Of a stretch of DNA of 64,000 nucleotides, positions 1 to 64,000 are shown one piece after another. Source of the DNA: Verrucomicrobium sp. (lineage in GTDB: Bacteria; Verrucomicrobiota; Verrucomicrobiia; Methylacidiphilales; GAS474); assembly GCA_028283855.1 (NCBI GenBank), contig JAPWJX010000005.1:124001-188000 (forward strand), written 5' to 3'. How positions within the stretch are numbered: position 1 is the stretch's first letter; each line of letters begins with the position of its first letter. Made by a program: the position numbers and the translations under genes. The notes beneath the pieces are model-generated. The model made no database searches. It was not told where the DNA came from and was given only the letters and a program-made list of their open reading frames with translations.

Positions 1-242
1 ACGTCGGCGACCTGGAGAAGCTCTCCGCCGCCGAAGTGAACGAGAAAGCCCTGCGCGCCGCGGGCCTCGTCAACGGCAACTGGGACGGCGTCAAGATCCT
101 GGGCACGGGAGAACTTAAAAAGAAGCTCGCCGTTACCGTCCACGCCATCAGCGAGGGCGCCCGCAAGAAGATCGAGGCTGCGGGAGGCACCGTCACCCTT
201 CTGGAAAAGAAGGTGGCTGCCCCGAAGGCCAAGAAAGTCTAA
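1..242 (+). CDS. rplO: 50S ribosomal protein L15, C-terminal part (start outside window)
   Basis: The open frame runs in from the left edge in the frame of base 3 and stops with TAA at 240-242. The visible part ends in the L15 C-terminal domain, with the pattern VKILGTGELKKKLAVTVHA and then an Ala/Gly-rich helix and basic tail. L15 is an assembly protein of the large subunit. Its place directly before secY is the usual spc operon order. The methionine at base 36 is internal, not the start, because the L15-like sequence continues upstream of it. Confidence 0.93.
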   Translation, partial: VGDLEKLSAAEVNEKALRAAGLVNGNWDGVKILGTGELKKKLAVTVHAISEGARKKIEAAGGTVTLLEKKVAAPKAKKV

Positions 243-271
243 GCCCGGGCCTAAAAGCCCTAAAAAGCCGT

Positions 272-309
272 AAAAAGCGCCGTCCTCATAAAGGACGGCG
301 CGCTTTTTT
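272..309 (+). terminator. Strong hairpin with T-tract between rplO and secY
   Basis: A perfect 10-bp stem (277-286 with 292-301) and a 5-nt loop are followed by six T at 304-309, with five A at 272-276. It has the form of an intrinsic terminator. The T-tract ends only six bases before the secY start, so no Shine-Dalgarno site lies between hairpin and ATG. It may act as an attenuator in the spc operon or control access to the secY start. Confidence 0.85.
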
Positions 310-315
310 GAAGAT

Positions 316-1806
316 ATGCTCTCCGCGTTCGCCAATAGCTTCAAGATTCCCGAACTTCGCCAGCGAATCCTGTTCACTCTGGCCGTCATTGTCGTCGTCC
401 GTATCGGGGCGGCCATTCCTTGCCCGGGAGTGAATCCCCACGTCCTTGGCGAGTTCTTCTCCAAGGTCGTCGACCAGCAGGCGCAAGGCTCGGTCATTGG
501 CATGTTTAACCTCTTCTCCGGCGGCGCGCTGGAGAACTGCGCTATCTTCTCCCTGGGCGTCATGCCCTACATCAGCGCCAGCATCATGATGCAGCTGCTC
601 ACGGCGGTCATTCCTTCCTTGGGCAAGATGGCCCGCGAGGACGGCGGCCGTCAGAAGATCAGTCAATATTCCCGCGTCATGACCCTCGGCCTTTGCCTGG
701 TCCAGGGCTACCTCCTGGCCCTCGGCTTCGAAAAGCCGGAAAGCATCCCCTTCCTGCACGGCATCAGCGGCGTCATCGACCGTCTGGGCGTTCCCCTTGT
801 TTCCGATCCGGGATGGGTCTTCCGCATCCTCACCGTTCTCTCCCTGACCACCGGCACCATGGTCCTCATGTGGCTAGGCGAGCAGATCACGGACAAAGGC
901 ATCGGCAACGGCGTCTCCCTCATCATCGCCATCGGCATCGTTGCCCGCCTGCCGGCCGCCCTCCTTCAGGGCTGGGAAAAGCTCACCACTTCCGGTGCTG
1001 GAGGTATCTACCTTATCGTCCTCCTTCTGGCCTTCCTTTTTGGCGTCATCGCCGCCACCGTGGCCATGACGCAGGGGCTTCGGAAAATCATCGTTCAATA
1101 CGCCAAGCAAGTTCGCGGCAACAAGGTCTACGGCGGCCAGGCCGCCTTCCTGCCGTTGAAGGTGAACTACGCGGGCGTCATGCCCATCATCTTCGCCCAG
1201 GCCATCCTTCTTTTCCCCTCGGTCATTCTTAACCTGCTCTTCCCGCAGCAGGGGTGGGCCATTCAGCTGGCGCAGAGCCTGAGCGTGGGCTGGCTCCACT
1301 ACACCTTGTCCGCGCTGATGATCCTCTTCTTCTCCTACTTCTGGGTCGCCACGCAGTTCAATGCGGTGCAGATCGCCGACGATTTGAAGAAGCACGGCGG
1401 GTTTATTCCCGGCGTCCGCCCCGGACAGGCCACGGCTGATTTCCTGGATTACACCATGACACGCCTCACCCTGGCCGGCGCCATCTTCCTGGCCGTTCTG
1501 GCGGTGCTGCCCATGCTCATTCAGAGCACCTTGCAGATCCCCGCCATCACGGCGCAGTTCTTCGGCGGCACCAGCCTCCTCATCATGGTCGGTGTCGTCC
1601 TGGACACGATGCGCCAGACGGAGACCTACCTGCTGCAGCGCCACTACGACGGCTTCCTCAAGAAAGGGCGCATCAAGGCCGGAGGCCGCACCTACGGCCC
1701 GGCGCAGGCTACCGGCCCCGCTTTGGCCAGCGGCTCCATGCTCTGGCTCTATGTCTGCATCGCCGTGTTGGCCATCGCCGGCATCACGCTCAGCCTCGTC
1801 AAGTGA
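316..1806 (+). CDS. secY: Preprotein translocase subunit SecY
   Basis: This is the central channel subunit of the SecYEG translocon in the inner membrane. The 496 residues (E. coli SecY has 443) carry about ten hydrophobic segments. The motif GVMPYISASIMM is at about residues 81-92, and a HGGFIPGVRPG loop precedes the TM segments near the C-terminus. The start MLSAFANSF followed by IPELRQRIL is the normal SecY N-terminus, which supports ATG 316 despite the weak ribosome site. The gene lies between rplO and map; adk, which sits here in many bacteria, is absent. Its TGA overlaps the GTG start of map. Confidence 0.97.
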   Translation: MLSAFANSFKIPELRQRILFTLAVIVVVRIGAAIPCPGVNPHVLGEFFSKVVDQQAQGSVIGMFNLFSGGALENCAIFSLGVMPYISASIMMQLLTAVIPSLGKMAREDGGRQKISQYSRVMTLGLCLVQGYLLALGFEKPESIPFLHGISGVIDRLGVPLVSDPGWVFRILTVLSLTTGTMVLMWLGEQITDKGIGNGVSLIIAIGIVARLPAALLQGWEKLTTSGAGGIYLIVLLLAFLFGVIAATVAMTQGLRKIIVQYAKQVRGNKVYGGQAAFLPLKVNYAGVMPIIFAQAILLFPSVILNLLFPQQGWAIQLAQSLSVGWLHYTLSALMILFFSYFWVATQFNAVQIADDLKKHGGFIPGVRPGQATADFLDYTMTRLTLAGAIFLAVLAVLPMLIQSTLQIPAITAQFFGGTSLLIMVGVVLDTMRQTETYLLQRHYDGFLKKGRIKAGGRTYGPAQATGPALASGSMLWLYVCIAVLAIAGITLSLVK

Positions 1807-2567
1807 TTTCGATCAAGCAAGGCGCGGAAATCGACGGGATGCGGCGCAGCGGCGCCGCCGTCGGCGCTATCCTTGAAAAAGTCGCCGCCGTTCTGGAGCC
1901 CGGTATGACGACCCGCGAGGTCGACTCCTTCGCCGCCGAGCAGATCCGCGCGGCCGGCGCGCGCAGCGCTTTCCTTAACTACCGCGGCTTCCCCGGAAAT
2001 ATTTGCATCTCCGTCAACGAGGAGGTCGTTCACGGCATTGGCGGCTCCCGCCGTCTCCAGCTCGGCGACATCGTCAAGCTCGACATCGGCATCGTCAAGG
2101 ACGGCTGGATCGGCGACACCGCCACCACCGTCCCCGTCGGCATGGCCGATCCTGCCGTGACCAAGCTTTTGGAAGTCACCCGCGCCTCCCTGTATGAGGG
2201 CATCGCCCAGGCGAAGGAAGGAAACCGGGTAGGGGACATCTCCTCGGCGATCGAAAAATACGTCGAGAAAAACGGCTTCACCGTCGTCCGGGAATTCGTG
2301 GGCCACGGTGTGGGCCGCAAATTGCACGAGGAGCCGCAGGTTCCCAACTTTGGCTCGCCCCGCAACGGCCCGAAACTCAAGGCCGGCATGACCCTGGCTA
2401 TCGAGCCGATGGTCAACATGGGGCGCGCCGACGTCCGCATCCTGGCCGACGGCTGGACCGTGGTGACGACGGATGGAAAAAAATCGTCCCATTTCGAGCA
2501 CGTCGTCCTCGTCACCGAGGGGGAACCCGAGATTCTCACATGCCCAAAAGCGACCGCATCGAAGTAG
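1803..2567 (+). CDS. map: Methionine aminopeptidase, type I
   Basis: This cytosolic metallopeptidase removes the initiator methionine from new proteins. The 254 residues show all five metal ligands of the type I family: D94 (KLDIG), D105 (GDTA), H168 (GHGVG), E201 (AIEP) and E232. It lacks the N-terminal zinc-finger extension found in some homologues. The start is GTG 1803, overlapping the secY stop by 3 bases, which suggests translational coupling. Its 3' end overlaps infA by 28 bases. Confidence 0.96.
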
Positions 2568-2758
2568 AAGGAACCGTCGTGGAAAGCGTTTCTCCCACCC
2601 TTTTCCGGGTCGAATTGAGCAATGGGCACCGCCTTTTGGCCCACGCATCCGGAACTTTACGGCTTCATTTTACAAAAATATTGCCAGGAGACAAAATCTT
2701 GCTAGAAATCTCACCCTACGACTTGAGCCGGGGACGCATTGTCCAAAAGCAATCGTAG
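2540..2758 (+). CDS. infA: Translation initiation factor IF-1
   Basis: A 72-residue OB-fold protein of the usual IF-1 length; IF-1 binds the 30S A site during initiation. Recognisable parts are IEVEGTVVE at the N-terminus, [15 protein letters not shown] and [10 protein letters not shown]. The normally basic loop SGKMRK reads SGTLRL here, so two lysines that usually face rRNA are missing. ATG 2540 is inside the end of map (28-base overlap) but gives the canonical N-terminus. It is followed by rpmJ, as in typical alpha operons. Confidence 0.95.
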
Positions 2759-2787
2759 GATAAAAAAGGACATAAATTACTGTTTTT

Positions 2788-2904
2788 ATGAAGGTTAGAG
2801 CATCCGTGAAGCGGAAAACCGCCGATTGCCAGGTCGTGCGCCGTAAAGGCCGCATTTATATCATTAACAAGAAAAACCCGCGCCTTAAGCAGCGCCAGGG
2901 TTAA
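2788..2904 (+). CDS. rpmJ: 50S ribosomal protein L36, zinc-free form
   Basis: A 38-residue protein that begins [10 protein letters not shown] and ends KQRQG, as L36 does. The standard zinc-ribbon ligands (three Cys and one His) are mostly gone: only C14 remains, with Thr and Asn at the positions of the first and third Cys. This is the C-minus type of L36, which works without zinc. It lies between infA and rpsM, its conserved position. A T-rich stretch rather than a clear Shine-Dalgarno site precedes the ATG. Confidence 0.95.
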
Positions 2905-2930
2905 TCAAAAGTCAGGATTAGGAGAATATC

Positions 2931-3326
2931 ATGCCGCGTTTATTGGGTGTTGACATCCCGGGCGACAAGCGCCTCGAAGCTTCGCTGCCGTACATCTATG
3001 GAATCGGGCCCAGCCGGGCTAAGGAAATCTGCGAGCAGGCGGAGATCGATCCGAACCTCCGTGCCAAGAACCTGACCGACCAGCAGCTGAACCGCATCAT
3101 CAACGTCATTCAGGAAAACAAGTTCATCATCGAAGGCGACCTGCGCCGCGAGCTTCAGTCCAACCTGAAGCGCCTCCAGGCCATCAATTGCTACCGCGGC
3201 ATCCGCCATCGCCGCGGCCTGCCCGTGCGCGGTCAGCGCACCTCCACCAACGCCCGTACCCGCAAGGGCCCGCGCAAGACCGTCGGCGTCGTCCGCAACA
3301 AGGACGCCAAGGCCGGCAAAGTCTAA
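2931..3326 (+). CDS. rpsM: 30S ribosomal protein S13
   Basis: A 131-residue protein with the S13 head domain ([15 protein letters not shown] at residues 20-34), the rRNA-binding segment [17 protein letters not shown], and a basic tail that reaches toward tRNA in the P site. A clear AGGAGA ribosome site at 2920-2925 precedes the start. First of the four consecutive alpha operon genes rpsM-rpsK-rpsD-rpoA. Confidence 0.97.
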
Positions 3327-3342
3327 CAACTAGAAGGATACC

Positions 3343-3894
3343 ATGTCAGAGGAAGTCAAGAAGACCGAGGCGCCCGCCGTCGAAGCCCCCAAGGCTGAGA
3401 AGGCCCCCACCGAAAAGGCCGCCCCCAAGAAGAAGACCGAAAAGGCCGCTCCCGCCGCCGAGGCCCCCGCGGCCGAATCGCTCGAGCTGTCGCTCGATCC
3501 GAACATCATCGAGAAGCCGAAGATCGTCAAGGCCAAGGGCAGCAAGAACATTCACACCGGCGTCGCCCACGTTCTGGCTTCCTTCAACAACACCATCGTC
3601 ACCATCACCGATCTGAGCGGCAACGTCATCGGCTGGTCCAGCGCCGGTAAGTGCGGTTTCCGCGGCTCGAAGAAGTCGACCGCCTACGTCGCGCAGGTTG
3701 TGGCCCAGGACGCCTGCCGCCAGGCGATGTCCCACGGCCTCAAGGAAGTCACCGTGCAGGTGAAGGGCCCCGGCACCGGCCGTGAGTCCGCCGTCCGCGC
3801 CTTCCAGGCCATTGGCCTGGAGGTTACCGCGATCGAGGACGTCACCCCCGTCCCGCACAACGGCTGCCGTCCCCGCAAGCAGCGCCGCGTCTGA
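3343..3894 (+). CDS. rpsK: 30S ribosomal protein S11 with long N-terminal extension
   Basis: The conserved S11 body starts near residue 60 ([20 protein letters not shown]) and runs to the usual basic C-terminus [14 protein letters not shown]11 lies in the platform of the 30S subunit. Before it is an Ala/Lys/Glu/Pro-rich stretch of about 55 residues, so the protein is 183 residues against about 129 in E. coli. ATG 3343 follows an AGAAGGA-like site, and no better start is placed at the edge of the conserved domain. The extension is probably disordered; its function is unknown. Confidence 0.96.
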
Positions 3895-3937
3895 TCCGGC
3901 GTTTTTGATCCACCCTTAGCATCTAGAAAGACCTCAT

Positions 3938-4546
3938 ATGGCTCGTTACACCGGTCCCCGCACCAAGAAAAGCCGCCGTTTCGGCGCCGCCCTTTTCGGC
4001 ACCAGCAAGGCGCTGGAGCGCCGCGCTTATCCCCCCGGCCAGCACGGGGAGCGCAGCCGCCGCAAGCTCTCCGAATACGCCGTCGCCCTGGGCGAAAAGC
4101 AGAAGCTCAAGTACATGTACGGCGTCCTGGAGAAGCAGTTCCGCCGCTGCTTCGAGATCGCGCAGAAGAAGCGTGGCGTCACCGGCGTCATCCTCCTGCA
4201 GATCCTGGAAAGCCGCCTGGACAACGTCGTCTACCGCCTCGGCTTCGCCAATTCCCGGCGCGCGGCGCGGCAGATGGTCGGCCACGGCCACATCCGCGTG
4301 AACGGCCGCAAGGTCACCATCGCCAGCTACAGCACCCGCGTGGGTGACCAGGTCGAGGTTGTCGACAAGCCCCAGGCTCGCAAGATGGCGCTGAAGAATC
4401 TCGAGATCATGCAGATCGCCCCCGTGCCCGATTGGCTCCTCCTGGACAAGGAAGGCTACAAGGGCGAGGTCAAGCGCGTCCCGACCCGCGAGGAAATTGC
4501 GCCGATCGCCAACGAGCAGTTGGTCGTCGAGCTCTATTCCCGCTAA
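3938..4546 (+). CDS. rpsD: 30S ribosomal protein S4
   Basis: A 202-residue S4 with the central S4 RNA-binding domain (SRLDNVVYRLGFANSRRAAR onward to INGRKV-like VNGRKVTI). S4 is a primary 16S rRNA binder and, in many bacteria, the repressor of this operon. The N-terminus MARYTGPRTKKSRRFG has no CxxC zinc motif, so it is the zinc-free type. Ends in the family's usual LVVELYSR. Confidence 0.97.
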   Translation: MARYTGPRTKKSRRFGAALFGTSKALERRAYPPGQHGERSRRKLSEYAVALGEKQKLKYMYGVLEKQFRRCFEIAQKKRGVTGVILLQILESRLDNVVYRLGFANSRRAARQMVGHGHIRVNGRKVTIASYSTRVGDQVEVVDKPQARKMALKNLEIMQIAPVPDWLLLDKEGYKGEVKRVPTREEIAPIANEQLVVELYSR

Positions 4547-4594
4547 TCCGCTCATCCCATCACGTAACCGCCCAGCCCCAAGACAAAGAAAATT

Positions 4595-5608
4595 ATGCCC
4601 ATCCGCTTAGGTCGTTTTGAAATCCCGAACCGCCTCGTCAAGGACGAGGAGTCCGCAACGTCCACGTACGCCAAGTTCGTGGCCGAGCCCTTCGAGGCCG
4701 GTTACGGTTCCACGCTGGGCAACTCCCTGCGCCGCGTGCTCCTCTCCTCCCTGGAAGGCGCCGCGATCTCCTCGATCAAGATCGAGGGGGCGCTGCACGA
4801 GTTCGCCACCCTCCCGGGCGTGGTGGAAGACGTCACCGACATCGTCCTGAACCTGAAGAAGGTTCTCTTCAAGCTCCCCAACCGCGACACCCGCACCTTC
4901 TCCCTCAACGTGACGAAGGAAGGCCCCGTCACGGCGGGCGACATCAAGCTGGACGCCGGCGTCGAGATCCTGAACCCCGACCTGATCCTCTGCACCCTGG
5001 ACAAGAAGCAGCGCTTCGAGGCCGAGATCGAGGTCCGCGTGGGCCGCGGCTTTGCCACCGCCGACTTCAACAAGAAGCCGGATCAGTCCATCGGCGTCAT
5101 CGCCATCGACTCCCTGTTCTCCCCCGTCCGCAAGGTGAAGTACGCGGTGGAAAACACCCGCGTCGGCCAGCGCACGGACTATGACAAGCTCGTCATCGAG
5201 ATCTGGACGGACGGCCGCCTGACCCCGGACGAGGCCCTGCTCCAGTCCTCCGCCATCCTGCGCCACCACCTCGACATCTTCGTCAACTACAGCGAGGAGC
5301 CCATCGAGTTCGAGGAAACCAAGCCGCTGGCCCGCGAGGAAGACAGCAAGCTCAAGAAGCTCCTGAACATGAGCGTCAACGAGATCGAGCTCTCCGTCCG
5401 CGCCGCCAATTGCCTGAACAATGCGAACATCACCACCGTCGGCCAGCTGGCCATGAAGACGGAGGCAGAGATGCTCAAATACCGCAACTTCGGCAAGAAG
5501 TCTCTCAACGAAATCAAAGACAAGCTCCAGTCCCTGGGCCTTTCCCTCGGCATGAAGTTCGACTCGAACCTCCTGGAAGCCCCGGCCGAACCGGCCATCG
5601 TCGAATAA
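4595..5608 (+). CDS. rpoA: DNA-directed RNA polymerase subunit alpha
   Basis: The 337 residues show both alpha domains. The N-terminal assembly domain contains GYGSTLGNSLRRVLLSSLEG, which drives dimerisation and beta/beta' assembly. The C-terminal domain from about residue 260 has the paired helices LSVRAANCLNNANITTVGQL and YRNFGKKSLNEIKDKL, which contact UP-element DNA and activators. Placed between rpsD and rplQ, as in nearly all bacteria. Confidence 0.98.
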   Translation: MPIRLGRFEIPNRLVKDEESATSTYAKFVAEPFEAGYGSTLGNSLRRVLLSSLEGAAISSIKIEGALHEFATLPGVVEDVTDIVLNLKKVLFKLPNRDTRTFSLNVTKEGPVTAGDIKLDAGVEILNPDLILCTLDKKQRFEAEIEVRVGRGFATADFNKKPDQSIGVIAIDSLFSPVRKVKYAVENTRVGQRTDYDKLVIEIWTDGRLTPDEALLQSSAILRHHLDIFVNYSEEPIEFEETKPLAREEDSKLKKLLNMSVNEIELSVRAANCLNNANITTVGQLAMKTEAEMLKYRNFGKKSLNEIKDKLQSLGLSLGMKFDSNLLEAPAEPAIVE

Positions 5609-5617
5609 AGGAAAGCC

Positions 5618-6088
5618 ATGCGCCATCAAGTCAAAACCTCCAAGCTGGGCCGTACGTCCAAGCATAAGGAGTCCCTCGTCGCCAACCTGGTCAGCAGCCT
5701 GATCCAGCACCAGCGGATCACCACCACCCTGGCCAAGGCCAAGGTCATCCGCCCTGTCGCGGAGAAAATGGTGACCCTGGGCAAGACCGGCACCCTCCAC
5801 GCCCGCCGCGTGGCCGTTGCCCGCATCAAGAACCGGGACGCGGTGAGCAAGCTCTTCACCGAGATCGCCCCCCGCTTCAAGGAGCGCCAGGGTGGTTACA
5901 CCCGCATCCTGAAGCTGGGCCACCGCACCACTGACGCCGCCAAGATGGCGCTGATCGAGTGGGTTGAAGGCCCCGCCACGGCCCCCACGGAGGCTCCCGC
6001 CGCCGAGGCCAAGCCGAAGAAGGCGACCAAGCCCAAGGCTCCCAAAGCCGAAAAGGCTGAAAGCGCCCAGGCTGAAAAGGCCGAATAA
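5618..6088 (+). CDS. rplQ: 50S ribosomal protein L17 with Ala/Lys-rich tail
   Basis: Residues 1-115 are the L17 body: [20 protein letters not shown], then the [21 protein letters not shown] motif region near its end. A tail of about 40 residues rich in Ala, Lys, Pro and Glu follows, similar in composition to the extension on S11. Total length is 156 residues against 127 in E. coli. It is the last gene of the operon, followed by a strong terminator. Confidence 0.97.
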
Positions 6089-6105
6089 GGCTTCCAAGCC
6101 TCATG

Positions 6106-6136
6106 AAAAACCCCGGTCGAAAGGCCGGGGTTTTTT
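6106..6136 (+). terminator. Intrinsic terminator of the alpha operon
   Basis: An 8-bp GC-rich stem (6111-6118 with 6123-6130, one G-T pair), a GAAA tetraloop and six T at 6131-6136. It lies 22 bases after the rplQ stop and closes the ribosomal operon. Confidence 0.93.
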
Positions 6137-6176
6137 GTTGGTCGGCTTGTTTGCAGGTGATTCGCCTACATAAGCT

Positions 6177-6656
6177 ATGCCGATGAAGGCGTGGCGATTA
6201 GGGGTGGGACTTGTTTTTCTTTTTGCCGGATTCAGCGCTTTAATATGTTTTGGCCAAACGGCTGATGCGCCGTTGGTTCGCTTCGAAACGCGGACTCTTG
6301 GCGATCCGCGCTTTGATATGGAGGCCAACGAACTGAGTCGGACGGCCAATACGTCGCTCATCCAGGTGATTCATCGAAAGGGCGGGCCCACTGGCTCGGC
6401 GATGCTCACCGTGGAAGGATTCTATTTGGTAAGCAAAGCCCGGCAGGCGGAATATTTTATTATTCTTCAGGACCGGAGCGGTCCCGATGGCAGCCGCTTA
6501 TATACGGTGGGCTTCACAAACACTAAAAACGCGGATATCAAGGCGACATTCGGAAGTGACTATGGCGATACGGACGAAGCAGGGATCAAGCGCCGCTATT
6601 TGAGCGTTGCGGAGTACGCCGCAATTTTCGAAAAGGCACCGAAAAAGCCTGAATAA
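6177..6656 (+). CDS. Hypothetical secreted or membrane-anchored protein
   Basis: A 159-residue protein not recognised as a known family. It starts with a basic residue cluster and a hydrophobic stretch (about residues 8-25, ending near CFGQ) that looks like a signal peptide. The rest is polar, with beta-strand-like stretches and a KKPE end. The gene is noticeably less GC-rich than its neighbours and stands alone between the alpha operon terminator and a convergent acetyltransferase. ATG 6183 is an alternative start two codons in. Real coding is likely but function is unknown. Confidence 0.6.
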   Translation: MPMKAWRLGVGLVFLFAGFSALICFGQTADAPLVRFETRTLGDPRFDMEANELSRTANTSLIQVIHRKGGPTGSAMLTVEGFYLVSKARQAEYFIILQDRSGPDGSRLYTVGFTNTKNADIKATFGSDYGDTDEAGIKRRYLSVAEYAAIFEKAPKKPE

Positions 6657-6662
6657 AGCCGA

Positions 6663-7199
6663 TTAAATCGGCTGGGAAAGCCGGTAAAGGACGTGCGGCC
6701 GGAGGGGGTGTCCGGCAGCCAGATTGGGATGGTTGAAGTCCTCCGCCGGGTTGCGGGCCATTCCTAGGCGCTCCATGGCCGCTCTGGAGCGTTTATTGCC
6801 CTCAAACGTGAAAGCGACTGCTTCAGCCAGTCCGACGCGCCCAAAGCCGTCCTGGAGTGCGTATTGGGCTGCCTCGGTGGCGTAGCCCTTCCCCCAATGA
6901 GGACGGGCCAGCCGCCAGGCCAATTCGACGGCGGGCAGGAAGGGGACGTTTTCCAGGAAACAATGCATTAGGCCGACGAAGCCGATGAAGGAGGCTTCAT
7001 CGGGAATTTCGACCGCCCAGAAGCCGAACCCGTAGCGTTCCAGGTGGCCTTGGGTCCGGCGCGCTTCAAAGTCGCTTTGTTCCCGGGTGAGGGGAGGGCC
7101 TAGGAATTCCCGGACGGCGGGATCGGCATTCAGGGCCGCGTAGGGTTCCAGGTCGGACTCGCGCCAGGGCCGAAGGAGGAGGCGCGGCGTGCGGATCAC
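6663..7199 (-). CDS. GNAT-family N-acetyltransferase (RimJ/RimL-like)
   Basis: The 178 residues begin [17 protein letters not shown], the typical start of RimJ/RimL-type acetyltransferases. The acetyl-CoA binding segment [14 protein letters not shown] sits at about 102-115, and a C-terminal segment ([17 protein letters not shown]) matches the NxxSxxxxEKxGF-type motif. The acceptor cannot be predicted: ribosomal protein N-termini, small amines and antibiotics are all possible in this family. GTG start overlaps the stop of queH by 4 bases; it is the last gene of a four-gene minus-strand operon. Confidence 0.88.
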
Positions 7200-7861
7200 G
7201 CCTCGCCCTTGGAATCGGGGCCGTAGTAGTCCTTGCCGATGACGATCTTCCCCTTGCCGCGTTCCAGCCGGGATTTGTTGGTGTCCCGCAGGGAGTAGAT
7301 GCAGCCGCAGTATTGCTGGGCGTAGAATTCCTCCCGCTTGCTGATGTCCAGCATCCGGTCGGCGCCGCCTTTCTTGCGCCAGTTGTGTTTCCAGTAGGCC
7401 ATGCCGGGGTAGCGGGCGGCGGCGCGCTCTCCGCAGCCGTTGATCTGGTTCATGTCTTTCCAGCGGGAGAGGCCCAGGCAGCTGGTGATGACGGGGAAGC
7501 CGTGCTCGTGGGCGTGGAGGGCGGTCCGCTCGAAGCGCATGTCGAAGCAGGCGGTGCAGCGTTCCCCTTTTTCAGGGGCCCATTCCATGCCTTTGACGCG
7601 GGCGAACCAGTTGTCGGTGTCGTAATCGGCGTCGATGAAGGGGATGCCCATCTTTTCGGCGAAGCGGACGTTTTCCGCTTTCCGCAGCTCGTATTCTTCC
7701 CGGGGATGGATGTTGGGGTTGTAGAAGTAGATGGTGAAGTCGATCCCGGACGCGGCCATGGCTTCCATGACTTCGCCGGAGCAGGGGGCGCAGCAGGAGT
7801 GGAGCAGTACCTTCTTGGCGCCGCCGGGAGGCGGGGGAAGGGGGACGCGGTTGCCGTTCAT
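7196..7861 (-). CDS. queH: Epoxyqueuosine reductase QueH
   Basis: QueH (formerly DUF208) catalyses the last step of queuosine synthesis, reducing epoxyqueuosine to queuosine in tRNA, and is unrelated to QueG. The 221 residues carry the family cysteines: C23-C24 and C27 (HSCCAPCS), C102 and C105 (CTAC), and C185/C187 (YCGC); some bind a 4Fe-4S cluster. ATG 7861 overlaps the stop of the upstream GT117 gene by 4 bases, and the conserved [12 protein letters not shown] starts at residue 16. A queD gene is at 21943-22305. Confidence 0.93.
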
Positions 7862-10800
7862 TTTCCGGCGGGTTTGCCGGCCATGAGGGCCAGGAAGTGG
7901 GGATCGACGCGGTAGGGGTCCCAGCTGGTGTCGCCGATGGTGGCGGCGCGGAAGTCGTCCCCGCCGAGGGCGATGGCTTTGCCCAGCCAGCGGAAGGCTT
8001 CCTCCGGCTGGCGGGCGATGGCGTAGACGGAGCCCAGGCGGTAGCAGGCCACGGGGTTCTGGGGCTGGGCGGCGGCCTGCTTTTTTAGCAGCTCGATGGC
8101 CACGTCGATCCGGCCGGCGCGGACGAGGTTGGGCACGTAGGCGGAGGCTTGGTCCAGGGTCAGGGGGCTTTGCATGGTTTCCAAGACGTGTACGGCGTCG
8201 TTCCCGCGCTGGACGGCGAAGAGGACGTCGACGAGGCGGCGGGCCATGTCCCCGTTGCGGGGGTCGGCGCGGAGGGCGTCTTCCAGGTGGCGCTTTTCCT
8301 CCATGAGGTTCAGCCAGTTGATGACCTGGGCTTGCACGCCGCGAAACTGTTTGTTGGCGGGATCGTTGGCCACGGCGCCGTCGACCAGGGCGCGGATGGC
8401 CTGTTCCTGGTCGGTCTCGATGTAGAGGTTTACCAGGTGGAAGGTGAATTCCGGGTTGTAGGGGGCCAGTTGGAGGGATTGCTGGTAGGCGTAGATGGCC
8501 TCCGCCGTCAGGTGGCGGAAGGCGTAGATGTTTCCGATGGAGCCGCGCAGCTTGGCGAAGGATTTCTGCGCGTTCTCGTCCCGGAGGAATTTGGGGTCGG
8601 CCAGGAGCTTGGCGACGTAGGCGTCCCAGAAGGCGTGGTCTTTGGCGATGACTTCCGGGGGCAGGGAGGGCAGGGGATCGTGGTTGATCCGGATGAAGAG
8701 GCCGGCCGGGGTCAGGTAGGGATACATCCAGCCGATCGGGTAGCTCTCTTCCAGGTAGAAGGCGTGCTTGTCCTTGTTCTGGTCGAAGATGAGCTTTGTG
8801 ATCATTCCGGCGAAGGCAAAGATGTCTTCTGTGCTGTTGAAGTTGACTGCCTGGCCGACGGGGACGGTCTTGATCTTGGCCGCGGTCATCTCCCGCAGGA
8901 GCTGGTCGAATTCCGACCGGGTGGGGATGTAGATGCCCTCTTTGGGATAGGCCTTGTCGCGGCCCAGCCATTTCTCGAGCCAGTTGAACTCGCTCTGCCG
9001 GTAGCGGACGTCGTATTGGTCGGAGAGGTAGCGCAGGTAGTAGTTATCGCCCACGGCGTTCTGCGTGATGATGTAGAGGTCGGACCGGTCGAAGGAGGGG
9101 TCCCGTTTCCAGCGCTGGGGCTGGGTGCTCTCGCAGAAGATGGTGTAGGTGGGGATGAAGCGGCCCGGATCGGTGCCGCCGAAGATGACCGCACCCGGTT
9201 CCATGTCCCGCAGGGCGTCGGTGCCGTATTCCCAGCCGAACCAGTGGTTCCGCTGTTCTGAGGTGGCCCAGTTGGATCCCAGGGGGATGAGGGAGAGGAA
9301 GGGCAGGAGGCCCAGGGCCCAGTGGGGGACTTTTTCCTGCTGGCGCTTGGCCAGGGCCATGCCGGCCGCCGCGCCGTAGCCCAGGCCGATGACGAAGATG
9401 CAGTGCGCGGGCAGGTAGAAGCGGCGCCGGATGGCGTGGGTCTGCTTGTCCATCGAGTCCGGCGGGTCGAGGATGACCATGATGAAGGAGAGGGTCAGGA
9501 AGGCGGCCAGGAGGAAGAGGAGCCACCGCCGCCGGTCGTTCGGCAGGAAGGTGAAGAGGCCGAAGCTGAGGAGCGCCAGGAGGCAGAGGGGCAGGGAGAA
9601 GGTCTTTTCCAGGTAATCGACGTAGTAGAAGACGTTTTCCCCGATGCGTTGGGCGCGGATCAGGAGGGGCGCGGCGTTGGGGTTGTCCCCCTGCACGGGG
9701 AGGCCCAGCCAGGGGCCGAGGTTCCGTTGGAGCATGGCTGTCAGGCTGTTGTTGTATTGGCCGCGGCTGACGGCGCGGAAGAAGCCGCCCTTGCTGCGCG
9801 CGTAGCTCCAGTTGATCGGCGGGTTGGTGGAGGAGATGATCATCTCCGCGCTGTAGACGCTTAAGATGAGCCAGGAGCCGCCGATCATGCAGACCAGGAA
9901 GCGGCGGTCGAAGCGGGAGATGGCGATGCAGCCGAAGAGGAGCGCGGTGGCGCCCGCGATCATCCAGCCGGTGGAGGTGTCGATCTTGAACCATCCGCCG
10001 AAGGCCCAGGAGGGCACCAGGATGAGCGCCGCTCCCAGGGCCGCGCCGCCCAGGAAGCCAAGGGGGCTCCAGCCCTTCCGCACCTGGTAGAGGGCGAAGC
10101 CGATCAGGACGAAGAGAATGGCGAAACCGAGCCGCTGGGTGAGAAGAAGGAGGCCGCCGTCGTCCGAGAACCAGACCAGCATGGCCAGGGCGGAGATGGA
10201 GACGAGCAGGACGCCGGTCAGGAAGGTGGGGAAGAAGTCTCGCCGGGCCAGGAAGACGCCCAGGAGAAAGGCGGGGAGGACGAGGATGAGGGTCTCGTAG
10301 TGGTTGGTCATGCCCACCGCGTAGGCTAGGGAGGCGCGGAGGAGCCACTTGGTGGCCGCGGGCTCGTGCATCCAGCGGTAGAAGAGGCAGAGGGTGACGG
10401 CCAGGAGGAAGGCGTTGAGGGAATAGACCTCCGTGATGACGCTCTGGCTCCACATCACGTCGCTAAAGCCCAGAGTGAGGCCCGCCGTGACGGAGGCGAA
10501 GAGGGGGATCAGCCAGTTGGGCAGGCCTTCGTCCTTGGCCTTGTGGCCGGGGGTGTGGCCGTCCAGGACCCAGCGGGTGGAGTGGGCGACGAGGCCGGTG
10601 ACGACGGCGTTGGCCAGCGCGCCGAAGAGGGCGGAGAATAGGTTGACCCGCCAGGCGACATTGCCGAAGGGGAAGAGGGAGACGAAGGTGTGGGTAAGGA
10701 GTGTCCACAGGGGGTAACCCGGCGGATGGCAGACGCCCAGGGTGACGGCCGCCGTGGTGTATTCCCCGGAGTCTTCCAGCGTGACGGAAGGGGCCAGGGT

Positions 10801-10929
10801 AAAGAGGTACAGGGCGAAGGTGACGAGGCCCACCAAGGCCCCCGCCGCCTGGGGTACGGGAATGGAATGCCCGCGCCAGGTGACGTGGAAGGCCGAATGA
10901 GCAGATTTCACCCCGCCATACAAAGGCAT
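7858..10929 (-). CDS. DUF2723 / GT117-type membrane glycosyltransferase with TPR repeats
   Basis: A 1023-residue protein. The N-terminal two thirds has many hydrophobic segments and the DUF2723 signature near residues 47-75 ([20 protein letters not shown], then PGYPLW), resembling protein O-mannosyltransferases; this group is now GT117. From about residue 740 the protein is soluble, with helical repeats resembling TPRs ([35 protein letters not shown]). It probably transfers sugar from a polyprenyl donor outside the inner membrane, but donor and acceptor are unknown. Start MPLYGGV at 10929 lies two bases after ogg. Confidence 0.85.
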
Positions 10930-10931
10930 TT

Positions 10932-11846
10932 TCAGCCGCCCGCAAGGCGTTTTATGCGCCGTTTTTTGGGCTTCCTGAGGGGAGCCATCGCGGCGGGAGG
11001 CCGGGCGGTCCGGACCCAGTGGAAAAGGTACTGCTGGGCGTAGCCCCGGTAGGGGCCGAAATAGCTCTGGCTGAAGGCGCGGAGACGGGCGGCGTCCGGG
11101 CGGCGGCGGGTGAAGTAGAGTTGCCGCAAAACCCGCTCCACCCAGACGTCTATGGGAAAGGCGTCGTACCGCCGGTAGGCAAAGAGCAGGACGCAGTCGG
11201 CGATCTTCGGTCCCACGCCGGGGAGGCCGACGAGGACTTCCCGCGCGGCGTCTGTCGGCAGGGCGTGGAGGGCCTGGAGATCGACCTCTCCCGCCGCCAC
11301 GCGGGCGGCGGTGCCGTGGAGGCTCCTGGCCCGGAAGCCCAGGCGGCATTCCCGCAGCGCGGCCTCTCCGGCCTCCGCCACGGCGGCGGGGGTGGGGAAG
11401 CCGTGGAGCCCCGGCGCGCCCTTCCAGGGGGGGCCGAAGCGGCGGCGCAGAGTTTGGTTGATCTGCTCGATCTGCGGGATCTGTTTTACCGCCGAGCAGA
11501 TGAAGGAGGCCAGAGTCTCCCACGGTTCCTGGGCCAGGAGGCGGAGCCGGGGGGCGTAGAGGGTGGCTTCCGCCAGCCAGGCGTCGGCGGGGAAGGTGCC
11601 CAACGCGGCGTCCAGGTCGACGTCGAGGCCGAAGTAGCGGCGCACGGCCTCTTCCTTGAGCGCGGCGGGGCCCAGGACGGCGCCGTCGGCCCCGATGCGG
11701 CAGGGGGCGGGCCCAATCCAGCCTTCCCAGACCTCTCTGTGCCGTGTCCAGCAGAAGGCCTGGCCGGAGCGGAGCGTGGCGTCGACATTGACGTCGGCGG
11801 CGGAGAGCCTGGTCACCGTGCGCCAGGGAGTTGACGGGCGAGCCAT
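10932..11846 (-). CDS. ogg: 8-oxoguanine DNA glycosylase, OGG1 family
   Basis: A bifunctional DNA glycosylase/AP lyase that removes 8-oxoguanine. The 304 residues show the OGG1 N-terminal domain and the helix-hairpin-helix (LVGLPGVGPKIADCVLLF) with catalytic lysine K214 and aspartate D233 (FPIDVWVER), 19 residues apart as in human OGG1 (K249/D268). Bacterial OGG1-type enzymes are less common than MutM. The C-terminal tail is very basic (RKPKKRRIKR). First gene of the operon ogg - GT117 - queH - GNAT. Confidence 0.92.
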   Translation of the reverse strand: MARPSTPWRTVTRLSAADVNVDATLRSGQAFCWTRHREVWEGWIGPAPCRIGADGAVLGPAALKEEAVRRYFGLDVDLDAALGTFPADAWLAEATLYAPRLRLLAQEPWETLASFICSAVKQIPQIEQINQTLRRRFGPPWKGAPGLHGFPTPAAVAEAGEAALRECRLGFRARSLHGTAARVAAGEVDLQALHALPTDAAREVLVGLPGVGPKIADCVLLFAYRRYDAFPIDVWVERVLRQLYFTRRRPDAARLRAFSQSYFGPYRGYAQQYLFHWVRTARPPAAMAPLRKPKKRRIKRLAGG

Positions 11847-11879
11847 TCCCTACAAAGTAGCCTTTTCGGGCCGAATCTC

Positions 11880-12596
11880 ATGCGAAAAACGCTCTGCCTC
11901 CTGCTCTGCCTCGCGGCTTCCGCCTTCGGCGCGGAGGCGCCGCCCACGGCGGTCCGCTGCGTTTTCCCGCAACAAGGCCAGGTGATCGAGGGGAATTCGG
12001 TCCGCGTTCAGGCGGCGCTGGAGCACCACCGCTCCGGGCAGCGCATCCGGCTCATCTTGGACAACGGAGCGCCGCAGGATCTGCCTGCCCCGGATCATGC
12101 CCTGGTGCTTAAAAACCTGCCGGAAGGGGGCCACACCCTCCGCCTCTGGGCCTCCCGGGCCAATGGCGCCGCCTTGGCCAATCCGGAGGCCTTCACGCTG
12201 GTTCGCTTCTTCGTCGGGCGGCGGGATTTCCAAAACCGGCTCGATCCGGAGACGCCTTTCCTGACCGCCACGCTGCCGGAGGAGGGAATGGACGGGGGGA
12301 TCGACCACCAGGTCACCTTCGACTTTCTTTTGGCCAACGCGGTCCTTTCCAAGGACGGCGGCTTCGTTGTCCGCTGCTCTCTCAACCAGCAGCAGCGGGT
12401 CCTGACGGAGCGCAAGGCGGTGACGTGGGAGGACCTCACGCCGGGACGCTACCAATTCACCGCCGAGCTGCTCACCAGCGACCTGGAGCCAGTCCCCGGC
12501 CTCTTCAACCGGGTGACGCGGATGGTGGACGTGCCGATGACCGCCAGGGCGCTGCCCCCCGTGGGCACGGCCAGCCGGAAGCGGCCGGAGGATTAG
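11880..12596 (+). CDS. Hypothetical secreted protein, probably beta-sandwich domains
   Basis: The 238 residues open with a clear signal peptide (MRKTLCLLLCLAASAFGAEA, cleavage near FGA-EA). The mature part looks like two Ig-like or fibronectin-like units: alternating strands with GNSVRVQAALE and LPEGGHTLRLWASRA, then LTPGRYQFTAELLTSD. No catalytic motif is visible. It diverges from ogg across a 33-base gap and ends 4 bases from the convergent malQ. Function unknown. Confidence 0.7.
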   Translation: MRKTLCLLLCLAASAFGAEAPPTAVRCVFPQQGQVIEGNSVRVQAALEHHRSGQRIRLILDNGAPQDLPAPDHALVLKNLPEGGHTLRLWASRANGAALANPEAFTLVRFFVGRRDFQNRLDPETPFLTATLPEEGMDGGIDHQVTFDFLLANAVLSKDGGFVVRCSLNQQQRVLTERKAVTWEDLTPGRYQFTAELLTSDLEPVPGLFNRVTRMVDVPMTARALPPVGTASRKRPED

Positions 12597-12600
12597 GCCC

Positions 12601-14301
12601 CTAGGCCCGGCTGGTCTGGCCGATCAGTTCCGTGGCGGAACGGATCCGCTGCGCGTAGGTGGGATCTTCCAGGAAGGACTTGAGGGGGCGGTCGAGGCGC
12701 TGGCTCCAATTGGCCGCGCCGACGGAGCCGGGTTCGTTGAACCGCTGCTTGGTTCCCAGCAGGTCGGTGATCATCAGCACGGCCAGCCAGCAGGGGGACT
12801 GGAAGAGGACTTCCAGCAGGCGGTGGTGCAGGCTGTCGGTAAAGTGGCGGGGGGCGTCCTCATGCCGCCAACCCAGGTAATCCATGAAGTGCTGTACTTC
12901 CCGCCAGCCTGCGTCGCCGTCCGGGCCGGTCCAGTGCTGCACCAGCTTTTCGTAGAACGTCGCCACCGGCTCGTGGTCGTGCGTGGAGTAGGTGATGAGG
13001 TTGATCTTCGGATAGGCCTCGAAGCGCTTGTAGGAGCGGTCGGAATCCTGCCGTTCGAAGATCGGGATGGTGAAGCCCGGGATGCCCAGTTCCTGCAGGA
13101 GGGGGCGGACGTAATCGGGCACCATGCCCAGGTCCTCCGCCACCACGGGCGCGCCGTGGGCGGCGTCCTGGATCATCTGCAGCAGGGCCTTGCCCTCCGC
13201 CGCGTTCAGCTCGGCGGAGGCGGCGGGCTCGTCCGCGCGGGGAATGAAGCGGGGCAGGCGGCCGTCGGCGTGGCGGGCGGCTTCCTCTTCGGAAAGGTTG
13301 ACGAATTCGGCGTTCCGCTCCGGCGTCCAGGGGAAGGAATAGACGCGGAAAAAACCCAGCACGTGGTCGATGCGGAAGGAGTGGAAAACCTGGCAGGTGG
13401 CCCCCACGCGGCGGCGCCACCAGGCAAAGTTCTGCGTCCGGTGCAGCTCCCACGGGTAAATGGGGATGCCCCAGTTCTGCCCCCAGCGGGTGGTGAAGGG
13501 GTCGCCCTGGAAGAAACGCTCCGGCGGCGCGCCGCCCGACCAGCTCATGTCGAAGAGTTCCTGCTGCGCCCAGACGTCGGCGCTGTAGCGGCTGACGCCG
13601 AAGGGGATGTCCCCCATGAGGGAGACGCCCTGCGCCGTGGCGTGGCGCTTGGTGCGGTCCCACTGGCGGTAGGCGACCCACTGGACGAAGCCGTAGAACG
13701 CGCGGGAGCGCTCCAGCTCCTTCTTCTCCGCGTCGGGGCGGGCGGCGAGCCATTTTTCCGCCTCGTCCGGGCGGCGGACGGAGGGGTTCCACAGGGGCCA
13801 CCGCTCGTCGCCGTGGTGGTGGTCCAGGAGAGTGCGGAAGAGGGTATAGGCGGGCAGCCACGCGCTCTCCTGGCGGAATTTCTCCCATTCCCGCCGCAGG
13901 GGTTCTTCCCCGGCCGCCTGGAAGTGGGCGAAGGCCAGGCGGAGCAGCTCCAGCTTCAGCCGCTTGACGCGAGGGTAGTCGACGGCGGGGCCGTCCAACT
14001 CCTGGCGGACTTCCAGGTGGGCCAGGGCCTGGAGGTGTTCTTCCAGAAGGCCGGGCACCTCGTCCGGCGTCATGCGCAGGAGGGCCGGCTCCAGGGCCAC
14101 GGAGCTGATCGCGTTATAGGGGCTGTTGTCGCCGCCGGTTTCGTTGATAGGGAGGATCTGGAGCCAGCGGAACTTCTGCACGGCGCAGAAATCGATGGCG
14201 GCGCGCATCGAGACGGAGTCGCCGATGCCCAGGTCGCCCACTTCCCGCAGGGCGAAGGCCGGAACCAGGATGCCGGCTGCTTTTTCAGAGAGAGAAGGCA
14301 T
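12601..14301 (-). CDS. malQ: 4-alpha-glucanotransferase (amylomaltase)
   Basis: A GH77 cytosolic enzyme that moves glucan segments between maltodextrins. The 566 residues carry the three catalytic acids: nucleophile D312 (FRIDHVLGFF), acid/base E389 (VVAEDLGMVP) and D442 (YSTHDHEP). The N-terminal AAGILVPAFALREVGDLGIGD is typical. I place the start at ATG 14301 (MPSLSEKAAG); an in-frame ATG at 14331 would add ten untypical residues. No glycogen genes are adjacent. Confidence 0.94.
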   Translation of the reverse strand: MPSLSEKAAGILVPAFALREVGDLGIGDSVSMRAAIDFCAVQKFRWLQILPINETGGDNSPYNAISSVALEPALLRMTPDEVPGLLEEHLQALAHLEVRQELDGPAVDYPRVKRLKLELLRLAFAHFQAAGEEPLRREWEKFRQESAWLPAYTLFRTLLDHHHGDERWPLWNPSVRRPDEAEKWLAARPDAEKKELERSRAFYGFVQWVAYRQWDRTKRHATAQGVSLMGDIPFGVSRYSADVWAQQELFDMSWSGGAPPERFFQGDPFTTRWGQNWGIPIYPWELHRTQNFAWWRRRVGATCQVFHSFRIDHVLGFFRVYSFPWTPERNAEFVNLSEEEAARHADGRLPRFIPRADEPAASAELNAAEGKALLQMIQDAAHGAPVVAEDLGMVPDYVRPLLQELGIPGFTIPIFERQDSDRSYKRFEAYPKINLITYSTHDHEPVATFYEKLVQHWTGPDGDAGWREVQHFMDYLGWRHEDAPRHFTDSLHHRLLEVLFQSPCWLAVLMITDLLGTKQRFNEPGSVGAANWSQRLDRPLKSFLEDPTYAQRIRSATELIGQTSRA

Positions 14302-14378
14302 GAACCGGCAACCTAGTCTAGCCCAGGCCATTTTTCAACTGGCGCGATCCCTTCTCCGGTCCCAGAATAATCCTCCCC

Positions 14379-15191
14379 ATGGAAGCCAAACCGCTCCGCC
14401 CGAAGGAAGGCCTCTTCGTCCTCCACCTTTTCTACACCATCGACCGCCTAGTCTGGCAGAACGTTCCCCTGCCGGAGCGGCAGGCCAATTGGGACCGCCT
14501 CCAGCGGATCATCGAGGAGGCCGCCGCCGCCGACCAAGGCCAGGTCGTCACCTGCGCCATGATCGCCCGGGCCGACATCGGCTTCATGCTCCTGGGAGCC
14601 GATCTCCATTCCCTTCAACGGATCGAGAAGCAGATCGCCGCCTCCCTCGGCGCGGGCGTTCTTAAGCCGGTTTTCACCTTCTTCTCCCTCACGGAGCGGT
14701 CCGAATACACCCAGACGGAGGAGGAATACCAGATGGAGCTGCAGGCCCGGGGCGTCGTCCCCGCCAGCCCCGATTACGAGGGGAAAATGGAGGCCTTCCG
14801 CCAGCGCATCGCCCACTACACGGAGGCCCGCCTCTACCCGAAGCTGCCCGATTGGGAATTCTTCGCCTTTTATCCCATGCTCAAGCGCCGCGACGGCGGG
14901 GACAACTGGTACACCATTCCCCACACCCTGCGGAAAAAGCTGATGCTGGGCCACGCCGCCGTGGGCCGCACCTACAGCGGCCGGGTCCAGCAGCTGGTCA
15001 CCGGCGCCACCGGCCTGGACGATTGGGAATGGGGCGTCACCCTCTTTGCCCACGATCCCTACGACGTGAAATCGATCGTCTACGAGATGCGCTTTGACGA
15101 AGTCAGTTCCCGCTACGGCGGCTTCGGCGCCTTCTACACCGGCCTTGTCCTGCCCCTGGCGGAGATTTGGAAGCGGCTCGACCTCGAATAG
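14379..15191 (+). CDS. hemQ: Coproheme decarboxylase, HemQ/ChdC type (chlorite dismutase family)
   Basis: HemQ turns coproheme III into protoheme in the coproporphyrin-dependent heme route. The 270 residues match the family in the C-terminal half: Y165 in FYPMLKRR (the catalytic tyrosine position), then WYTIPHTLRKKLMLGH with proximal haem ligand H192, then DDWEWGVTLFAHDPYDVKSI and YEMRFDEVSSRYGGFG. True chlorite dismutases have a distal Arg and lack this Tyr arrangement, so decarboxylase is preferred. It is followed by lipA after 22 bases. Heme from this route could feed the haem A genes at 31461-33404. Confidence 0.88.
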   Translation: MEAKPLRPKEGLFVLHLFYTIDRLVWQNVPLPERQANWDRLQRIIEEAAAADQGQVVTCAMIARADIGFMLLGADLHSLQRIEKQIAASLGAGVLKPVFTFFSLTERSEYTQTEEEYQMELQARGVVPASPDYEGKMEAFRQRIAHYTEARLYPKLPDWEFFAFYPMLKRRDGGDNWYTIPHTLRKKLMLGHAAVGRTYSGRVQQLVTGATGLDDWEWGVTLFAHDPYDVKSIVYEMRFDEVSSRYGGFGAFYTGLVLPLAEIWKRLDLE

Positions 15192-15213
15192 GGAAAAGAG
15201 GTAGTCTTTTTTC

Positions 15214-16119
15214 ATGGATCCGGCCCCGCTCCCCCTCGACCGCAAGCCGCCCTGGCTCCGGGCCAAAATCCCCGGCGGCGCGGCTTATGCGGAAGTGCGC
15301 CAGATCGTCGACCAGCGGCGCCTCCACACCGTTTGCGAAAGCGCCCAGTGCCCCAATTTGGGCGAGTGCTGGTCCCGCCGCACGGCCACGATCATGATCC
15401 TGGGCAACATCTGCACCCGCGCCTGCGGCTTTTGCGCCGTGCAGACCGGCCGCCCCACGGAGCTGGACCGGGACGAGCCCCGCCGCGTGGCGGAGGCGAT
15501 CCGCCTCATGGACCTCAAGCACGCCGTCATCACCTCCGTGGCCCGGGACGAGCTGAAGGACGGCGGCGCCGGCATCTGGGCGGAAACCATCCGGGAAGTC
15601 CGCAAGGTCAACCCGGAAACCCGCATCGAGGTGCTCATCCCCGACTTCAAGGGCCGGGAGGAAGACCTCATGACCGTCTTGGCCGCCAAGCCGGACATCC
15701 TCAATCACAACGTGGAGACGGTGCCCCGCCTCCACCCCATGGTCCGGGCCCAGGCGAAGTATGAGCGCTCCCTGGAGCTGCTCCGCCGCGCCAAGGCGGC
15801 GGGCTTCGTCACCAAGACGGGGCTCATGCTGGGCATCGGGGAGGAATTGCCGGAGATCGAGGCGACCCTGCGCGACATTGCCGCCGAGAAGGTCGATATT
15901 TTGACCCTGGGCCAATACCTGCGCCCTTCCCAGCAACACCTCCCCATGACCCGCTGGGTCACGCCGGAAGAGTTCCGTTCCTGGAAGGAATTCGCGCTGG
16001 GGATCGGCTTCGGCGTCGTCGAGTCCGGCCCGCTGGTCCGCAGCTCCTACCACGCCGACGAGCAGTCCGCCCGCTACGCGGACGAGAAGCCCGCCCTGGC
16101 GACTCCCGCCGCGGCCTAA
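15214..16119 (+). CDS. lipA: Lipoyl synthase
   Basis: A radical SAM enzyme that inserts two sulfurs into protein-bound octanoyl groups. The 301 residues have the auxiliary cluster motif C41, C46, C52 (CESAQCPNLGEC) and the radical SAM motif C67-x3-C71-x2-C74 (CTRACGFC). The C-terminal RSSYHA supplies the serine ligand of the auxiliary cluster. A GAGGTAG-like ribosome site precedes ATG 15214. lipB is not in the window. The 3' end overlaps plsC tail to tail by 4 bases. Confidence 0.96.
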   Translation: MDPAPLPLDRKPPWLRAKIPGGAAYAEVRQIVDQRRLHTVCESAQCPNLGECWSRRTATIMILGNICTRACGFCAVQTGRPTELDRDEPRRVAEAIRLMDLKHAVITSVARDELKDGGAGIWAETIREVRKVNPETRIEVLIPDFKGREEDLMTVLAAKPDILNHNVETVPRLHPMVRAQAKYERSLELLRRAKAAGFVTKTGLMLGIGEELPEIEATLRDIAAEKVDILTLGQYLRPSQQHLPMTRWVTPEEFRSWKEFALGIGFGVVESGPLVRSSYHADEQSARYADEKPALATPAAA

Positions 16120-16787
16120 GCCTCCGCCCAGCGTTCCTGCGCGGAACGGGGCATTTCCTCGTCCCGGATCACGTAGCGCTCCCGCATCTCTGCCGCCAGC
16201 GCGCGCAGGCGGTCTTCCAGTTCCCGGGCCAAAACAGTGCGGTTGGCGTGCGGATCGGCCTCAAAGGCTGGGCCGAAGCCGATGAAGACGCGGCACCCCC
16301 GCAACCAGGAGCGCCATTGGTAGAGCTGGTCGGCTCCCAGGATGATGGCGGGGACAATGGGTACGGCGGCTGTCTGGGCCAAGGCCAGGGAGCCCGCGTT
16401 GATCGGCGCTCCCCCCAGCAGGGAAGTGGCCCCGTGCCGGATGCCGCCTTCGACGAAAATGCCCACCAGCTTTCCGCTTTTCAGCCGTCGCAGGCTTTCC
16501 TTCACCACGCTCAGATCCTGGCGGCCGCGGTCGATGGGGAAGGCGTTCATCCCGCGCAGGACGGCTCGGGGGAGGGGTTTCACGAAAAACTCGGCCGAGG
16601 CGATGTAGTCGATCGGGCGCAGGATGCGCGTGGCGATGAGCGTGGGATCGAAGTGGCTGATGTGGTTGGCCGCCAGAATGGCCGGGCCGGAAGGGGGGAC
16701 GTTTTTCCGCCCGTGAACGTGGACGCGGGCGGGCAGATGGATTCCCCTGCAAAAGACTTGGGCGAATCGGTAAAACCAAGCCGACAT
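16116..16787 (-). CDS. plsC: 1-acyl-sn-glycerol-3-phosphate acyltransferase (PlsC family)
   Basis: The 223 residues carry the acyltransferase motifs in order: NHISHFDP (catalytic H-x4-D, about residues 41-48), FPIDRGRQD, FVEGGIRHG and VPIVPAIILG. The enzyme makes phosphatidic acid from lysophosphatidate at the inner membrane; other lysophospholipid acceptors are possible. The start codon is only 10 bases after the 3' CCA of tRNA-Val on the same strand, and this gap (pyrimidine-rich on the coding strand) holds no Shine-Dalgarno site. Confidence 0.9.
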   Translation of the reverse strand: MSAWFYRFAQVFCRGIHLPARVHVHGRKNVPPSGPAILAANHISHFDPTLIATRILRPIDYIASAEFFVKPLPRAVLRGMNAFPIDRGRQDLSVVKESLRRLKSGKLVGIFVEGGIRHGATSLLGGAPINAGSLALAQTAAVPIVPAIILGADQLYQWRSWLRGCRVFIGFGPAFEADPHANRTVLARELEDRLRALAAEMRERYVIRDEEMPRSAQERWAEA

Positions 16788-16797
16788 GGAGGGAAAG

Positions 16798-16872
16798 TGG
16801 TGCGCGGTACAGGGTTTGAACCTGTGACCCCTACAGTGTCAATGTAGTGCTCTACCGCTGAGCTAACCGCGC
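16798..16872 (-). tRNA. tRNA-Val (GAC anticodon), CCA encoded
   Basis: On the minus strand the sequence folds into a full cloverleaf: acceptor GCGCGGT (16866-16872) with ACCGCGC (16802-16808), D arm GCTC/GAGC, anticodon loop TTGACAC giving GAC, and T arm with GGTTCAAACC. The discriminator is A and the CCA end is encoded at 16798-16800. The GAC anticodon reads GUC and GUU valine codons. It is probably cotranscribed with plsC. Confidence 0.95.
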
Positions 16873-16986
16873 AAGGAGGGCTGAACGTAGGGAATCCTGA
16901 ACCGGTTGGCAATGTCTTTTACAGAGAGAAAATCGTTTTTTTCCTTCAGCTTCGGCGGTTTTTAGCCGGTGGAGAGAGGGGGGCCG

Positions 16987-17066
16987 CGCCTCTCCAAATG
17001 GCACAGCGATTTGGCACATTCTTTAAGAGACGCCTCGGAAAATTGCTACAGTGATTTGCTACATCC
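16987..17066. repeat. Two-unit tandem repeat with internal 13-base repeats
   Basis: Two diverged copies lie 44 bases apart, each starting with CGCCTC (16987 and 17031). Each holds a pair of half-sites spaced 13 bases: TGGCACA at 16999 and again at 17012 in copy one, TTGCTACA at 17043 and 17056 in copy two. The spacer GCGATT/GTGATT is nearly the same in both. Half-sites agree within a copy but differ between copies. The array lies in the 207-base gap (16873-17079) between tRNA-Val and the glycosylphosphotransferase gene; nothing else is evident in that gap. Confidence 0.6.
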
Positions 17067-17079
17067 CGGAGGCCCCGGA

Positions 17080-18462
17080 TCAGTAGGCGTTTTTAGGGGG
17101 CAGGAGGGTGCGGAACATGATCCGGAAGTCGAGGGGCAGGCTCCAGTTCTCGTAGTAGTAGCGGTCGTAGGAGAGGCGGTCTTCGATGGAGGTGTTCCCC
17201 CGCAGGCCGTGGATGGCGGCCCAGCTGGTCATGCCGGGGCGGTAGTGGTGGCGCAGGTTGTAGTGGTCGATGTTCCGGTTGAATCCGGAGACGAATTCGG
17301 GCCGCTCCGGCCGGGGGCCGACGAGGCTCATATCCCCTTTGAAGACGTTCCAAAACTGCGGGGTTTCGTCGATGTTCCACTTCCGGATGAAGGCGCCGAT
17401 GCGGAGGCGGCGGGGATCGTCGGAGACGGTCCAGCCCGCGCCGCCTGCGGCTTCCGCGTCCAGCCGCATGCTGCGCAGCTTGATGATTTGGAAAAGCCGC
17501 CCTTCCTTCCCCACGCGCACTTGGCGGTAGAAGGCGGGGCCGGGGGATTCCGCCTTGATGAGCGCGGCCATGACGGCGATGAGGGGGGCGGAGATGGCCA
17601 GCCCGACGAGGGCGCCCACGATGTCGACGGCGCGCTTAAGGATGCGGTTGAGGAGGAAGTCGAGGGGCACGCCGGTCAGGCTGAGCACGGGGATTCCGGC
17701 GACGGTCCGGGTGCGGACGCGGCGGCTTTGGATGTCGACCCAGGAGGGGATCATCTGGAAGTAGACCAGGGCGCGGGAGGCGGCCACGGAGAGGGTATGG
17801 ATCCGTTCCGTGCCGAGGCTGGCCTCGTCGGCGATGAGAAGGGTGATGCCGCGCGCGGAGACGGTTCGCTCCATTTCCTCGATCGGGCCCAGGGAGGGGA
17901 ATCCCTCTTCCGGCGCGGGGCCCGCCTCGAAGTAGCCGGCGACTTGCTGGAAGCGGCCGACTTCCTGCCGGTATCCCTCCAGCACGCGTTTCATGGCCGG
18001 GCTCCAGCCGACGAAGGAGATGATTTCCTGGGGAATCAGGGAGAAGCGGTCCATGATGAGGTAGCGCAGGAAAAAGCGCGTTCCCCAGACGAGGAGGAAT
18101 GCGCAGAGGGTCTGGATGCCGGTCCACTTGGCCAGGAGGGAGGAGCCTGTCTGTTCCTCTCCAAAAAGGTAGGCGCAGCCAAGGAAGGTAAGGCCGGCCC
18201 CTCCCAGGACGAGGATGATCCGAAGCGGAAGAAGGCCGCGGCTGGAAAAGGCCCGCCAACTGTAGAGGGAGGAGCGCCTGAAGAAGAGGGCGATGAAGAT
18301 GAGGTAGGCCGCCGTTTCCCGCCAGGGCAAGGGGGAGGCGGGGAGATGGGAGGCGGCGCGCAGGCCCTGAAGGGTGAGAAAGAGGGAGATTCCGATCGCC
18401 AGGGCGTCTCCTCCCGCCAGGGCGAAGGGCCAGTCGAATTTCTGACGCTTCTTGTTGTACAT
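17080..18462 (-). CDS. Exopolysaccharide polyprenyl glycosylphosphotransferase (WbaP/WcaJ type)
   Basis: This type of enzyme starts surface polysaccharide synthesis by moving a sugar-1-phosphate from a nucleotide sugar to undecaprenyl phosphate. The 460 residues have four N-terminal hydrophobic segments, a soluble middle domain, a further membrane helix (about 268-295, after KRAVDIVG), and the bacterial sugar transferase domain: IIKLRSM, then DETPQFWNVFKGDMSLVGPR and PERPEF. The sugar is not predictable. Last gene of the queD - lysS - MFS - DUF374 operon; no terminator is clear after it. Confidence 0.9.
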   Translation of the reverse strand: MYNKKRQKFDWPFALAGGDALAIGISLFLTLQGLRAASHLPASPLPWRETAAYLIFIALFFRRSSLYSWRAFSSRGLLPLRIILVLGGAGLTFLGCAYLFGEEQTGSSLLAKWTGIQTLCAFLLVWGTRFFLRYLIMDRFSLIPQEIISFVGWSPAMKRVLEGYRQEVGRFQQVAGYFEAGPAPEEGFPSLGPIEEMERTVSARGITLLIADEASLGTERIHTLSVAASRALVYFQMIPSWVDIQSRRVRTRTVAGIPVLSLTGVPLDFLLNRILKRAVDIVGALVGLAISAPLIAVMAALIKAESPGPAFYRQVRVGKEGRLFQIIKLRSMRLDAEAAGGAGWTVSDDPRRLRIGAFIRKWNIDETPQFWNVFKGDMSLVGPRPERPEFVSGFNRNIDHYNLRHHYRPGMTSWAAIHGLRGNTSIEDRLSYDRYYYENWSLPLDFRIMFRTLLPPKNAY

Positions 18463-18474
18463 AATTTTAAACGG

Positions 18475-19101
18475 TCACTCGCCGAGTATTTTGGCGAGTT
18501 CCTTGCGCAGGCGCTCGACTTCTTCCGCGCCGGCCTCGGCCGGGACGCGGATCGGAGCGCCGAAGGCGAGGCGGCATTTGGCGAAGGGTTTTGGAATTTG
18601 GAAGCGGTCCCAGCTGGGCAGTTTCCAATGGGGTGTCGTGGAGTAGACGATGGGGATGATGGGGTGGCCGGTCCATTGGGCCAGCTGGAGGATGCCGGGC
18701 TTTACCTCGTGCCGGGGGCCGCGCGGGCCGTCGGGGGTGATGGCCACGTCGGCCTGGCGCTGCTCGATGACGCGGACCAGGGCCCGCAGGCCCATGCCGC
18801 CCTTCTTGGAGGTCGATCCCCGGCCCGCCTCGATGCGGAAGTGGGAGATGATGCGGGCGATGGTTTCCCCGTCCCGGCTGCGGCTGATGAGGGCCATGCC
18901 GGGGCGCCGCGGCTCGATCCACCGGTAGATGGAAGGGGCCAGGAGGAGGCGGTCGTGCCAGAAGACGAAGAGGCGCGGTCCCGCGTGGCGGATGTTTTCC
19001 AGGCCGCTGACCTCGAAGCGGAGGGTGGCGAAGAGGGCCTTGATGAGCCGCGCGGCCAGCCAGGCGACGAAGCGCGATTTGTAGAGCCCCTTCATCGTCA
19101 C
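18475..19101 (-). CDS. DUF374 lysophospholipid acyltransferase family protein
   Basis: A 208-residue protein of the DUF374 group, related to lipid A acyltransferases. Visible motifs are FWHDRLLL (in the place of the H-x4-D motif), SRSRDGE, GSTSKKGG and ITPDGPRGPRHEVKPG. It is probably membrane-associated and acylates a lipid A precursor or a lipoprotein-like acceptor. GTG 19101 overlaps the MFS stop by 4 bases; ATG 19095 two codons later is the alternative. Its place before a polysaccharide-initiating enzyme suggests an envelope role. Confidence 0.85.
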   Translation of the reverse strand: MTMKGLYKSRFVAWLAARLIKALFATLRFEVSGLENIRHAGPRLFVFWHDRLLLAPSIYRWIEPRRPGMALISRSRDGETIARIISHFRIEAGRGSTSKKGGMGLRALVRVIEQRQADVAITPDGPRGPRHEVKPGILQLAQWTGHPIIPIVYSTTPHWKLPSWDRFQIPKPFAKCRLAFGAPIRVPAEAGAEEVERLRKELAKILGE

Positions 19102-20471
19102 GGCAGGAGGCGGCGTCCCCCCGGCAGGAAACGGCTGACGGCGCGCCCCGGCGTGCGGACCAGCAGCTCGTAGAAGAAAGCCTCCGTGGTCATGGCACGG
19201 GCTTCCTGAAGCTTCCGGAGTCCAAGGAGGGAGCAGAGCATAATGCCGAGGAGCGTGGCGTAGAGGAGACTATAGCGGTTGAAGTCCCCTCCGGCGAGGG
19301 TCCAATGCATCCGCACCAGGCCGTCCAGGGCGATGCCCCAGGCGATGGGCAGGAGGCCCAGGGTCAGGTTGATGGCCACGTTGTAGAGGGCAAAGAAGTG
19401 GCTGCGGGCGTAGGCGGGCACGGTGCCCATGAGAAGGCGGGCGTTGGCCAGGTTGAAGAGGGAGACGCCCGCGCTGGCCAGCTGCAGGAAGAGCATGTTC
19501 CAGAACCGGGGCTTGAGCCAGCCGGTGGCCACGGCCGCCCAAAGGGTGAAGTGGACGATGAGGAGGAAGGAGGAAAGGGCCAGCAGCGGGCGGCTGCCCA
19601 CGCGGTCCAGGATGCGGCCGAAGGCCCAGAGGGCCAGCATGGCCACGGCGTAGCCGGTGGAGCTCAGAACCAGGATGCGGGTGTCGCTCCAGTGGTAGAG
19701 GTCCCGCAGCGTGGGCATCCAGAAGACGTTGTTGGCGGCAAAGGCGGCGTTGACCACCATGTTGTAGACCAGGAGGAGGAAGAAGGGCCGGTTGGCGGAG
19801 AGGGTCTTCCAGTTCCAGGCGAAGGCCTCCGCCGCGGGGGCCCCGGCGACGGGCACGTCCGGAATGCTGCGCAGGAAGTAGAGGCTGCCCATGGCGGCAA
19901 CGAAGCTGATGGAGAAGGCCAGGGTGTAGGAGCCGGTGGTGGCGCTGCCCCGGAAGAGAAGGGCGGTGCCCAGCATGGTGAGGCAGGCGGCCAGGGCGTT
20001 GCAGGTCTGCTGGCGGGAGAGGAAGTGGCCGCGGAAGGCCTCCGGCACCAGGCGGGTGATCCAGGGCGGGAAGGCGCAGAGGGAGAGGCCGCGCGAGACG
20101 TTGTAGCCGACCAGAAAAAGGAGCATGAGGGCGATCGACGCCATGGGAGCCAGGAAGAGGCTCAAGACCGGCACGCCGATCATCCCCAGGATGAAGAAGG
20201 AGCGGATCGTCCATCCGCGCAGGGCGAAGGCGCGGTAGCCGGTCTTTTCCACCAGGCCCGCCGCCGGGATCTGGAGGATGGAGAGAAGGGCGGGGAGGGA
20301 GGCGGCGATGCCCAGCACCGTGGCGGTGGCGCCCAGATGCTTGAGAAAAAGCAGCTTCGGAAGGCCGATGGCCAGGGTGAAGGAGACCGTGTTGAGGATC
20401 TCGAAGGAGTAGGCGTGGTGGATGTCTTCCGGAAGGCCGGAGCCTTCTTCCACCGCCGTCGGGACCTTCAT
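19098..20471 (-). CDS. MFS transporter of unknown substrate
   Basis: The 457 residues hold about twelve hydrophobic segments in the MFS pattern. The N-terminal helix is preceded by an acidic segment and contains SFTLAIGLPKLLFLKHLGAT; the middle loop has PEAFRGHFLSRQQTC, and the second half repeats a similar pattern. This resembles permease-like MFS proteins seen in Verrucomicrobia, but no substrate motif is visible. It starts four bases after the lysS stop and overlaps DUF374. It could export a lipid- or glycan-linked product, though that rests on context only. Confidence 0.8.
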   Translation of the reverse strand: MKVPTAVEEGSGLPEDIHHAYSFEILNTVSFTLAIGLPKLLFLKHLGATATVLGIAASLPALLSILQIPAAGLVEKTGYRAFALRGWTIRSFFILGMIGVPVLSLFLAPMASIALMLLFLVGYNVSRGLSLCAFPPWITRLVPEAFRGHFLSRQQTCNALAACLTMLGTALLFRGSATTGSYTLAFSISFVAAMGSLYFLRSIPDVPVAGAPAAEAFAWNWKTLSANRPFFLLLVYNMVVNAAFAANNVFWMPTLRDLYHWSDTRILVLSSTGYAVAMLALWAFGRILDRVGSRPLLALSSFLLIVHFTLWAAVATGWLKPRFWNMLFLQLASAGVSLFNLANARLLMGTVPAYARSHFFALYNVAINLTLGLLPIAWGIALDGLVRMHWTLAGGDFNRYSLLYATLLGIMLCSLLGLRKLQEARAMTTEAFFYELLVRTPGRAVSRFLPGGRRLLP

Positions 20472-20475
20472 TGTC

Positions 20476-21930
<1,455 letters not shown>

Positions 21931-21942
21931 AGGGAAAGGGGC

Positions 21943-22305
21943 TTAGTTTCCGCGGTAGACGCAGCGGGCGCGGGGCGTCTCGTGGAGGACGATCTCCGAG
22001 AGGCCCGGCAGTTGCGGGGCCAGGCGCTGCCAGAGCCATCCGGCCATGACCTCGATGGTCGGGTTTTCCAGGCCGGGGATCTCGTTCAGGAAGGAGTGGT
22101 CCAGCTTGGCCAGGAGGGGGTTCATCGCCTCGGAGATGCGGGAGTGGTCGTAAAAGAGGCCGGTCTTGGGATCGACCTCCCCGGTGACGGAAATGGTCAC
22201 CTTAAAGCTGTGGCCGTGCACCTGGCGGCATTTGTGCCCCTCCGGGAAGGAGGGGAGGGCCTGGGCCGCCTCGAAGGCGAAGTCTTTGCAGAGAGTGATT
22301 TGCAC
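21943..22305 (-). CDS. queD: 6-carboxytetrahydropterin synthase QueD, with one zinc His replaced by Gln
   Basis: QueD makes 6-carboxytetrahydropterin for the queuosine pathway. The 120 residues are the normal length and align closely with E. coli QueD: catalytic C26 (GHKC), H30 and H32 (VHGHSF), LDHSFLNEIPGLENPT, and E109 near ETPRARCVYRG. The first zinc ligand, the His of FEAAH, is Gln here (FEAAQ, Q15, codon CAG). I choose GTG 22305; an upstream ATG at 22401 would add 32 untypical residues. First gene of a five-gene operon; queH is elsewhere in the window. Confidence 0.9.
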   Translation of the reverse strand: MQITLCKDFAFEAAQALPSFPEGHKCRQVHGHSFKVTISVTGEVDPKTGLFYDHSRISEAMNPLLAKLDHSFLNEIPGLENPTIEVMAGWLWQRLAPQLPGLSEIVLHETPRARCVYRGN

Positions 22306-22361
22306 GGGAGGGGCAGAGTTTGCGGCCCGCCTTTTCCCGGTCAATTCATAAAATTTAAGGC

Positions 22362-22392
22362 GTGACAGGCCCCGCGGAGCCAGTAATGTCAC
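22362..22392. promoter_or_regulatory. Inverted repeat between queD and the small basic protein gene
   Basis: GTGACA at 22362-22367 is mirrored by TGTCAC at 22387-22392 with 19 bases between. The string ATGTCACAG occurs at 22386 and again at 22421, where it forms the start of the small basic protein gene. It sits in the divergent gap (22306-22420) and could be an operator for either side. Weak evidence. Confidence 0.35.
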
Positions 22393-22420
22393 AGGTTCCA
22401 TTTAAACCCGGAGCAATTTT

Positions 22421-22573
22421 ATGTCACAGCATCGCAGCCTGCGCGCCAACTCGGCCACCGCCACGAAACGGAACGTTCTCAAGCGCTTCGAGCGCGTCGA
22501 CCTCATGAAGAAGCGCGGCCAGTGGAAGGACGGCGACAAGGTCATCGGCCTCCGCAAGACCCGCCCCGAATAA
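22421..22573 (+). CDS. Small basic protein of the PVC group (TIGR04137-like)
   Basis: A 50-residue protein, very basic in the middle: TATKRNVLKRFERVDLMKK and then RGQWKDGDKVIGLRKTRPE. This pattern matches the small basic protein family known only from Verrucomicrobia, Chlamydiae, Planctomycetes and relatives; its role is not established, though a link to rRNA or ribosomes has been suggested by its charge and conservation. It is a single-gene unit with its own terminator, transcribed away from queD. Coding is supported by family match and the clean ATG/TAA. Confidence 0.9.
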   Translation: MSQHRSLRANSATATKRNVLKRFERVDLMKKRGQWKDGDKVIGLRKTRPE

Positions 22574-22592
22574 CCGACCTTTTGTCCGGATT

Positions 22593-22623
22593 AAAAAATC
22601 CCGCCTTTCCGGCGGGATTTTTT
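22593..22623 (+). terminator. Intrinsic terminator after the small basic protein gene
   Basis: A 9-bp stem (22597-22605 with 22611-22619), TTTCC loop, A-run before and T-run to 22623. It lies about 20 bases after the stop codon and just before the next gene. Confidence 0.92.
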
Positions 22624-22641
22624 GTTGGGACTCTTTTCCCT

Positions 22642-23466
22642 ATGCGCCTCAACCGATTTCTAGCCCAGGCGGGCTGCGGCTCCCGCCGCGCCTGCGAGCA
22701 GCTCATCACGGAAGGCCGCGTGACGATCAACGGCAAGGTCGTGACCGACCTGTCCACCCAGGTCGAGGCGGGCGACCACGTGAAGGCGGGCAAGCGTCTC
22801 CTGCGCAACGAGCGGCTGATGACCGCCATGCTCCACAAGCCGCGCGGCTTCCTCTGCACCGCCGACGATCCGGAGGGGCGCAAGACCATCTTCCAGCTCC
22901 TGCCGTCCAATTGGCCCCGGGTCTTCTACGTCGGCCGCCTTGACGCGGACAGTGAGGGGCTCCTCCTGGTGACCAACGACGGCGCGCTCTCCCAGCGCCT
23001 GACCCACCCCAGCTACAAGCTGCCGAAGACCTATGAGGTGGTCCTGGACAAGGAATTCGACTTCACCCTGGCGGAGAAGCTGAAGAAAGGCCTCTTCGTC
23101 GAGGGGCAGAAGGGCCGTTTTGAAAGCATCCACCGCCTGGGCGCCACGGTGGTGAAGGTGGTCCTCACCCAGGGGATCAAGCGGCAGATCCGCCAGATGT
23201 TCGAGCTGGTCGGCTATAAGGTGAAGCGCCTGATCCGGACCGAGATCGGCAAGCTGAAGCTGGGCGATCTGCCCGCCGGGCAGTGGCGCCTCTTGAGCGA
23301 CGAGGAAATCCGCCGCTCCTTCGGCTCCGCCAAGCCCCAGCCCGCGCCCCCGTCCGCCGCCAAGAAATACAAGCAGTCGAAGTCCCGCTCCGCCTACCCC
23401 CGCCGCAGTCCCTCCGGGGAGCGGAAGCCCACCGCGGCCCGCGCGGCCCGGGAGCGCCGCCGATGA
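22642..23466 (+). CDS. Ribosomal pseudouridine synthase, RsuA/RluB/RluE/RluF family
   Basis: The 274 residues have an N-terminal S4 RNA-binding domain (MRLNRFLAQAGCGSRRACEQ to INGKVV) and the RsuA catalytic domain with nucleophile D101 in the GRLDADSEGLL motif, plus GIKRQIRQMFELVGY. It isomerises uridines in rRNA, most likely 23S as in RluB, but the target cannot be fixed from sequence. The last 45 residues are a basic, Ala/Pro/Ser-rich tail that the family usually lacks. The TGA overlaps the argH start (ATGA). Confidence 0.92.
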   Translation: MRLNRFLAQAGCGSRRACEQLITEGRVTINGKVVTDLSTQVEAGDHVKAGKRLLRNERLMTAMLHKPRGFLCTADDPEGRKTIFQLLPSNWPRVFYVGRLDADSEGLLLVTNDGALSQRLTHPSYKLPKTYEVVLDKEFDFTLAEKLKKGLFVEGQKGRFESIHRLGATVVKVVLTQGIKRQIRQMFELVGYKVKRLIRTEIGKLKLGDLPAGQWRLLSDEEIRRSFGSAKPQPAPPSAAKKYKQSKSRSAYPRRSPSGERKPTAARAARERRR

Positions 23467-24842
23467 GCCAGGGCGCGCTGTGGGGCGGCCGCTTTTCGGA
23501 GGGGACTTCCTCCGTCATGCAGCGGTTCAGCCAGTCGGTTTCCTTCGATTGGCGGCTCTACCGGCACGACATCGCCGGGAGCGTCGCGCATGCCGTGATG
23601 CTTTTTGAAATCGGCCTCCTGACCCAGGAGGAACGGGAGGCGATCACCGAGGGCCTGCGCCAGATCGAGAAGGAGATCGACGCCGGCACCTTCCAATGGT
23701 CCCTGGAGCGGGAGGACGTCCACATGAACATCGAGGCCGCGCTGACGGCCCGCGTCCCCGCCGGGGCGAAGCTCCATACCGGCCGCAGCCGGAACGACCA
23801 GGTGGCCACTGACCTGCGCCTCTGGTTCAAGGAAGAAGCCGCCCGGGAGCGGGCCGCCATCCGCCTTCTCCAGCGCGCCCTGGTCGCCTGGGCGCGGCGG
23901 GACCTGGACGTCGTCCTGCCCGGCTACACCCACCTGCAGCGGGCCCAGCCGGTCAGCCTGGCCCATCACCTCCTGGCCTACGTCGAGATGCTGGAGCGCG
24001 ACTCCGGCCGCCTGGCCGACGCCGCCCGCCGGGCCGACGTCCTGCCCCTGGGCAGCGGCGCCCTGGCCGGATCGACCCTGCCGCTGAACCGGCAGCGCGT
24101 GGCGGAGCTGCTGGGCTTCGCCGCCGTCTCGGAAAACTCGATGGACGCGGTGGCGGACCGGGACTTCGCTGTGGAATACGCGGCGGCGGCGGCCCTCTGC
24201 GCCGTCCACCTCTCCCGCCTGGCGGAGGACGTCATCCTTTGGGCCAGCGCGGAATTCGGCTTCGTCTCCCTTTCGGACGCCTACACCACCGGCTCCAGCA
24301 TCATGCCGCAGAAGAAAAATCCCGACGCGGCGGAGCTGGTCCGGGGGAAGACGGGCCGCGTCGTCGGCAACCTCGTCTCCCTCCTCACCCTCCTCAAGGG
24401 CCTCCCGATGACCTACAACCGGGACCTGCAGGAGGACAAGGAGCGGCTCTTCGACACCGCCGACACCCTCTTCGCCAGCCTGGAAGTCTTCGCCGGGATG
24501 GTCGACGGGGCCAAGGCCCGGCGGGAAAACTGCCGCGCCGCCGCCGCCGACCCGCTCCTTTTGGCCACCGACGTGGCCGAATGGCTCGTCCGGCAGGGGA
24601 TGCCCTTCCGGCAGGCCCACCACGTCGTCGGTTCCGCCGTCGGCCTGGCGGAAAAGGGGGGATACACCCTGGACCAGCTCCCCCTGGAACGGTGGAAAGA
24701 CCTTTCCCCCCTCTGTAATGAGGAGATGCGGGCCCTGCTGAGCCTGGAAGGGGCCCTGGCCCGCCGGGTCACCCTGGGGTCCCCCGACCCCGTCCAGGTG
24801 GCCGCCGCCGTCTCCCGCTGGGAGCAAAAGCTTCAGGCCTAA
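23463..24842 (+). CDS. argH: Argininosuccinate lyase
   Basis: The last enzyme of arginine synthesis, splitting argininosuccinate into arginine and fumarate. The 459 residues include LWGGRFSEG at the N-terminus, HTGRSRNDQVATD at 105-117, H157 in GYTHLQRAQP, and the fumarase/aspartase signature GSSIMPQKKNP at 277-287 with the catalytic serine. ATG 23463 overlaps the pseudouridine synthase stop by 4 bases. No other arg gene is in the window. Confidence 0.97.
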   Translation: MSQGALWGGRFSEGTSSVMQRFSQSVSFDWRLYRHDIAGSVAHAVMLFEIGLLTQEEREAITEGLRQIEKEIDAGTFQWSLEREDVHMNIEAALTARVPAGAKLHTGRSRNDQVATDLRLWFKEEAARERAAIRLLQRALVAWARRDLDVVLPGYTHLQRAQPVSLAHHLLAYVEMLERDSGRLADAARRADVLPLGSGALAGSTLPLNRQRVAELLGFAAVSENSMDAVADRDFAVEYAAAAALCAVHLSRLAEDVILWASAEFGFVSLSDAYTTGSSIMPQKKNPDAAELVRGKTGRVVGNLVSLLTLLKGLPMTYNRDLQEDKERLFDTADTLFASLEVFAGMVDGAKARRENCRAAAADPLLLATDVAEWLVRQGMPFRQAHHVVGSAVGLAEKGGYTLDQLPLERWKDLSPLCNEEMRALLSLEGALARRVTLGSPDPVQVAAAVSRWEQKLQA

Positions 24843-24869
24843 GCCCTTTCGGATAGCCGAATTACAGGT

Positions 24870-26117
24870 ATGGCTCATCCGAACGCCGTACGACCCCGCC
24901 AGCTGCGCGCCGCCTATTGGGACGCCGTGCGGCATCACGCGCCGTTCCGGGAAGCCCTGGAAGCCGAGGCTCCCGCGCCGGTGCGGGCCGCCCTGCGCCA
25001 AATCGCCAAGTTCGTGGCCGCCCACAGCCCCCTGGAGCGCCTGCAGGCGCTGGACGGGCAGCCGGGCCTGTTCCCGGAAAGCAAGCGGCAGATCCGGCAG
25101 GATATCGAGCTTCTCCACTTGGCGCAGACCGCGTCCTCCTGCTCTCTCCAGTCCGTCATGGGGAGCCTGGCCAAGACCCGGGAAGATTTTCCGAAGTGCG
25201 CCGAGCTGCTCATGCCCCTCTACCAGCAATATCGGCAGGAGGGATCGGTCGACCGACGGCTGGAAAAGAAGATCGTCCACGCCTTGGCCGAACAAATCCA
25301 TCCCACCGTTCACGCGTTGCGGGAACGCTACGCGGAGAAGGTCGTCGCCGGGAAGATGGGGCCGGAGCTGGAAGAGGAATTCCAGCGCGACGTGCGCATC
25401 TCCGAGCTGATGGGCCACCGCCGCCGCTGGCTTTCCCGCTCTCCCATGGAGCCGATCATCGACTACCAGCTCCTGCGGACGAAGAGCGCCTACCACCGAG
25501 AAGCCTACTCGATGAACCGGCTGGAGGAATTCGCTTTTTCCGTGGCGGCGATGACGCCGGAAAGCCACTTGGGCCTGGCCCTGCTAAGGCGCGGCGAGGA
25601 ACGGAAGAGCGACGCGGAATGGGGGCAGGACCTCCTCCAGACCCCGATCCGGATGCTTGCCGCCCGCATGGGGGAAAAGCTCGACGGGCTGATCGCCCCT
25701 TCGCCGCACGCGCGGGGATACCAGGAAGTGCTGGGACGGTGGGATTCCTGCGAGGACTTTTACGGCGAACGGGAGGGCTATTTCAGCGGCAGCCTGAGGA
25801 CTGTCCTGGAACTCGGCATCGACCACGCCCACAAACACGACCTGTCCGAGGCGGCCCATGGCAACCGCAAGGCGGTTCAGGACTGGCTGGAAGCCAATCC
25901 CGAAGCGGGCCGGAAGGCGGCGCAGCGGGCCCTGAGCAGCGGGGAGGCGCTCCAGACGCCCACGTTCGAGACGTTCCGCAGCTATTTGAATTACGGCGTC
26001 GCCTCGGTCTTTGACGGCGCGCCCACCCGCCTCCAGCCGGGCGATTGCGCCGGGATGGAGCGTTCCTCCGGCCCCGTCAGCGCGCCGGGCGCAGGCGCTT
26101 CCAAAGAGCGGCGCTGA
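24870..26117 (+). CDS. Unrecognised 415-residue soluble protein
   Basis: I do not recognise this family. There is no signal peptide or membrane segment. The sequence is rich in Arg, Glu, Ala and Leu and looks mostly helical, with several His and paired Cys (TASSCSLQSV, DFPKC, RWDSCEDF). The N-terminus is basic, and the last 30 residues are low-complexity Ser/Gly/Pro. Codon use resembles its neighbours, so it seems a resident gene. It starts 27 bases after argH and overlaps the convergent CcsA gene by 41 bases. Confidence 0.65.
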   Translation: MAHPNAVRPRQLRAAYWDAVRHHAPFREALEAEAPAPVRAALRQIAKFVAAHSPLERLQALDGQPGLFPESKRQIRQDIELLHLAQTASSCSLQSVMGSLAKTREDFPKCAELLMPLYQQYRQEGSVDRRLEKKIVHALAEQIHPTVHALRERYAEKVVAGKMGPELEEEFQRDVRISELMGHRRRWLSRSPMEPIIDYQLLRTKSAYHREAYSMNRLEEFAFSVAAMTPESHLGLALLRRGEERKSDAEWGQDLLQTPIRMLAARMGEKLDGLIAPSPHARGYQEVLGRWDSCEDFYGEREGYFSGSLRTVLELGIDHAHKHDLSEAAHGNRKAVQDWLEANPEAGRKAAQRALSSGEALQTPTFETFRSYLNYGVASVFDGAPTRLQPGDCAGMERSSGPVSAPGAGASKERR

Positions 26118-27699
26118 CCAGCGCCACCTCCAGCGCGGCGAAGGCGGCGACGTAGGGCGTCCCGCCGAAGCCGAAGCCGTAGCTGTGCAGCCCCTTGCCC
26201 AGGACGAAGTTGACCCCGTACCAGGCCATCACCACGGAGAGGAAGCAGACGAGGGAGCCGACGGCCAGGCCGAAGCCGCCCCACCACCCGGCGAAGCGCC
26301 CGTGGAGCAGCGCCAGGTAGCCCAGCAGCGTGATGAGGGCCCACGTCTCCTTCGGGTCCCAGTCCCAGAAGCGGCCCCAGGAATAGTTGGCCCAGACGCC
26401 GCCCAGGATCGTCCCGGCGGCCAGGAGGAGGACGCCGATCTGGACCGCCCGGTAAATGGCGCGGACCGCGCCGCCGTCCGCCTGGAAGGGCGTGCCGCGT
26501 AGATAACGGCCCAGGGCGATGTGGCCCAGCCCCATCGCCAGGGCGAAGGCGCCGTAGCTCATCGTGATGGTGAGGACGTGGATGGAGAGCCAGAAATTGT
26601 TCCGCAGGACGGGCACCAGGGGCTGGATCGAGCTGTCGAAGACGAGCGGCGCCATGTCGACCCACAGGAGGACGACGGCGGCCAGAGGCAGCGCGGCCAG
26701 GAGGAAGAGGCGGGGCCGGTAGACCGCCTCCAGGACCAGGGCGAAGAGGACGGCGGCGAAGGCGACCCAGACGATCGACTCGAACATGTTGGTCACCGGC
26801 GGCCGCCCGGCGATCACGATGCGGCTGGCGAAGCCGTAGGCCTGGAAGGCGAAGCCCGCGAGGGCCAGCGCCCAGGTCCACCGGTAGGCGGCGGGGCGTA
26901 TGCCGCCGAGAAGGCAGACGCAGGCGGCGGCCAGGTAGGCCAGCCAGGCCCAGCGCCACGGATGGACTTGGAGGTAGGTGTTTTCGAAGGAAAGCCGCCA
27001 CGCGGGCGGGTAGACGCCGGGGCTCAGGGCGCGGAGGCGGGCGGCCAGCTCCCGCGCGCCTTCGTTGACGCCGGGGGCGTCCCCTTTGGTCCAGGCCTGG
27101 GCCAGCTTTTGGAAGGCCAGCAAGGGAGGGAGCGCCTGCGGGGCGGGATAGACGGTGGCGATCCGCTCGATGACGCCCCAGGTGCCGGTGGCGGCGGAGG
27201 GATCGGGGACGATGGCGTAGGAGGTGCCTTCCGCAAGGCGGGCGAAGAGGGTGAGCCGCTCGGCCACGCGTCCGGCTTCCCGTTCCAGCGGCTGCGGCGG
27301 CGCTTCCGGGGCAGCGATACGGCGGCGGGCGGCTTCCCGCTGCATGCGCAGCAGGGCGGGATTTTCCGCCAGCTCCCGGTAGCTGAAGCGGCTTTGCAAC
27401 CGGGGCAGGCCCAGGACCTTCTTCAGCCGGGCGGATTCCACGGCCAGGATCGGTTTTTTGTCCCAGCCGGTGGGATCGAGCCAGAGGGCGACGACGAGGT
27501 CGAGGTCGCTCCACGTTTTCCCGCCGGCCTCCACGGAGGAGCGGCCGGTCAGCTGGAGCGTCGATTCCCGGGCGAAGCTGGTGAAGGGCTTCTTGCGCCC
27601 CCGATCCTGGACGGCGAGCTGGGCGAAGGCGTCGGGCCGGGCCAGGCCGGCCCAGGCGGGCGCGGCCAGGAGAAGCAGGAGGAAGAGGAGGCGGATCAT
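26077..27699 (-). CDS. ccsA: CcsA/CcmF-like cytochrome c assembly protein (System II)
   Basis: This haem-handling protein helps attach haem to apocytochrome c outside the inner membrane. The 540 residues begin with a signal-like helix and a periplasmic stretch of about 230 residues; the C-terminal half has about eight TM segments and the WWD haem motif (WGRFWDWDPKETW, near bases 26340-26390), flanked by conserved His (NFWLSIHV, GKGLHSYGFG). The long periplasmic N-terminus differs from short CcsA proteins and resembles ResB-CcsA hybrids. ATG 27699 overlaps the resB stop by 4 bases. Confidence 0.88.
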   Translation of the reverse strand: MIRLLFLLLLLAAPAWAGLARPDAFAQLAVQDRGRKKPFTSFARESTLQLTGRSSVEAGGKTWSDLDLVVALWLDPTGWDKKPILAVESARLKKVLGLPRLQSRFSYRELAENPALLRMQREAARRRIAAPEAPPQPLEREAGRVAERLTLFARLAEGTSYAIVPDPSAATGTWGVIERIATVYPAPQALPPLLAFQKLAQAWTKGDAPGVNEGARELAARLRALSPGVYPPAWRLSFENTYLQVHPWRWAWLAYLAAACVCLLGGIRPAAYRWTWALALAGFAFQAYGFASRIVIAGRPPVTNMFESIVWVAFAAVLFALVLEAVYRPRLFLLAALPLAAVVLLWVDMAPLVFDSSIQPLVPVLRNNFWLSIHVLTITMSYGAFALAMGLGHIALGRYLRGTPFQADGGAVRAIYRAVQIGVLLLAAGTILGGVWANYSWGRFWDWDPKETWALITLLGYLALLHGRFAGWWGGFGLAVGSLVCFLSVVMAWYGVNFVLGKGLHSYGFGFGGTPYVAAFAALEVALVSAALWKRLRPAR

Positions 27700-29123
27700 G
27701 AGGTGGGCTTGAAGTAGAAGAGGAGGGCGACGCCGGTGACGACGAGGAGCGCGCCGATCCATTTGAGCGGCCAGCCGGGGTCGAAGAGAACTTGGAGGGT
27801 GGTGCGGTCCAGGTCGCTGGGATCCCAGGAGGATTGGGAGAACTTGTAGTTGAGGCCTAGCATGGAGCGCCAGAGCCCGCCGGGGAAGCTGGCGGGGTAG
27901 TTCATGTGGGCCTGGCCGATGGCCTGCCGCCCGGCCCCGTCGAAGCGGATGGTGGCGATGAAGTCGGCGGGATTGGCGGTCCCTTCGTCCCGCGGCACTT
28001 CGAAGCGCAGGAGCGTCACGGCGAAGGGAAGGGGACGCGTCTTCAGGCCGAAGGCGACGGGGACGCTCCGCCCGGAGGGTGTGGGAAAGAGCCGCTCCTC
28101 GCCGGAGGGGATCCATTGGGCGACGGAGAATGGCTTGCCGTCGCGCAGGAGGACGGCGCGGAGGCCGCCTGCGTCGGCGGGATCGTTGCCGGGCAGGAAG
28201 TAGGTTTCCACGTGGGCGCGATTCTCCGCCTGGAGGAGCGTCGCCTGCCAATCGGCCCAGCCCAGGGGGACGGGCTGGCCTGGGCGCAGGACGCCGGAGG
28301 CGAAGGCCTTTTTCTTCCGCCACAGGACGTAGGGCACGGCGCCGTCCTTCGGCGGGGAGAGCTGGAGGGTGGGCAGGTCGGTCGCCGGCTTGGTCCACTC
28401 GATCCGGGCCAGGGTGAAGAGGGGGCGCGGATCGCCCGCCAGGAGGACGAGGGAAAGCTCCTGCCCCATCATCGCCGTCTGGAGCCGCAGCGCCACGCCG
28501 GGTTTTTCGCCGCCGGGGGCCAGGCGTTCCTTGGCGGCAAGGTGCTCGGCGTAGCCGTCCAGGCGCAGGGCCAGGCCGGGCTCTTCCGGGAGCGGCAGGT
28601 CCCACGGGCGGGCTTCGGTCGGCGGGCGGGCCTCCGGATCGAGCGCGATTTCGTAGAGGCGGCCGGTCTGGGGGATCCGGATTTGGGCGACGGTCTGTTT
28701 GAGGACGACGCGGTTTTGCGGCGCGCCCTGGTCCAGGCTCATGAACCCCTCGAAGCCCCACAGCCGCCCCACGACGGCTCCGGCCAGCAGGGTGATGATT
28801 CCGTAGTGGGTGATGACGAAGCCGAGGTGCTCCCGCCGCCACGGCCAGCGGGTGAGGGTGACGCAGAAGAGGTTCAGGCAAAGAACGCCCAGCCAGGCGA
28901 GGAACCAGGGCGCCTTGTAGATGTAGTGGCGGGCCACGTCGCCGTTGAAACGGGACTCCGTGATGGTGGCCACGGCGCAGGCCGACGCGATGGTGAGGAG
29001 GAGCACCATGGCCAGGTGGAGGGAACCGCCCCGGTGGATGAGCCGCCAAAGGCGGGAACCGTCCCGGCGCGCGGCGACGTGGGCGCGGTGCGCGGCGGGG
29101 GGGAGTTCCGTGGTCAGCCTCAT
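27696..29123 (-). CDS. resB: ResB-like cytochrome c biogenesis protein
   Basis: The 475 residues have N-terminal TM segments (SLHLAMVLLLTIASACAVAT, then two more through HLGFVITHYGIITLLAGA), a large periplasmic domain, and a C-terminal TM (WIGALLVVTGVALLFYF) after a region like the ResB end (GLNYKFSQSSWDPSDL). ResB and CcsA together form the System II haem export and attachment machine. It runs divergently from coxB, separated by 77 bases, so cytochrome c maturation and oxidase may share a control region. Confidence 0.85.
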   Translation of the reverse strand: MRLTTELPPAAHRAHVAARRDGSRLWRLIHRGGSLHLAMVLLLTIASACAVATITESRFNGDVARHYIYKAPWFLAWLGVLCLNLFCVTLTRWPWRREHLGFVITHYGIITLLAGAVVGRLWGFEGFMSLDQGAPQNRVVLKQTVAQIRIPQTGRLYEIALDPEARPPTEARPWDLPLPEEPGLALRLDGYAEHLAAKERLAPGGEKPGVALRLQTAMMGQELSLVLLAGDPRPLFTLARIEWTKPATDLPTLQLSPPKDGAVPYVLWRKKKAFASGVLRPGQPVPLGWADWQATLLQAENRAHVETYFLPGNDPADAGGLRAVLLRDGKPFSVAQWIPSGEERLFPTPSGRSVPVAFGLKTRPLPFAVTLLRFEVPRDEGTANPADFIATIRFDGAGRQAIGQAHMNYPASFPGGLWRSMLGLNYKFSQSSWDPSDLDRTTLQVLFDPGWPLKWIGALLVVTGVALLFYFKPTS

Positions 29124-29200
29124 CGGGGAGGGGAACGGTAGCCGGGGAGGCGGCGCGTGACAATCCCGGCAGCCGCCGCTTGTATGGAAGGCCTTCCGCG

Positions 29201-29866
29201 ATGCCGCTCTTTGCCGAAATCCGCACGACCCACATCTGGGGCCTGCCGCCCGCCGTGACGGCGGGCGCCCATGAGATCGACGCGCTGCTCCTCTTCATCG
29301 CGGGTCTGACGGGGGCGGTCTTTGTCCTCACGCAGGGGATTTTCTTTTACAGCCTTTACCGTTACCGGAGGCGGGACGGGGTGGCGGCCCGGCCTACCAC
29401 GGGCCACCTGGGCGCGGAGATCGCCTGGACGCTGGTGACGACGCTCATTTTTCTGGGCCTCTTCGTCTGGGGGGAGGGGCTGTGGAAGAAGCTGCAGACG
29501 CCGCCCCCGGACGCCGGGGCGCTCCAGGTGGAGGTGATGGCGGAGCAATACGACTGGGTGATCCATTACCCGGAGACGGGCCGGACGCTGCATAACGAGA
29601 TGGTCGTCCCCGTCGGCCGCCCGGTCCACCTGCACCTGACCTCCCGGGACGTGATCCATTCCCTCTACATCCCGGAGTTCCGCCTTTACCAGGACCTTGT
29701 CCCGGGCCGGACGATCGACTGGGTTTCCTTTACCGCGGAGAGGCCGGGCCGCTTCTCCATCTCCTGCAGCCAGCTCTGCGGCGCGGGGCACGAGCTGATG
29801 CAGGGCCATCTGCGCGTCCTGCCGCAGGCGGAGTTCGACGCGTGGTATAAGGAAGCCAAACGATGA
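29201..29866 (+). CDS. coxB: Cytochrome c oxidase subunit II (CuA subunit)
   Basis: The 221 residues have two TM helices and a periplasmic cupredoxin domain. CuA ligands are present: H153 (DVIHSLYIP), C189 and C193, H197 and M200 (CSQLCGAGHELM). The residue between the cysteines that normally also binds Mg (Glu in CSELCG/CSEICG) is Gln (Q191). E73 at the start of helix II (GAEIAWT) matches the K-channel entry Glu. There is no fused cytochrome c domain. GGAAGG at 29186-29191 supports ATG 29201; ATG 29180 is an earlier option. Overlaps coxA by ATGA. Confidence 0.95.
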   Translation: MPLFAEIRTTHIWGLPPAVTAGAHEIDALLLFIAGLTGAVFVLTQGIFFYSLYRYRRRDGVAARPTTGHLGAEIAWTLVTTLIFLGLFVWGEGLWKKLQTPPPDAGALQVEVMAEQYDWVIHYPETGRTLHNEMVVPVGRPVHLHLTSRDVIHSLYIPEFRLYQDLVPGRTIDWVSFTAERPGRFSISCSQLCGAGHELMQGHLRVLPQAEFDAWYKEAKR

Positions 29867-31464
29867 GCGCGCCGGACCACAAGCAGCTGGGCCTCCGCTA
29901 CCTTTGGACCAGCCTGGGATTCCTCCTTTTCGGCGGGCTCCTGGCCATCGTCATGCGCTGGCAGGTCGCCTTTCCCCGGGAGCACCTCATGACGGCGGCG
30001 ACCTACCACATGATCCTGACCATGCACTCCACGGTCATGGTCTTCCTGGTCGTCATGCCGCTCCTTTTGGGGGCTTTCGGCAACTACGTGGTGCCGCTTC
30101 AGATCGGCGCGCGGGGGTTGCTCTTTCCCCGTTTGGGCGTCCTTTCCTATTGGCTCTACGCGGCCTCCGGCGCGGTGCTGCTGGCCAGCTTTTGGGTGCC
30201 GGGCGGAGGAGCGCAGGCGGGCTGGACCTCCTACGCCCCGCTGAGCACGCTGGCCCGATACAACCTGACCCAGGTCGGCCAGACCTGCTGGTGCGTGGCG
30301 GTCTTCCTCAACGTCACCGGCTCCCTTTGCGGGGCGGTCAACCTCCTGGCCACGGTGGTCCTTTCCCGCGCGCCGGGAATGGCGTTTTTCCGGATGCCAC
30401 TTTTCACTTGGTCGGTCGCCGTCTCCTCCGTCCTGGTGGTGGTGGCCGCGCCGGTCCTCCAGGCGGCGCTGGTCATGCTGGTGCTCGACCTCGACTGCGG
30501 CACCGCCTTCTTCGACGCGGCCCGGGGCGGCCAGCCGCTCCTCTGGCAGCACCTCTTCTGGTTCTTCGCCCATCCGGAGGTCTACATCCTCATCCTGCCC
30601 GCCATGGGCATCGTCTCGGAGGTTTTGCCGGTCTTCGCGCGGAAGCCGGTCTTCGGCTACCGGGCGATGGTCTGGGCGATGATCGCCATCGCCCTGCTGG
30701 GCTTCCTGGTCTGGGGGCACCACATGTTCGTCAGCGGCATGAGCCTGGTGCTGGCGGCCACGTTTTCCCTCTCCACGCTGCTCATCGCGGTGCCCTCCGG
30801 CATCAAGACCTTTAACTGGATGGGGACGGTCTGGGGCGGCTCGATCGAATTCGCGCTGCCGATGCTCTACGCGCTCGGCTTCGTCACTCTCTTCGTCATC
30901 GGGGGGCTCTCCGGCATCTTCATGGCCTCGACGCCGGTCGACCTCTTCGTCCACCACACCTACTTCATCGTGGCCCATATCCACTACGTCCTCTTCGGGG
31001 GGAGCCTCTTCGGCGTCTTCGCGGGGATCGCCTATTGGTATCCGAAGATGTTCGGCCGGATGATGGACCCCTTTCTGGGGCGTCTCCACTTCGGCCTGAC
31101 GCTGGCCTTTTTCAACCTGACTTTTTTCCCCATGCACTTCCTGGGCCTGGGAGGGATGATGCGCCGCATTTCCGACCCGCTGCTCTACGAGCACCTGGTC
31201 AGCCTCCAGCCGATCAACCAGCTCTGCACCCTCGGCGCGGTGGGGTTGGGCCTGGCTCAGATTCCCTTCGTCGTGAATTTCTTCCGCAGCTTGCGGCACG
31301 GGGCGCCCGCCGGGCCGAATCCCTGGCGCGCGGCCACCCTGGAATGGGCCTGCCCGTCGCCGCCGCCCCCGGGGAATTTCGAGAAAATCCCCCTCGTCAC
31401 CCGGGGACCCTACGAATATAGTCTCCACCCCTCGAGCGATTACCGCCCCCAAAACGACTCATGA
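29863..31464 (+). CDS. coxA: Cytochrome c oxidase subunit I, lacking the D-channel aspartate
   Basis: The catalytic haem-copper subunit (533 residues). Haem and copper ligands are all present: H55, H237, H286/H287, H372 and H374, plus the E239/Y241 pair of HPEVY. The K-channel motif PSGIK keeps K315. The D-channel entry is changed: in FGNYVVPLQIGARG, N74 is kept but the expected Asp is G85, and the later Asn is G92. The Mg-site Asp (HDTYF) is His (H364-H365). This is an A-type fold by HPEVY but with altered proton and Mg sites. Overlaps ctaA by ATGA. Confidence 0.96.
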   Translation: MSAPDHKQLGLRYLWTSLGFLLFGGLLAIVMRWQVAFPREHLMTAATYHMILTMHSTVMVFLVVMPLLLGAFGNYVVPLQIGARGLLFPRLGVLSYWLYAASGAVLLASFWVPGGGAQAGWTSYAPLSTLARYNLTQVGQTCWCVAVFLNVTGSLCGAVNLLATVVLSRAPGMAFFRMPLFTWSVAVSSVLVVVAAPVLQAALVMLVLDLDCGTAFFDAARGGQPLLWQHLFWFFAHPEVYILILPAMGIVSEVLPVFARKPVFGYRAMVWAMIAIALLGFLVWGHHMFVSGMSLVLAATFSLSTLLIAVPSGIKTFNWMGTVWGGSIEFALPMLYALGFVTLFVIGGLSGIFMASTPVDLFVHHTYFIVAHIHYVLFGGSLFGVFAGIAYWYPKMFGRMMDPFLGRLHFGLTLAFFNLTFFPMHFLGLGGMMRRISDPLLYEHLVSLQPINQLCTLGAVGLGLAQIPFVVNFFRSLRHGAPAGPNPWRAATLEWACPSPPPPGNFEKIPLVTRGPYEYSLHPSSDYRPQNDS

Positions 31465-32492
31465 GCACGACCCTTTCCGAGCCTGCCGCCGCCTCCGCCC
31501 CGTATACGCCGCCTCCGGGCCTCCGCATTTACAGCGGCTTCGTTGTCGGCGCGGTGCTTTTCCTCATCACCGTCGGCGCGCTGGTCACCAGCCATGAGGC
31601 CGGGATGACCGTCCCCGACTGGCCCACGAGCTTCCACCAGAACATGTTCACCTTTCCCTACCAAAAGTGGGTCGGGGGCATCTTCTACGAGCACTCCCAC
31701 CGCCTCGTCGCCTCGGGCGTCGGCCTCCTCACGGTCGTCCTGGCCATCTGGATGGGCGTCCGCGAATCGCGCCGCTGGCTGCGGAACCTCGGCTTCGTCG
31801 CCCTGGGGCTGGTCATCCTGCAGGGGGTGGTCGGCGGCCTGCGCGTCGTCTGGCGGCTGAACGACTTCGGCATTCCCCACGCCGTCCTCGGACAGCTCTT
31901 CCTAGTCGTCACGGGGCTCATCGCGCTGGCCTACACCGGCAGCTGGCTGACGCCGCCGCCGCACGCGGAGCGCCTCCCGCGCCGCTGGCAGCGGGGCATT
32001 CACCTGGTGGCCGGGCTCATCTTTATCCAGCTCATCCTGGGCGCGGTGATGCGCCACCAGCACGCGGGGCTTTCCATCCCGGACTTCCCCACCGCCTACC
32101 ACCATTTCTGGCCCCACGTGAACAAGGCCAATCTGCCGGAGATCAACGCCGCCCGCGCCGCCGCCGGCCAGGCTCCCACCACGATCATGCAGATCCACCT
32201 GCAGATGACCCACCGGATGCTGGCCTATATCATCTTCTTCGGCGTCGTCTTTTGCGGCTTGGCCGTCCTGCGCTGCCGCCAAAGCCCCGACGTCCTGCGG
32301 AACCTGGCCGTTTTCTGGCTTTTCCTCATCTTCATGCAGATCGCCCTGGGCGCGGCGGTGATCTGGAGCGGGAAGAGCCCGCTCGTCGCCACGCTGCACG
32401 TCGTCACCGGGGCGGCGCTCCTTCTCACCGGCTCCACCATGGCAGCCCTGGTCAGCCGCTGGCGGCGCTCCGCCGTTGCCGTCGAGGCTTGA
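31461..32492 (+). CDS. ctaA: Haem A synthase (CtaA/COX15)
   Basis: CtaA oxidises the C8 methyl of haem O to a formyl group, giving haem A for the oxidase. The 343 residues have eight TM segments in two four-helix halves, each with conserved His: EHSHR and GIPHAVLGQ in the first half, MTHRMLAY and TLHVVTG in the second. VPDWP and IPDFP loops repeat between halves. It lies directly behind coxA with a 4-base overlap and before ctaB, so haem A is made beside the enzyme that needs it. Confidence 0.94.
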   Translation: MSTTLSEPAAASAPYTPPPGLRIYSGFVVGAVLFLITVGALVTSHEAGMTVPDWPTSFHQNMFTFPYQKWVGGIFYEHSHRLVASGVGLLTVVLAIWMGVRESRRWLRNLGFVALGLVILQGVVGGLRVVWRLNDFGIPHAVLGQLFLVVTGLIALAYTGSWLTPPPHAERLPRRWQRGIHLVAGLIFIQLILGAVMRHQHAGLSIPDFPTAYHHFWPHVNKANLPEINAARAAAGQAPTTIMQIHLQMTHRMLAYIIFFGVVFCGLAVLRCRQSPDVLRNLAVFWLFLIFMQIALGAAVIWSGKSPLVATLHVVTGAALLLTGSTMAALVSRWRRSAVAVEA

Positions 32493-32507
32493 TTTGACTC
32501 CCGCACG

Positions 32508-33404
32508 ATGAAGGAAACGGCCGTCCCCGCCGCAGAGCCTCAGCCCAGCTGGTTCTCCGACGTCATGGAGCTGGCCAAGGCCCGGCTCACCTTCATGGTG
32601 CTGGTGACCACCCTGGCGGGCTTCTACCTGGCCGCGCCGGGCGCGGTGGACGGGCGGCTCCTCTTCCACACCCTGCTGGGCACGGCCCTGGTGGCCGCCT
32701 CCGCCTCGGCGCTCAACCAGCTGGTGGAGCGGGAGCACGACAGCCGCATGCCCCGCACGGCGGACCGCCCCCTGGCGGCGCGCCGCCGCCGGGCCGATAC
32801 GGTTCTCTTCGGCGCCCTGGTCGTGGGCGTCCTGGGACTGGTGGAGCTGGCGGTGGCGGTGAACCTCCTCTCCTGCCTCCTGGCGGCGGTGACGCTGGCC
32901 TCCTACGTCCTGGTCTACACGCCGATGAAGCGGACGACGACGCTCAACACCTTCGTCGGCGCCATCCCCGGCGCGATCCCGCCGGTCATCGGCTACACGG
33001 CGGTGGAGAACAAACTGGGGCTGGAGGCGGCGCTTCTCTTCGCCATCCTCTTTTTCTGGCAGCTGCCCCACTTCCTGGCCATCGCGTGGATGTACCGGGC
33101 GCAATATCGGGACGCGGGCTTCAAGATGCTGACGGCGGACGATCCCCACGGGGCGCAGACCGGGCGGCAATCCTTCCTCACCGCCACGGCGCTCCTGCCG
33201 GTGGCGCTCCTGCCTTCCCTGGTCCGTCTGGCGGGCCCGGTCTATTTCTGGGGGGCGCTGATCCTGGGCCTCTTCTTCTGCTTCAAGGCATGGCAGTTCT
33301 CCCGCCAGCCGGGCGACGGCCGCGCGCGGCAGCTTTTTTTCACCTCCATCATCTATCTGCCGCTCCTTTTGGGCCTGATGGCTTATGACGCCGCCCGCGG
33401 GTAG
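32508..33404 (+). CDS. ctaB: Protoheme IX farnesyltransferase (haem O synthase)
   Basis: CtaB adds a farnesyl group to haem B to give haem O, the substrate of CtaA. The 298 residues have about nine TM segments. The first prenyl-binding motif is NQLVEREHDSRMPRT (the N-x3-E-x3-D form of COX10-like enzymes) and the second is YTPMKRTTTLNTFVGA. Start 15 bases after ctaA. The last 20 bases overlap the next small gene. Confidence 0.95.
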   Translation: MKETAVPAAEPQPSWFSDVMELAKARLTFMVLVTTLAGFYLAAPGAVDGRLLFHTLLGTALVAASASALNQLVEREHDSRMPRTADRPLAARRRRADTVLFGALVVGVLGLVELAVAVNLLSCLLAAVTLASYVLVYTPMKRTTTLNTFVGAIPGAIPPVIGYTAVENKLGLEAALLFAILFFWQLPHFLAIAWMYRAQYRDAGFKMLTADDPHGAQTGRQSFLTATALLPVALLPSLVRLAGPVYFWGALILGLFFCFKAWQFSRQPGDGRARQLFFTSIIYLPLLLGLMAYDAARG

Positions 33405-33666
33405 GCTGGCCCTGGCCATCTTCCTGGTGGCCGACGGGATGTTTTTCGCCGGGTTCCTGGCGGCGTCCCTGGTGCTCCCTTCCGGAGAGGCCTTCCGCAA
33501 GCCCGTGGCCCTCCTTTACTGGGCCCATCTGGCCTTCGGAATCGGCTGGGCGGCCTGGGCCCTTCTCCGGCGGCGGCCCCTGGTCCTGCCTCTCTTTTAT
33601 TTTCGCTATCTCTTTGGCCTGGGGATCCTCCTCTTTTTGCTGCTTTACGCCCGGCTTTGGTTTTAG
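33385..33666 (+). CDS. Short membrane protein resembling the first helices of oxidase subunit III
   Basis: A 93-residue protein with three or four hydrophobic segments. Its first segment (LALAIFLVADGMFFAGFLAA, residues 8-27) resembles the first conserved helix region of CoxC (motif like FLASEVMFFAGLF), but the rest of subunit III, normally 180 residues or more, is not there. ATG 33385 lies inside the end of ctaB, suggesting coupled translation. It may be a reduced subunit III or a separate small subunit. It is real coding by position and hydrophobic pattern; identity is tentative. Confidence 0.6.
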   Translation: MTPPAGRLALAIFLVADGMFFAGFLAASLVLPSGEAFRKPVALLYWAHLAFGIGWAAWALLRRRPLVLPLFYFRYLFGLGILLFLLLYARLWF

Positions 33667-33683
33667 AAGCATTACCCCCCTCT

Positions 33684-34169
33684 ATGGCGCGTGTTGGCAT
33701 TGGATATGACGTTCACCAGCTGGTGACGGGACGGAAACTTTTCCTCGGCGGGGTCGAAATCCCCTATGAGAAGGGCCTCGACGGCCATTCGGACGCCGAC
33801 GTCCTCATCCACGCCATCGCCGACGCCATCCTGGGCGCGATCGGCGAGGCCGACATCGGCCACCATTTCCCGAACAACGACGAGCGCTGGCGCGGCGTGA
33901 GCAGCCTGGTCTTCCTGCGGGAGATCGCCTCCATGCTCCAGTCGAAGGGCCTTGTCCTGGAGAACGTCGATTCCTCCCTGATTTCCGAGGCTCCCAAGAT
34001 CGGCCCCTACCTGGCGGAGATGAAGGAGCGCATGGGCACCGCGCTGGGGATCGCCCCGGAGCGCGTCGGCGTGAAGGCGACGACGAACGAGCTGATGGGC
34101 TTCATCGGGCGCGGGGAGGGGATCGCGGCCATGGCCGTGGCCTCCGTCTCCGAAAAGGCAGACCGATGA
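33684..34169 (+). CDS. ispF: 2-C-methyl-D-erythritol 2,4-cyclodiphosphate synthase
   Basis: An MEP-pathway enzyme forming the cyclic diphosphate intermediate of isoprenoid synthesis. The 161 residues carry the metal ligands D9, H11 (GYDVHQL) and H43 (DVLIHA), the DGHSDAD loop and the C-terminal KATTNELMGFIGRGEGIAA. Start ATG 33684 gives the normal N-terminus MARVGIGYDV. Another MEP gene, ispH, is at 54440-55744. Overlaps cysS by ATGA. Confidence 0.96.
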   Translation: MARVGIGYDVHQLVTGRKLFLGGVEIPYEKGLDGHSDADVLIHAIADAILGAIGEADIGHHFPNNDERWRGVSSLVFLREIASMLQSKGLVLENVDSSLISEAPKIGPYLAEMKERMGTALGIAPERVGVKATTNELMGFIGRGEGIAAMAVASVSEKADR

Positions 34170-35554
34170 GCGGGACGGCCCTGCGCCTCTACAATTCCCA
34201 GAGCCGCGCGGTCGAGCCCTTCCAGCCGCGCGACCCGAAGCGCGTCTCCATGTACGCCTGCGGGCCGACGGTCTACAACTACGCCCACATCGGCAATTTC
34301 CGCTCCTTCCTCTACGGCGACCTGCTGCGGCGCGTCCTCCGTTTCTTCGGCTTCGAGGTGAAGAGCGTGATGAACTTTACCGACGTGGACGACAAGACGA
34401 TCCGCGGCTCCCGCGAGGCGGGCGTCCCCCTGGGCGCCTTCACCGACAAGTTCATCGCCGCCTTCCGGGAAGACATGGCCACGCTGCGCATCGACCCCCA
34501 GGACGCCCAGCCGCGCGCCACCGACTATATCCCGCAGATGATCGCCCTGGTGGAGACGCTCCTGGAAAAGGGCCTGGCCTACCGGTCCGAGGACGGCTCC
34601 GTCTACTTCCGCATCGCCGCCCTGCCCGATTACGGGAAGCTCTCCCGCCTGGACAAGGACGGCCTGAAGGCCGGCGCCCGCGTCGCCCAGGACGAATACC
34701 AAAAGGAAGCCTACGGCGACTTCGTCCTCTGGAAGGCCTGGGTGGCGGAAGACGGCGACGTGGCCTGGGACTCCCCCTGGGGGAAGGGCCGGCCCGGCTG
34801 GCATATCGAGTGTTCCGCCATGAGCATGGCGCTCCTGGGGCCGGAGCTGGACCTCCACTGCGCCGGGATCGACCTCCTCTTCCCCCACCATGAGAACGAG
34901 ATCGCCCAGAGCGAGGGGGCCACGGGCAAGCCCTTCGTCCGCTGCTGGGGCCACTGCGCGCACCTCATGGTCGACGGGCAGAAAATGTCCAAGTCCTTGG
35001 GCAACCTCTTCACCGTCCGCGACGTGCTGGCCCGCGGCTACACCGGCCGGGAACTGCGCTACGTCCTCCTGGGCACCCACTACCGCCAGACCCTCAACTT
35101 CACCTGGGAAGGCGTCGCCGCCGCGCGGCAGGCCCTGGGCCGGATCGACAACTGGCTGGGCCGCTGGCAGGCGCTGCCCGCCGCCTCCTTTCAGGGGGAC
35201 GCCGCCGTGGGCGCGGCCTTCCTGGAGAAATTCACCGCCGCCTTCGCCGACGACCTGAACATCTCCGGCGCCCTCGGCCACTTCTTCGACTTCATCCACG
35301 AGACGAACCGCCTGATCGACCAGGGGCAGCCCCTGCCCGACCTGCCCGCGATCTGGAAGCGGGTCGATTCCGTCCTGGGCCTGGGCGAGAAGGCCGTGGA
35401 AGTCCCCGTCGAGATCCAGTCCCTGGCCGACGCGCGCCTCGCCGCCCGCCAGGCGAAAGACTGGAAGAAGAGCGACGAATTGCGCGGCGAGCTCGACCGC
35501 CTCGGCTGGTCCGTGCGCGACAGCGCCAAGGGGCAGGAACTGGTCAAGAAATGA
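34166..35554 (+). CDS. cysS: Cysteine--tRNA ligase
   Basis: A class I synthetase of 462 residues. The zinc Cys and HIGH-type motif are at MYACGPTVYNYAHIGN (C32, H41-N44); further zinc ligands are in WHIECSAMS and in FPHHENEIAQSE; the KMSKS loop is QKMSKSLGN. The C-terminal DALR-type domain is present (DDLNISGALGHFF). ATGA overlaps on both sides link it to ispF and tmk. Confidence 0.97.
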   Translation: MSGTALRLYNSQSRAVEPFQPRDPKRVSMYACGPTVYNYAHIGNFRSFLYGDLLRRVLRFFGFEVKSVMNFTDVDDKTIRGSREAGVPLGAFTDKFIAAFREDMATLRIDPQDAQPRATDYIPQMIALVETLLEKGLAYRSEDGSVYFRIAALPDYGKLSRLDKDGLKAGARVAQDEYQKEAYGDFVLWKAWVAEDGDVAWDSPWGKGRPGWHIECSAMSMALLGPELDLHCAGIDLLFPHHENEIAQSEGATGKPFVRCWGHCAHLMVDGQKMSKSLGNLFTVRDVLARGYTGRELRYVLLGTHYRQTLNFTWEGVAAARQALGRIDNWLGRWQALPAASFQGDAAVGAAFLEKFTAAFADDLNISGALGHFFDFIHETNRLIDQGQPLPDLPAIWKRVDSVLGLGEKAVEVPVEIQSLADARLAARQAKDWKKSDELRGELDRLGWSVRDSAKGQELVKK

Positions 35555-36183
35555 CCCGCCGCCGCTTCATCAGCTTCGAGGGATCGGAGGGGTGCGGAAA
35601 GACGACCCAGATCGCCCTCCTGCGCGAGCGTCTAGAACAGCGCGGGGAAACCGTCCTCCTCACGCGCGAGCCGGGCGGCACTCTCCTGGGAGAGGCGATC
35701 CGCCACCTCCTCAAGCACGCGCGCGAAGGCCAGAACATGGCCGCCGAGGCCGAGCTGCTCCTCTTCAACGCCAGCCGCGCCGAATTGGTCCGCAAGGAAA
35801 TACTCCCCGCCCTCGACTCCGGAGCCTGGGTCCTGAGCGACCGCTTCGGCGACTCCTCCGTCGTCTACCAGGGCATCGCCCGCGGATTGGGCATGGAGAC
35901 GGTCCGGCAGGTCGTCGAGTTCGCCACCGGCGGTTTGAAGCCCGGCCTCACCTTCCTCCTCGACCTTGATCCGAAGGTGGCTTCGCGCCGCATCCGCCGC
36001 CGCCCGCAGCCCGTCGATCGGATCGAGAAGGAAGGGAGCGCCTTCTTTGCCAAGGTCCGGGACGGTTTCCTTTCCCTGGCCCAGGCGGAGCCCGACCGCA
36101 TCCGCACCATCGACACCACGGAGGCGGCCGCCGCCGTTTTTGAGGTGATTTGGAAAGAAGTCTCCCATGCCTTTTCCCTCTAG
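35551..36183 (+). CDS. tmk: Thymidylate kinase
   Basis: Phosphorylates dTMP to dTDP. The 210 residues show the P-loop EGSEGCGKTT at 10-19, the TREPGGT motif, SDRFGDSSVVYQG for dTMP binding, and an Arg-rich LID (RRRPQPVDRIEKEG). Arg in the LID rather than in the P-loop marks the E. coli-like type II group. Followed by holB with a 17-base overlap, a common bacterial pair. Confidence 0.95.
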   Translation: MTRRRFISFEGSEGCGKTTQIALLRERLEQRGETVLLTREPGGTLLGEAIRHLLKHAREGQNMAAEAELLLFNASRAELVRKEILPALDSGAWVLSDRFGDSSVVYQGIARGLGMETVRQVVEFATGGLKPGLTFLLDLDPKVASRRIRRRPQPVDRIEKEGSAFFAKVRDGFLSLAQAEPDRIRTIDTTEAAAAVFEVIWKEVSHAFSL

Positions 36184-37033
36184 CCAGATCGCCGCGCGTT
36201 TCCGGGAGGCCGTCGCCTCCGGCCGGATGGCCCACGCCTACCTACTGCAGGGGGGAGACCGCGCCGCCCTGCGCCGCTTGGCGGAGGAACTGGCCGCCGC
36301 CGTCCTGAAGGCCCCGCCGGAAAAGCATCCCGACTTTCACTGCGTCGAGCCCGGCTCCAAATCCCGCCGCATCCGCATTGAGCAGATGCGCGATTTGGAA
36401 AAGAACCTTCAGCTCAAGTCCTACGCCGGAGGCCGTAAAGTGGCCCTCATCTGCGAGGCCGAGCGGATGTGCATCGGCGGCTCGGAAGCGGCCAACGCCT
36501 TCCTCAAGACCTTGGAAGAGCCGCAGGAGGACACCCTCATCCTCCTCACCAGCAACGCGCCCCAGCTCATTCTCCCCACCATCCTTTCCCGTTGCGTCCG
36601 CCTGAGCCTGAAGGACGAGGGGGAGGCCGAGGCCCTTTCTGAAGGGGACCGGAAATTCCTGGAAACCTGGTTCGGCTACGTAAAGCCCGGCCCCCTGCGC
36701 GCCTACGCCCGGGCCGCCCTCTTCGGCCGCCGCTGCCAGGAGCTGCGGGAAGAAATCGAGGCCTCGATCGAGCCTGCCGAGGACGAGGAAGAAGAGGGGA
36801 CCGCCAAGGCCCTGCTGGAGGGGGAATTCCTTCTGGCCCGCCAGCGCCTCCTGGGCTCCCTGCAAAAGGCCGTCTGGGAGCGGTCGCGGGCAGAGGGGGC
36901 CTCCCCTTCCACGGAGACCCTCCAGACCCTGCGCAGCCTGGAAGGGCTGCACGCCTCCCTTTCTCAGAACGTCGACACGGCCCTGGCGACGGAGCGCGCA
37001 GCCCTGGCCATCGAAGGCTTGATCGCCGGATAA
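36167..37033 (+). CDS. holB: DNA polymerase III subunit delta'
   Basis: The 288 residues begin like an AAA+ clamp loader subunit: HAYLLQGGDRAALRRLAEEL sits where a Walker A motif would be but lacks GKT, as expected for delta', which does not hydrolyse ATP. Later motifs are EAERMC, NAFLKTLEEPQEDT and ILSRCVRLSL, the last being the SRC motif. The four-Cys zinc module of E. coli HolB is absent; only one Cys is in that region. Works in the clamp loader complex at the replication fork. Confidence 0.85.
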   Translation: MPFPSSQIAARFREAVASGRMAHAYLLQGGDRAALRRLAEELAAAVLKAPPEKHPDFHCVEPGSKSRRIRIEQMRDLEKNLQLKSYAGGRKVALICEAERMCIGGSEAANAFLKTLEEPQEDTLILLTSNAPQLILPTILSRCVRLSLKDEGEAEALSEGDRKFLETWFGYVKPGPLRAYARAALFGRRCQELREEIEASIEPAEDEEEEGTAKALLEGEFLLARQRLLGSLQKAVWERSRAEGASPSTETLQTLRSLEGLHASLSQNVDTALATERAALAIEGLIAG

Positions 37034-37049
37034 AGCCGGAGACCCGGCT

Positions 37050-38249
37050 TTACTCAATAAAACGGGGCCGGCCGGCCAGCGTCGCGAAAACGCCCGCCAG
37101 GCCGCTGGCAATGACAAGCATTCCCAGCGGCCAGGACCATCCATGGGTGGCGTCGTGAAGAATGCCGACCAACAATGGGCCCGCCGCGCCGCCCGCATAG
37201 CCGATGAACTGAGCCATGCCGGAAAGCCGCGCGGCCTGGTGGTGGTTGCGGGTTCTCAAGGCAAACAGGGAAAGATTAGTCACCAGGGCGATTCCTGCTC
37301 CCAACCCGGCGCTGGCCAGCCAGAGCAGTGAATGGGCGGGGGACCAAAGCATCCCTAACGTCCCTGCGAGGAGGAATAAGCCGCAGGCAAGGCCCAGCAG
37401 CCTTTGGTCCCCGAGCTTCTTAATGAGGGAGGCGCTACCCAGATTGGAGCCTATGGCAATGACTTGATAAAAAAGCAGGTAAATCCCGGCGGCGTCCGCG
37501 GCGATGCCCGCCGAAGCGGCGTAGGAGGCATACCAATCCACGATGGAATAAAACACCAGGGAGTGCATGGCGAAGAAGAGGGATACCTGCCAGCCGATTG
37601 GATGCCGCCAGGGCGAGGTATGCCCCCGGGTTTCCGGAGCCGCGTCGGCCAGGTGGTGTTGGCGCTTGCGCCCCTGCGGCAGCCACACCATCAACGTGAC
37701 GAGCGCCAGAGCCGCCCAGCAGCCGATCGCCCAGCGCCAGCTTGATCCCGGCAAATGGGAAATCGGTCCGGCGAGGCCCGCGGCCAGGCCCGCGCATCCG
37801 GCCATGGCCGCCGCGTACAGGCCGATGAGCCCGGCAGCCCGCGCGGGAAACTCCCGTTTTACCAGGCCTGGCAGCAGCACATTGCCGAAGGCGATGCCCG
37901 CGCCAATCAAGCCGGTTCCGATCCAGATCAGGCCGGGAAAAGGAAGCGAGCGCAGGACCGTGCCGGCCAAGATGACGGCCACCGCGCCGGCTAAGATCCG
38001 CTCCAGACCGTACCGGCGGCCCGCCCGCGGCGCAGCCAAAGACAGGAGCGCGAAAAGGAGAAGGGGAAGGGCGTGCAATAATCCTGCGCCGAAGCCGCCC
38101 AAGCTCAGTGAGTCTTGGATTTCCGGAAGCACCGGGCCCAGGCTGGTGATGGGGGCGCGCAGATTTGCGCCGATGAGCACGATGCCCAGGTAGAGCCCCC
38201 ATGGCGTTTGGGGAGAACGGGGGGAATTGATCCGCGCAGCAGTCGTCAT
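37050..38249 (-). CDS. MFS transporter, CynX/NimT family
   Basis: The 399 residues have about twelve TM segments and the family N-terminus GIVLIGANLRAPITSLGPVL. The group includes the E. coli cyanate permease CynX and NimT, but most members are uncharacterised, and no cyanase gene is near, so substrate is open. Transcribed toward holB from the gap 38250-38476, which also holds the TAACGTTA palindrome at 38310-38317 and the tRNA-Ser promoter. Slightly less GC-rich than its neighbours, possibly acquired. Confidence 0.82.
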   Translation of the reverse strand: MTTAARINSPRSPQTPWGLYLGIVLIGANLRAPITSLGPVLPEIQDSLSLGGFGAGLLHALPLLLFALLSLAAPRAGRRYGLERILAGAVAVILAGTVLRSLPFPGLIWIGTGLIGAGIAFGNVLLPGLVKREFPARAAGLIGLYAAAMAGCAGLAAGLAGPISHLPGSSWRWAIGCWAALALVTLMVWLPQGRKRQHHLADAAPETRGHTSPWRHPIGWQVSLFFAMHSLVFYSIVDWYASYAASAGIAADAAGIYLLFYQVIAIGSNLGSASLIKKLGDQRLLGLACGLFLLAGTLGMLWSPAHSLLWLASAGLGAGIALVTNLSLFALRTRNHHQAARLSGMAQFIGYAGGAAGPLLVGILHDATHGWSWPLGMLVIASGLAGVFATLAGRPRFIE

Positions 38250-38434
38250 AAAAAACCTCGCATTTGGCCGGGCCTCTTTTTGGGGAAGCCTGGCGGTAAA
38301 TGCGTTGGCTAACGTTAACGCTTACGCGGAATCGGCGTCTGCCGTCCGTATGAGGCGGACCGTAGTGCGGCCCTCTTTTTTTGTCAACGGCTGGAAAGCG
38401 AGCCATGCCACTGGGGTGGATAAAAAATGGGTCT

Positions 38435-38462
38435 TTGCGCCCGGGCGGAATCTTGCTTAACT
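38435..38462 (+). promoter_or_regulatory. Candidate sigma-70 promoter for tRNA-Ser
   Basis: TTGCGC at 38435-38440 and TTAACT at 38457-38462 are 16 bases apart. Transcription would start near 38469, about 8 bases before the tRNA 5' end. Fit to the consensus is only moderate. Confidence 0.4.
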
Positions 38463-38476
38463 CCCCCCCTCGCAAA

Positions 38477-38564
38477 GGACAGGTGCCAGAGTGGTTTAAT
38501 GGGCTCGCCTGGAAAGCGTGTAACGGCTTAAACCCGTTCGAGGGTTCGAATCCCTCCCTGTCCG
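38477..38564 (+). tRNA. tRNA-Ser (GGA anticodon)
   Basis: An 88-base class II tRNA. Acceptor GGACAGG (38477-38483) pairs with CCTGTCC (38557-38563), discriminator G. The anticodon loop contains TGGAAA giving GGA, which reads UCC and UCU. A long variable arm (TAACGGCTTAAACCCGTT region) and the T arm GGGTTCGAATCCC are clear. CCA is not encoded. Confidence 0.96.
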
Positions 38565-38578
38565 CGCGTTTTCGCGCC

Positions 38579-40234
38579 ATGAATGCCGCAATGGGAATGA
38601 ATCGGCGGCAATTTATTTCCCTTGCAGGAGGGGCTTTAGCCCTTTCGTCTTTTCCCTATCCGTTGCGGGCGGAAGCGGCGGACCGCGCGCCGTTCCGGCT
38701 TCTTTACAGCAACGACCTGACGAATCTTCTGACCTGTGTCAGTCCCTTTCACCGGAAAGGGGAGGGGTTCCGCCCGGAGATGCTGGAGGCTTCCGTGGAC
38801 GAGGTTGCGGGACTGGGCGTCGACGCCCATTTCCTCCAGCCCGCGAAGGGCTGGGTGCCGTGGTGGAGGAGCAAGATTTATCCCGCGGCGGAGCATTACC
38901 GCTGGTTTGAGGAAACCTACGGGAAGGGGCCGGACAGCTGCGGGAAATATCTCCTGGGCGGCGGCGATTACGTCCAGGTCTTCATCGACCGCTGCCGTCT
39001 GCGCGGCCAGGCGCCGTTCATCTCCTTTCGGCTTAACGACGGGCACCACCTGGAATGGGTCGATGCCAAGCGGGGGGAGAAGGTCGACGTTAACGCGCAG
39101 CAGGCGCTGACCCCCTTTTACCGGGACCATCCCGAATACCGGCTGGGCCCGGATCTGCACGATTGGAAGCAGCGCGTCCTCAATTGGGCGATCCCGGAGG
39201 TGCGGGAGCGGGTCTTCTCCCTTATTCAAGAGCTTTGCGAGAATTACGACCTGGAGGGGTTGGAACTCGACTACATGCGCTATTTCAGTTTTTTCCGCGC
39301 CGCGGAGACGACGAGCGCACAGCGCCGGGAGATCATGACGGCCTTCGTCGGGCGGGTGCGGGCGCTGCTGGACCGGACGGCGCGCCAGGGGAAGCGCCGC
39401 TGGCTTTGCGCGCGCGTCCCCGCCTATGTCGCCGCCTGGGACGGGATGGGAATCGACCTGGCCGCCATGGCGGAGGCGGGGCTCGACATGGCCAACCTCT
39501 CCGCCAGCTACTTCACCGTCCAGCAGACCGACTTGCCCGCCATCCGCAAGCAGGTGCCGGGCGTCGCCCTCTATGACGAAATGACTCACGTCACCTGGGC
39601 CGGAAAGCCGGTGGGAAAGGGGTACGACAGCCGTCAGGACCGCCGGACGACGCCGGAGCAATTCTACACCACGGCCCACCTGGCCTACGCGGAAGGGGCG
39701 GACGGGGTGAGCCTTTTCAACTTCGCCTACTACCGGGAATACGGGGAGCCCTACCGCGGGCCTTTCAGCGAGCCGCCTTTCCTCATCCTGCCGCACCTCC
39801 GCGACAAGGCCTGGCTGGCCCGCCAGCCGCAGCACTATTTCCTGGGGCCCAGCTGGAAGGACAGCGGGATGACCCTTCCCATTCCCCGCACGGTCAAGCC
39901 GGGGGAGACGGCGTCGTTCCCGCTGGACTTGGCCCCGCCGTCGGGCGGCTGGGTGGGGACCGGCGGTCTCCGCGTCCAGGGGCAGGACTCCCTGGGGGAG
40001 AGCCGTTGGGAGGCGCGGATCAACGGCGTGGCGCTGAACGAGAGCGCGGAGCGCGGGGAACCTTATCCCAATTTCTACACGCAGCTCCTGGGCAAGCCGG
40101 AGCAGCTCCGCGCCTGGCGGGTGCCCGCCTCCTGTCTGCGTCCGGGGAAAAACGTGGTGGAGCTCTTTCTGCGGGAGGCGCGGCAGCCCCTGCGCCTTTA
40201 CTTCCTGGACCTCTGGGCCTCCGGCACGGCGTAA
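38579..40234 (+). CDS. Tat-exported glycoside-hydrolase-like TIM-barrel protein
   Basis: The 551 residues start with a twin-arginine signal: MNRRQFISLAGGALALS, with RR at 9-10, so it is exported folded. A segment LEGLELDYMRYF (E229, D231) resembles the strand motif of glycosidase-like GHL families, where an acidic residue pair precedes Y-x-R. The C-terminal quarter looks like a beta-sandwich (LRVQGQDSLG, VVELFLREARQPLRLYFL). Polysaccharide is a likely substrate, unproven. Starts 38591 or 38597 are possible; the latter puts MNRRQF first. It follows tRNA-Ser by 14 bases. Confidence 0.75.
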   Translation: MNAAMGMNRRQFISLAGGALALSSFPYPLRAEAADRAPFRLLYSNDLTNLLTCVSPFHRKGEGFRPEMLEASVDEVAGLGVDAHFLQPAKGWVPWWRSKIYPAAEHYRWFEETYGKGPDSCGKYLLGGGDYVQVFIDRCRLRGQAPFISFRLNDGHHLEWVDAKRGEKVDVNAQQALTPFYRDHPEYRLGPDLHDWKQRVLNWAIPEVRERVFSLIQELCENYDLEGLELDYMRYFSFFRAAETTSAQRREIMTAFVGRVRALLDRTARQGKRRWLCARVPAYVAAWDGMGIDLAAMAEAGLDMANLSASYFTVQQTDLPAIRKQVPGVALYDEMTHVTWAGKPVGKGYDSRQDRRTTPEQFYTTAHLAYAEGADGVSLFNFAYYREYGEPYRGPFSEPPFLILPHLRDKAWLARQPQHYFLGPSWKDSGMTLPIPRTVKPGETASFPLDLAPPSGGWVGTGGLRVQGQDSLGESRWEARINGVALNESAERGEPYPNFYTQLLGKPEQLRAWRVPASCLRPGKNVVELFLREARQPLRLYFLDLWASGTA

Positions 40235-40242
40235 AATAAATA

Positions 40243-40266
40243 GTGACGATTTTGTTTTTTCGTCAC
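40243..40266. promoter_or_regulatory. Palindromic operator candidate before the TetR gene
   Basis: GTGACGA (40243-40249) and TCGTCAC (40260-40266) form a perfect 7-base inverted repeat with a T-rich 10-base spacer. It lies 17 bases before the TetR start. TetR proteins usually bind such palindromes and repress their own operon, so this is the likely operator of the efflux operon. Confidence 0.6.
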
Positions 40267-40282
40267 AAAGTCCCTCTTCGTT

Positions 40283-40870
40283 ATGAGGAAAAGCCGCTCC
40301 AGCCGGGAAGTGACCCGCGCCCGCATTGTGGAGACGGCCAACGCCCTTTTCCGCCGGTTCGGCTACACCAAGACCTCCATGGCCGAAATTGCCGCCGAGT
40401 TGAAGATGTCTCCGGCGAACATTTATAAGTTCTTTCCTTCCAAGAGGGCCCTTATCGAGGAGGGCGCGGAGTGTAACATGGTCGAGATCCAGGAGGAGCT
40501 GGAGCGCATTCGCGACGGGAAGGGGGAAGCCATCGGCAAGCTGGAAAAAATCGTCCGCTATCTTTACGGCTACCACCGGAAGATTTTCAGCAAGGAAAAG
40601 CAGATTTACCAGCTGGTGGTCGACGCTTATGAGGAAGACTGGGAGTGCATCCGGGACTTCCGGGAGTTCTTTTTGGAAGTAGTTGCCAGCATCGTCCGGG
40701 AAGGGGTCGCCGGCGGGGAATTTTCCCGCGCGGAGGCCTCCACGGCGGAGACCCTTTTGGACTCTTTACAATGGGTCGTTCACCCGCTTTTGTTTCCTGA
40801 GCTCGACCACAAGAAGGTCGAAGGCCGGGTGCGTGCCCATATCCGATTTATCGAAGGAGCTTTGAAATGA
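40283..40870 (+). CDS. TetR/AcrR-family transcriptional regulator
   Basis: The 195 residues have an N-terminal helix-turn-helix of the TetR type (ARIVETANALFRRFGYTKTS, then MAEIAAELKMSPANIYKFFPSK). The helical C-terminal ligand domain is variable. It is the first gene of an operon with an RND pump; its stop overlaps the adaptor start by 4 bases. It probably represses the operon and lets go when a pump substrate binds. Confidence 0.92.
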   Translation: MRKSRSSREVTRARIVETANALFRRFGYTKTSMAEIAAELKMSPANIYKFFPSKRALIEEGAECNMVEIQEELERIRDGKGEAIGKLEKIVRYLYGYHRKIFSKEKQIYQLVVDAYEEDWECIRDFREFFLEVVASIVREGVAGGEFSRAEASTAETLLDSLQWVVHPLLFPELDHKKVEGRVRAHIRFIEGALK

Positions 40871-42024
40871 GAAATGGTGTGTGGAAATGGGCCGTTTACG
40901 CGGCTTTCGGAGCGGTCCTCTTCGGTTGCGAGAAGGAAGAGAAAGCTGCCCAGGGCGGCGGTTCCCGCCCCCCGCAGGAAGTCGTCGTGGTGACGCTGAA
41001 ACCCCAGCGTGCCGCCATCATGACGGACCTGCCCGCGCGGGCCAATCCCTACCGCGTGGCGGAGATTCGCCCCCAGGTCAACGGCATCATCCAGAAGCGC
41101 CTCTTCACCGAAGGCGCCGAGGTGAAGGCGAACGACCAGCTTTACCAGATCGACCCTGCTCCCTATCAGGCCGCCTGGGACAGCGCGCAGGCTTCCGTGG
41201 CCCGCGCCGAGGCGACGCTGGCCTCCGCCACGCTCCTGGCGGAGCGCTATAAGCCCTTGGTTTCCGCCTACGCGGTGAGCAAGCAGGATTATGACAACGC
41301 CGTCGCGGCCCAAAAGCAGGCGGAGGCCGACGTGGCCTCCGGCAAGGCTTCCGTGGAGACGGCCCGGATCAACCTGGTCTACACGAAGGTCCTTTCCCCC
41401 ATCACCGGCATCACCGGCCGCTCCAGCGTCACGGAGGGGGCCCTGGTCACGGCCAACCAGTCGAACACTCTGGTCATCGTCCAGCAGCTCGACCCGATCT
41501 ATATCGACGCCGTCCAGCCCAGCGTCACCCTCCTGCGCCTGCGCCGGGAAATGGCCGCGGGCAAGCTGGAGAAGGCCGGCCCCAACGAGGCGAGGGTGAA
41601 GCTGGTGCTGGAAGACGGCACCGAGTACGACCAGCCCGGACGCCTGGAATTTTCCGAAACCACCGTCGATCAGGGGACTGGCTCCGTCATCCTGCGCATG
41701 GTTTTTCCGAACCCGAAGCACGTCCTTTTGCCCGGCATGTTCGTCCATGCCCAGGTGCAGGAGGCCGACGACGACCACGCGCTCCTGGTTCCCCAGCAGG
41801 GCGTCACCCACAACGTGAAGGGGGAGCCCACCGCCCTCGTCGTCGGGCAGGGGAACAAAGTGGAGCAGCGCGTCATCCAGGCCGATCGCGCCATGGGCGA
41901 CAAGTGGCTGATCACCGGCGGCCTGAACGCCGGAGACCGCGTCATCGTGGAAGGCCTTCAAAAAGTCGCCCCCGGCGCCGTGGTCAACCCCACGGAAGCC
42001 GCCTCCCAGCCCGCCGCCAAGTAA
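40867..42024 (+). CDS. RND efflux periplasmic adaptor (AcrA/MexA type lipoprotein)
   Basis: The 385 residues begin with a lipoprotein signal (lipobox LFGC, C21). The hairpin and lipoyl-like parts follow: ADLP-type entry TDLPARANPYRVAEIRPQVN, GIIQKRLFTEGAEV, YQIDPAPYQAAWDSAQAS, then beta-barrel segments to VAPGAVVNP. It links the inner-membrane pump with the outer-membrane channel. Starts inside the TetR stop and ends 12 bases before the pump gene. Confidence 0.94.
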   Translation: MRNGVWKWAVYAAFGAVLFGCEKEEKAAQGGGSRPPQEVVVVTLKPQRAAIMTDLPARANPYRVAEIRPQVNGIIQKRLFTEGAEVKANDQLYQIDPAPYQAAWDSAQASVARAEATLASATLLAERYKPLVSAYAVSKQDYDNAVAAQKQAEADVASGKASVETARINLVYTKVLSPITGITGRSSVTEGALVTANQSNTLVIVQQLDPIYIDAVQPSVTLLRLRREMAAGKLEKAGPNEARVKLVLEDGTEYDQPGRLEFSETTVDQGTGSVILRMVFPNPKHVLLPGMFVHAQVQEADDDHALLVPQQGVTHNVKGEPTALVVGQGNKVEQRVIQADRAMGDKWLITGGLNAGDRVIVEGLQKVAPGAVVNPTEAASQPAAK

Positions 42025-42036
42025 GCCTCCCGCCGC

Positions 42037-45000
42037 ATGGTCAATTTCTTCATCGACCGCCCGATCTTCTCCTGGGTCATCGCCATCGTCATCATGTTGG
42101 CGGGCGGTCTGGCCATTAAGACCCTGCCCATCGCGCAGTATCCCAGCATCGCGCCGCCCTCGGTCTCCATTCAGGCGACCTATCCCGGCGCCTCGGCGGA
42201 GACGATCCAGAGCACCGTCGTCCAGGTGATCGAGCAGCAGATGAGCGGCCTGGACCACCTGCTCTACTTCTACTCGGAGAGCGACAAGGACGGCACCATG
42301 ACCATCACCCTCTGCTTCGAGCAGGGGACCAATCCGGACATCGCCCAGGTGCAGGTGCAGAACAAGCTGCAGCTGGCCACGCCGCTCCTGCCGCAGGAAG
42401 TGCAGCAGCAGGGCCTGCGCGTGGCAAAGGCCACGGTCAACTTCCTCATGTTCTTCGCCCTCTATTCGGAGGACGGGACCATGAACGGGGGACGACATCG
42501 CCGACTTCATCGCCTCCCACGTCCAGGACCCCATCAGCCGCACTTCCGGCGTGGGCGACTACCTCCTCTTCGGCTCCCAGTACGCCATGCGCATCTGGCT
42601 CGATCCCGCGAAGCTCAACGAGTTCAACCTGACGCCCGGCGATGTCCAGGCCGCCATCCAGGCGCAGAACGTGCAGCTGGCCTCGGGCGAGCTGGGCGGC
42701 CTTCCTTCCGTGAAGGGGCAGCAGCTCAACGCCACCGTCATCGGGCCTTCCCGCCTGCAGACGCCGGAGCAATTCGGCACCATCCTCCTTAAGACGCTTT
42801 CTTCCGGCGCGCAGGTCCGGCTGAAGGACGTGGCCAAAGTCGGCCTGGGGGCGGAGTCCTACGCGATCAACGGCCTCTACAACGGCAAGCCCGCCGCCGC
42901 CCTGGGCGTGAAGCTGGCCTCCGGCGCCAACGCGCTGGAAACCGCCGAGGCCGTCCACAAGACCCTCGACAAGCTTCAGCCTATCTTCCCCTCCAGCCTG
43001 AAGGTCGCCTTCCCTTACGACACCACGCCCTTCGTGAAAATTTCGATCGAGGAAGTCGTGAAGACCCTCCTGGAGGCCATCGGCCTCGTCTTCCTGGTCA
43101 TGCTTCTCTTCCTGCAGAACCTGCGGGCCACCCTCATCCCCACCATCGCCGTGCCGGTGGTGCTCCTGGGCACCTTCGCCATCCTTTCCGCCGCCGGATT
43201 CACCATCAACACCCTGACCATGTTCGGCATGGTGCTGGCCATCGGCCTCCTGGTCGACGACGCCATCGTCGTCGTGGAAAACGTGGAGCGCGTCATGGCG
43301 GAGGAAGGCCTCACGCCGAAGGAAGCCACCCGCAAGTCGATGGAGCAGATCACGGGCGCCCTCGTCGGCATCGCCCTGGTCCTTTCCGCCGTCTTCATCC
43401 CGATGGCCTTTTTCAGCGGCTCCACCGGCGTCATCTACCGGCAGTTCTCCATCACCATCGTCTCCGCGATGGGCCTTTCCGTGCTGGTCGCCCTCATCTT
43501 CACCCCCGCCCTTTGCGCCACCCTCCTCAAGCCGGTGGAAAAAGGCCACACGGAGCGGCAGAAGGGCTTTGCCGGCTGGTTCAACCGCGCCTTCAACCGG
43601 GCCAACCGCAGCTATGAAAGCGGCGTCCGCCGCGTCCTGGGCGGCGCGGTGCTCTGGCTGCTCGTCTACGTCCTGATCGTCGGCGGCCTGGCCTTCCTCT
43701 TCCTGCGGCTGCCCACCTCCTTCCTGCCGGACGAGGATCAGGGCATCCTCTTCGTGCTGGTGAACACCCCGCCGGGAGCCACCCAGGCCCGCACCCAAAA
43801 GGTCCTGGACGATGTCCGCACCTACTTCCTGACGCAGGAAAAGGACAACGTGGCCGACGTCTTCACCGCCGCGGGCTTTAGCTTCGGCGGCCGCGGCCAG
43901 AGCAGCGGCCTGGCCTTCGTCAACCTGAAGGACTGGAAGGAGAGGCCCGGCGCCCAGAACAGCGTCTCCGCCATCGCGGGGCGGGCCATGGGCCGCTTCA
44001 TGCAGTTCAAGGACGCCATGGCCTTCGCCTTCGCTCCGCCCGCCGTGATCGAGCTGGGCAACGCCACCGGCTTCGACTTCGAGCTGGTCGATCGGGCCGG
44101 CCTGGGCCATGAGGCCCTCATGGCCGCGCGCAACCAGATGCTCGGCATGGCCTCCCAGGAGAAAGGCCTCGTCGGCGTCCGGCCGAACGGCCTGAGCGAC
44201 GAGCCGCAGTTCCGCTTCGACATCGACCGGGAAAAGGCCACCGCCCTGGGGCTGACCGTAGCGGACGTGAACGACACGCTCTCCGCCGCCTGGGGTTCCG
44301 CCTATGTGAACGACTTCGTCGACCGGGGCCGCGTGAAGCGCGTTTTCGTCCAGGGCGATCCCTCCTCCCGCATGTCCCCCGAGGATTTCGGAAAATGGTA
44401 CATCCGCAACAATACCGGCAGGATGGTGCCCTTTTCCGCCTTCGCCTCCGGCAGCTGGATCTACGGCTCCCCCAAGCTGGAACGCTTCAACGGCTCCCCC
44501 TCCATCGAGATCATGGGCGCGCCCGCCCCCGGCCTTTCCACCGGCTCCGCCATGAAGACCATGGAAGACCTGGCCGCAAAGCTGCCCGCGGGCATCGGTT
44601 ATGAGTGGACCGGCCTTTCCTTCGAGGAGCGGCGTGCGGGTTCCCAATCCGGGGCGCTCTACTCTGTCTCCCTGGCCATCGTCTTCCTCTGTTTGGCGGC
44701 GCTCTATGAAAGCTGGTCGATCCCTCTGGCCGTCATGCTCGTCGTTCCGCTGGGCGTCTTCGGCGCGGTGGCGGCGACCGTCTTGCGCGGCCTTTCCAAC
44801 GACGTCTTCTTCCAGGTCGGCCTTTTGACGACCATCGGCCTCTCCGCAAAGAACGCCATCCTCATCGTCGAGTTCGCCAAGGAGAACTACGACTCCGGCA
44901 TGGACCTGTTGGAATCGACGGTGCGCGCCGCCCACCAGCGCCTGCGCCCCATTCTCATGACCTCGCTGGCATTCATCCTGGGCGTCATGCCCTTGGCCAT

Positions 45001-45199
45001 CTCCACCGGCGCCGGTTCCGGCGGCCGCAACGCCATCGGCACCGGGGTCATCGGCGGCATGGTCTCCGCCACCCTCCTGGCCATCTTCTTCGTGCCGCTC
45101 TTCTTCGTCATCATGCTGCGGCTTTTCAAGGTGAAACCCTTCCGCGCCGGACACGATCCCCATGCGGACGAGGAGGAAAAGAGGGAGGGCCGCTCATGA
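42037..45199 (+). pseudogene. RND efflux pump, HAE1 (AcrB/MexB) type, with a single-base frameshift
   Basis: Frame one (from ATG 42037) reads the AcrB N-terminus [20 protein letters not shown] and porter domain to [17 protein letters not shown]. The other frame then continues from [15 protein letters not shown] to the end at 45199. The break is at a run of five G (42487-42491); four G would restore one frame of about 1053 residues, the normal length. Proton-relay aspartates (VDD) lie at 43256-43261. The downstream part includes all later TM helices. It may be a sequencing or assembly error, or a recent inactivation. Confidence 0.93.
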
Positions 45200-46668
45200 G
45201 CCGCCTGGCTCTTATTGCCGCCGCCCTGCTCCTGGCCGCCTGCACCATGGCGCCCACGTATAAGCGGCCGGACTCCTCCATCCAGGCCTTCTGGCCGGAC
45301 GACGGGCAGGGGAAGAAGGAGGAACCCTCCACGATCGCCGTGCCCGCCGCCGACATCGGCTGGCGTGATTTCTTCTCCGATCCGCGCCTGCAGAAGCTCG
45401 TAGAGCTGGCGCTGAAAAACAACAGGGACCTGCGCGTGGCCGCGCTCAACATCGAGCAGGCCCGGGCGCAGTACCAGATCCGCGCCGCGGCCCTCTATCC
45501 GGGGGTCAACGCCACCACCACCGGCGCCGTCCAGCGCCAGCCTTTGGCCGTCTACCTGCCCAGCGCCGGCAGCGGCGGCCTTACCATCCACAACTACAAC
45601 ATCGGCGTGGGCGTCACCTCCTATGAGGTCGACCTCTTTGGCCGCATCCGCAGCCTGAAGGAGCAGGCCCTCCAGCAGTTCTTCGGCATGGAGGAGAGCC
45701 GGACCACCGCCCAGATCAGCCTGGTGGCGCAGGTAGCCAACGCGTACCTCACCTGGCTGGCCGATCGGGAGCTGCTCAAGGTGGCGGAGGAAACCCTGGT
45801 CAGCCAGGGGCAAACCTATTCCATCCAGGAGCGCGCCTTCCAGGGAGGCGTCCTCAGCGCCCAGGACTTCCAGCAGGCCGCCACCGCCGTCAGCCAGGCC
45901 AAGCTCATCATCGCGCAGAACAAGCTGGCCGTGGCCCAGGACATGAATCTGCTGGTCCTGCTTGTCGGGGAACCTTTTTCGGACGAAGTGCAGGCTTATT
46001 TGGCCGCCAACCACGGCCTGGAAAACGATTCCCTGCTGGAAGCCCTTCCGGCGGGCCTTCCTTCCGATCTGCTGCGCCGCCGGCCCGACATTCGTTCCGC
46101 GGAGGACAACCTGATCGCCGCCAACGCCAATATCGGAGCCGCCCGGGCGGCCTTCTTCCCCACGCTGACGCTGACCGGCGCTTTCGGCACCGCCAGCAGC
46201 GGCCTCTCCGGTCTCTTTGCCGGGGGATCCCAGGCCTGGAACTTCACCCCCCAGGTGAGCGTTCCTCTCTTTGACGGCGGTGTCAACCTGGCCAACCTGA
46301 AAGCGGCCAAAGTGAACCGGGACCTCTACGTGGCCCAATACCAAAAGAGCATCCAAACCGCCTTCCGGGAAGTGGCCGACGCTTTGGCCGCCCGCAAGTC
46401 CCTGGACGATCAGCTCAAAGCCCAGGAGGAATACCTGAAGGCCACCGACGACAGCTACAAGCTTTACGACCTCCGCTTCCGCAACGGCATCGACAGCGAC
46501 CTCAACGTCCTGATTTGGCAGCGCTCCCTTTATACGGCCCGCCAGAACCTGGTCAGCACTCGCCTGGCCCGTTTACAGAATCTTGTGAATTTGTATAAGG
46601 CCTTGGGGGGAGGGTGGTTAGAGCACACCGTTCCCACGGGAAAGACCCCGTCTGTAAAGCAGGGATAA
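45196..46668 (+). CDS. Outer-membrane efflux lipoprotein (OprM/NodT family)
   Basis: The 490 residues have a lipobox LAAC (C16) and the OprM-like N-terminus [11 protein letters not shown]. Two OEP repeat units follow, with long coiled helices ([20 protein letters not shown] and [20 protein letters not shown]) and the [20 protein letters not shown] motif. It forms the trimeric exit channel of the tripartite pump. ATGA overlap with the pump gene; last clear gene of the operon. Confidence 0.94.
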
Positions 46669-46685
46669 GGCCTGGAACGGCCTAT

Positions 46686-46703
46686 GCTTACCCTTAAGTA
46701 AGC
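46686..46703 (+). promoter_or_regulatory. Small hairpin abutting the next start codon
   Basis: GCTTAC (46686-46691) pairs with GTAAGC (46698-46703) around CCTTAA. It ends one base before ATG 46705, where no ribosome site is visible. It may be a control element, or a sign that the true start of the next gene is at 46756. Confidence 0.35.
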
Positions 46704-46704
46704 C

Positions 46705-47616
46705 ATGCCCGCCCAAGCTCCCCCATCCATCACCCTCCGCGCCGGCGGAGACGGCATGACGCTCGATTTCGATAAGTTCTACTCTGATCTGATTTCCGGC
46801 AAGCCGCTGGACGCGCTCCAACAGATCGATTCTTCCGCCTTCATGCCACAGGCCAATGCACCGGCCTACGCTCCCGCCGGGGAGCCGGGGCAGCTGATTC
46901 AATCCTTCTTGCCCAGCCAGGGAGCAGGACTGCGTGGGCTGTCGGTAAACCGCAATTCGGTTCCCATCCAGGCCACCCAGCTGGACGCCATTCAGCCGAA
47001 GGATGTCCCGATTGACTTTAACCGTCTGGCCGCCGCCTATTCCGTTACCGAATCGGGCCGGGATGGCTACGAGGCGGTGGGCCGTCCCACCGGCGTCAAA
47101 ATGGGAATCGCCCTGGGCCGCTACCAATACATGAGCGGGCGGGACGACGTGCGCCAGGCCATCACGGCCAACGGGGGCACCGAGTTCCTTCAGCGCCTCG
47201 ACCAAATCAGCCGCGTTCACGCCGACAAGAGCAACCTTTCCAAGGCGGAGAAAGAGGAAGTCCGGGAGGGGATGGACCGCTTCTTCCCCAAGAAGGACCA
47301 GGACCGCCTCTTCGTCCGGGACCAGACGCACCTTTACAACGTCGCCGTCCGGCAGATGGGCAGCACTGACCAGAAAGTGGTCCTGGAGCGGATGTTCGAG
47401 ATGCATTACGGCGGCACCGGTTCCACCATCCACGGCGGCGCCCGGGACGTGAACGGCCGTTACGACTTGGCTGGATACGGCAAAGTGGGCCTGCGCAATT
47501 ACGAGAACGCGGCCGCGCCGAAAATCGAGCTGGCCGGGGCGACCCGCTCCAACTGGCAGGTGATTCCCGGCGGGCGCGGACAGCCCCAGCAAGACCAGCA
47601 GCGGATCGCCGCCTGA
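46705..47616 (+). CDS. Hypothetical protein with lysozyme-like segment
   Basis: A 303-residue protein without a clear signal peptide. Residues about 110-142 (AAYSVTESGRDGYEAVGRPT and then GIALGRYQYMSG) resemble the catalytic-Glu and LGRYQ regions of lytic transglycosylase or phage-type lysozyme folds, but the match is from memory of motifs only. The N-terminal 60 residues are low-complexity. ATG 46756, behind GGCGGAG, is a better-supported start than 46705. It follows the efflux operon and ends at a shared terminator. Confidence 0.6.
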   Translation: MPAQAPPSITLRAGGDGMTLDFDKFYSDLISGKPLDALQQIDSSAFMPQANAPAYAPAGEPGQLIQSFLPSQGAGLRGLSVNRNSVPIQATQLDAIQPKDVPIDFNRLAAAYSVTESGRDGYEAVGRPTGVKMGIALGRYQYMSGRDDVRQAITANGGTEFLQRLDQISRVHADKSNLSKAEKEEVREGMDRFFPKKDQDRLFVRDQTHLYNVAVRQMGSTDQKVVLERMFEMHYGGTGSTIHGGARDVNGRYDLAGYGKVGLRNYENAAAPKIELAGATRSNWQVIPGGRGQPQQDQQRIAA

Positions 47617-47633
47617 AAATTTCATCCGCCCAC

Positions 47634-47667
47634 AAAAAAAGGCCCGGTCTTTCGACCGGGCCTTTTT
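47634..47667. terminator. Bidirectional intrinsic terminator
   Basis: A perfect 9-bp stem (47641-47649 with 47654-47662), TTTC loop, seven A before and five T after. It serves both the plus gene ending at 47616 and the minus gene ending at 47684. Confidence 0.93.
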
Positions 47668-47683
47668 GCGTTAGAGACGGGTC

Positions 47684-48352
47684 TTACTTGCCGTTGAGCA
47701 CGTCGTAGAGCGCCTTGCTGGAGGCGGGGGCCTTCACCTTGCCGGTGAGGATGTCGTTCACCCAGACGTTGGGGCCGTAGTAGCCCTGGTTGGCGTCGTC
47801 CGCCACGGCCACGGTGGTGCCGCCCAAGGTCGCGCCGCCGAAGACGCCGTCGACGTCCTGGTAGTAGATGATGGGGAGCTTGGCCAGCTGGGAGTTGGTC
47901 TCCTTCAGCTGGGTGGCGCCCGCGGTGCCCGCGGCGGTGCCGTCCCACTTCACCTCGCTGCCCTCGGTCGTGAAGAGGCGCAGGGCCTTCTCGGAGTTGA
48001 TCACCATGACGTAGCGCTTGGTCTGGAAGCCGATTTGGGCGCCGAAGGTGCCGCCGGAGAGGTTAAAGGCGCTGGGGGCGCTCCAGCCGGAGCCGAGCAG
48101 GCTGGGTTTGCGGGTGACCAGGATGCCCTGGCCGCCGATGCCGCCGAAGACGAGGCCGCCTTGGCTGACCTTGACGATGGCCACGCCCTTGGCGTTCTTC
48201 AGAATGCTCTCCGGGATGGGATGGCCGCCGTGCTGGCGGGCGGAGAGGATGTCGACCGCTTCGGAAATGCGATCCTGCAGGTTTGCGGCGGACGCCGAGA
48301 CCGCCGAGATGAACCCGATGGCCAAGGCCAGAAGAAGAGCGGAATATTTCAT
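47684..48352 (-). CDS. SYLF (Ysc84)-domain lipid-binding protein, exported
   Basis: The 222 residues start with a signal peptide (MKYSALLLALAIGFISAVSA, cut near ASA-AN). The SYLF/Ysc84 domain follows: IPESILKNAKGVAIVKVSQG, FGGIGGQGILVTRKP, SGGTFGAQIGFQTKRYVMVI. Domain members bind phosphoinositides or lipids; a bacterial role is not settled. Single gene, convergent with the lysozyme-like gene and divergent from the FecR-like gene by 93 bases. Confidence 0.88.
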   Translation of the reverse strand: MKYSALLLALAIGFISAVSASAANLQDRISEAVDILSARQHGGHPIPESILKNAKGVAIVKVSQGGLVFGGIGGQGILVTRKPSLLGSGWSAPSAFNLSGGTFGAQIGFQTKRYVMVINSEKALRLFTTEGSEVKWDGTAAGTAGATQLKETNSQLAKLPIIYYQDVDGVFGGATLGGTTVAVADDANQGYYGPNVWVNDILTGKVKAPASSKALYDVLNGK

Positions 48353-48445
48353 AGGTCTCAAAGGGTAGCACAGAACTTCCTCTTCGCCACCGGAAGTGCA
48401 TATCCGGATTGTTGACCGGCGGCTGGCCGCTATCCTAAGTCCATC

Positions 48446-48973
48446 ATGGCGATGAGAATCCTGTGCCTGGGAGCGGCCCTCTTTTTCCCTCTTTTTTCCC
48501 TTCAAGCCGCTCCGGTGGAAGCCGTGGTGAAGGCCGTGCAGGGAAGGGTGGAGGCTTGTCCCGCCGGCGGCACTTTTGCGCCGCTGAAGGCGGGGGCGCG
48601 GCTTTCGTCCGGAACCCGGATCCGGACCGATGGGAGCGGGCGCGCGATCCTGCTGGTCACGCCGGGCGCGGCGGCCTGTCTGGAAAAGGGAACTTCCGTT
48701 CGCCTGGAGCATTTGGAGTTTTCCCGGACGGCGGACGGCGTGGCTCGGCGCAAGGCGCTGCTTAACCTGCGTTCCGGAACGGTCCTTTCCCTGATCGACC
48801 GGAAGAACCCGAACGTCACCGATTTCGTCGTGCGGACTCCGCAGGGCGCGGACGCCGTGCCGGGCGCTTTCTACCGGGTCACGGTGAGGGGCGGCAAGAC
48901 GCACGTCAGGACTACCGCGGGTCAGGCGGATGCCGCCGCCCGGGCGGAACTGAAAAAGGCGATTAAAAGCTAA
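48446..48973 (+). CDS. Exported FecR-domain protein
   Basis: The 175 residues have a signal peptide (residues 1-22, FSLQAAPV) and a FecR-like beta domain: VVKAVQGRVEACPAGG, LKAGARLSSGTRIRTDGSGR and VRLEHLEF. In FecR this domain is periplasmic, but no TM segment or sigma factor is nearby, so classic iron signalling is unlikely. Start could be 48452. The stop overlaps the end of the convergent PEBP gene. Confidence 0.75.
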   Translation: MAMRILCLGAALFFPLFSLQAAPVEAVVKAVQGRVEACPAGGTFAPLKAGARLSSGTRIRTDGSGRAILLVTPGAAACLEKGTSVRLEHLEFSRTADGVARRKALLNLRSGTVLSLIDRKNPNVTDFVVRTPQGADAVPGAFYRVTVRGGKTHVRTTAGQADAAARAELKKAIKS

Positions 48974-49668
48974 GGCGCGGGCGGCGGTTCTTCCTTTGAA
49001 GAGGGCGCCGCATTGGATTCCGGCGCGTTCGTGGAAGCCGGCGCATCGGGGGAGGACGCGGTCTTCTCCGGGGCCGCCGGAGCGTTCGTCCCGTCAGCAG
49101 GCGGCGGCTGGGGCGCCTCCACCGCGTCCGGCGCGGCGCAAGTGACGGTGAGCGCGGTCTGCGCCATGAGTAAGTTGTTGAAGGCGTTCAGCAGTTGTTC
49201 CCGCTTGGTTTCCGGCGGCAGGTCGAGCATCTGGTGCAGGGCGTAGACCCGGATCTCGTAATGATGCACGCCGGAGCCGGGTTTTAAGTCGGGGCCGTCG
49301 TAGCGGTTGTTGCCGAAGTCGTTTTGTCCCACCACGACCCGGACGGGAAAGCGGATGTTTTCCGGGATCGTCCATGTCTGGCGGGGCAGATTCCAGACCA
49401 GCCAGTGGGTGAAGGGGCCGTCCGGGCCGTCCAGATCGACCATCACCACGGCAAGGCTCCGGGCGTGATCCGGGATGTGGTCGATCTTCAAGGGCAGGCT
49501 GACGTTGCCGCCTTCCTTCGTGTATTGCTTGGTGAGCGGGTCGCCGTTTTTGAAGGCCGGGGAGGTGAGGGAGAAGACGATGCTGTCCGGCACCTCGTAG
49601 GGAAAGGCCTGGGCCCAAAGGGAAGACCCGGAAAGAAGAAGGCCCAGCAGGCAGAGGAGCGCGTGCAC
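48970..49668 (-). CDS. YbhB/YbcL-type phosphatidylethanolamine-binding protein, exported
   Basis: The 232 residues have a signal peptide (cut near LWA-QA) and a PEBP domain: FTSPAFKNGDPL-like start, VVMVDLDGPDGPFTHWLVWN with the DPD-x-P...HW ligand site, and YDGPDLKPGSGVHHYEIRVYAL. A disordered tail of about 50 Ala/Pro/Ser/Glu residues ends the protein. Family members bind phospholipid head groups; the bacterial function is open. Confidence 0.88.
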   Translation of the reverse strand: MHALLCLLGLLLSGSSLWAQAFPYEVPDSIVFSLTSPAFKNGDPLTKQYTKEGGNVSLPLKIDHIPDHARSLAVVMVDLDGPDGPFTHWLVWNLPRQTWTIPENIRFPVRVVVGQNDFGNNRYDGPDLKPGSGVHHYEIRVYALHQMLDLPPETKREQLLNAFNNLLMAQTALTVTCAAPDAVEAPQPPPADGTNAPAAPEKTASSPDAPASTNAPESNAAPSSKEEPPPAP

Positions 49669-49711
49669 GTCTCACGTTGCCCCGGAAGGGCGGGTTCCGC
49701 AATCCGGCAGG

Positions 49712-49747
49712 AAAAAGCCCCGGCATCGCGGGGATGCCGGGGCTTTT
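49712..49747 (-). terminator. Intrinsic terminator of hsp20
   Basis: A 12-bp stem (49716-49727 with 49733-49744), five A at 49712-49716 that become the U-tract on the minus strand. It lies 15 bases after the hsp20 stop. Confidence 0.9.
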
Positions 49748-49761
49748 AGGGAAGCGCCCGC

Positions 49762-50145
49762 TTAGTTGACGGCGATCTTGAGCTGCTTCGGCTTGCTCTC
49801 CTCCCTCTTCGGGAAGGTGAGCCGCAGGACGCCGTCCTGGAAGTCGGCGCGGATCGCCTCCGCGTTCACGTCTTCCGGCAGCGCCAGGCCGCGGGTGATG
49901 GAGACGGTCCGGCGGTTCTCGCCGAAGCCGATCTCGCGCTCGGCGGCCAAGGTCAATTCCTCGCCTTCGACGTTCAACTGGACGGCCTCCTTGCGGACGC
50001 CGGGGAGGTCGAACTCGGCATAGTAATTGTCCTTGTCCTCATGATAGCGGCCCGCGGACTGGCCGGGGGAGTTCCATCCCATCAAGTCGGCCAGGTCGGA
50101 CGTGTGGCCGTTCAAGCGATTAGCAATGTAAGGCACTAAGTTCAT
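49762..50145 (-). CDS. hsp20: Hsp20/alpha-crystallin small heat shock protein
   Basis: A 127-residue chaperone that holds unfolded proteins. The alpha-crystallin domain runs from about residue 37 (DNYYAEFDLPGVRKEAVQLN) to GVLRLTFPKREESKPK, with the GVLxxxxPK family motif and a short IxV-like tail (KIAV). A strong ribosome site (AAGGAG) is 8 bases before ATG 50145. Single-gene unit with its own terminator; repeats upstream (50197-50219) may be its control site. Confidence 0.93.
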   Translation of the reverse strand: MNLVPYIANRLNGHTSDLADLMGWNSPGQSAGRYHEDKDNYYAEFDLPGVRKEAVQLNVEGEELTLAAEREIGFGENRRTVSITRGLALPEDVNAEAIRADFQDGVLRLTFPKREESKPKQLKIAVN

Positions 50146-50196
50146 CGTGTTATTCTCCTTTTTAGTTAGTGAGGGGTTACCTCTGACAGGAGAGCT

Positions 50197-50219
50197 GCTT
50201 AAGCTGTGCCGCGCTTAAG
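50197..50219. promoter_or_regulatory. Paired GCTTAAG sites upstream of hsp20
   Basis: The palindrome GCTTAAGC (50197-50204) and GCTTAAG (50213-50219) lie about 16 bases apart, 52 to 74 bases before the hsp20 start. They do not match the CIRCE heat-shock operator. A promoter or repressor site is possible. Confidence 0.3.
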
Positions 50220-50290
50220 TCCTTGATTTCAAAGGAGTGCATCCGGCGCGATGAGTCAAAACGTCCCAAGGCGCGGGACACTCTTTCCCG

Positions 50291-51391
50291 CTAGGCGGTG
50301 GCAGGGATCAAACGGCGCTTTTGCATCCGCCCCCAGGCCTCGTATCCGTAACTCAGGCACAGCACGCTGAGGAAAGTCAGGAGCAGGAAGGTATGAGAAG
50401 TGAGCCCCTGGGCGAAGGGGTCGTGCAGGTGGTGGGCCAGCTTCGGTCCCAGCCAGCAAAAGAAGAAGAACTGAAAGATGTAGAGGGCGTAGCTGATCTT
50501 GCCGATGTGGATGAGGTGCCGGTTCTCCACCAGGAGGTCGAGGTGCGGGAAACGGCCATGGGCGTCAAAGGTGGCCCAGACCAGCGCGGCCAGGGAAACG
50601 GCCTCCAGCGATTCCCGGAGGAACTGGAGGTGAACCATTTCGGGGAGAAAATGAAGGGTGATGCCCGCCGCAAAGGGAAGCGTCAGCCACAAAGCGGGCC
50701 GCGCCACCTTCCGCGCCGCCGCAGCCACGGCGGCGCGCTTCGCCGGGTCTGCGTAGACATGGGCCAGCACCGCGCCGGCCATGAAGGAATCCCAGCAGCC
50801 GGGCAAGAGCAGCCACTTGCAATAGGGGGAGAGGCCGTGGCTATCGCAATAGAAGCGGAAGAAAAGCGTGCAAACCACGGTGAGCCCCACCGTGGCCCGA
50901 AAGGACCAGCGGCAGGCCACCAGCAGCAGGAGCGGCCAGAGGAGGTAGAACTGCTCCTGCATGGCCAGAGACCAGAAATGGGCCGTGGCCCCGGGCCATT
51001 CATTCGCATGGACCACGTAGAAATTGGTCAGGAACAGGCTGTCCCAGCGGATTGTCTCCCGCGCCTGCGGCAAGCCTGCCCAAAGGCCCAGAAGCAACCC
51101 GCCGTAAAAGAGCGGGGCGATGCGGAGGAAGCGCTTGAGATAAAAGTTCTTGAGGATGTGAAGCCACGATCCCTGCAGGCCCGCTTTTTCCTGCGCCCGC
51201 CAAAAGGAAAGAGTGATGTGAAAACCGCTCAGGACGAAGAAAAGCCGGACGCCGACGGGTCCCAGGTGGAGCGGCAGCGCGTGCAGGTTGTAATGGTCCC
51301 ACAGGACCAGGAGGATGGCCACGCCACGCAGCCCGTAGAGCCGCTGGGAAGCGGCCCGGCCGATGGTGTAGATCTTGGAAGCGTCTTCCAT
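50291..51391 (-). CDS. Acyltransferase family 3 membrane protein (OafA/YrhL type)
   Basis: The 366 residues have about ten TM segments and the family start GLRGVAILLVLWDHYNLH, followed by VGVRLFFVLSGFHITL and NFYLKRFLRIAPLFYG. HFWSLAMQEQFYLLWPLLL is the second conserved block. These enzymes O-acetylate polysaccharides or other envelope glycans from acetyl-CoA. The C-terminal SGNH domain of OafA is absent. No linked glycan genes are adjacent. Confidence 0.9.
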   Translation of the reverse strand: MEDASKIYTIGRAASQRLYGLRGVAILLVLWDHYNLHALPLHLGPVGVRLFFVLSGFHITLSFWRAQEKAGLQGSWLHILKNFYLKRFLRIAPLFYGGLLLGLWAGLPQARETIRWDSLFLTNFYVVHANEWPGATAHFWSLAMQEQFYLLWPLLLLVACRWSFRATVGLTVVCTLFFRFYCDSHGLSPYCKWLLLPGCWDSFMAGAVLAHVYADPAKRAAVAAAARKVARPALWLTLPFAAGITLHFLPEMVHLQFLRESLEAVSLAALVWATFDAHGRFPHLDLLVENRHLIHIGKISYALYIFQFFFFCWLGPKLAHHLHDPFAQGLTSHTFLLLTFLSVLCLSYGYEAWGRMQKRRLIPATA

Positions 51392-51486
51392 TGCCGTCTT
51401 GTCAGGCTAGCCGACTTCGGGGAGAGGGCAAGCGACGGTGGGGGGAAGAAACGTCGTTATGACGATCTTCTCCCCCCGAAGGGGAG

Positions 51487-51842
51487 TGGAGGCGGGGGGA
51501 GTCGAACCCCCGTCTTCTAGCGGGCTACCAGCCGCATCTACAAGTTTAGTGGCCGTTTGAGTTTCGGATTCCGGCGTTGCCTGGCCACGGGCCGCCGGAA
51601 CCTAGTCACCACATTGATGCCGGCGCGGAGGTCGGTCACTCACCTCTCACGCCCGCCCGGCTAATGGCGCCGTTGTCCCCCAGCCGGAGTCAGGGCAACG
51701 ACGTCGCGGCACTATTAGGCCGCGAGAGCCAACTCTTCGTTAGCGTTTATTTGTTTGAACAGGATTTTTTACGAGGCCAACCCGTTCAGTCCTCGACTTG
51801 CAGCGGGAGGCGACGCTCTAGAATCGAAGCCAATGCGCCCCC
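51487..51842 (-). ncRNA. ssrA: Transfer-messenger RNA (tmRNA)
   Basis: On the minus strand the 5' GGGGGCG (51836-51842) pairs with 3' CGCCTCC (51488-51494), discriminator A at 51487, and a T arm GGGGGTTCGACTCCCCC lies near the 3' end. The tag reading frame at 51715-51744 (resume codon GCT at 51742-51744) encodes ANEELALAA, followed by TAA and then TAG. Length is about 356 bases; CCA is not encoded. It rescues stalled ribosomes. Confidence 0.95.
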
Positions 51843-51870
51843 GTTAACGAGGGAACCTTACAATAAGAAG

Positions 51871-51895
51871 CCCCTTCCCGCAAGGCAGGAAGGGG
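51871..51895 (-). terminator. Hairpin after the DUF883 gene
   Basis: An 8-bp stem CCCCTTCC/GGAAGGGG (51871-51878 with 51888-51895) with a 9-base loop, then a T-richer stretch on the minus strand. It lies about 38 bases after the DUF883 stop and just upstream of tmRNA. Weak T-tract. Confidence 0.6.
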
Positions 51896-51932
51896 CCCGG
51901 ATTGGAGTTCCGAAATTCCGATCAGCTTCGGC

Positions 51933-52166
51933 TTAATCCCGGCGGGAAACCAGGAAGCCGACGACGAGGCCGATGCCCAGAGTGATGGCCACCGCGCTGA
52001 GGGGGTTGTTCTTCACATATTCCTTGGCGGTGCCGGCCGCGTTCTGCGCGACTTGCTTAGCCTGGTTGATGCGATTGCCCATTTCGCGGGTCAAATCTTG
52101 CTTGGCATTGGCGGCGATGTCGCTGATCGGCATGTCGCTGTATTTGTTGAGGGTGTCGTTCGTCAT
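51933..52166 (-). CDS. DUF883 / ElaB-YqjD family small membrane protein
   Basis: The 77 residues have a helical N-terminus (MTNDTLNKYSD, NRINQAKQVAQNAAGTAKEY) and a C-terminal TM helix with glycine motif (LSAVAITLGIGLVVGFLVS) followed by RRD, as in ElaB/YqjD, which tether ribosomes to the membrane in stationary phase in E. coli. The function here is by family only. Confidence 0.85.
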   Translation of the reverse strand: MTNDTLNKYSDMPISDIAANAKQDLTREMGNRINQAKQVAQNAAGTAKEYVKNNPLSAVAITLGIGLVVGFLVSRRD

Positions 52167-52275
52167 GAATCTTGGGGATCACATGGCGTGCCAATTCCAG
52201 ATTCCCATTGCGCGGGAAGGAGTTGTGAAAGCGAAGGGGTCAGGACGCCGCTGCCGGTGCGGCAAAATGCATGAA

Positions 52276-52941
52276 TCAGGCTTTTTGAAGCGGCGTTTTT
52301 GCAGAAACGCCCCGGCGCGGGCAGAGGTCGAGCAGCTCGCACTGGGGGCAATCCGGACGCTGGGCGCGGCAGCGGCGGCGTCCGTGCCAGATGAGGAGGT
52401 GGGAGAAGAGGGTCCACTCCGGCCGGGGAACGCGGCGGACGAGGGCGGCTTCGATCTTCTCCGGCGTGGTCTGGCGGGTCAGGTCGAGGCGGTGGGAAAG
52501 CCGCGTGACGTGGGTGTCGACGACGATCCCCTCGTCGATGCCGAAGGCGTTGCCCAGGACGACGTTGGCCGTTTTCCTGCCCACCCCGGCCAGCTCGACG
52601 AGGGCGTCCATCTCCCGTGGCACTTCCCCGGCGTGCTTTTCGACGAGGACCTGGCAGCACTTTTTGATGTTCTTTGCCTTGGCGCGGTAGAGGCCGATGC
52701 GGCGGAGCATTTCCTCCAGCTCGGGCAGGGGGGCGGCCGCGTAGGCGGCGGCGGTCTTGTATTTCTGGAAGAGGGCGGGCGTGACCTTGTTCACCAGCAC
52801 GTCGGTGCACTGCGCCGATAGGATGGTGGCGACGAGGAGCTCCAGCGGGGTGCGGAAGTCTAGCTCGCACCGCGCGCCGGGGTAGGCGGCGCGCAGGCGG
52901 AGGATGATCTCGCTCAGGCGGTCGGCCTGGGCCTCTTTCAC
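52276..52941 (-). CDS. nth: Endonuclease III
   Basis: A base-excision repair glycosylase/AP lyase for oxidised pyrimidines. The 221 residues have the helix-hairpin-helix with K123 (LAGVGRKTANVVLG) and D142 (VVDTHVTRL), and the 4Fe-4S ligands C191, C198, C201, C207 (C-x6-C-x2-C-x5-C). GTG 52941 overlaps the pepA stop by 4 bases and gives the normal N-terminus, so no longer start is needed. OGG1 at 10932 covers oxidised guanine. Confidence 0.95.
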   Translation of the reverse strand: MKEAQADRLSEIILRLRAAYPGARCELDFRTPLELLVATILSAQCTDVLVNKVTPALFQKYKTAAAYAAAPLPELEEMLRRIGLYRAKAKNIKKCCQVLVEKHAGEVPREMDALVELAGVGRKTANVVLGNAFGIDEGIVVDTHVTRLSHRLDLTRQTTPEKIEAALVRRVPRPEWTLFSHLLIWHGRRRCRAQRPDCPQCELLDLCPRRGVSAKTPLQKA

Positions 52942-54373
52942 TTGGCCTTGCGGCGGAGGTAGTCGGTGATGAGGCGGACGCCCGCGCCGGTGGCGCCCTT
53001 TTCCAGGTAGGGCAGCTCCTTGGTCGTCCAGGCGGTGCCGGCGATGTCCAGGTGGACCCAGGGCGTGTCGCCCGTCCAGTGGTGGAGGAAGGAGGCCGCG
53101 GTGGAGGCGCCGCCTTGGCGGCCGCCGGTGTTTTTCACCAGCGCCACGTCGCTCTTGATCTGGTCGGAGTATTCCTCGGCGAAGGGGAGGGGCCAGGCGG
53201 GGTCGCCCGCTTCCTCGGAATTTTCCCAGAGGTCCTGGCGGATCTTCTCGTCCGTGGCGAAGAGGCCGGTGCGGCCTCCGCCCAGGGCGACGACGACGGC
53301 GCCGGTGAGGGTGGCCATGTCGAACATGAGCTTGGGCTTGAGGTGCTTTACCGCGTAGGCCAGCGCGTCGGCCAGGACGATGCGGCCCTCGGCGTCGGTG
53401 TTCAGAACCTCGATGGTCTGGCCGTTGTAGGTGGTGACGATGTCGCCGGGGCGGTAGGCGCGGGAGCCGGGCATGTTCTCCGCGCTGGAGATGAGGCCGA
53501 CGACGCGGATGGGCAGCTTCAGCTCGCTGACGGCCTGGAGGATGCCCAGGACGGCGACGCCGCCCATTTTGTCGAACTTCATTTCGTCCATGCCCTCGCC
53601 GGGCTTGATGCTGATGCCGCCGCTGTCGAAGGTGATGGCCTTGCCGACGACGACGTAGGGGGCGGCGCTGGACGCGCCCTTGCCCCGGTATTCCAGGGAG
53701 ATGAAGCGCGGCGGATTGGCCGAGCCCTGGCCGACGGCCAGGATGCCGCCGAAGCCCTCGCGCTTGAGCTGCTTTTCGTCCCACACTTTCACGGCCAGGC
53801 CGTGGGTCTTGGCCAGCGCGCGGGCGCGCTCCGCCAGGGTGGCGGGGGTAATGTGGTTGGGGGGGAGGTTGCCGACTTCGCGCACCAGGTTGGCGGCGCG
53901 GGCCAGGATGGCGCCTTGGTGGGCGTTCTGCTCCGCCTGGCGGCGGGCGGACTCGCCGCCCTGCTCCACGGCCACGGTGAGCTATTTTGCAGGCTGTTTT
54001 TCCGGCGGGCTTGGGGGGCTTTGTAGACCTCGAACTTGTAGGAGGCCAGGAGCGCGCCTTCCACGATGGCGGAGAGGTAGGGCAGGTGGCTGCCGGGAGC
54101 TAGGACGATTTCCTGCGCGCCGATTTTCAGGAGGGCCTTTACGCCGGTGCCGGCGGCCTTGCGGAGGAGGGCGGCGGTGGCGGGTTTTTTCTTGGGATCG
54201 CCGATGCCGACGTAGAGGGTGCGGCGGCCGTCGGCGGAGCGGTGGAGGAGGGTGGAGAGCGGCGCGCCGGAAAACTCCGCGGCGGGAACGCCGGGCAAGG
54301 CCTTGGCGGTGGAGGGGAAGAATTCAACCCGGTCGGTCCGGGCGGGCGCTTTGGTGACGATGTCGAGTTTCAT
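52938..54373 (-). pseudogene. pepA: Leucyl aminopeptidase (PepA family), frameshifted near the domain junction
   Basis: The N-terminal domain runs in one frame from ATG 54373 (MKLDIVTKAPARTDRVEFF) to YKAPQARRKNSLQ. The catalytic domain continues in another frame from VAVEQGG to 52938, with VGKAITFDSGGISIKPG, NTDAEGRIVLADAL and the remaining metal ligands intact. Removing the extra TA at 53983-53984 joins them as LQKLTVAVE, giving about 477 residues, normal for M17. Either an assembly error or a real break; a catalytic domain alone might start at 53975 or downstream. Confidence 0.9.
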
Positions 54374-54398
54374 GGTTGGAAAAGGGAGATGGGCAAAG

Positions 54399-54424
54399 AA
54401 AAGGGGAGCCGAAGCTCCCCTTTT
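54399..54424. terminator. Perfect palindromic terminator between ispH and pepA
   Basis: An 11-bp stem (54399-54409 with 54414-54424) with a CGAA loop, A-rich on one side and T-rich on the other. On the minus strand it follows the ispH stop by 15 bases; pepA starts 26 bases further on. Confidence 0.9.
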
Positions 54425-54439
54425 CATGAATGCGGTGTT

Positions 54440-55744
54440 TTAGGCCGTGGCGGCGGGCGCCGGCGCGGGCGCGGGCGCGGGCGCGGCGGCGGCCGGCTGC
54501 GGGGCCAGGACGTCCTGGAAGCCGGGCGGCAGCAGGGTCTCCACGTTGACGCCGCGGAACTCGAAGAGGCGCTTGATGGCTTCCTCGATCAAGTTGTTCG
54601 GGCAGGAGGCGCCGGCGGTGATGCCGACGTGGACGTTGCCCGGGGGCAGCCAGTTTTCCGTGCTCTTTTCCTGGCCGTGGTGCAGGTCCCAGTGGCGGAT
54701 GAGCTGGGGGGAGACGAGCAGCTCGGAGTTCTTGATGAAGTAGGTGGGGAGCATCGCCTCGCCCATCTCGGCCAGGTGGGAGGTGTTGCTGCTGTTGTAG
54801 CCGCCGACGACGATGAGGAGGTCCATCTTTTCCTGGTCCAGCATGTCGCGCAGGGCGTCCTGGCGTTCCTGGGTGGCGCCGCAGATGGTGTCGAAGAAGC
54901 GGAAGTGGTTGTCGACGGACTGCTCGCCGTAGCGGTCGGCGATGGCCTTGCGGATGCGGCGCTGCACTTCCTCCGTCTCGCCGCGCATCATGGTCGTCTG
55001 GTTGGCGACGCCGACGGCGCGCAGGTGCTGGTCCGGGTCGAAGCCGGGGGAGTGGGCGCCCTTGAACTTCTCCAGGAACTCTTCCTTGTTGCCGCCTTCG
55101 CGGATGTAGCGGCAGACGTAGTCCGTCTCGTCCAGGTTGTAGACGACGAGGTAGTGGCCGCTGGGGGTCTTGCCGTCGCCGACGGCCTGGCTGGCCGTGG
55201 CTTTCGTCTCCTCGTGCCAGGCCTTGCCGTGGATGATGGAGGTGACCTGCTCCTTCTTATATTGGCGGACGCGCTTCCAGACGCTCATGACGTCGCCGCA
55301 GGTGGTGTCGACGAGCTGGCAGTTGATTTCCTTGAGGCGGTTGATGGTGTTCACCTCCGCGCCGAAGGCGGGGATGATGACGACGTCGTCGGCCGTCAGG
55401 TGGTCGACTTGGTATTTGCCGTCGACTTCATGGAGCTGCTTGATGCCCATGGCGCTGAGCTGGTCGTTCACCTCGGGGTTGTGGATGATCTCGCCCAGGA
55501 GGTAGATGTCGCGGCCGGAGCAGACCTTGGCGGCGGCGTAGGCCAGGTCGATGGCGCGCTCGACGCCGTAGCAAAAGCCGAAGGCCTTGGCCAATTTGAC
55601 GGTGAGGCCGCCCGCGGTCAGGGGGGAGCCGGTGTGGCGGAGAAATTCAACGATCGGGCTGCGGTAGTGGTTTTCCACCTCCGCTTGGACGATCTTCATG
55701 ACCTCCGGCGTGCGGAGGTTCACCTTCTTGGCGGGCGTCGACAT
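54440..55744 (-). CDS. ispH: 4-hydroxy-3-methylbut-2-enyl diphosphate reductase
   Basis: The last MEP-pathway step, making IPP and DMAPP with a 4Fe-4S cluster. Cluster cysteines are C58 (FGFCYGV), C149 (TTCGDV) and C288 (TICGATQERQ); C381 is in GASCPNN. At 434 residues it is of the long type seen in cyanobacteria and plants. The C-terminus is an Ala/Pro repeat tail coded by a GC-rich six-base repeat near 54461-54490. Catalytic Glu is expected in HEETKATAS. Confidence 0.94.
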   Translation of the reverse strand: MSTPAKKVNLRTPEVMKIVQAEVENHYRSPIVEFLRHTGSPLTAGGLTVKLAKAFGFCYGVERAIDLAYAAAKVCSGRDIYLLGEIIHNPEVNDQLSAMGIKQLHEVDGKYQVDHLTADDVVIIPAFGAEVNTINRLKEINCQLVDTTCGDVMSVWKRVRQYKKEQVTSIIHGKAWHEETKATASQAVGDGKTPSGHYLVVYNLDETDYVCRYIREGGNKEEFLEKFKGAHSPGFDPDQHLRAVGVANQTTMMRGETEEVQRRIRKAIADRYGEQSVDNHFRFFDTICGATQERQDALRDMLDQEKMDLLIVVGGYNSSNTSHLAEMGEAMLPTYFIKNSELLVSPQLIRHWDLHHGQEKSTENWLPPGNVHVGITAGASCPNNLIEEAIKRLFEFRGVNVETLLPPGFQDVLAPQPAAAAPAPAPAPAPAATA

Positions 55745-55777
55745 AGCCCGGCATCCTGCCGGGGCACGCGCGGCAGG

Positions 55778-57013
55778 TCAACCCGCAATCCACCGCAAGG
55801 CCTTCTCCGCCAGGCGGTCCAAGGCGGCGACGGCCTGTTCCAGGTGCTCTTCCCGGGTGTCCTCGATCTTGTTGTGGCTGATGCCGTGGAGGCTCTGGAC
55901 GAAGAGCATGACGGTGGGGACGCCCGCCCCGGCGACTTCCGAGGCGTCGTGCAGGGGGCCGGAGGGGATGCGGTAAAGGGTCCCGGCGGTCTGGGTCACC
56001 GCCTCGTCGCAGAAGGCCAGGAGCTGCTCGTGGAAGGGGCGCGGGGCGATGTGCCAGATGCGGCTCCATTCGACGGTAACACCGCCTTCCCGGGCGAAGC
56101 GCTCGCTGGCTTCCCGGGCCTCCCGCAGCATGGCGGCGAGCGCGGCGGCGTCCAGATGCCGCTGGTCCAGGGTGATGCGGCATTCCTCCACGACGCTGGT
56201 GACGATGCCGGGCTTGGTCGTGCAGGAGCCGATGGTGCAGACGCCGCCGTGGCGATCGGTGATGGCGTAGATTTCCGGGGACATCTTTGCGGCGGCCAGG
56301 AAGGCGTCTTTGCGGCGGTTCATCGGCGTGCTGCCGGAGTGGGCGGCCTGGCCTTTGAAGGTGATGGCGTGGCGTTCCACGCCGTAGGTGCCCAGGACGG
56401 TGGCCAGGGGCAGCCCGGCGTCCAGGAGGACGGGGCCCTGCTCGATGTGCAATTCCAGGTAGGCGGCGGCGTTTTTGAGTTCCTTGCCCGCGTCCTTGGC
56501 GGTGGCCAGGTCGATGCCGTGGGCTTTGACGGCTTCGGGGAGGGGGATGCCGTCCTTGTCCTTAAGGCTCCGGGCCTCGTCCAGGTCGAGCGTACCCGCG
56601 CAGGCGGAGGAGCCGAAGAGGCTCTTGCCGAAGCGGGCGCCTTCCTCGTCCGTCCAGTCGACGAGGCGGACGGTGACGGGGGGCTTCCCATTATATTGGG
56701 CGGCGATCCGGCGCAGGACTTCCAGCCCGGCCACGACGCCCAGGCAGCCGTCAAGCCAGCCGCCGTGGGGCACGGAGTCCAGGTGGCTGCCCAGAACCAG
56801 GGCTTTTTCCGACGCGCCCCGCAGGGTGACCCAGACGTTCCCGGCGGCGTCGGTCGCGGTTTCCACGGGCAGGCCCTTTAGCTTTTCCCGGAACCATTCC
56901 CGGGCTTTCGTCCAGGTAGGGGTGAAGGCGACGCGCTGGGCGCCGTTTTCATCGGCGGTGAGGGCGCGGAGTTCCTTCAGTTCGGCGACGGTCCGTTTCG
57001 GGTCGAGGGTCAT
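55778..57013 (-). CDS. Zn-dependent N-carbamoyl amino acid hydrolase (beta-ureidopropionase type, M20)
   Basis: The 411 residues have the M20 metal-site pattern: H77 (GSHLDSVPHGG), D88, E123/E124 (TDEEGARFG), H189 (ELHIEQGP) and a C-terminal His (GISHNK). The family includes allantoate amidohydrolase, L-carbamoylase and beta-ureidopropionase. Because it diverges from the pyrimidine genes, hydrolysis of N-carbamoyl-beta-alanine to beta-alanine, CO2 and NH3 fits best. It is one of the island's six genes but on the opposite strand. Confidence 0.88.
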   Translation of the reverse strand: MTLDPKRTVAELKELRALTADENGAQRVAFTPTWTKAREWFREKLKGLPVETATDAAGNVWVTLRGASEKALVLGSHLDSVPHGGWLDGCLGVVAGLEVLRRIAAQYNGKPPVTVRLVDWTDEEGARFGKSLFGSSACAGTLDLDEARSLKDKDGIPLPEAVKAHGIDLATAKDAGKELKNAAAYLELHIEQGPVLLDAGLPLATVLGTYGVERHAITFKGQAAHSGSTPMNRRKDAFLAAAKMSPEIYAITDRHGGVCTIGSCTTKPGIVTSVVEECRITLDQRHLDAAALAAMLREAREASERFAREGGVTVEWSRIWHIAPRPFHEQLLAFCDEAVTQTAGTLYRIPSGPLHDASEVAGAGVPTVMLFVQSLHGISHNKIEDTREEHLEQAVAALDRLAEKALRWIAG

Positions 57014-57131
57014 GGGGAGGGGGGAGCTAGCGGTTCGTGTGCCAAATTCCTTAATATTTGCAAACCTTGGCCTTTAAATTGCTTACGGAGCCCTTCTTTG
57101 TTAAACCGCTAAACTTCCTAGGAGGGCAATT
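57014..57131. promoter_or_regulatory. Divergent control region of the pyrimidine island
   Basis: This 118-base gap separates the amidase and preA and is notably AT-richer. It holds the palindrome TTTGCAAA (57057-57064), a likely ribosome site AGGAGGG at 57120-57126 (5 bases before the preA ATG), and several TTAAA stretches. A regulator site is plausible; promoter elements are not clear. Confidence 0.5.
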
Positions 57132-58259
57132 ATGGCAACACTGGCAACTACGGTCAACGGGCTCAAGCTTCCCAACCCCTTCATCATCGGTTCCGGGCCG
57201 CCGGGAACCAATCTCAACGTCATCCGCAAGGCCTTCCAGGAAGGCTGGGGCGCGGTCATCGCCAAGACGATCAGCCTGGACGCCTCCAAGGTGACCAACG
57301 TGAGCCCCCGCTACGCGAAGCTGTTTTCCAACAACCAGGAAGTCATCGGCTGGGAGAACATCGAGCTGATCAGCGACCGCCCGATCACCGCGTGGATCGA
57401 GGAGTTCAAGCGCTGCAAGGACGAGTTCCCGGACCGCATCCTCATCGCCTCCATCATGGAGGAGTTCGAGGAAGGCCGCTGGATCGAGCTGGTGCAGAAG
57501 TGCCAGGACGCGGGCGTCGACGCCTTCGAGCTGAACTTCTCCTGTCCGCACGGTCTGCCGGAGCGGAAGATGGGCGCCGCCATGGGCCAGAACCCGGAGA
57601 TCCTGGGCCAGGTCTGCAAGTGGGTGATGAGCGCCGCCAAGAAACCCGTCTGGGCCAAGATGACGCCGAACGTGACGCGCATCGAGGACCCCTCCCGCGC
57701 CGCGCTGGAAGCGGGCGTCGACGGCCTGGCCGCCATCAACACCATCCGCAGCGTCATGGGCGTGAACCTGGAGACGTTGCGGCCGGAGCCGAGCGTGGAG
57801 GGCTACACCACCCCCGGCGGCTATTCGTCCAAGGCGGTCCGCCCCATCGCCCTGCGCATGTGCATGGAGATCGCCCAGCTGATCCGCAAGGATTTTCCGG
57901 GCAAGACCCTTTCCGGCATGGGCGGCATCGAGACGGGGGAGGACGCCGCGCAGTTCATCCTCCTGGGCAGCGACACGGTGCAGGTCTGCACGGGCGTCAT
58001 GAAATTCGGCTACGAGTGCGTGAAGCCGATGCAGGAGCAGCTCCTGGCCTTCATGGAGAAGCACAAGTTCGAGACGCTGGCCGACTTCAAGGGCAAGAGC
58101 CTGGACTACTTCACCACCCACGCCGACCTCGTCGTGCGGCAGAAGGCGCGCAAGGCGGAGCAGAAGGCCGCCGCCGACGCCAAGAAGATGATCTCCGCCG
58201 ACACGGAGTGGAGCGGCGATTCCTTTGTCGCGCAGTCCAACGCCCTAGCCCGCAACTAA
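57132..58259 (+). CDS. preA: Dihydropyrimidine dehydrogenase catalytic subunit-like (PreA), without ferredoxin domain
   Basis: The 375 residues form the FMN TIM barrel of the dihydroorotate/dihydropyrimidine dehydrogenase family: LKLPNPFIIGSGPPGTN, AKTISLDASKVTN, NFSCPHGLPERKMGAAMGQN with C138 at the catalytic loop, and GMGGIETGEDAAQFILLGS. E. coli PreA (411 residues) ends in a ferredoxin domain with two 4Fe-4S clusters; here the tail (VVRQKARKAEQKAAADAKK onward) has no Cys. PreT, the FAD partner, is not in the window. The role is reduction of uracil/thymine. Confidence 0.9.
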   Translation: MATLATTVNGLKLPNPFIIGSGPPGTNLNVIRKAFQEGWGAVIAKTISLDASKVTNVSPRYAKLFSNNQEVIGWENIELISDRPITAWIEEFKRCKDEFPDRILIASIMEEFEEGRWIELVQKCQDAGVDAFELNFSCPHGLPERKMGAAMGQNPEILGQVCKWVMSAAKKPVWAKMTPNVTRIEDPSRAALEAGVDGLAAINTIRSVMGVNLETLRPEPSVEGYTTPGGYSSKAVRPIALRMCMEIAQLIRKDFPGKTLSGMGGIETGEDAAQFILLGSDTVQVCTGVMKFGYECVKPMQEQLLAFMEKHKFETLADFKGKSLDYFTTHADLVVRQKARKAEQKAAADAKKMISADTEWSGDSFVAQSNALARN

Positions 58260-58281
58260 ACGCAAAACGGAGTCCCTTCCC

Positions 58282-59769
<1,488 letters not shown>

Positions 59770-59778
59770 CCCCGCCCC

Positions 59779-61161
59779 ATGGCGCTCCTCATCAAGAACG
59801 GCGAGATCGTCACCGCCGACCGCCGCTACAAGGCCGACGTCTGGTGCGAGGGGGAGACGATCACGAAGATCGGCCCCGGCCTTACCGCCCCAGCCGGGGC
59901 GGAGGTGATCGACGCGGCGGGGAAATACGTCTTCCCCGGCTTCATCGACCCGCACACCCACATCTACCTCCCCTTCATGGGGACCTACGCGAAGGACACC
60001 TACGCCACCGGCAGCCGCGCCGCCCTGGTCGGCGGGACGACGACGATCTTCGACATGTGCTGCCCGGCCCGCTCCCAGGAAACCTGGGACGGCTACCGGA
60101 CCTGGCGGGAGCGGAGCGAGGGGCAGTCCGCCTGCGACTACACCTTCCACATGGGCGTCACCCAGTTCGGGGAAAAGACGGAAGAGCAGCTGCGCCGAAT
60201 CGTCGCGGAGGGGCTTTCCTCCTTCAAAATCTTCCTGGCCTACAAGGGCGCCTTCGGCATCGACGACGCGGAACTCTACAAGACCCTCTCCCTGGCCAAG
60301 GAACTGGGTGTCATCGTCACCGCCCATTGCGAGAACGAGACCCTGGTCGCCTCCCTCCAGCAGCAGCTCATGGCGGAGGGAAAGACCGGCCCGGAGTATC
60401 ACTATTGGAGCCGCCCGCCCCGCGTGGAGGCCAGCGGCGTGCAGCATCTGACCTCCTTCGCGGAGCTGATCGGGACTTCTCTCTATATTGTCCACCTGAG
60501 CTGCAAGGAGGCGCTGGACGAGGCCCTGGCCGCCCGCGCCCGGGGCGTCGACGTGGCGGTGGAGACCCTCATCCAGTATCTCCTCCTTTCCAAGGACGAC
60601 GCGGAGCGCGCCGGATTCGAGGGGGCCAAGTTCGTCATGTCGCCGCCGCTGCGGGACGCCGCCAACCAGGACGTCCTGTGGAAGGCGCTCAAGGAGCACG
60701 CGATTCAGACCGTGGCGACCGACCACGCCCCGTTCGACTTCGCCGGGCAGAAGCCGATGGGGAAGGACGACTTCACGAAGATCCCCAACGGCATTCCCGC
60801 CCTGGAGGACCGGGTGAACCTCCTCTACACCTACGGCGTGGCGGCGGGCCGCATCGACCTCCAGACCTTCGTCGCCGCCGCCAGCACCAACGCGGCCAAG
60901 CTCTTCGACCTCTACCCGCGCAAGGGCGCGGTGGAGGAGGGGAGCGACGCCGACCTCGTCGTCTACGATCCCGCCTACCGCGGCGCGATCTCCGCGCGGA
61001 CTCATGCGATGAACGTCGACTACAGCGCGTTCGAGGGGTGGGAAATCCAAGGCCGCCCCTCCGTCGTCACCGTGCGCGGGGAGGTGGCGGTGCGGGACGG
61101 AAAATTCGTCGGGCAGCCGGGCCGGGGCCGCTTCCTGCAGCGGCAGCCCAGCCATTTCTGA
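59779..61161 (+). CDS. Dihydropyrimidinase / D-hydantoinase
   Basis: Opens dihydrouracil to N-carbamoyl-beta-alanine. The 460 residues match the binuclear metal site exactly as numbered in known hydantoinases: H59 and H61 (DPHTHIYLP), carboxylated K150 (SSFKIFLAYKG), H183 (TAHCENE), H239 and D315 (VATDHAPFD). It is between mmsA and the permease in the operon, so dihydropyrimidine is the natural substrate. Confidence 0.95.
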   Translation: MALLIKNGEIVTADRRYKADVWCEGETITKIGPGLTAPAGAEVIDAAGKYVFPGFIDPHTHIYLPFMGTYAKDTYATGSRAALVGGTTTIFDMCCPARSQETWDGYRTWRERSEGQSACDYTFHMGVTQFGEKTEEQLRRIVAEGLSSFKIFLAYKGAFGIDDAELYKTLSLAKELGVIVTAHCENETLVASLQQQLMAEGKTGPEYHYWSRPPRVEASGVQHLTSFAELIGTSLYIVHLSCKEALDEALAARARGVDVAVETLIQYLLLSKDDAERAGFEGAKFVMSPPLRDAANQDVLWKALKEHAIQTVATDHAPFDFAGQKPMGKDDFTKIPNGIPALEDRVNLLYTYGVAAGRIDLQTFVAAASTNAAKLFDLYPRKGAVEEGSDADLVVYDPAYRGAISARTHAMNVDYSAFEGWEIQGRPSVVTVRGEVAVRDGKFVGQPGRGRFLQRQPSHF

Positions 61162-61162
61162 C

Positions 61163-62650
61163 ATGAGCGGCATCGCCCACGCCGACGCCTTCACGGAGGT
61201 GGTGAACGTCCAGGAAAGCCACCTCTACAGCGAGGACCTTTCCCCCGTCCGCCCCCGGGATCGCAGCTGGGGCGTTTGGAACTACGCCGCCCTCTGGGTC
61301 TCCATGGCGGCCTGCATCCCCACCTACATGCTGGCCTCCTCCCTCATCGGCGGCGGCATGAGCTGGTGGCAGGCCGTGGCCACCATCTTCCTGGGGAACG
61401 TCATTCTCCTGGTCCCCATGCTCCTCAACGCGGAGGCCGGGACCCGCTACGGCATCTCCTTCCCCGTCTACTGCCGCGCGGCCTTCGGCGTCCGCGGGGC
61501 GAATGTCCCGGCCCTCCTGCGCGCGCTGGTCGCCTGCGGGTGGTTCGGCATCCAGTCGTGGATCGGCGGGGCGGCCATCCACCAGATCCTGGCCGTCTTC
61601 TTCCCCGCGCTGGGGCAGGGGACGCCGATCGGCTGGCTCGGCATCACCGCTTCCCAGCTGGTCTGCTTCCTCTTCTTCTGGGGGATCAACATGGCGGTGA
61701 TCTACCGGGGCATCGACTCGATCCGCTTCCTCCTCAGCGTGAAGGCGCCGCTCCTCATCGCCCTGGGGCTGGCCCTGCTGGACTGGGCCTACCGGCACGC
61801 GGGCGGCTTCGGGCCCATTCTTTCCCAGCCCTCCGCCTTCGATCCCGGCCAGCCGCAGGCGGGGCGCTTCTGGGGCTACTTCTTTCCCGCGCTGACCGGC
61901 ATCGTCGGCTTCTGGGCCACGCTCTCCCTGAACATCCCGGACTTCACCCGCTACGCCAAGACGCAGCGGGCGCAGGTGCTGGGGCAGAGCCTGGGGCTGC
62001 CGTTCACCATGGCGCTCTACTCCTTTATCGGCGTGGCCGTCACCTCCGCCACGGCGGTCATCTACGGGAAGGCGATCTGGGATCCGGTGGAGGTCCTCAC
62101 CCACATGCGCAATCCCGGCGTCCTTGTCATTTCCATGGTGGCCCTCTGCATCGCCACTCTGGCCACGAACCTGGCCGCCAACGTGGTCAGCCCGGCCAAC
62201 GACCTGGCCCATCTTTCCCCGAAGCATATCTCCTTCCGCACCGGCGGTTTCATCACCGGGCTGGTCGGCCTCTTTATGATGCCGTGGAAGCTTCTGGCCG
62301 ATCCTTCCGGCTACATCTTCACCTGGCTCATCGGCTACAGCGCCCTGCTGGGACCGATCGGCGGCATCCTCATCGCCGATTACTTCGTCTACCGGAAGCG
62401 GCACCTGAAGCTGGCCGCGCTCTACCACGCGCGCGGGGAATACGCCTTCACCGGAGGCTACAGCGTCGTGGCGCTGGCCGCGCTGGCGTTGGCCGTGCTG
62501 CCGAACCTGCCCGGCTTCCTCATGACGATCGGCGTCCTGCATTGGCACGCGCCGTTCCTGCTCTCCCTTTACCACTACGCCTGGTTCGTCGGCTTCGGCC
62601 TGGCGTTCGTCCTCTACCTCATCCTCCGCCTCCCCTTCAAAAATGCATAA
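61163..62650 (+). CDS. NCS1-family nucleobase permease
   Basis: The 495 residues have twelve TM segments and the NCS1 start [20 protein letters not shown], with [20 protein letters not shown] and the [20 protein letters not shown] loop; the mid-protein substrate region has the [10 protein letters not shown] motif. NCS1 members include Mhp1 (hydantoins), PucI (allantoin) and uracil/cytosine permeases. Beside pyrimidine catabolic genes it most likely imports uracil, thymine or dihydropyrimidine. Overlaps the aminotransferase by 8 bases. Confidence 0.9.
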
Positions 62651-63989
62651 GAACATGCCCGTCCTCCCTCCCTTCAACCATCAGCCCGCTCCCTACACCG
62701 GCCCCTCCGCGGAGGAGGTCCTGGCGCTGCGGAAGCAGTATCTAAGCCCCGCGCTCTTCCACCTCTACAAGAAGCCGCTCATGATCGTGGAAGGGAAGGG
62801 GCAGTATCTCTATGACGAGACGGGCCGCCGCTATCTGGACGCCTTCGCCGGCATCGTCACCGTGAGCTGCGGCCACTGCCACCCGCACATCGTGGCGGCG
62901 GGCAACCGCCAGAACGAGCTGCTCCAGCACGCCACCACCATCTACCTGCATCCGAACATCGCCGAATACGGCAAGGCCCTGGCCGACAAGATGCCGGGCG
63001 ACTTGAAGGTGGTCTACTTCGTCAACTCCGGCTCGGAGGCCAACGACCTGGCCATCCTCATGGCCCGCGCCTACACCGGGAATTACGACGTGGTGGCCCT
63101 GCGCAACGCCTACCACGGCGGCAACGCCTCCGGCATGGCCCTGACGGCCCATTCCACCTGGAAGTTCAACGTGCCCCAGCCCTTCGGCGTCCACCACGCC
63201 CTGGCGCCCGATCCCTACCGCGGCCCGTGGGGCCACGATGACGCGGAAGCGGGCAAGAAATACGGACGCGACGTGAAGAGCGTCATCGACTACGCCACCT
63301 CCGGCAAGGTCGCGGCCTTCATCGCGGAGTCGATCCAGGGCGTCGGCGGCGCCGTCGTCTTCCCGGACGGCTACTTGAAGGAAGCCTACGGCCACGTCCG
63401 CGCGGCGGGCGGCGTTTGCATCGCGGACGAGGTGCAGGCGGGCTTTGGCCGCACCGGCACCCACTTCTGGGGCTTCGAGACGCAGGGCGTCGTCCCGGAC
63501 ATCGTGACGATGGCCAAGGGCATCGGCAACGGCGTGCCGCTGGCCGCCGTGGTCACCACGCCGCAAATCGCCCAGGCGATGACCAGCCGCATCCACTTCA
63601 ACACCTTCGGCGGCAACCCCGTGGTCTGCGCCCAGGGGAAGGCCGTGCTGGAGGTCATCGAGAAGGAGAAGCTCCAGGACAACGCGCTGAAGATCGGCGC
63701 GACCCTCGACGCGGGCCTGCGCAAGCTCCAGCAGAAGCACTCCCTCATCGGCGAGGTGCGGGGCAAGGGCCTCATGATCGGCGTGGAGCTGGTGAAGGAC
63801 CGCGCGACGAAGGACCCGGCCAAGGAAGAAACCCTCCAGGTCTACGAGAAGGCCCGGGAGCTGGGCCTCCTCATCGGCAAGGGCGGCTTCTTCGGCAACG
63901 TCCTGCGGGTGAAGCCCCCCATGTGCCTGACGGAGGCCGACGCCGCTTTCCTCCTGGAAGTCCTCGACGAGTCGTTCGCGAGCGCCTAG
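62643..63989 (+). CDS. Class III PLP aminotransferase (beta-alanine--pyruvate / AGXT2-like)
   Basis: The 448 residues show PLP lysine K292 (MAKGIGNG), D262 ([16 protein letters not shown]) and [20 protein letters not shown] in the cofactor site. AGXT2-type enzymes use beta-alanine or 3-aminoisobutyrate with pyruvate or glyoxylate, which would give malonate semialdehyde for MmsA. The start may be ATG 62643 or 62655. It ends 11 bases before the window edge, so more of the operon may follow. Confidence 0.9.
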
Positions 63990-64000
63990 CCCTCCTGGGG

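Follow-up and report, generated by a model that had tools for sequence, protein, structure and literature searches.

In A-type haem-copper oxidases the aspartate at the mouth of the D channel (bovine D91, R. sphaeroides D132) counts as almost invariant, and what it does has been learned from mutants made in the laboratory. In an enzyme that has subunit III, replacement of this Asp nearly abolishes activity. According to PMC12901375, uptake of protons by the D path is blocked in laboratory A-type enzymes that carry D91N, mutation of N98 abolishes pumping but leaves O2 reduction in place, and the A-type K channel brings only one or two of the eight protons and has no part in the oxidative half.

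In the ACIII-aa3 supercomplex of F. johnsoniae, subunit III is the part of the oxidase to which ACIII binds; subunit III also has a loop near the D-channel Asp (PMC8361435), and in known enzymes it shields this residue. The same review describes R. sphaeroides aa3 deprived of subunit III, in which protons are taken up via surface groups other than the D-channel Asp (Adelroth and Hosler 2006), and changes at the channel mouth that alter the stoichiometry, often without a change in turnover. Archaeal family A oxidases with D- and K-channel variants have been mentioned (PMC8239418), which means that variation of the D channel in nature is not in itself a novelty. In the literature outside most subscription journals we found no paper on natural D-channel-less A-type oxidases under that exact phrase, and no biochemistry of the oxidases of the verrucomicrobial clade described below.

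The oxidase analysed here is encoded in the window, the whole 64,000-nucleotide stretch of Verrucomicrobium sp. DNA that was studied (Table 1). It has A-type subunits I and II as the F. johnsoniae supercomplex does, and its orthologous clade resembles the F. johnsoniae type in having coxBA with ACIII genes nearby and a short subunit III (~190-200 aa), whereas the window's genus lacks ACIII, D91 and N98 and its subunit III is decayed. As in the R. sphaeroides enzyme without subunit III (PMC8361435), the mouth has lost its cover and proton entry would no longer depend on the D-channel Asp alone. In contrast to that laboratory enzyme, the window's oxidase is natural, evolutionarily maintained and changed at the N139 position as well. 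With the B-type ba3 oxidase of Thermus it shares the lack of a D-channel Asp (Arg in ba3; PMC12901375, Table 2) and of N98, but it is clearly A-type and keeps Glu242, N80 and N163, all three of which are missing from ba3 (same table). The D91-keeping orthologues share ~57-66% identity, HHTYF, C[NS]QLCG and, in most, the gene order coxB-coxA-ctaA-ctaB; they differ in keeping D91, N98, a full subunit III and ACIII, and in having no bc complex.

Table 1. Genes and altered codons of the oxidase locus, in window coordinates
Feature	Position	Strand	Basis and remarks
coxB	29201..29866	+	start ATG at 29201; Pfam COX2 and NCBIfam CoxB over cut-off; alignments
coxA	29863..31464	+	533 aa, without internal stops; Pfam COX1 485 bits; PDB matches are aa3 subunit I
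ctaA, haem A synthase (COX15/CtaA)	31461..32492	+	Pfam COX15-CtaA
ctaB, haem O synthase	32508..33404	+	NCBIfam cyoE_ctaB over cut-off
orf93, decayed and shortened coxC remnant	33385..33666	+	hhalign vs clade coxC
resB-like cytochrome c biogenesis gene, divergent from coxB	27696..29123	-	Pfam ResB, synteny
G85 codon GGG (bovine D91 / R. sphaeroides D132)	30115..30117	+	alignments
G92 codon GGC (bovine N98 / R. sphaeroides N139)	30136..30138	+	alignments
H365 codon CAC (bovine Mg-site D369)	30955..30957	+	alignments
CSQLCG of coxB, Q191 replacing the Mg-site Glu	29765-29782	+	residue coordinates

The coxB and coxA ORFs are intact, overlap by 4 bases and are followed by ctaA and ctaB; the resB-like gene adjoins coxB also in G002, a second species of the genus. 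The subunit I segment FGNYVVPLQIGARGLLFPRLG has Gly85 at the position of bovine D91 and Gly92 at that of N98. All ligands of haem a, haem a3 and CuB are present, E239, Y241 and K315 are kept, the Mg-site pair reads H364-H365, and the A1-type signature HPEVY is found. The helix VI Glu at the end of the D channel, E239, stands in AHPEVY in the window and in GHPEVY in the relatives. The CuA site of subunit II is complete (H153, C189, C193, H197 and M200). Both the K-channel set (E73 of subunit II at the channel entry, S252, S312, K315 and Y241) and the remaining D-channel residues (Y13, N74, S154, N160 and E239) are intact. Every residue call of the earlier sequence-only reading (G85, G92, H365, Q191) was found at its position, and so were the haem, Cu and CuA ligands and E239, K315 and E73, which it had listed as kept.

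That reading had also assigned an A-type fold, and the COX1 profile, the aa3 PDB matches and the tree agree with it. The best NCBIfam profile of coxA was TIGR02891 (CtaD_CoxA) with 637 bits, below its cut-off of 670.75, and the top PDB matches were all aa3-type. The SoxB profile gave 87 bits against 637 for CtaD, which places the enzyme outside the B-type (ba3) family. Membership in A1 is indicated by the subunit I profile, the tree, the helix VI Glu and the K channel; because G85 and G92 stand in place of D91 and N98, we regard the oxidase as a variant and not as a standard A1 member. Of the third subunit of a three-subunit core there is only a diverged 93-aa remnant, and the standard Mg site (H368, D369 and Glu198 of subunit II) reads H364, H365 and Q191. 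On these grounds the enzyme is classified as a CuA-bearing A-type oxidase, a predicted cytochrome c oxidase of A1 type with all metal ligands.

Sequences for comparison at the missing Asp came from searches of 98 relatives, 62 genomes of the order, a phylum sample of 388 genomes and named genomes; the sample is skewed to query-like sequences, and many clade members are closely related. The phmmer alignment to a solved actinobacterial subunit I was gapless across the D91/N98 loop. In a multiple alignment with 118 oxidases from outside the window's genus, the D91 column held Asp in 116 of 117 sequences and Glu in one, and the N98 column held Asn in 117 of 117. D91 and N98 were kept in 30/30 orthologues of the clade, and the others had Asp or Glu together with Asn in 87/87. 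An alignment slip is ruled out by the gapless loop and by the Asp in the same column. No better alignment restored the Asp, nor was it found at a shifted position in close homologues. Sequencing error is ruled out because both glycines are also present, in a different context, in G002 at 70% identity (ARGTAFPRLGAIAW). The third genus member, G001, was excluded from this count, its sequence ending before the D91/N98 region.

Sixty-two columns were near-universal, each being at least 98% conserved in the 118 other oxidases. Only two of them, D91 and N98, were broken in the window and G002; these two had been chosen beforehand by the sequence-only reading, and the informative part is that no other near-universal column was broken. 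With two species and 2 of 62 columns, the observation of the missing Asp and Asn is stronger than could be seen from the window.

The orthologous clade is ~57-66% identical to the window's subunit I, and its named members are Verrucomicrobia. In the tree, the window and G002 formed one branch (100/100) within this clade (100/99); no branching order inside the clade was resolved, including the place of the genus. A wide scan of genome contigs gave no further Asp-less member among the matches listed. Judged from the sampled sequences, the loss of D91 and N98 is confined to the window's genus, with two genomes and one ancestral event.

Two other variants were seen among the sampled subunits I. 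In an A-type group from several phyla (L031, L080, L088, L127, L129 and others) the K-channel Lys is replaced by Ile while the D channel is kept, the mirror image of the window's case. An A-type-like subunit I of an uncultured proteobacterium (L052:7001-8638) has H237Q and H286Q at CuB and Glu in place of D91; it also lacks the K-channel Lys and is possibly a non-oxidase member of the superfamily.

The position of D369 in the Mg site is occupied by His in 30/30 clade orthologues, by Asn in G001 and G002, and by Asp in 85 of 88 sequences outside the clade. Wherever subunit II could be read, its Mg-site Glu is replaced by Gln: in all 26 such members of the clade and in both such members of the genus. 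This Gln is not unusual in itself: outside the clade 12 sampled loci, one oxidase being counted twice (L001/L048), have it with Asp369 kept, and 47 have Glu. The sequence-only reading was right about the altered residues of this site; its joining of them to the loss of the D-channel Asp is rejected, the Mg-site change being common to a clade that keeps D91 and N98 and hence older than, and independent of, the D-channel change. The His-His-Gln set, found across the verrucomicrobial clade (e.g. L005-L028, L134-L137), may bind a different metal, or none.

In most D91-keeping loci that were long enough the order is coxB-coxA-ctaA-ctaB-coxC. A COX3 domain was found in 16 of 17 D91-keeping clade genomes, one of the matches being weak; the exception is a genome 68% complete. 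In the three genomes of the window's genus, the slot for coxC lies between ctaB and ispF and contains a diverged ORF of small size: 93 aa in the window, ~161 aa in G002 and no fewer than 140 aa in G001. Pfam gave no COX3 match for these three ORFs, and they were therefore examined by profile-profile comparison. With hhalign they matched the coxC of the clade at E 1.7e-6 (probability 90%), and the controls, which were shuffled sequences and further membrane proteins encoded in the operon, gave E of at least 0.09. The likeness is centred on the first helix, where orf93 reads FLVADGMFFAGFLAASLVL and clade coxC FLASEAMLFAGLIGGYIVLR, with Glu now Asp. The GC content of orf93 by codon position is codon-like. 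Its AlphaFold2 model has three helices, for which Foldseek gave no significant match; a remnant of three helices is too common a shape to be informative. All COX3 domains of the three genus genomes are those of the canonical caa3. By this profile likeness the slot ORF is assigned as a decayed remnant of subunit III; the ORFs may still yield a protein that covers the D-channel mouth.

The surrounding respiratory chain differs in parallel. ACIII, scored by its NrfD domain, was present in 9/9 D91-keeping clade genomes tested, often within ~10 kb of coxBA, and in 0/3 genus genomes. A bc-type cytochrome b was present in 3/3 genus genomes and in 0/12 others tested. In the window's genome it lies beside a canonical caa3 (a subunit I+III fusion, L048), which retains IGARDVAFPRLN; this genome also has a bd oxidase.

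On balance this is probably an accessory oxidase whose D-channel mouth has been remodelled, and it would reduce O2 via CuA with pumping reduced or lost. In the relatives the oxidase appears to belong to an ACIII-oxidase chain made up of ACIII, subunits II and I, and subunit III. In the window's genus this chain would have been re-plumbed to the bc complex and the canonical caa3. ACIII would have been present in an ancestor of the genus, a presumption that depends on the place of the genus within the clade. The ACIII partner may have been lost first, after which subunit III would no longer have been held; once it was gone, the D-channel mouth would have been exposed and the Asp and Asn not needed as before. 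We link the losses of ACIII, subunit III and the Asp because of the known contacts of subunit III with ACIII and with the D-channel Asp; their co-loss is a single correlated event in one lineage. That the Asp became dispensable through the loss of ACIII and of the covering subunit III, leaving a working oxidase that is non-pumping or re-tuned, is a tentative proposal, plausible but short of probable. O2 would most likely still be reduced, with cytochrome c electrons arriving via CuA. Substrate protons would most likely enter through the exposed, unspecialised D-channel mouth and the K channel; the retention of the upper D channel and Glu242 argues for a channel that still carries protons. Pumping would most likely be reduced or lost: without N98 and a shielded mouth, coupling should be weak or absent.

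The sequence-only reading had inferred that protons are taken up through the K channel only. The absence of the D-channel entry Asp stands; exclusive use of the K channel does not follow from it, as the D channel is otherwise intact. If the D channel were dead, all chemical protons would enter via E73 of subunit II and K315 with little or no pumping, and the enzyme would work like a B-type one. The loss of D91 and N98 with retention of E73, S252, S312, K315 and Y241 is consistent with such a state, and so is the blocked D-path uptake of laboratory D91N enzymes (PMC12901375), but intact Y13, N74, S154, N160 and E239 are unexpected in an abandoned channel, the K channel of known A-type enzymes delivers no more than two of the eight protons and none for the oxidative half, and the decay of subunit III offers another proton entry. 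We consider a K-channel-only enzyme unlikely. About as improbable is an outcome in which the paired change of D91 and N98 together with the loss of subunit III re-tunes the mouth, a nearby group or water surface feeds the chemical as well as the pumped protons, and pumping is preserved. The simultaneous change of both residues would fit, as would the mouth changes that shift stoichiometry, often at unaltered turnover (PMC8361435). In the subunit I alignment, however, no acid particular to the genus was seen near the mouth (D211 is the sole new acid in those clade-conserved columns that differ in both genus members), and the N98 substitutions characterised so far mostly decouple. A rescue of this kind is said to occur in R. 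sphaeroides, where the D132N/N139D double mutant reportedly regains the pumping lost in N139D.

A third view is that the D-channel mouth was lost because a redundant enzyme no longer matters and is on its way to a pseudogene. The genus does have a canonical caa3, the window's genome a bd oxidase too, and subunit III is visibly decaying. Against this, 60 of the 62 near-universal columns are intact, the reading frame has stayed open in both species despite only 70% identity, and ctaA and ctaB have been retained in the operon. Between the window and G002, coxA differs at codon positions 1, 2 and 3 by 0.25, 0.17 and 0.41; the excess at third positions and the 60 kept columns indicate purifying selection on coxA, which speaks against simple decay and makes it very unlikely. 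It is more improbable still, to the point of being negligible, that the protein is no longer an O2 reductase, having become, e.g., an NO reductase or a sensor. The haem-copper superfamily does include NO reductases with CuA, and CuB ligands are missing from one of the sampled relatives, L052, but the window's enzyme retains its haem ligands, every CuB His (three) and Y241, the cross-linking Tyr, and genes of haem A synthesis lie in the operon.

If the accessory oxidase with a remodelled mouth is the right description, evolution has repeated the laboratory result on subunit III and D132, and the locus is a natural counterpart of the classic laboratory mutation at the mouth of the main proton channel. 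The lineage is a natural experiment on the need for the Asp and for subunit III, and on whether pumping can go while the chemistry stays; the D91-keeping orthologues, at ~65% identity, are ready-made controls.

Further COX1-family proteins were noticed in the course of the analysis. At L158:1390-2841 (G359) and L162:1456-2886 (G005), in D91-keeping genomes of the clade, one is encoded beside ACIII and a FixO/CcoO-like cytochrome c; it seems to lack the usual haem/CuB histidines, and reads FTDYTRGLFF at what we take to be the place of the His pair of CcoN. A second distant COX1-family protein recurs in 9/9 D91-keeping ACIII genomes tested. Elsewhere in the window, a tmRNA gene at 51486-51842 (- strand) encodes the tag peptide ANEELALAA.

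Follow-up and report, generated by a model that had tools for sequence, protein, structure and literature searches.

A bacterial family of predicted FMN-only dihydropyrimidine dehydrogenases with the architecture of plant PYD1, represented in a putative uracil-degradation operon of Verrucomicrobium sp.

In plants, dihydropyrimidine dehydrogenase (DPD) has been described as a lone barrel. According to the available text of PMC9930899, the rice and Arabidopsis enzymes are barrels of about 400 residues that lack Fe-S, FAD and NADPH sites, rice DPD aligns poorly to the pig enzyme over its last 40 residues, and for the N-terminal half of DPD no homologue was found in plants; soluble rice DPD was inactive with NADH, with NADPH and in a class 1A dihydroorotate dehydrogenase (DHODH) assay. 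In the accessible part of PMC2713857 the authors leave the compulsory partner of the Arabidopsis enzyme unidentified, and the available portions of both reports call the electron donor of the plant enzyme unknown and the recombinant plant protein inactive (PMC2713857, PMC9930899). Among bacteria, PydAc of Clostridium chromiireducens receives electrons from ferredoxin via its own ferredoxin domains and is inactive without cluster reconstitution, as the excerpted text of PMC7332683 states. The survey of bacterial PydA published in 2020 made the ferredoxin domain a requirement for inclusion (PMC7332683, same excerpt), and the short family described here was invisible to it for that reason. A bacterial FMN-only DPD was absent from the titles and abstract openings retrieved by a search of open-access literature, subscription papers lying outside its scope.

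The window, i.e. the whole stretch of 64,000 nucleotides of Verrucomicrobium sp. DNA that was analysed, contains at 57132..58259 (+) an open reading frame with an ATG start, AGGAGG just 5' of it and the stop codon included, which encodes 375 aa. We annotate the product, hereafter short PreA, as a predicted dihydropyrimidine dehydrogenase of the plant PYD1 type on the grounds of its NF006183 match, its alignment with pig DPD, the absence of Fer4 and the family alignment. With NF006183, the NCBIfam PreA model, the protein scores 396.2 bits against a cut-off of 335 and covers model positions 1-334 of 422; the Pfam search gave DHO_dh, a marginal Dus match (20.8 bits vs 20.4) and no Fer4. The alignment with pig DPD pairs residues 5-323 with 534-853 and places C138 (in the motif NFSCPHG) on pig C671. 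In this alignment K45, T46, N76, E78, I80 and N135 correspond to pig K574, T575, N609, E611, I613 and N668, and S137, C138, K176, N203 and T204 to pig S670, C671, K709, N736 and T737; apart from C671 and the N-T pair, we take these pig positions to be uracil and FMN residues. C671 mutants occur among the structure matches, and the pig DPD entry in the PDB that is mutated at this position is C671A. The N-T pair belongs to the active-site residues according to the accessible part of PMC2713857. All of the DPD uracil/FMN residues tested are kept in short PreA and are invariant in the 83 complete members of its family. The structure model, calculated from 102 aligned sequences (mean pLDDT 85.6) and superseding a poor earlier one from 11 sequences (pLDDT 71.9), finds pig DPD as its best PDB match (Z 42.6, rmsd 3.0, 348 residues), followed by DHODHs. 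The sequence-only reading had described a full FMN barrel with the Cys loop, and the above-cut-off NF006183 score and the equivalence of C138 with pig C671 bear this out. Measured against PreA, the protein thus has the entire barrel part (FMN barrel, catalytic Cys and uracil residues) and is missing the C-terminal domain with two [4Fe-4S] clusters; measured against PYD1, it has the DPD barrel with the FMN and uracil residues, and the Fe-S, FAD and NAD(P)H modules are absent.

At E <= 1e-60, matches to short PreA were found in 36 of the 387 genomes of the phylum. They fall into two groups: 11, with the genome under study included, match over the full length at 71-100% identity, and after a gap the other 25 follow at 36-44%. 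The loci of 19 of these 25 long-type relatives were read, and the two-cluster tail is present in all 19. A scan of named genomes returned 448 relatives, from which 80 loci, listed at 70-80% identity, were kept, almost all of them titled Verrucomicrobiota and some Planctomycetota. The short family is tight, at 70-81% identity, and the named strains that carry its gene include Roseibacillus persicicus KCTC 12988 (L120) and Luteolibacter marinus NBU1238 (L102). Judged by sequence comparison, short PreA is therefore neither a fragment nor a one-off, but a member of a tight bacterial family. Two plasmid genes were noted besides. Rhizobium sp. ACO-34A plasmid pRACO34Ad (L135:3995-5101) codes for another type of short PreA-like barrel, of 368 aa and without an Fe-S tail, which shares 35.6% identity with the window protein over 340 residues, forms a separate long branch and is encoded next to an ABC transporter and a D-amino-acid oxidase gene. 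Selenomonas ruminantium pSRC1 (L134:2698-4206) carries a preA with no adjoining PreT listed in the plasmid annotation, which is incomplete.

The position of the ferredoxin domain is taken in short PreA by a Cys-free C-terminal tail of residues 322-375 (58095..58256, +, with the W360 codon inside). The earlier description of a Cys-less tail in place of the two-cluster ferredoxin domain holds, but its length of 40 residues does not: about 54 aa lie beyond residue ~322. Conservation of the tail was assessed in 83 complete short members, namely the window protein and 82 of the 90 short rows first considered (L002-L011, L043-L122); those left out were the duplicates L084 and L120, the cut-off L112, L119 and L093, L074 and L092, whose C-terminal ends are missing, and L106, which is complete. 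The 83 proteins are 365-397 aa long (median 375), CxxCxxC is absent from every one of them, and the tail holds no Cys in 80 and a single one in three. D357, W360, Q368 and L372 are invariant throughout, and the motif W-x-G-D-x-F-V is exact in 75. Since it is conserved across the complete family, the tail goes beyond chance, and the possibility of a long PreA gene cut short or decayed into a pseudogene was rejected because all 83 members share this ending. The structure model has a helix at 330-348 that is for the most part confident; beyond about residue 345 confidence is low, and for that reason we claim no position for the tail. The structural alignment reaches pig residue 996, within the ferredoxin domain, though this part rests on low-confidence helices. 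Placed where PreA has its ferredoxin domain, the tail may shape a dimer or a docking site.

That short PreA works as a dihydroorotate dehydrogenase, or in some other DHODH-like role, is barely credible. The fold is the same, and DHODHs come directly after DPD among the structure matches; however, all NCBIfam DHODH models stay below their cut-offs on this protein (TIGR01037 181.5 of 270, NF005574 172.3 of 269, NF002702 84.3 of 301, with the class 2 models at about 45-51 against 267-477), and the residues are of the uracil type, as is the operon. Moreover, a separate DHODH is encoded in 11/11 short-type genomes and is quinone-dependent in the three examined, that of the present genome included. 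On the strength of the sub-cut-off models and these separate enzymes the DHODH identity was rejected, and a close PyrD relationship, which might have explained the missing domain, was looked for and is absent.

The plant enzyme offers a closer parallel. The comparison used a presumed Arabidopsis PYD1 sequence, probably that of At3g17810, which is assumed here to be correct. It shows 59.6% identity to the window protein, tail included, and 59-65% to full-length short members, as against at most 44% to long ones. In a tree calculated without the tail columns it groups with the short family at 98/99. The class 1B outgroup of L. lactis and row L135 stood on very long branches in this first tree; in the tree rebuilt without LlPyrDB, L135, L018 and L134 the support is 98/96. 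Kinship between the bacterial short family and plant PYD1 is likely from these sequences, and we grade it as likely and not as proven because the AU test with the presumed plant sequence leaves the placement of the plant with the long type standing (p = 0.347). For a clade made up of bacterial short rows only, the same test gives neither support nor rejection (p = 0.522). What had looked like an oddity peculiar to one gene is not so, as plant PYD1 has this architecture too and the whole bacterial family shares it.

The genomic context of short preA points to pyrimidine degradation. Downstream and on the same strand lie genes for a CoA-acylating (methyl)malonate-semialdehyde dehydrogenase (58282..59769, +; TIGR01722, 659.7 bits, cut-off 448.5), a dihydropyrimidinase (59779..61161, +; TIGR02033, 557.8 bits, cut-off 393.25), an NCS1 family nucleobase:cation symporter (61163..62650, +; TIGR00800, 399.4 bits, cut-off 353.1) and a class-III aminotransferase (62643..63989, +; PF00202, 308.2 bits). 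The last is probably a beta-alanine aminotransferase, and none of the NCBIfam models listed for it exceeds its cut-off. From preA onward the genes are spaced by 22, 9 and 1 bases, and the final pair share 8 bases. A divergent gene upstream (55778..57013, -) encodes an amidase of the hydantoinase/carbamoylase family (TIGR01879, 285.9 bits, cut-off 204), which would likely serve the ureidopropionase step. These neighbours recur over the 89 short-type loci: dihydropyrimidinase in 61, dehydrogenase in 61, amidase in 53, aminotransferase in 47 and transporter in 40, with no further neighbour cluster in more than 11; preA itself was not called by the ORF selection in five of the loci. Where at least 6 kb was available on both sides (37 loci), 28 hold at least two of the five pathway genes, four hold one and five none.

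The encoded route would lead from uracil via dihydrouracil, ureidopropionate, beta-alanine and malonate semialdehyde to acetyl-CoA, with short PreA catalysing the first step. As the gene opens an operon that runs from uracil to beta-alanine and beyond, the reductive, uracil-consuming direction is likely. The sequence-only reading had allowed for a distinct dehydrogenase working in either direction; the reductive half of this suggestion gains from the operon context and the oxidative half becomes improbable. A dihydrouracil oxidase or dehydrogenase is indeed conceivable in principle, as FMN-only dihydrouracil oxidases exist in fungi according to the accessible part of PMC9585004, but the dihydropyrimidinase, carbamoylase, aminotransferase and semialdehyde dehydrogenase of the operon consume dihydrouracil and its products, and the same text describes the fungal enzymes as Ura1-like (PMC9585004). 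We consider oxidation very unlikely.

Several operons contain additional small genes. In nine of the 89 loci (L082:11127-11636, L049, L050, L059, L060, L066, L096, L100 and L106) a small protein that looks by eye like a four-helix-bundle or 23S intervening-sequence protein is encoded within the operon, often directly behind preA. In L045, L055, L090 and L093, three of them records titled Opitutaceae and the fourth uncultured Opitutaceae, a protein that looks like a GNAT acetyltransferase by eye is encoded between preA and the dehydrogenase gene. With this appearance, the small ORFs behind preA were rejected as redox partners.

A PreT-like gene was not found in any of the 89 short-type loci (1.41 Mb, window included) with E. 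coli or Mycetohabitans PreT as the query, whereas the same search found one in 18 of 19 long-type loci of only about 4 kb each. Nor was there a PreT-like gene in 69,244 further bases of the same contig beginning just after preA, or any match to PF14691, the Fe-S domain of PreT/GltD, in the whole genome (2.56 Mb, 9 contigs, 95.6% complete). PF14691 is present in 19/19 long-type genomes and absent from 9/11 short-type genomes; in the remaining two the matches are weaker, with best E values of 4.5e-21 (G122) and 2.3e-19 (G215). Among 50 further short-type genomes, taken from 78 non-duplicate loci, 31 hold some PF14691 protein, 15 of them at E <= 1e-30, and these genomes may possess an unlinked PreT-like donor. 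The motif CxxCxxCxxxC does not occur in any open segment of at least 50 aa across the whole window. An Fe-S motif was present in 10/89 loci, and its sole repeat is SdhB, the gene of which lies close to short preA in L037, L038 and L102 (named by a model in L037, and by motif and cluster in the other two). With no recurrent Fe-S ORF among the 89 loci, a neighbouring gene that supplies the missing Fe-S domain was ruled out. The earlier statements that no PreT is in view, and that electrons do not arrive via PreT and a PreA ferredoxin domain, are thereby extended from the window to the sequence beyond preA and to the genome, and the tail without Cys agrees with the second of them.

The search for general carriers covered Fer4_7, Fer2 and Flavodoxin_1. 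In the genome under study Fer4_7 matched two proteins, GlcF-like and SdhB, Fer2 matched SdhB alone and Flavodoxin_1 a single CysJ-like domain; a free ferredoxin was not found with Fer4_7 and Fer2, although these searches could overlook small ferredoxins that belong to other Pfam families. No free 2[4Fe-4S] ferredoxin and no NuoI-like subunit are among the Fer4_7 matches, and the genome may be without complex I. Fer4_7 proteins of some kind occur in 11/11 short-type genomes, and one of these genomes (G166) gave no match with Flavodoxin_1. No one recognised carrier fits all, and so the sources of electrons that remain are NAD(P)H itself, a flavoprotein reductase of general function and a partner that escaped recognition.

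We favour, with a probability of roughly 0.6, that short PreA is a bacterial plant-type FMN-only dihydropyrimidine dehydrogenase which is reduced by a general cellular donor and not by a dedicated FAD/Fe-S subunit. Each barrel would carry one FMN, bind uracil and perform acid/base chemistry as in DPD and PreA, with Fe-S, FAD and NAD(P)H-binding modules lacking; the FMN would obtain electrons from a flavodoxin-like protein or a shared flavoprotein reductase, direct reduction by NAD(P)H being less likely, and a PreT-like dedicated subunit would not be used. Of this reading, the fold, the residues, the missing modules, the family and the operon are read from sequence, and the activity, its direction, the donor and the part played by the tail are inferred. 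Dihydrouridine synthases transfer hydride from NAD(P)H to FMN in a ping-pong mechanism. Should short PreA work in the same way, with hydride passing directly from NADPH or NADH to FMN in a ping-pong reaction with uracil, no carrier would be needed, which fits a genome without free ferredoxin, and the shared barrel fold class and the marginal Pfam Dus match point in the same direction. We nevertheless hold direct reduction to be doubtful: the rice enzyme, though tagged and truncated, was inactive with 150 uM NADPH or NADH, and its authors report an NADPH site to be absent (available text of PMC9930899). This failure of the rice enzyme to use NAD(P)H is the main reason for putting a general protein donor first. 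A dedicated partner unlike PreT, encoded elsewhere and escaping recognition, could instead bind the tail and feed the FMN; the strong conservation of the tail with its invariant Trp360 agrees with such a protein, and plant authors have postulated an extra one (PMC9930899 and PMC2713857, accessible parts). We think it unlikely, given that no gene outside the pathway recurs beside short preA, an argument which bears on the neighbourhood only.

The preferred reading, a plant-type enzyme with a general donor, suggests that the NCBIfam-model name 'NAD-dependent ... PreA' is wrong on the electron route for the short family. It also makes a bacterial family with PYD1 architecture, mostly tidy operons and named strains a workable system for the donor search: the same stripped-down enzyme occurs with no partner gene, and hence the question of what powers the plant enzyme becomes testable in a bacterium. 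A bolder proposal, which we advance tentatively, is that short PreA and plant PYD1 together form a third, FMN-only class of DPD, in which the W-x-G-D-x-F-V tail replaces the ferredoxin domain in the enzyme's own electron intake; the plant gene would derive from, or share its origin with, a Verrucomicrobiota/Planctomycetota line, and a cultured carrier could reveal the plant donor.

Compared with known systems, short PreA shares the FMN-only barrel and the fold with class 1A DHODH, from which it differs in its NF002702 score (84.3 of 301) and in a context of the uracil and not the orotate type. With mammalian DPD (pig, 1gth) it has the barrel fold and the active site in common. The FMN barrel and the catalytic Cys are also those of E. 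coli PreTA/PydA, whose PreA is 40.6% identical over 323 residues, but the two-cluster ferredoxin domain and PreT are lacking. PydAc of C. chromiireducens resembles short PreA in having no FAD/NADPH module and in its Pyd gene cluster; unlike short PreA, which has none, it possesses two ferredoxin domains of its own (excerpted text of PMC7332683), and since its electrons pass through them it is a neighbour and not the same thing. The nearest likeness is plant PYD1 (Arabidopsis; rice OsDHPD), which is likewise a lone FMN barrel with uracil and FMN sites, no Fe-S, FAD or NADPH sites and a C-terminal end outside the alignment with pig DPD; unlike its plant counterpart, the window protein is bacterial, has no transit peptide and has its gene in one operon with the remaining pathway genes.
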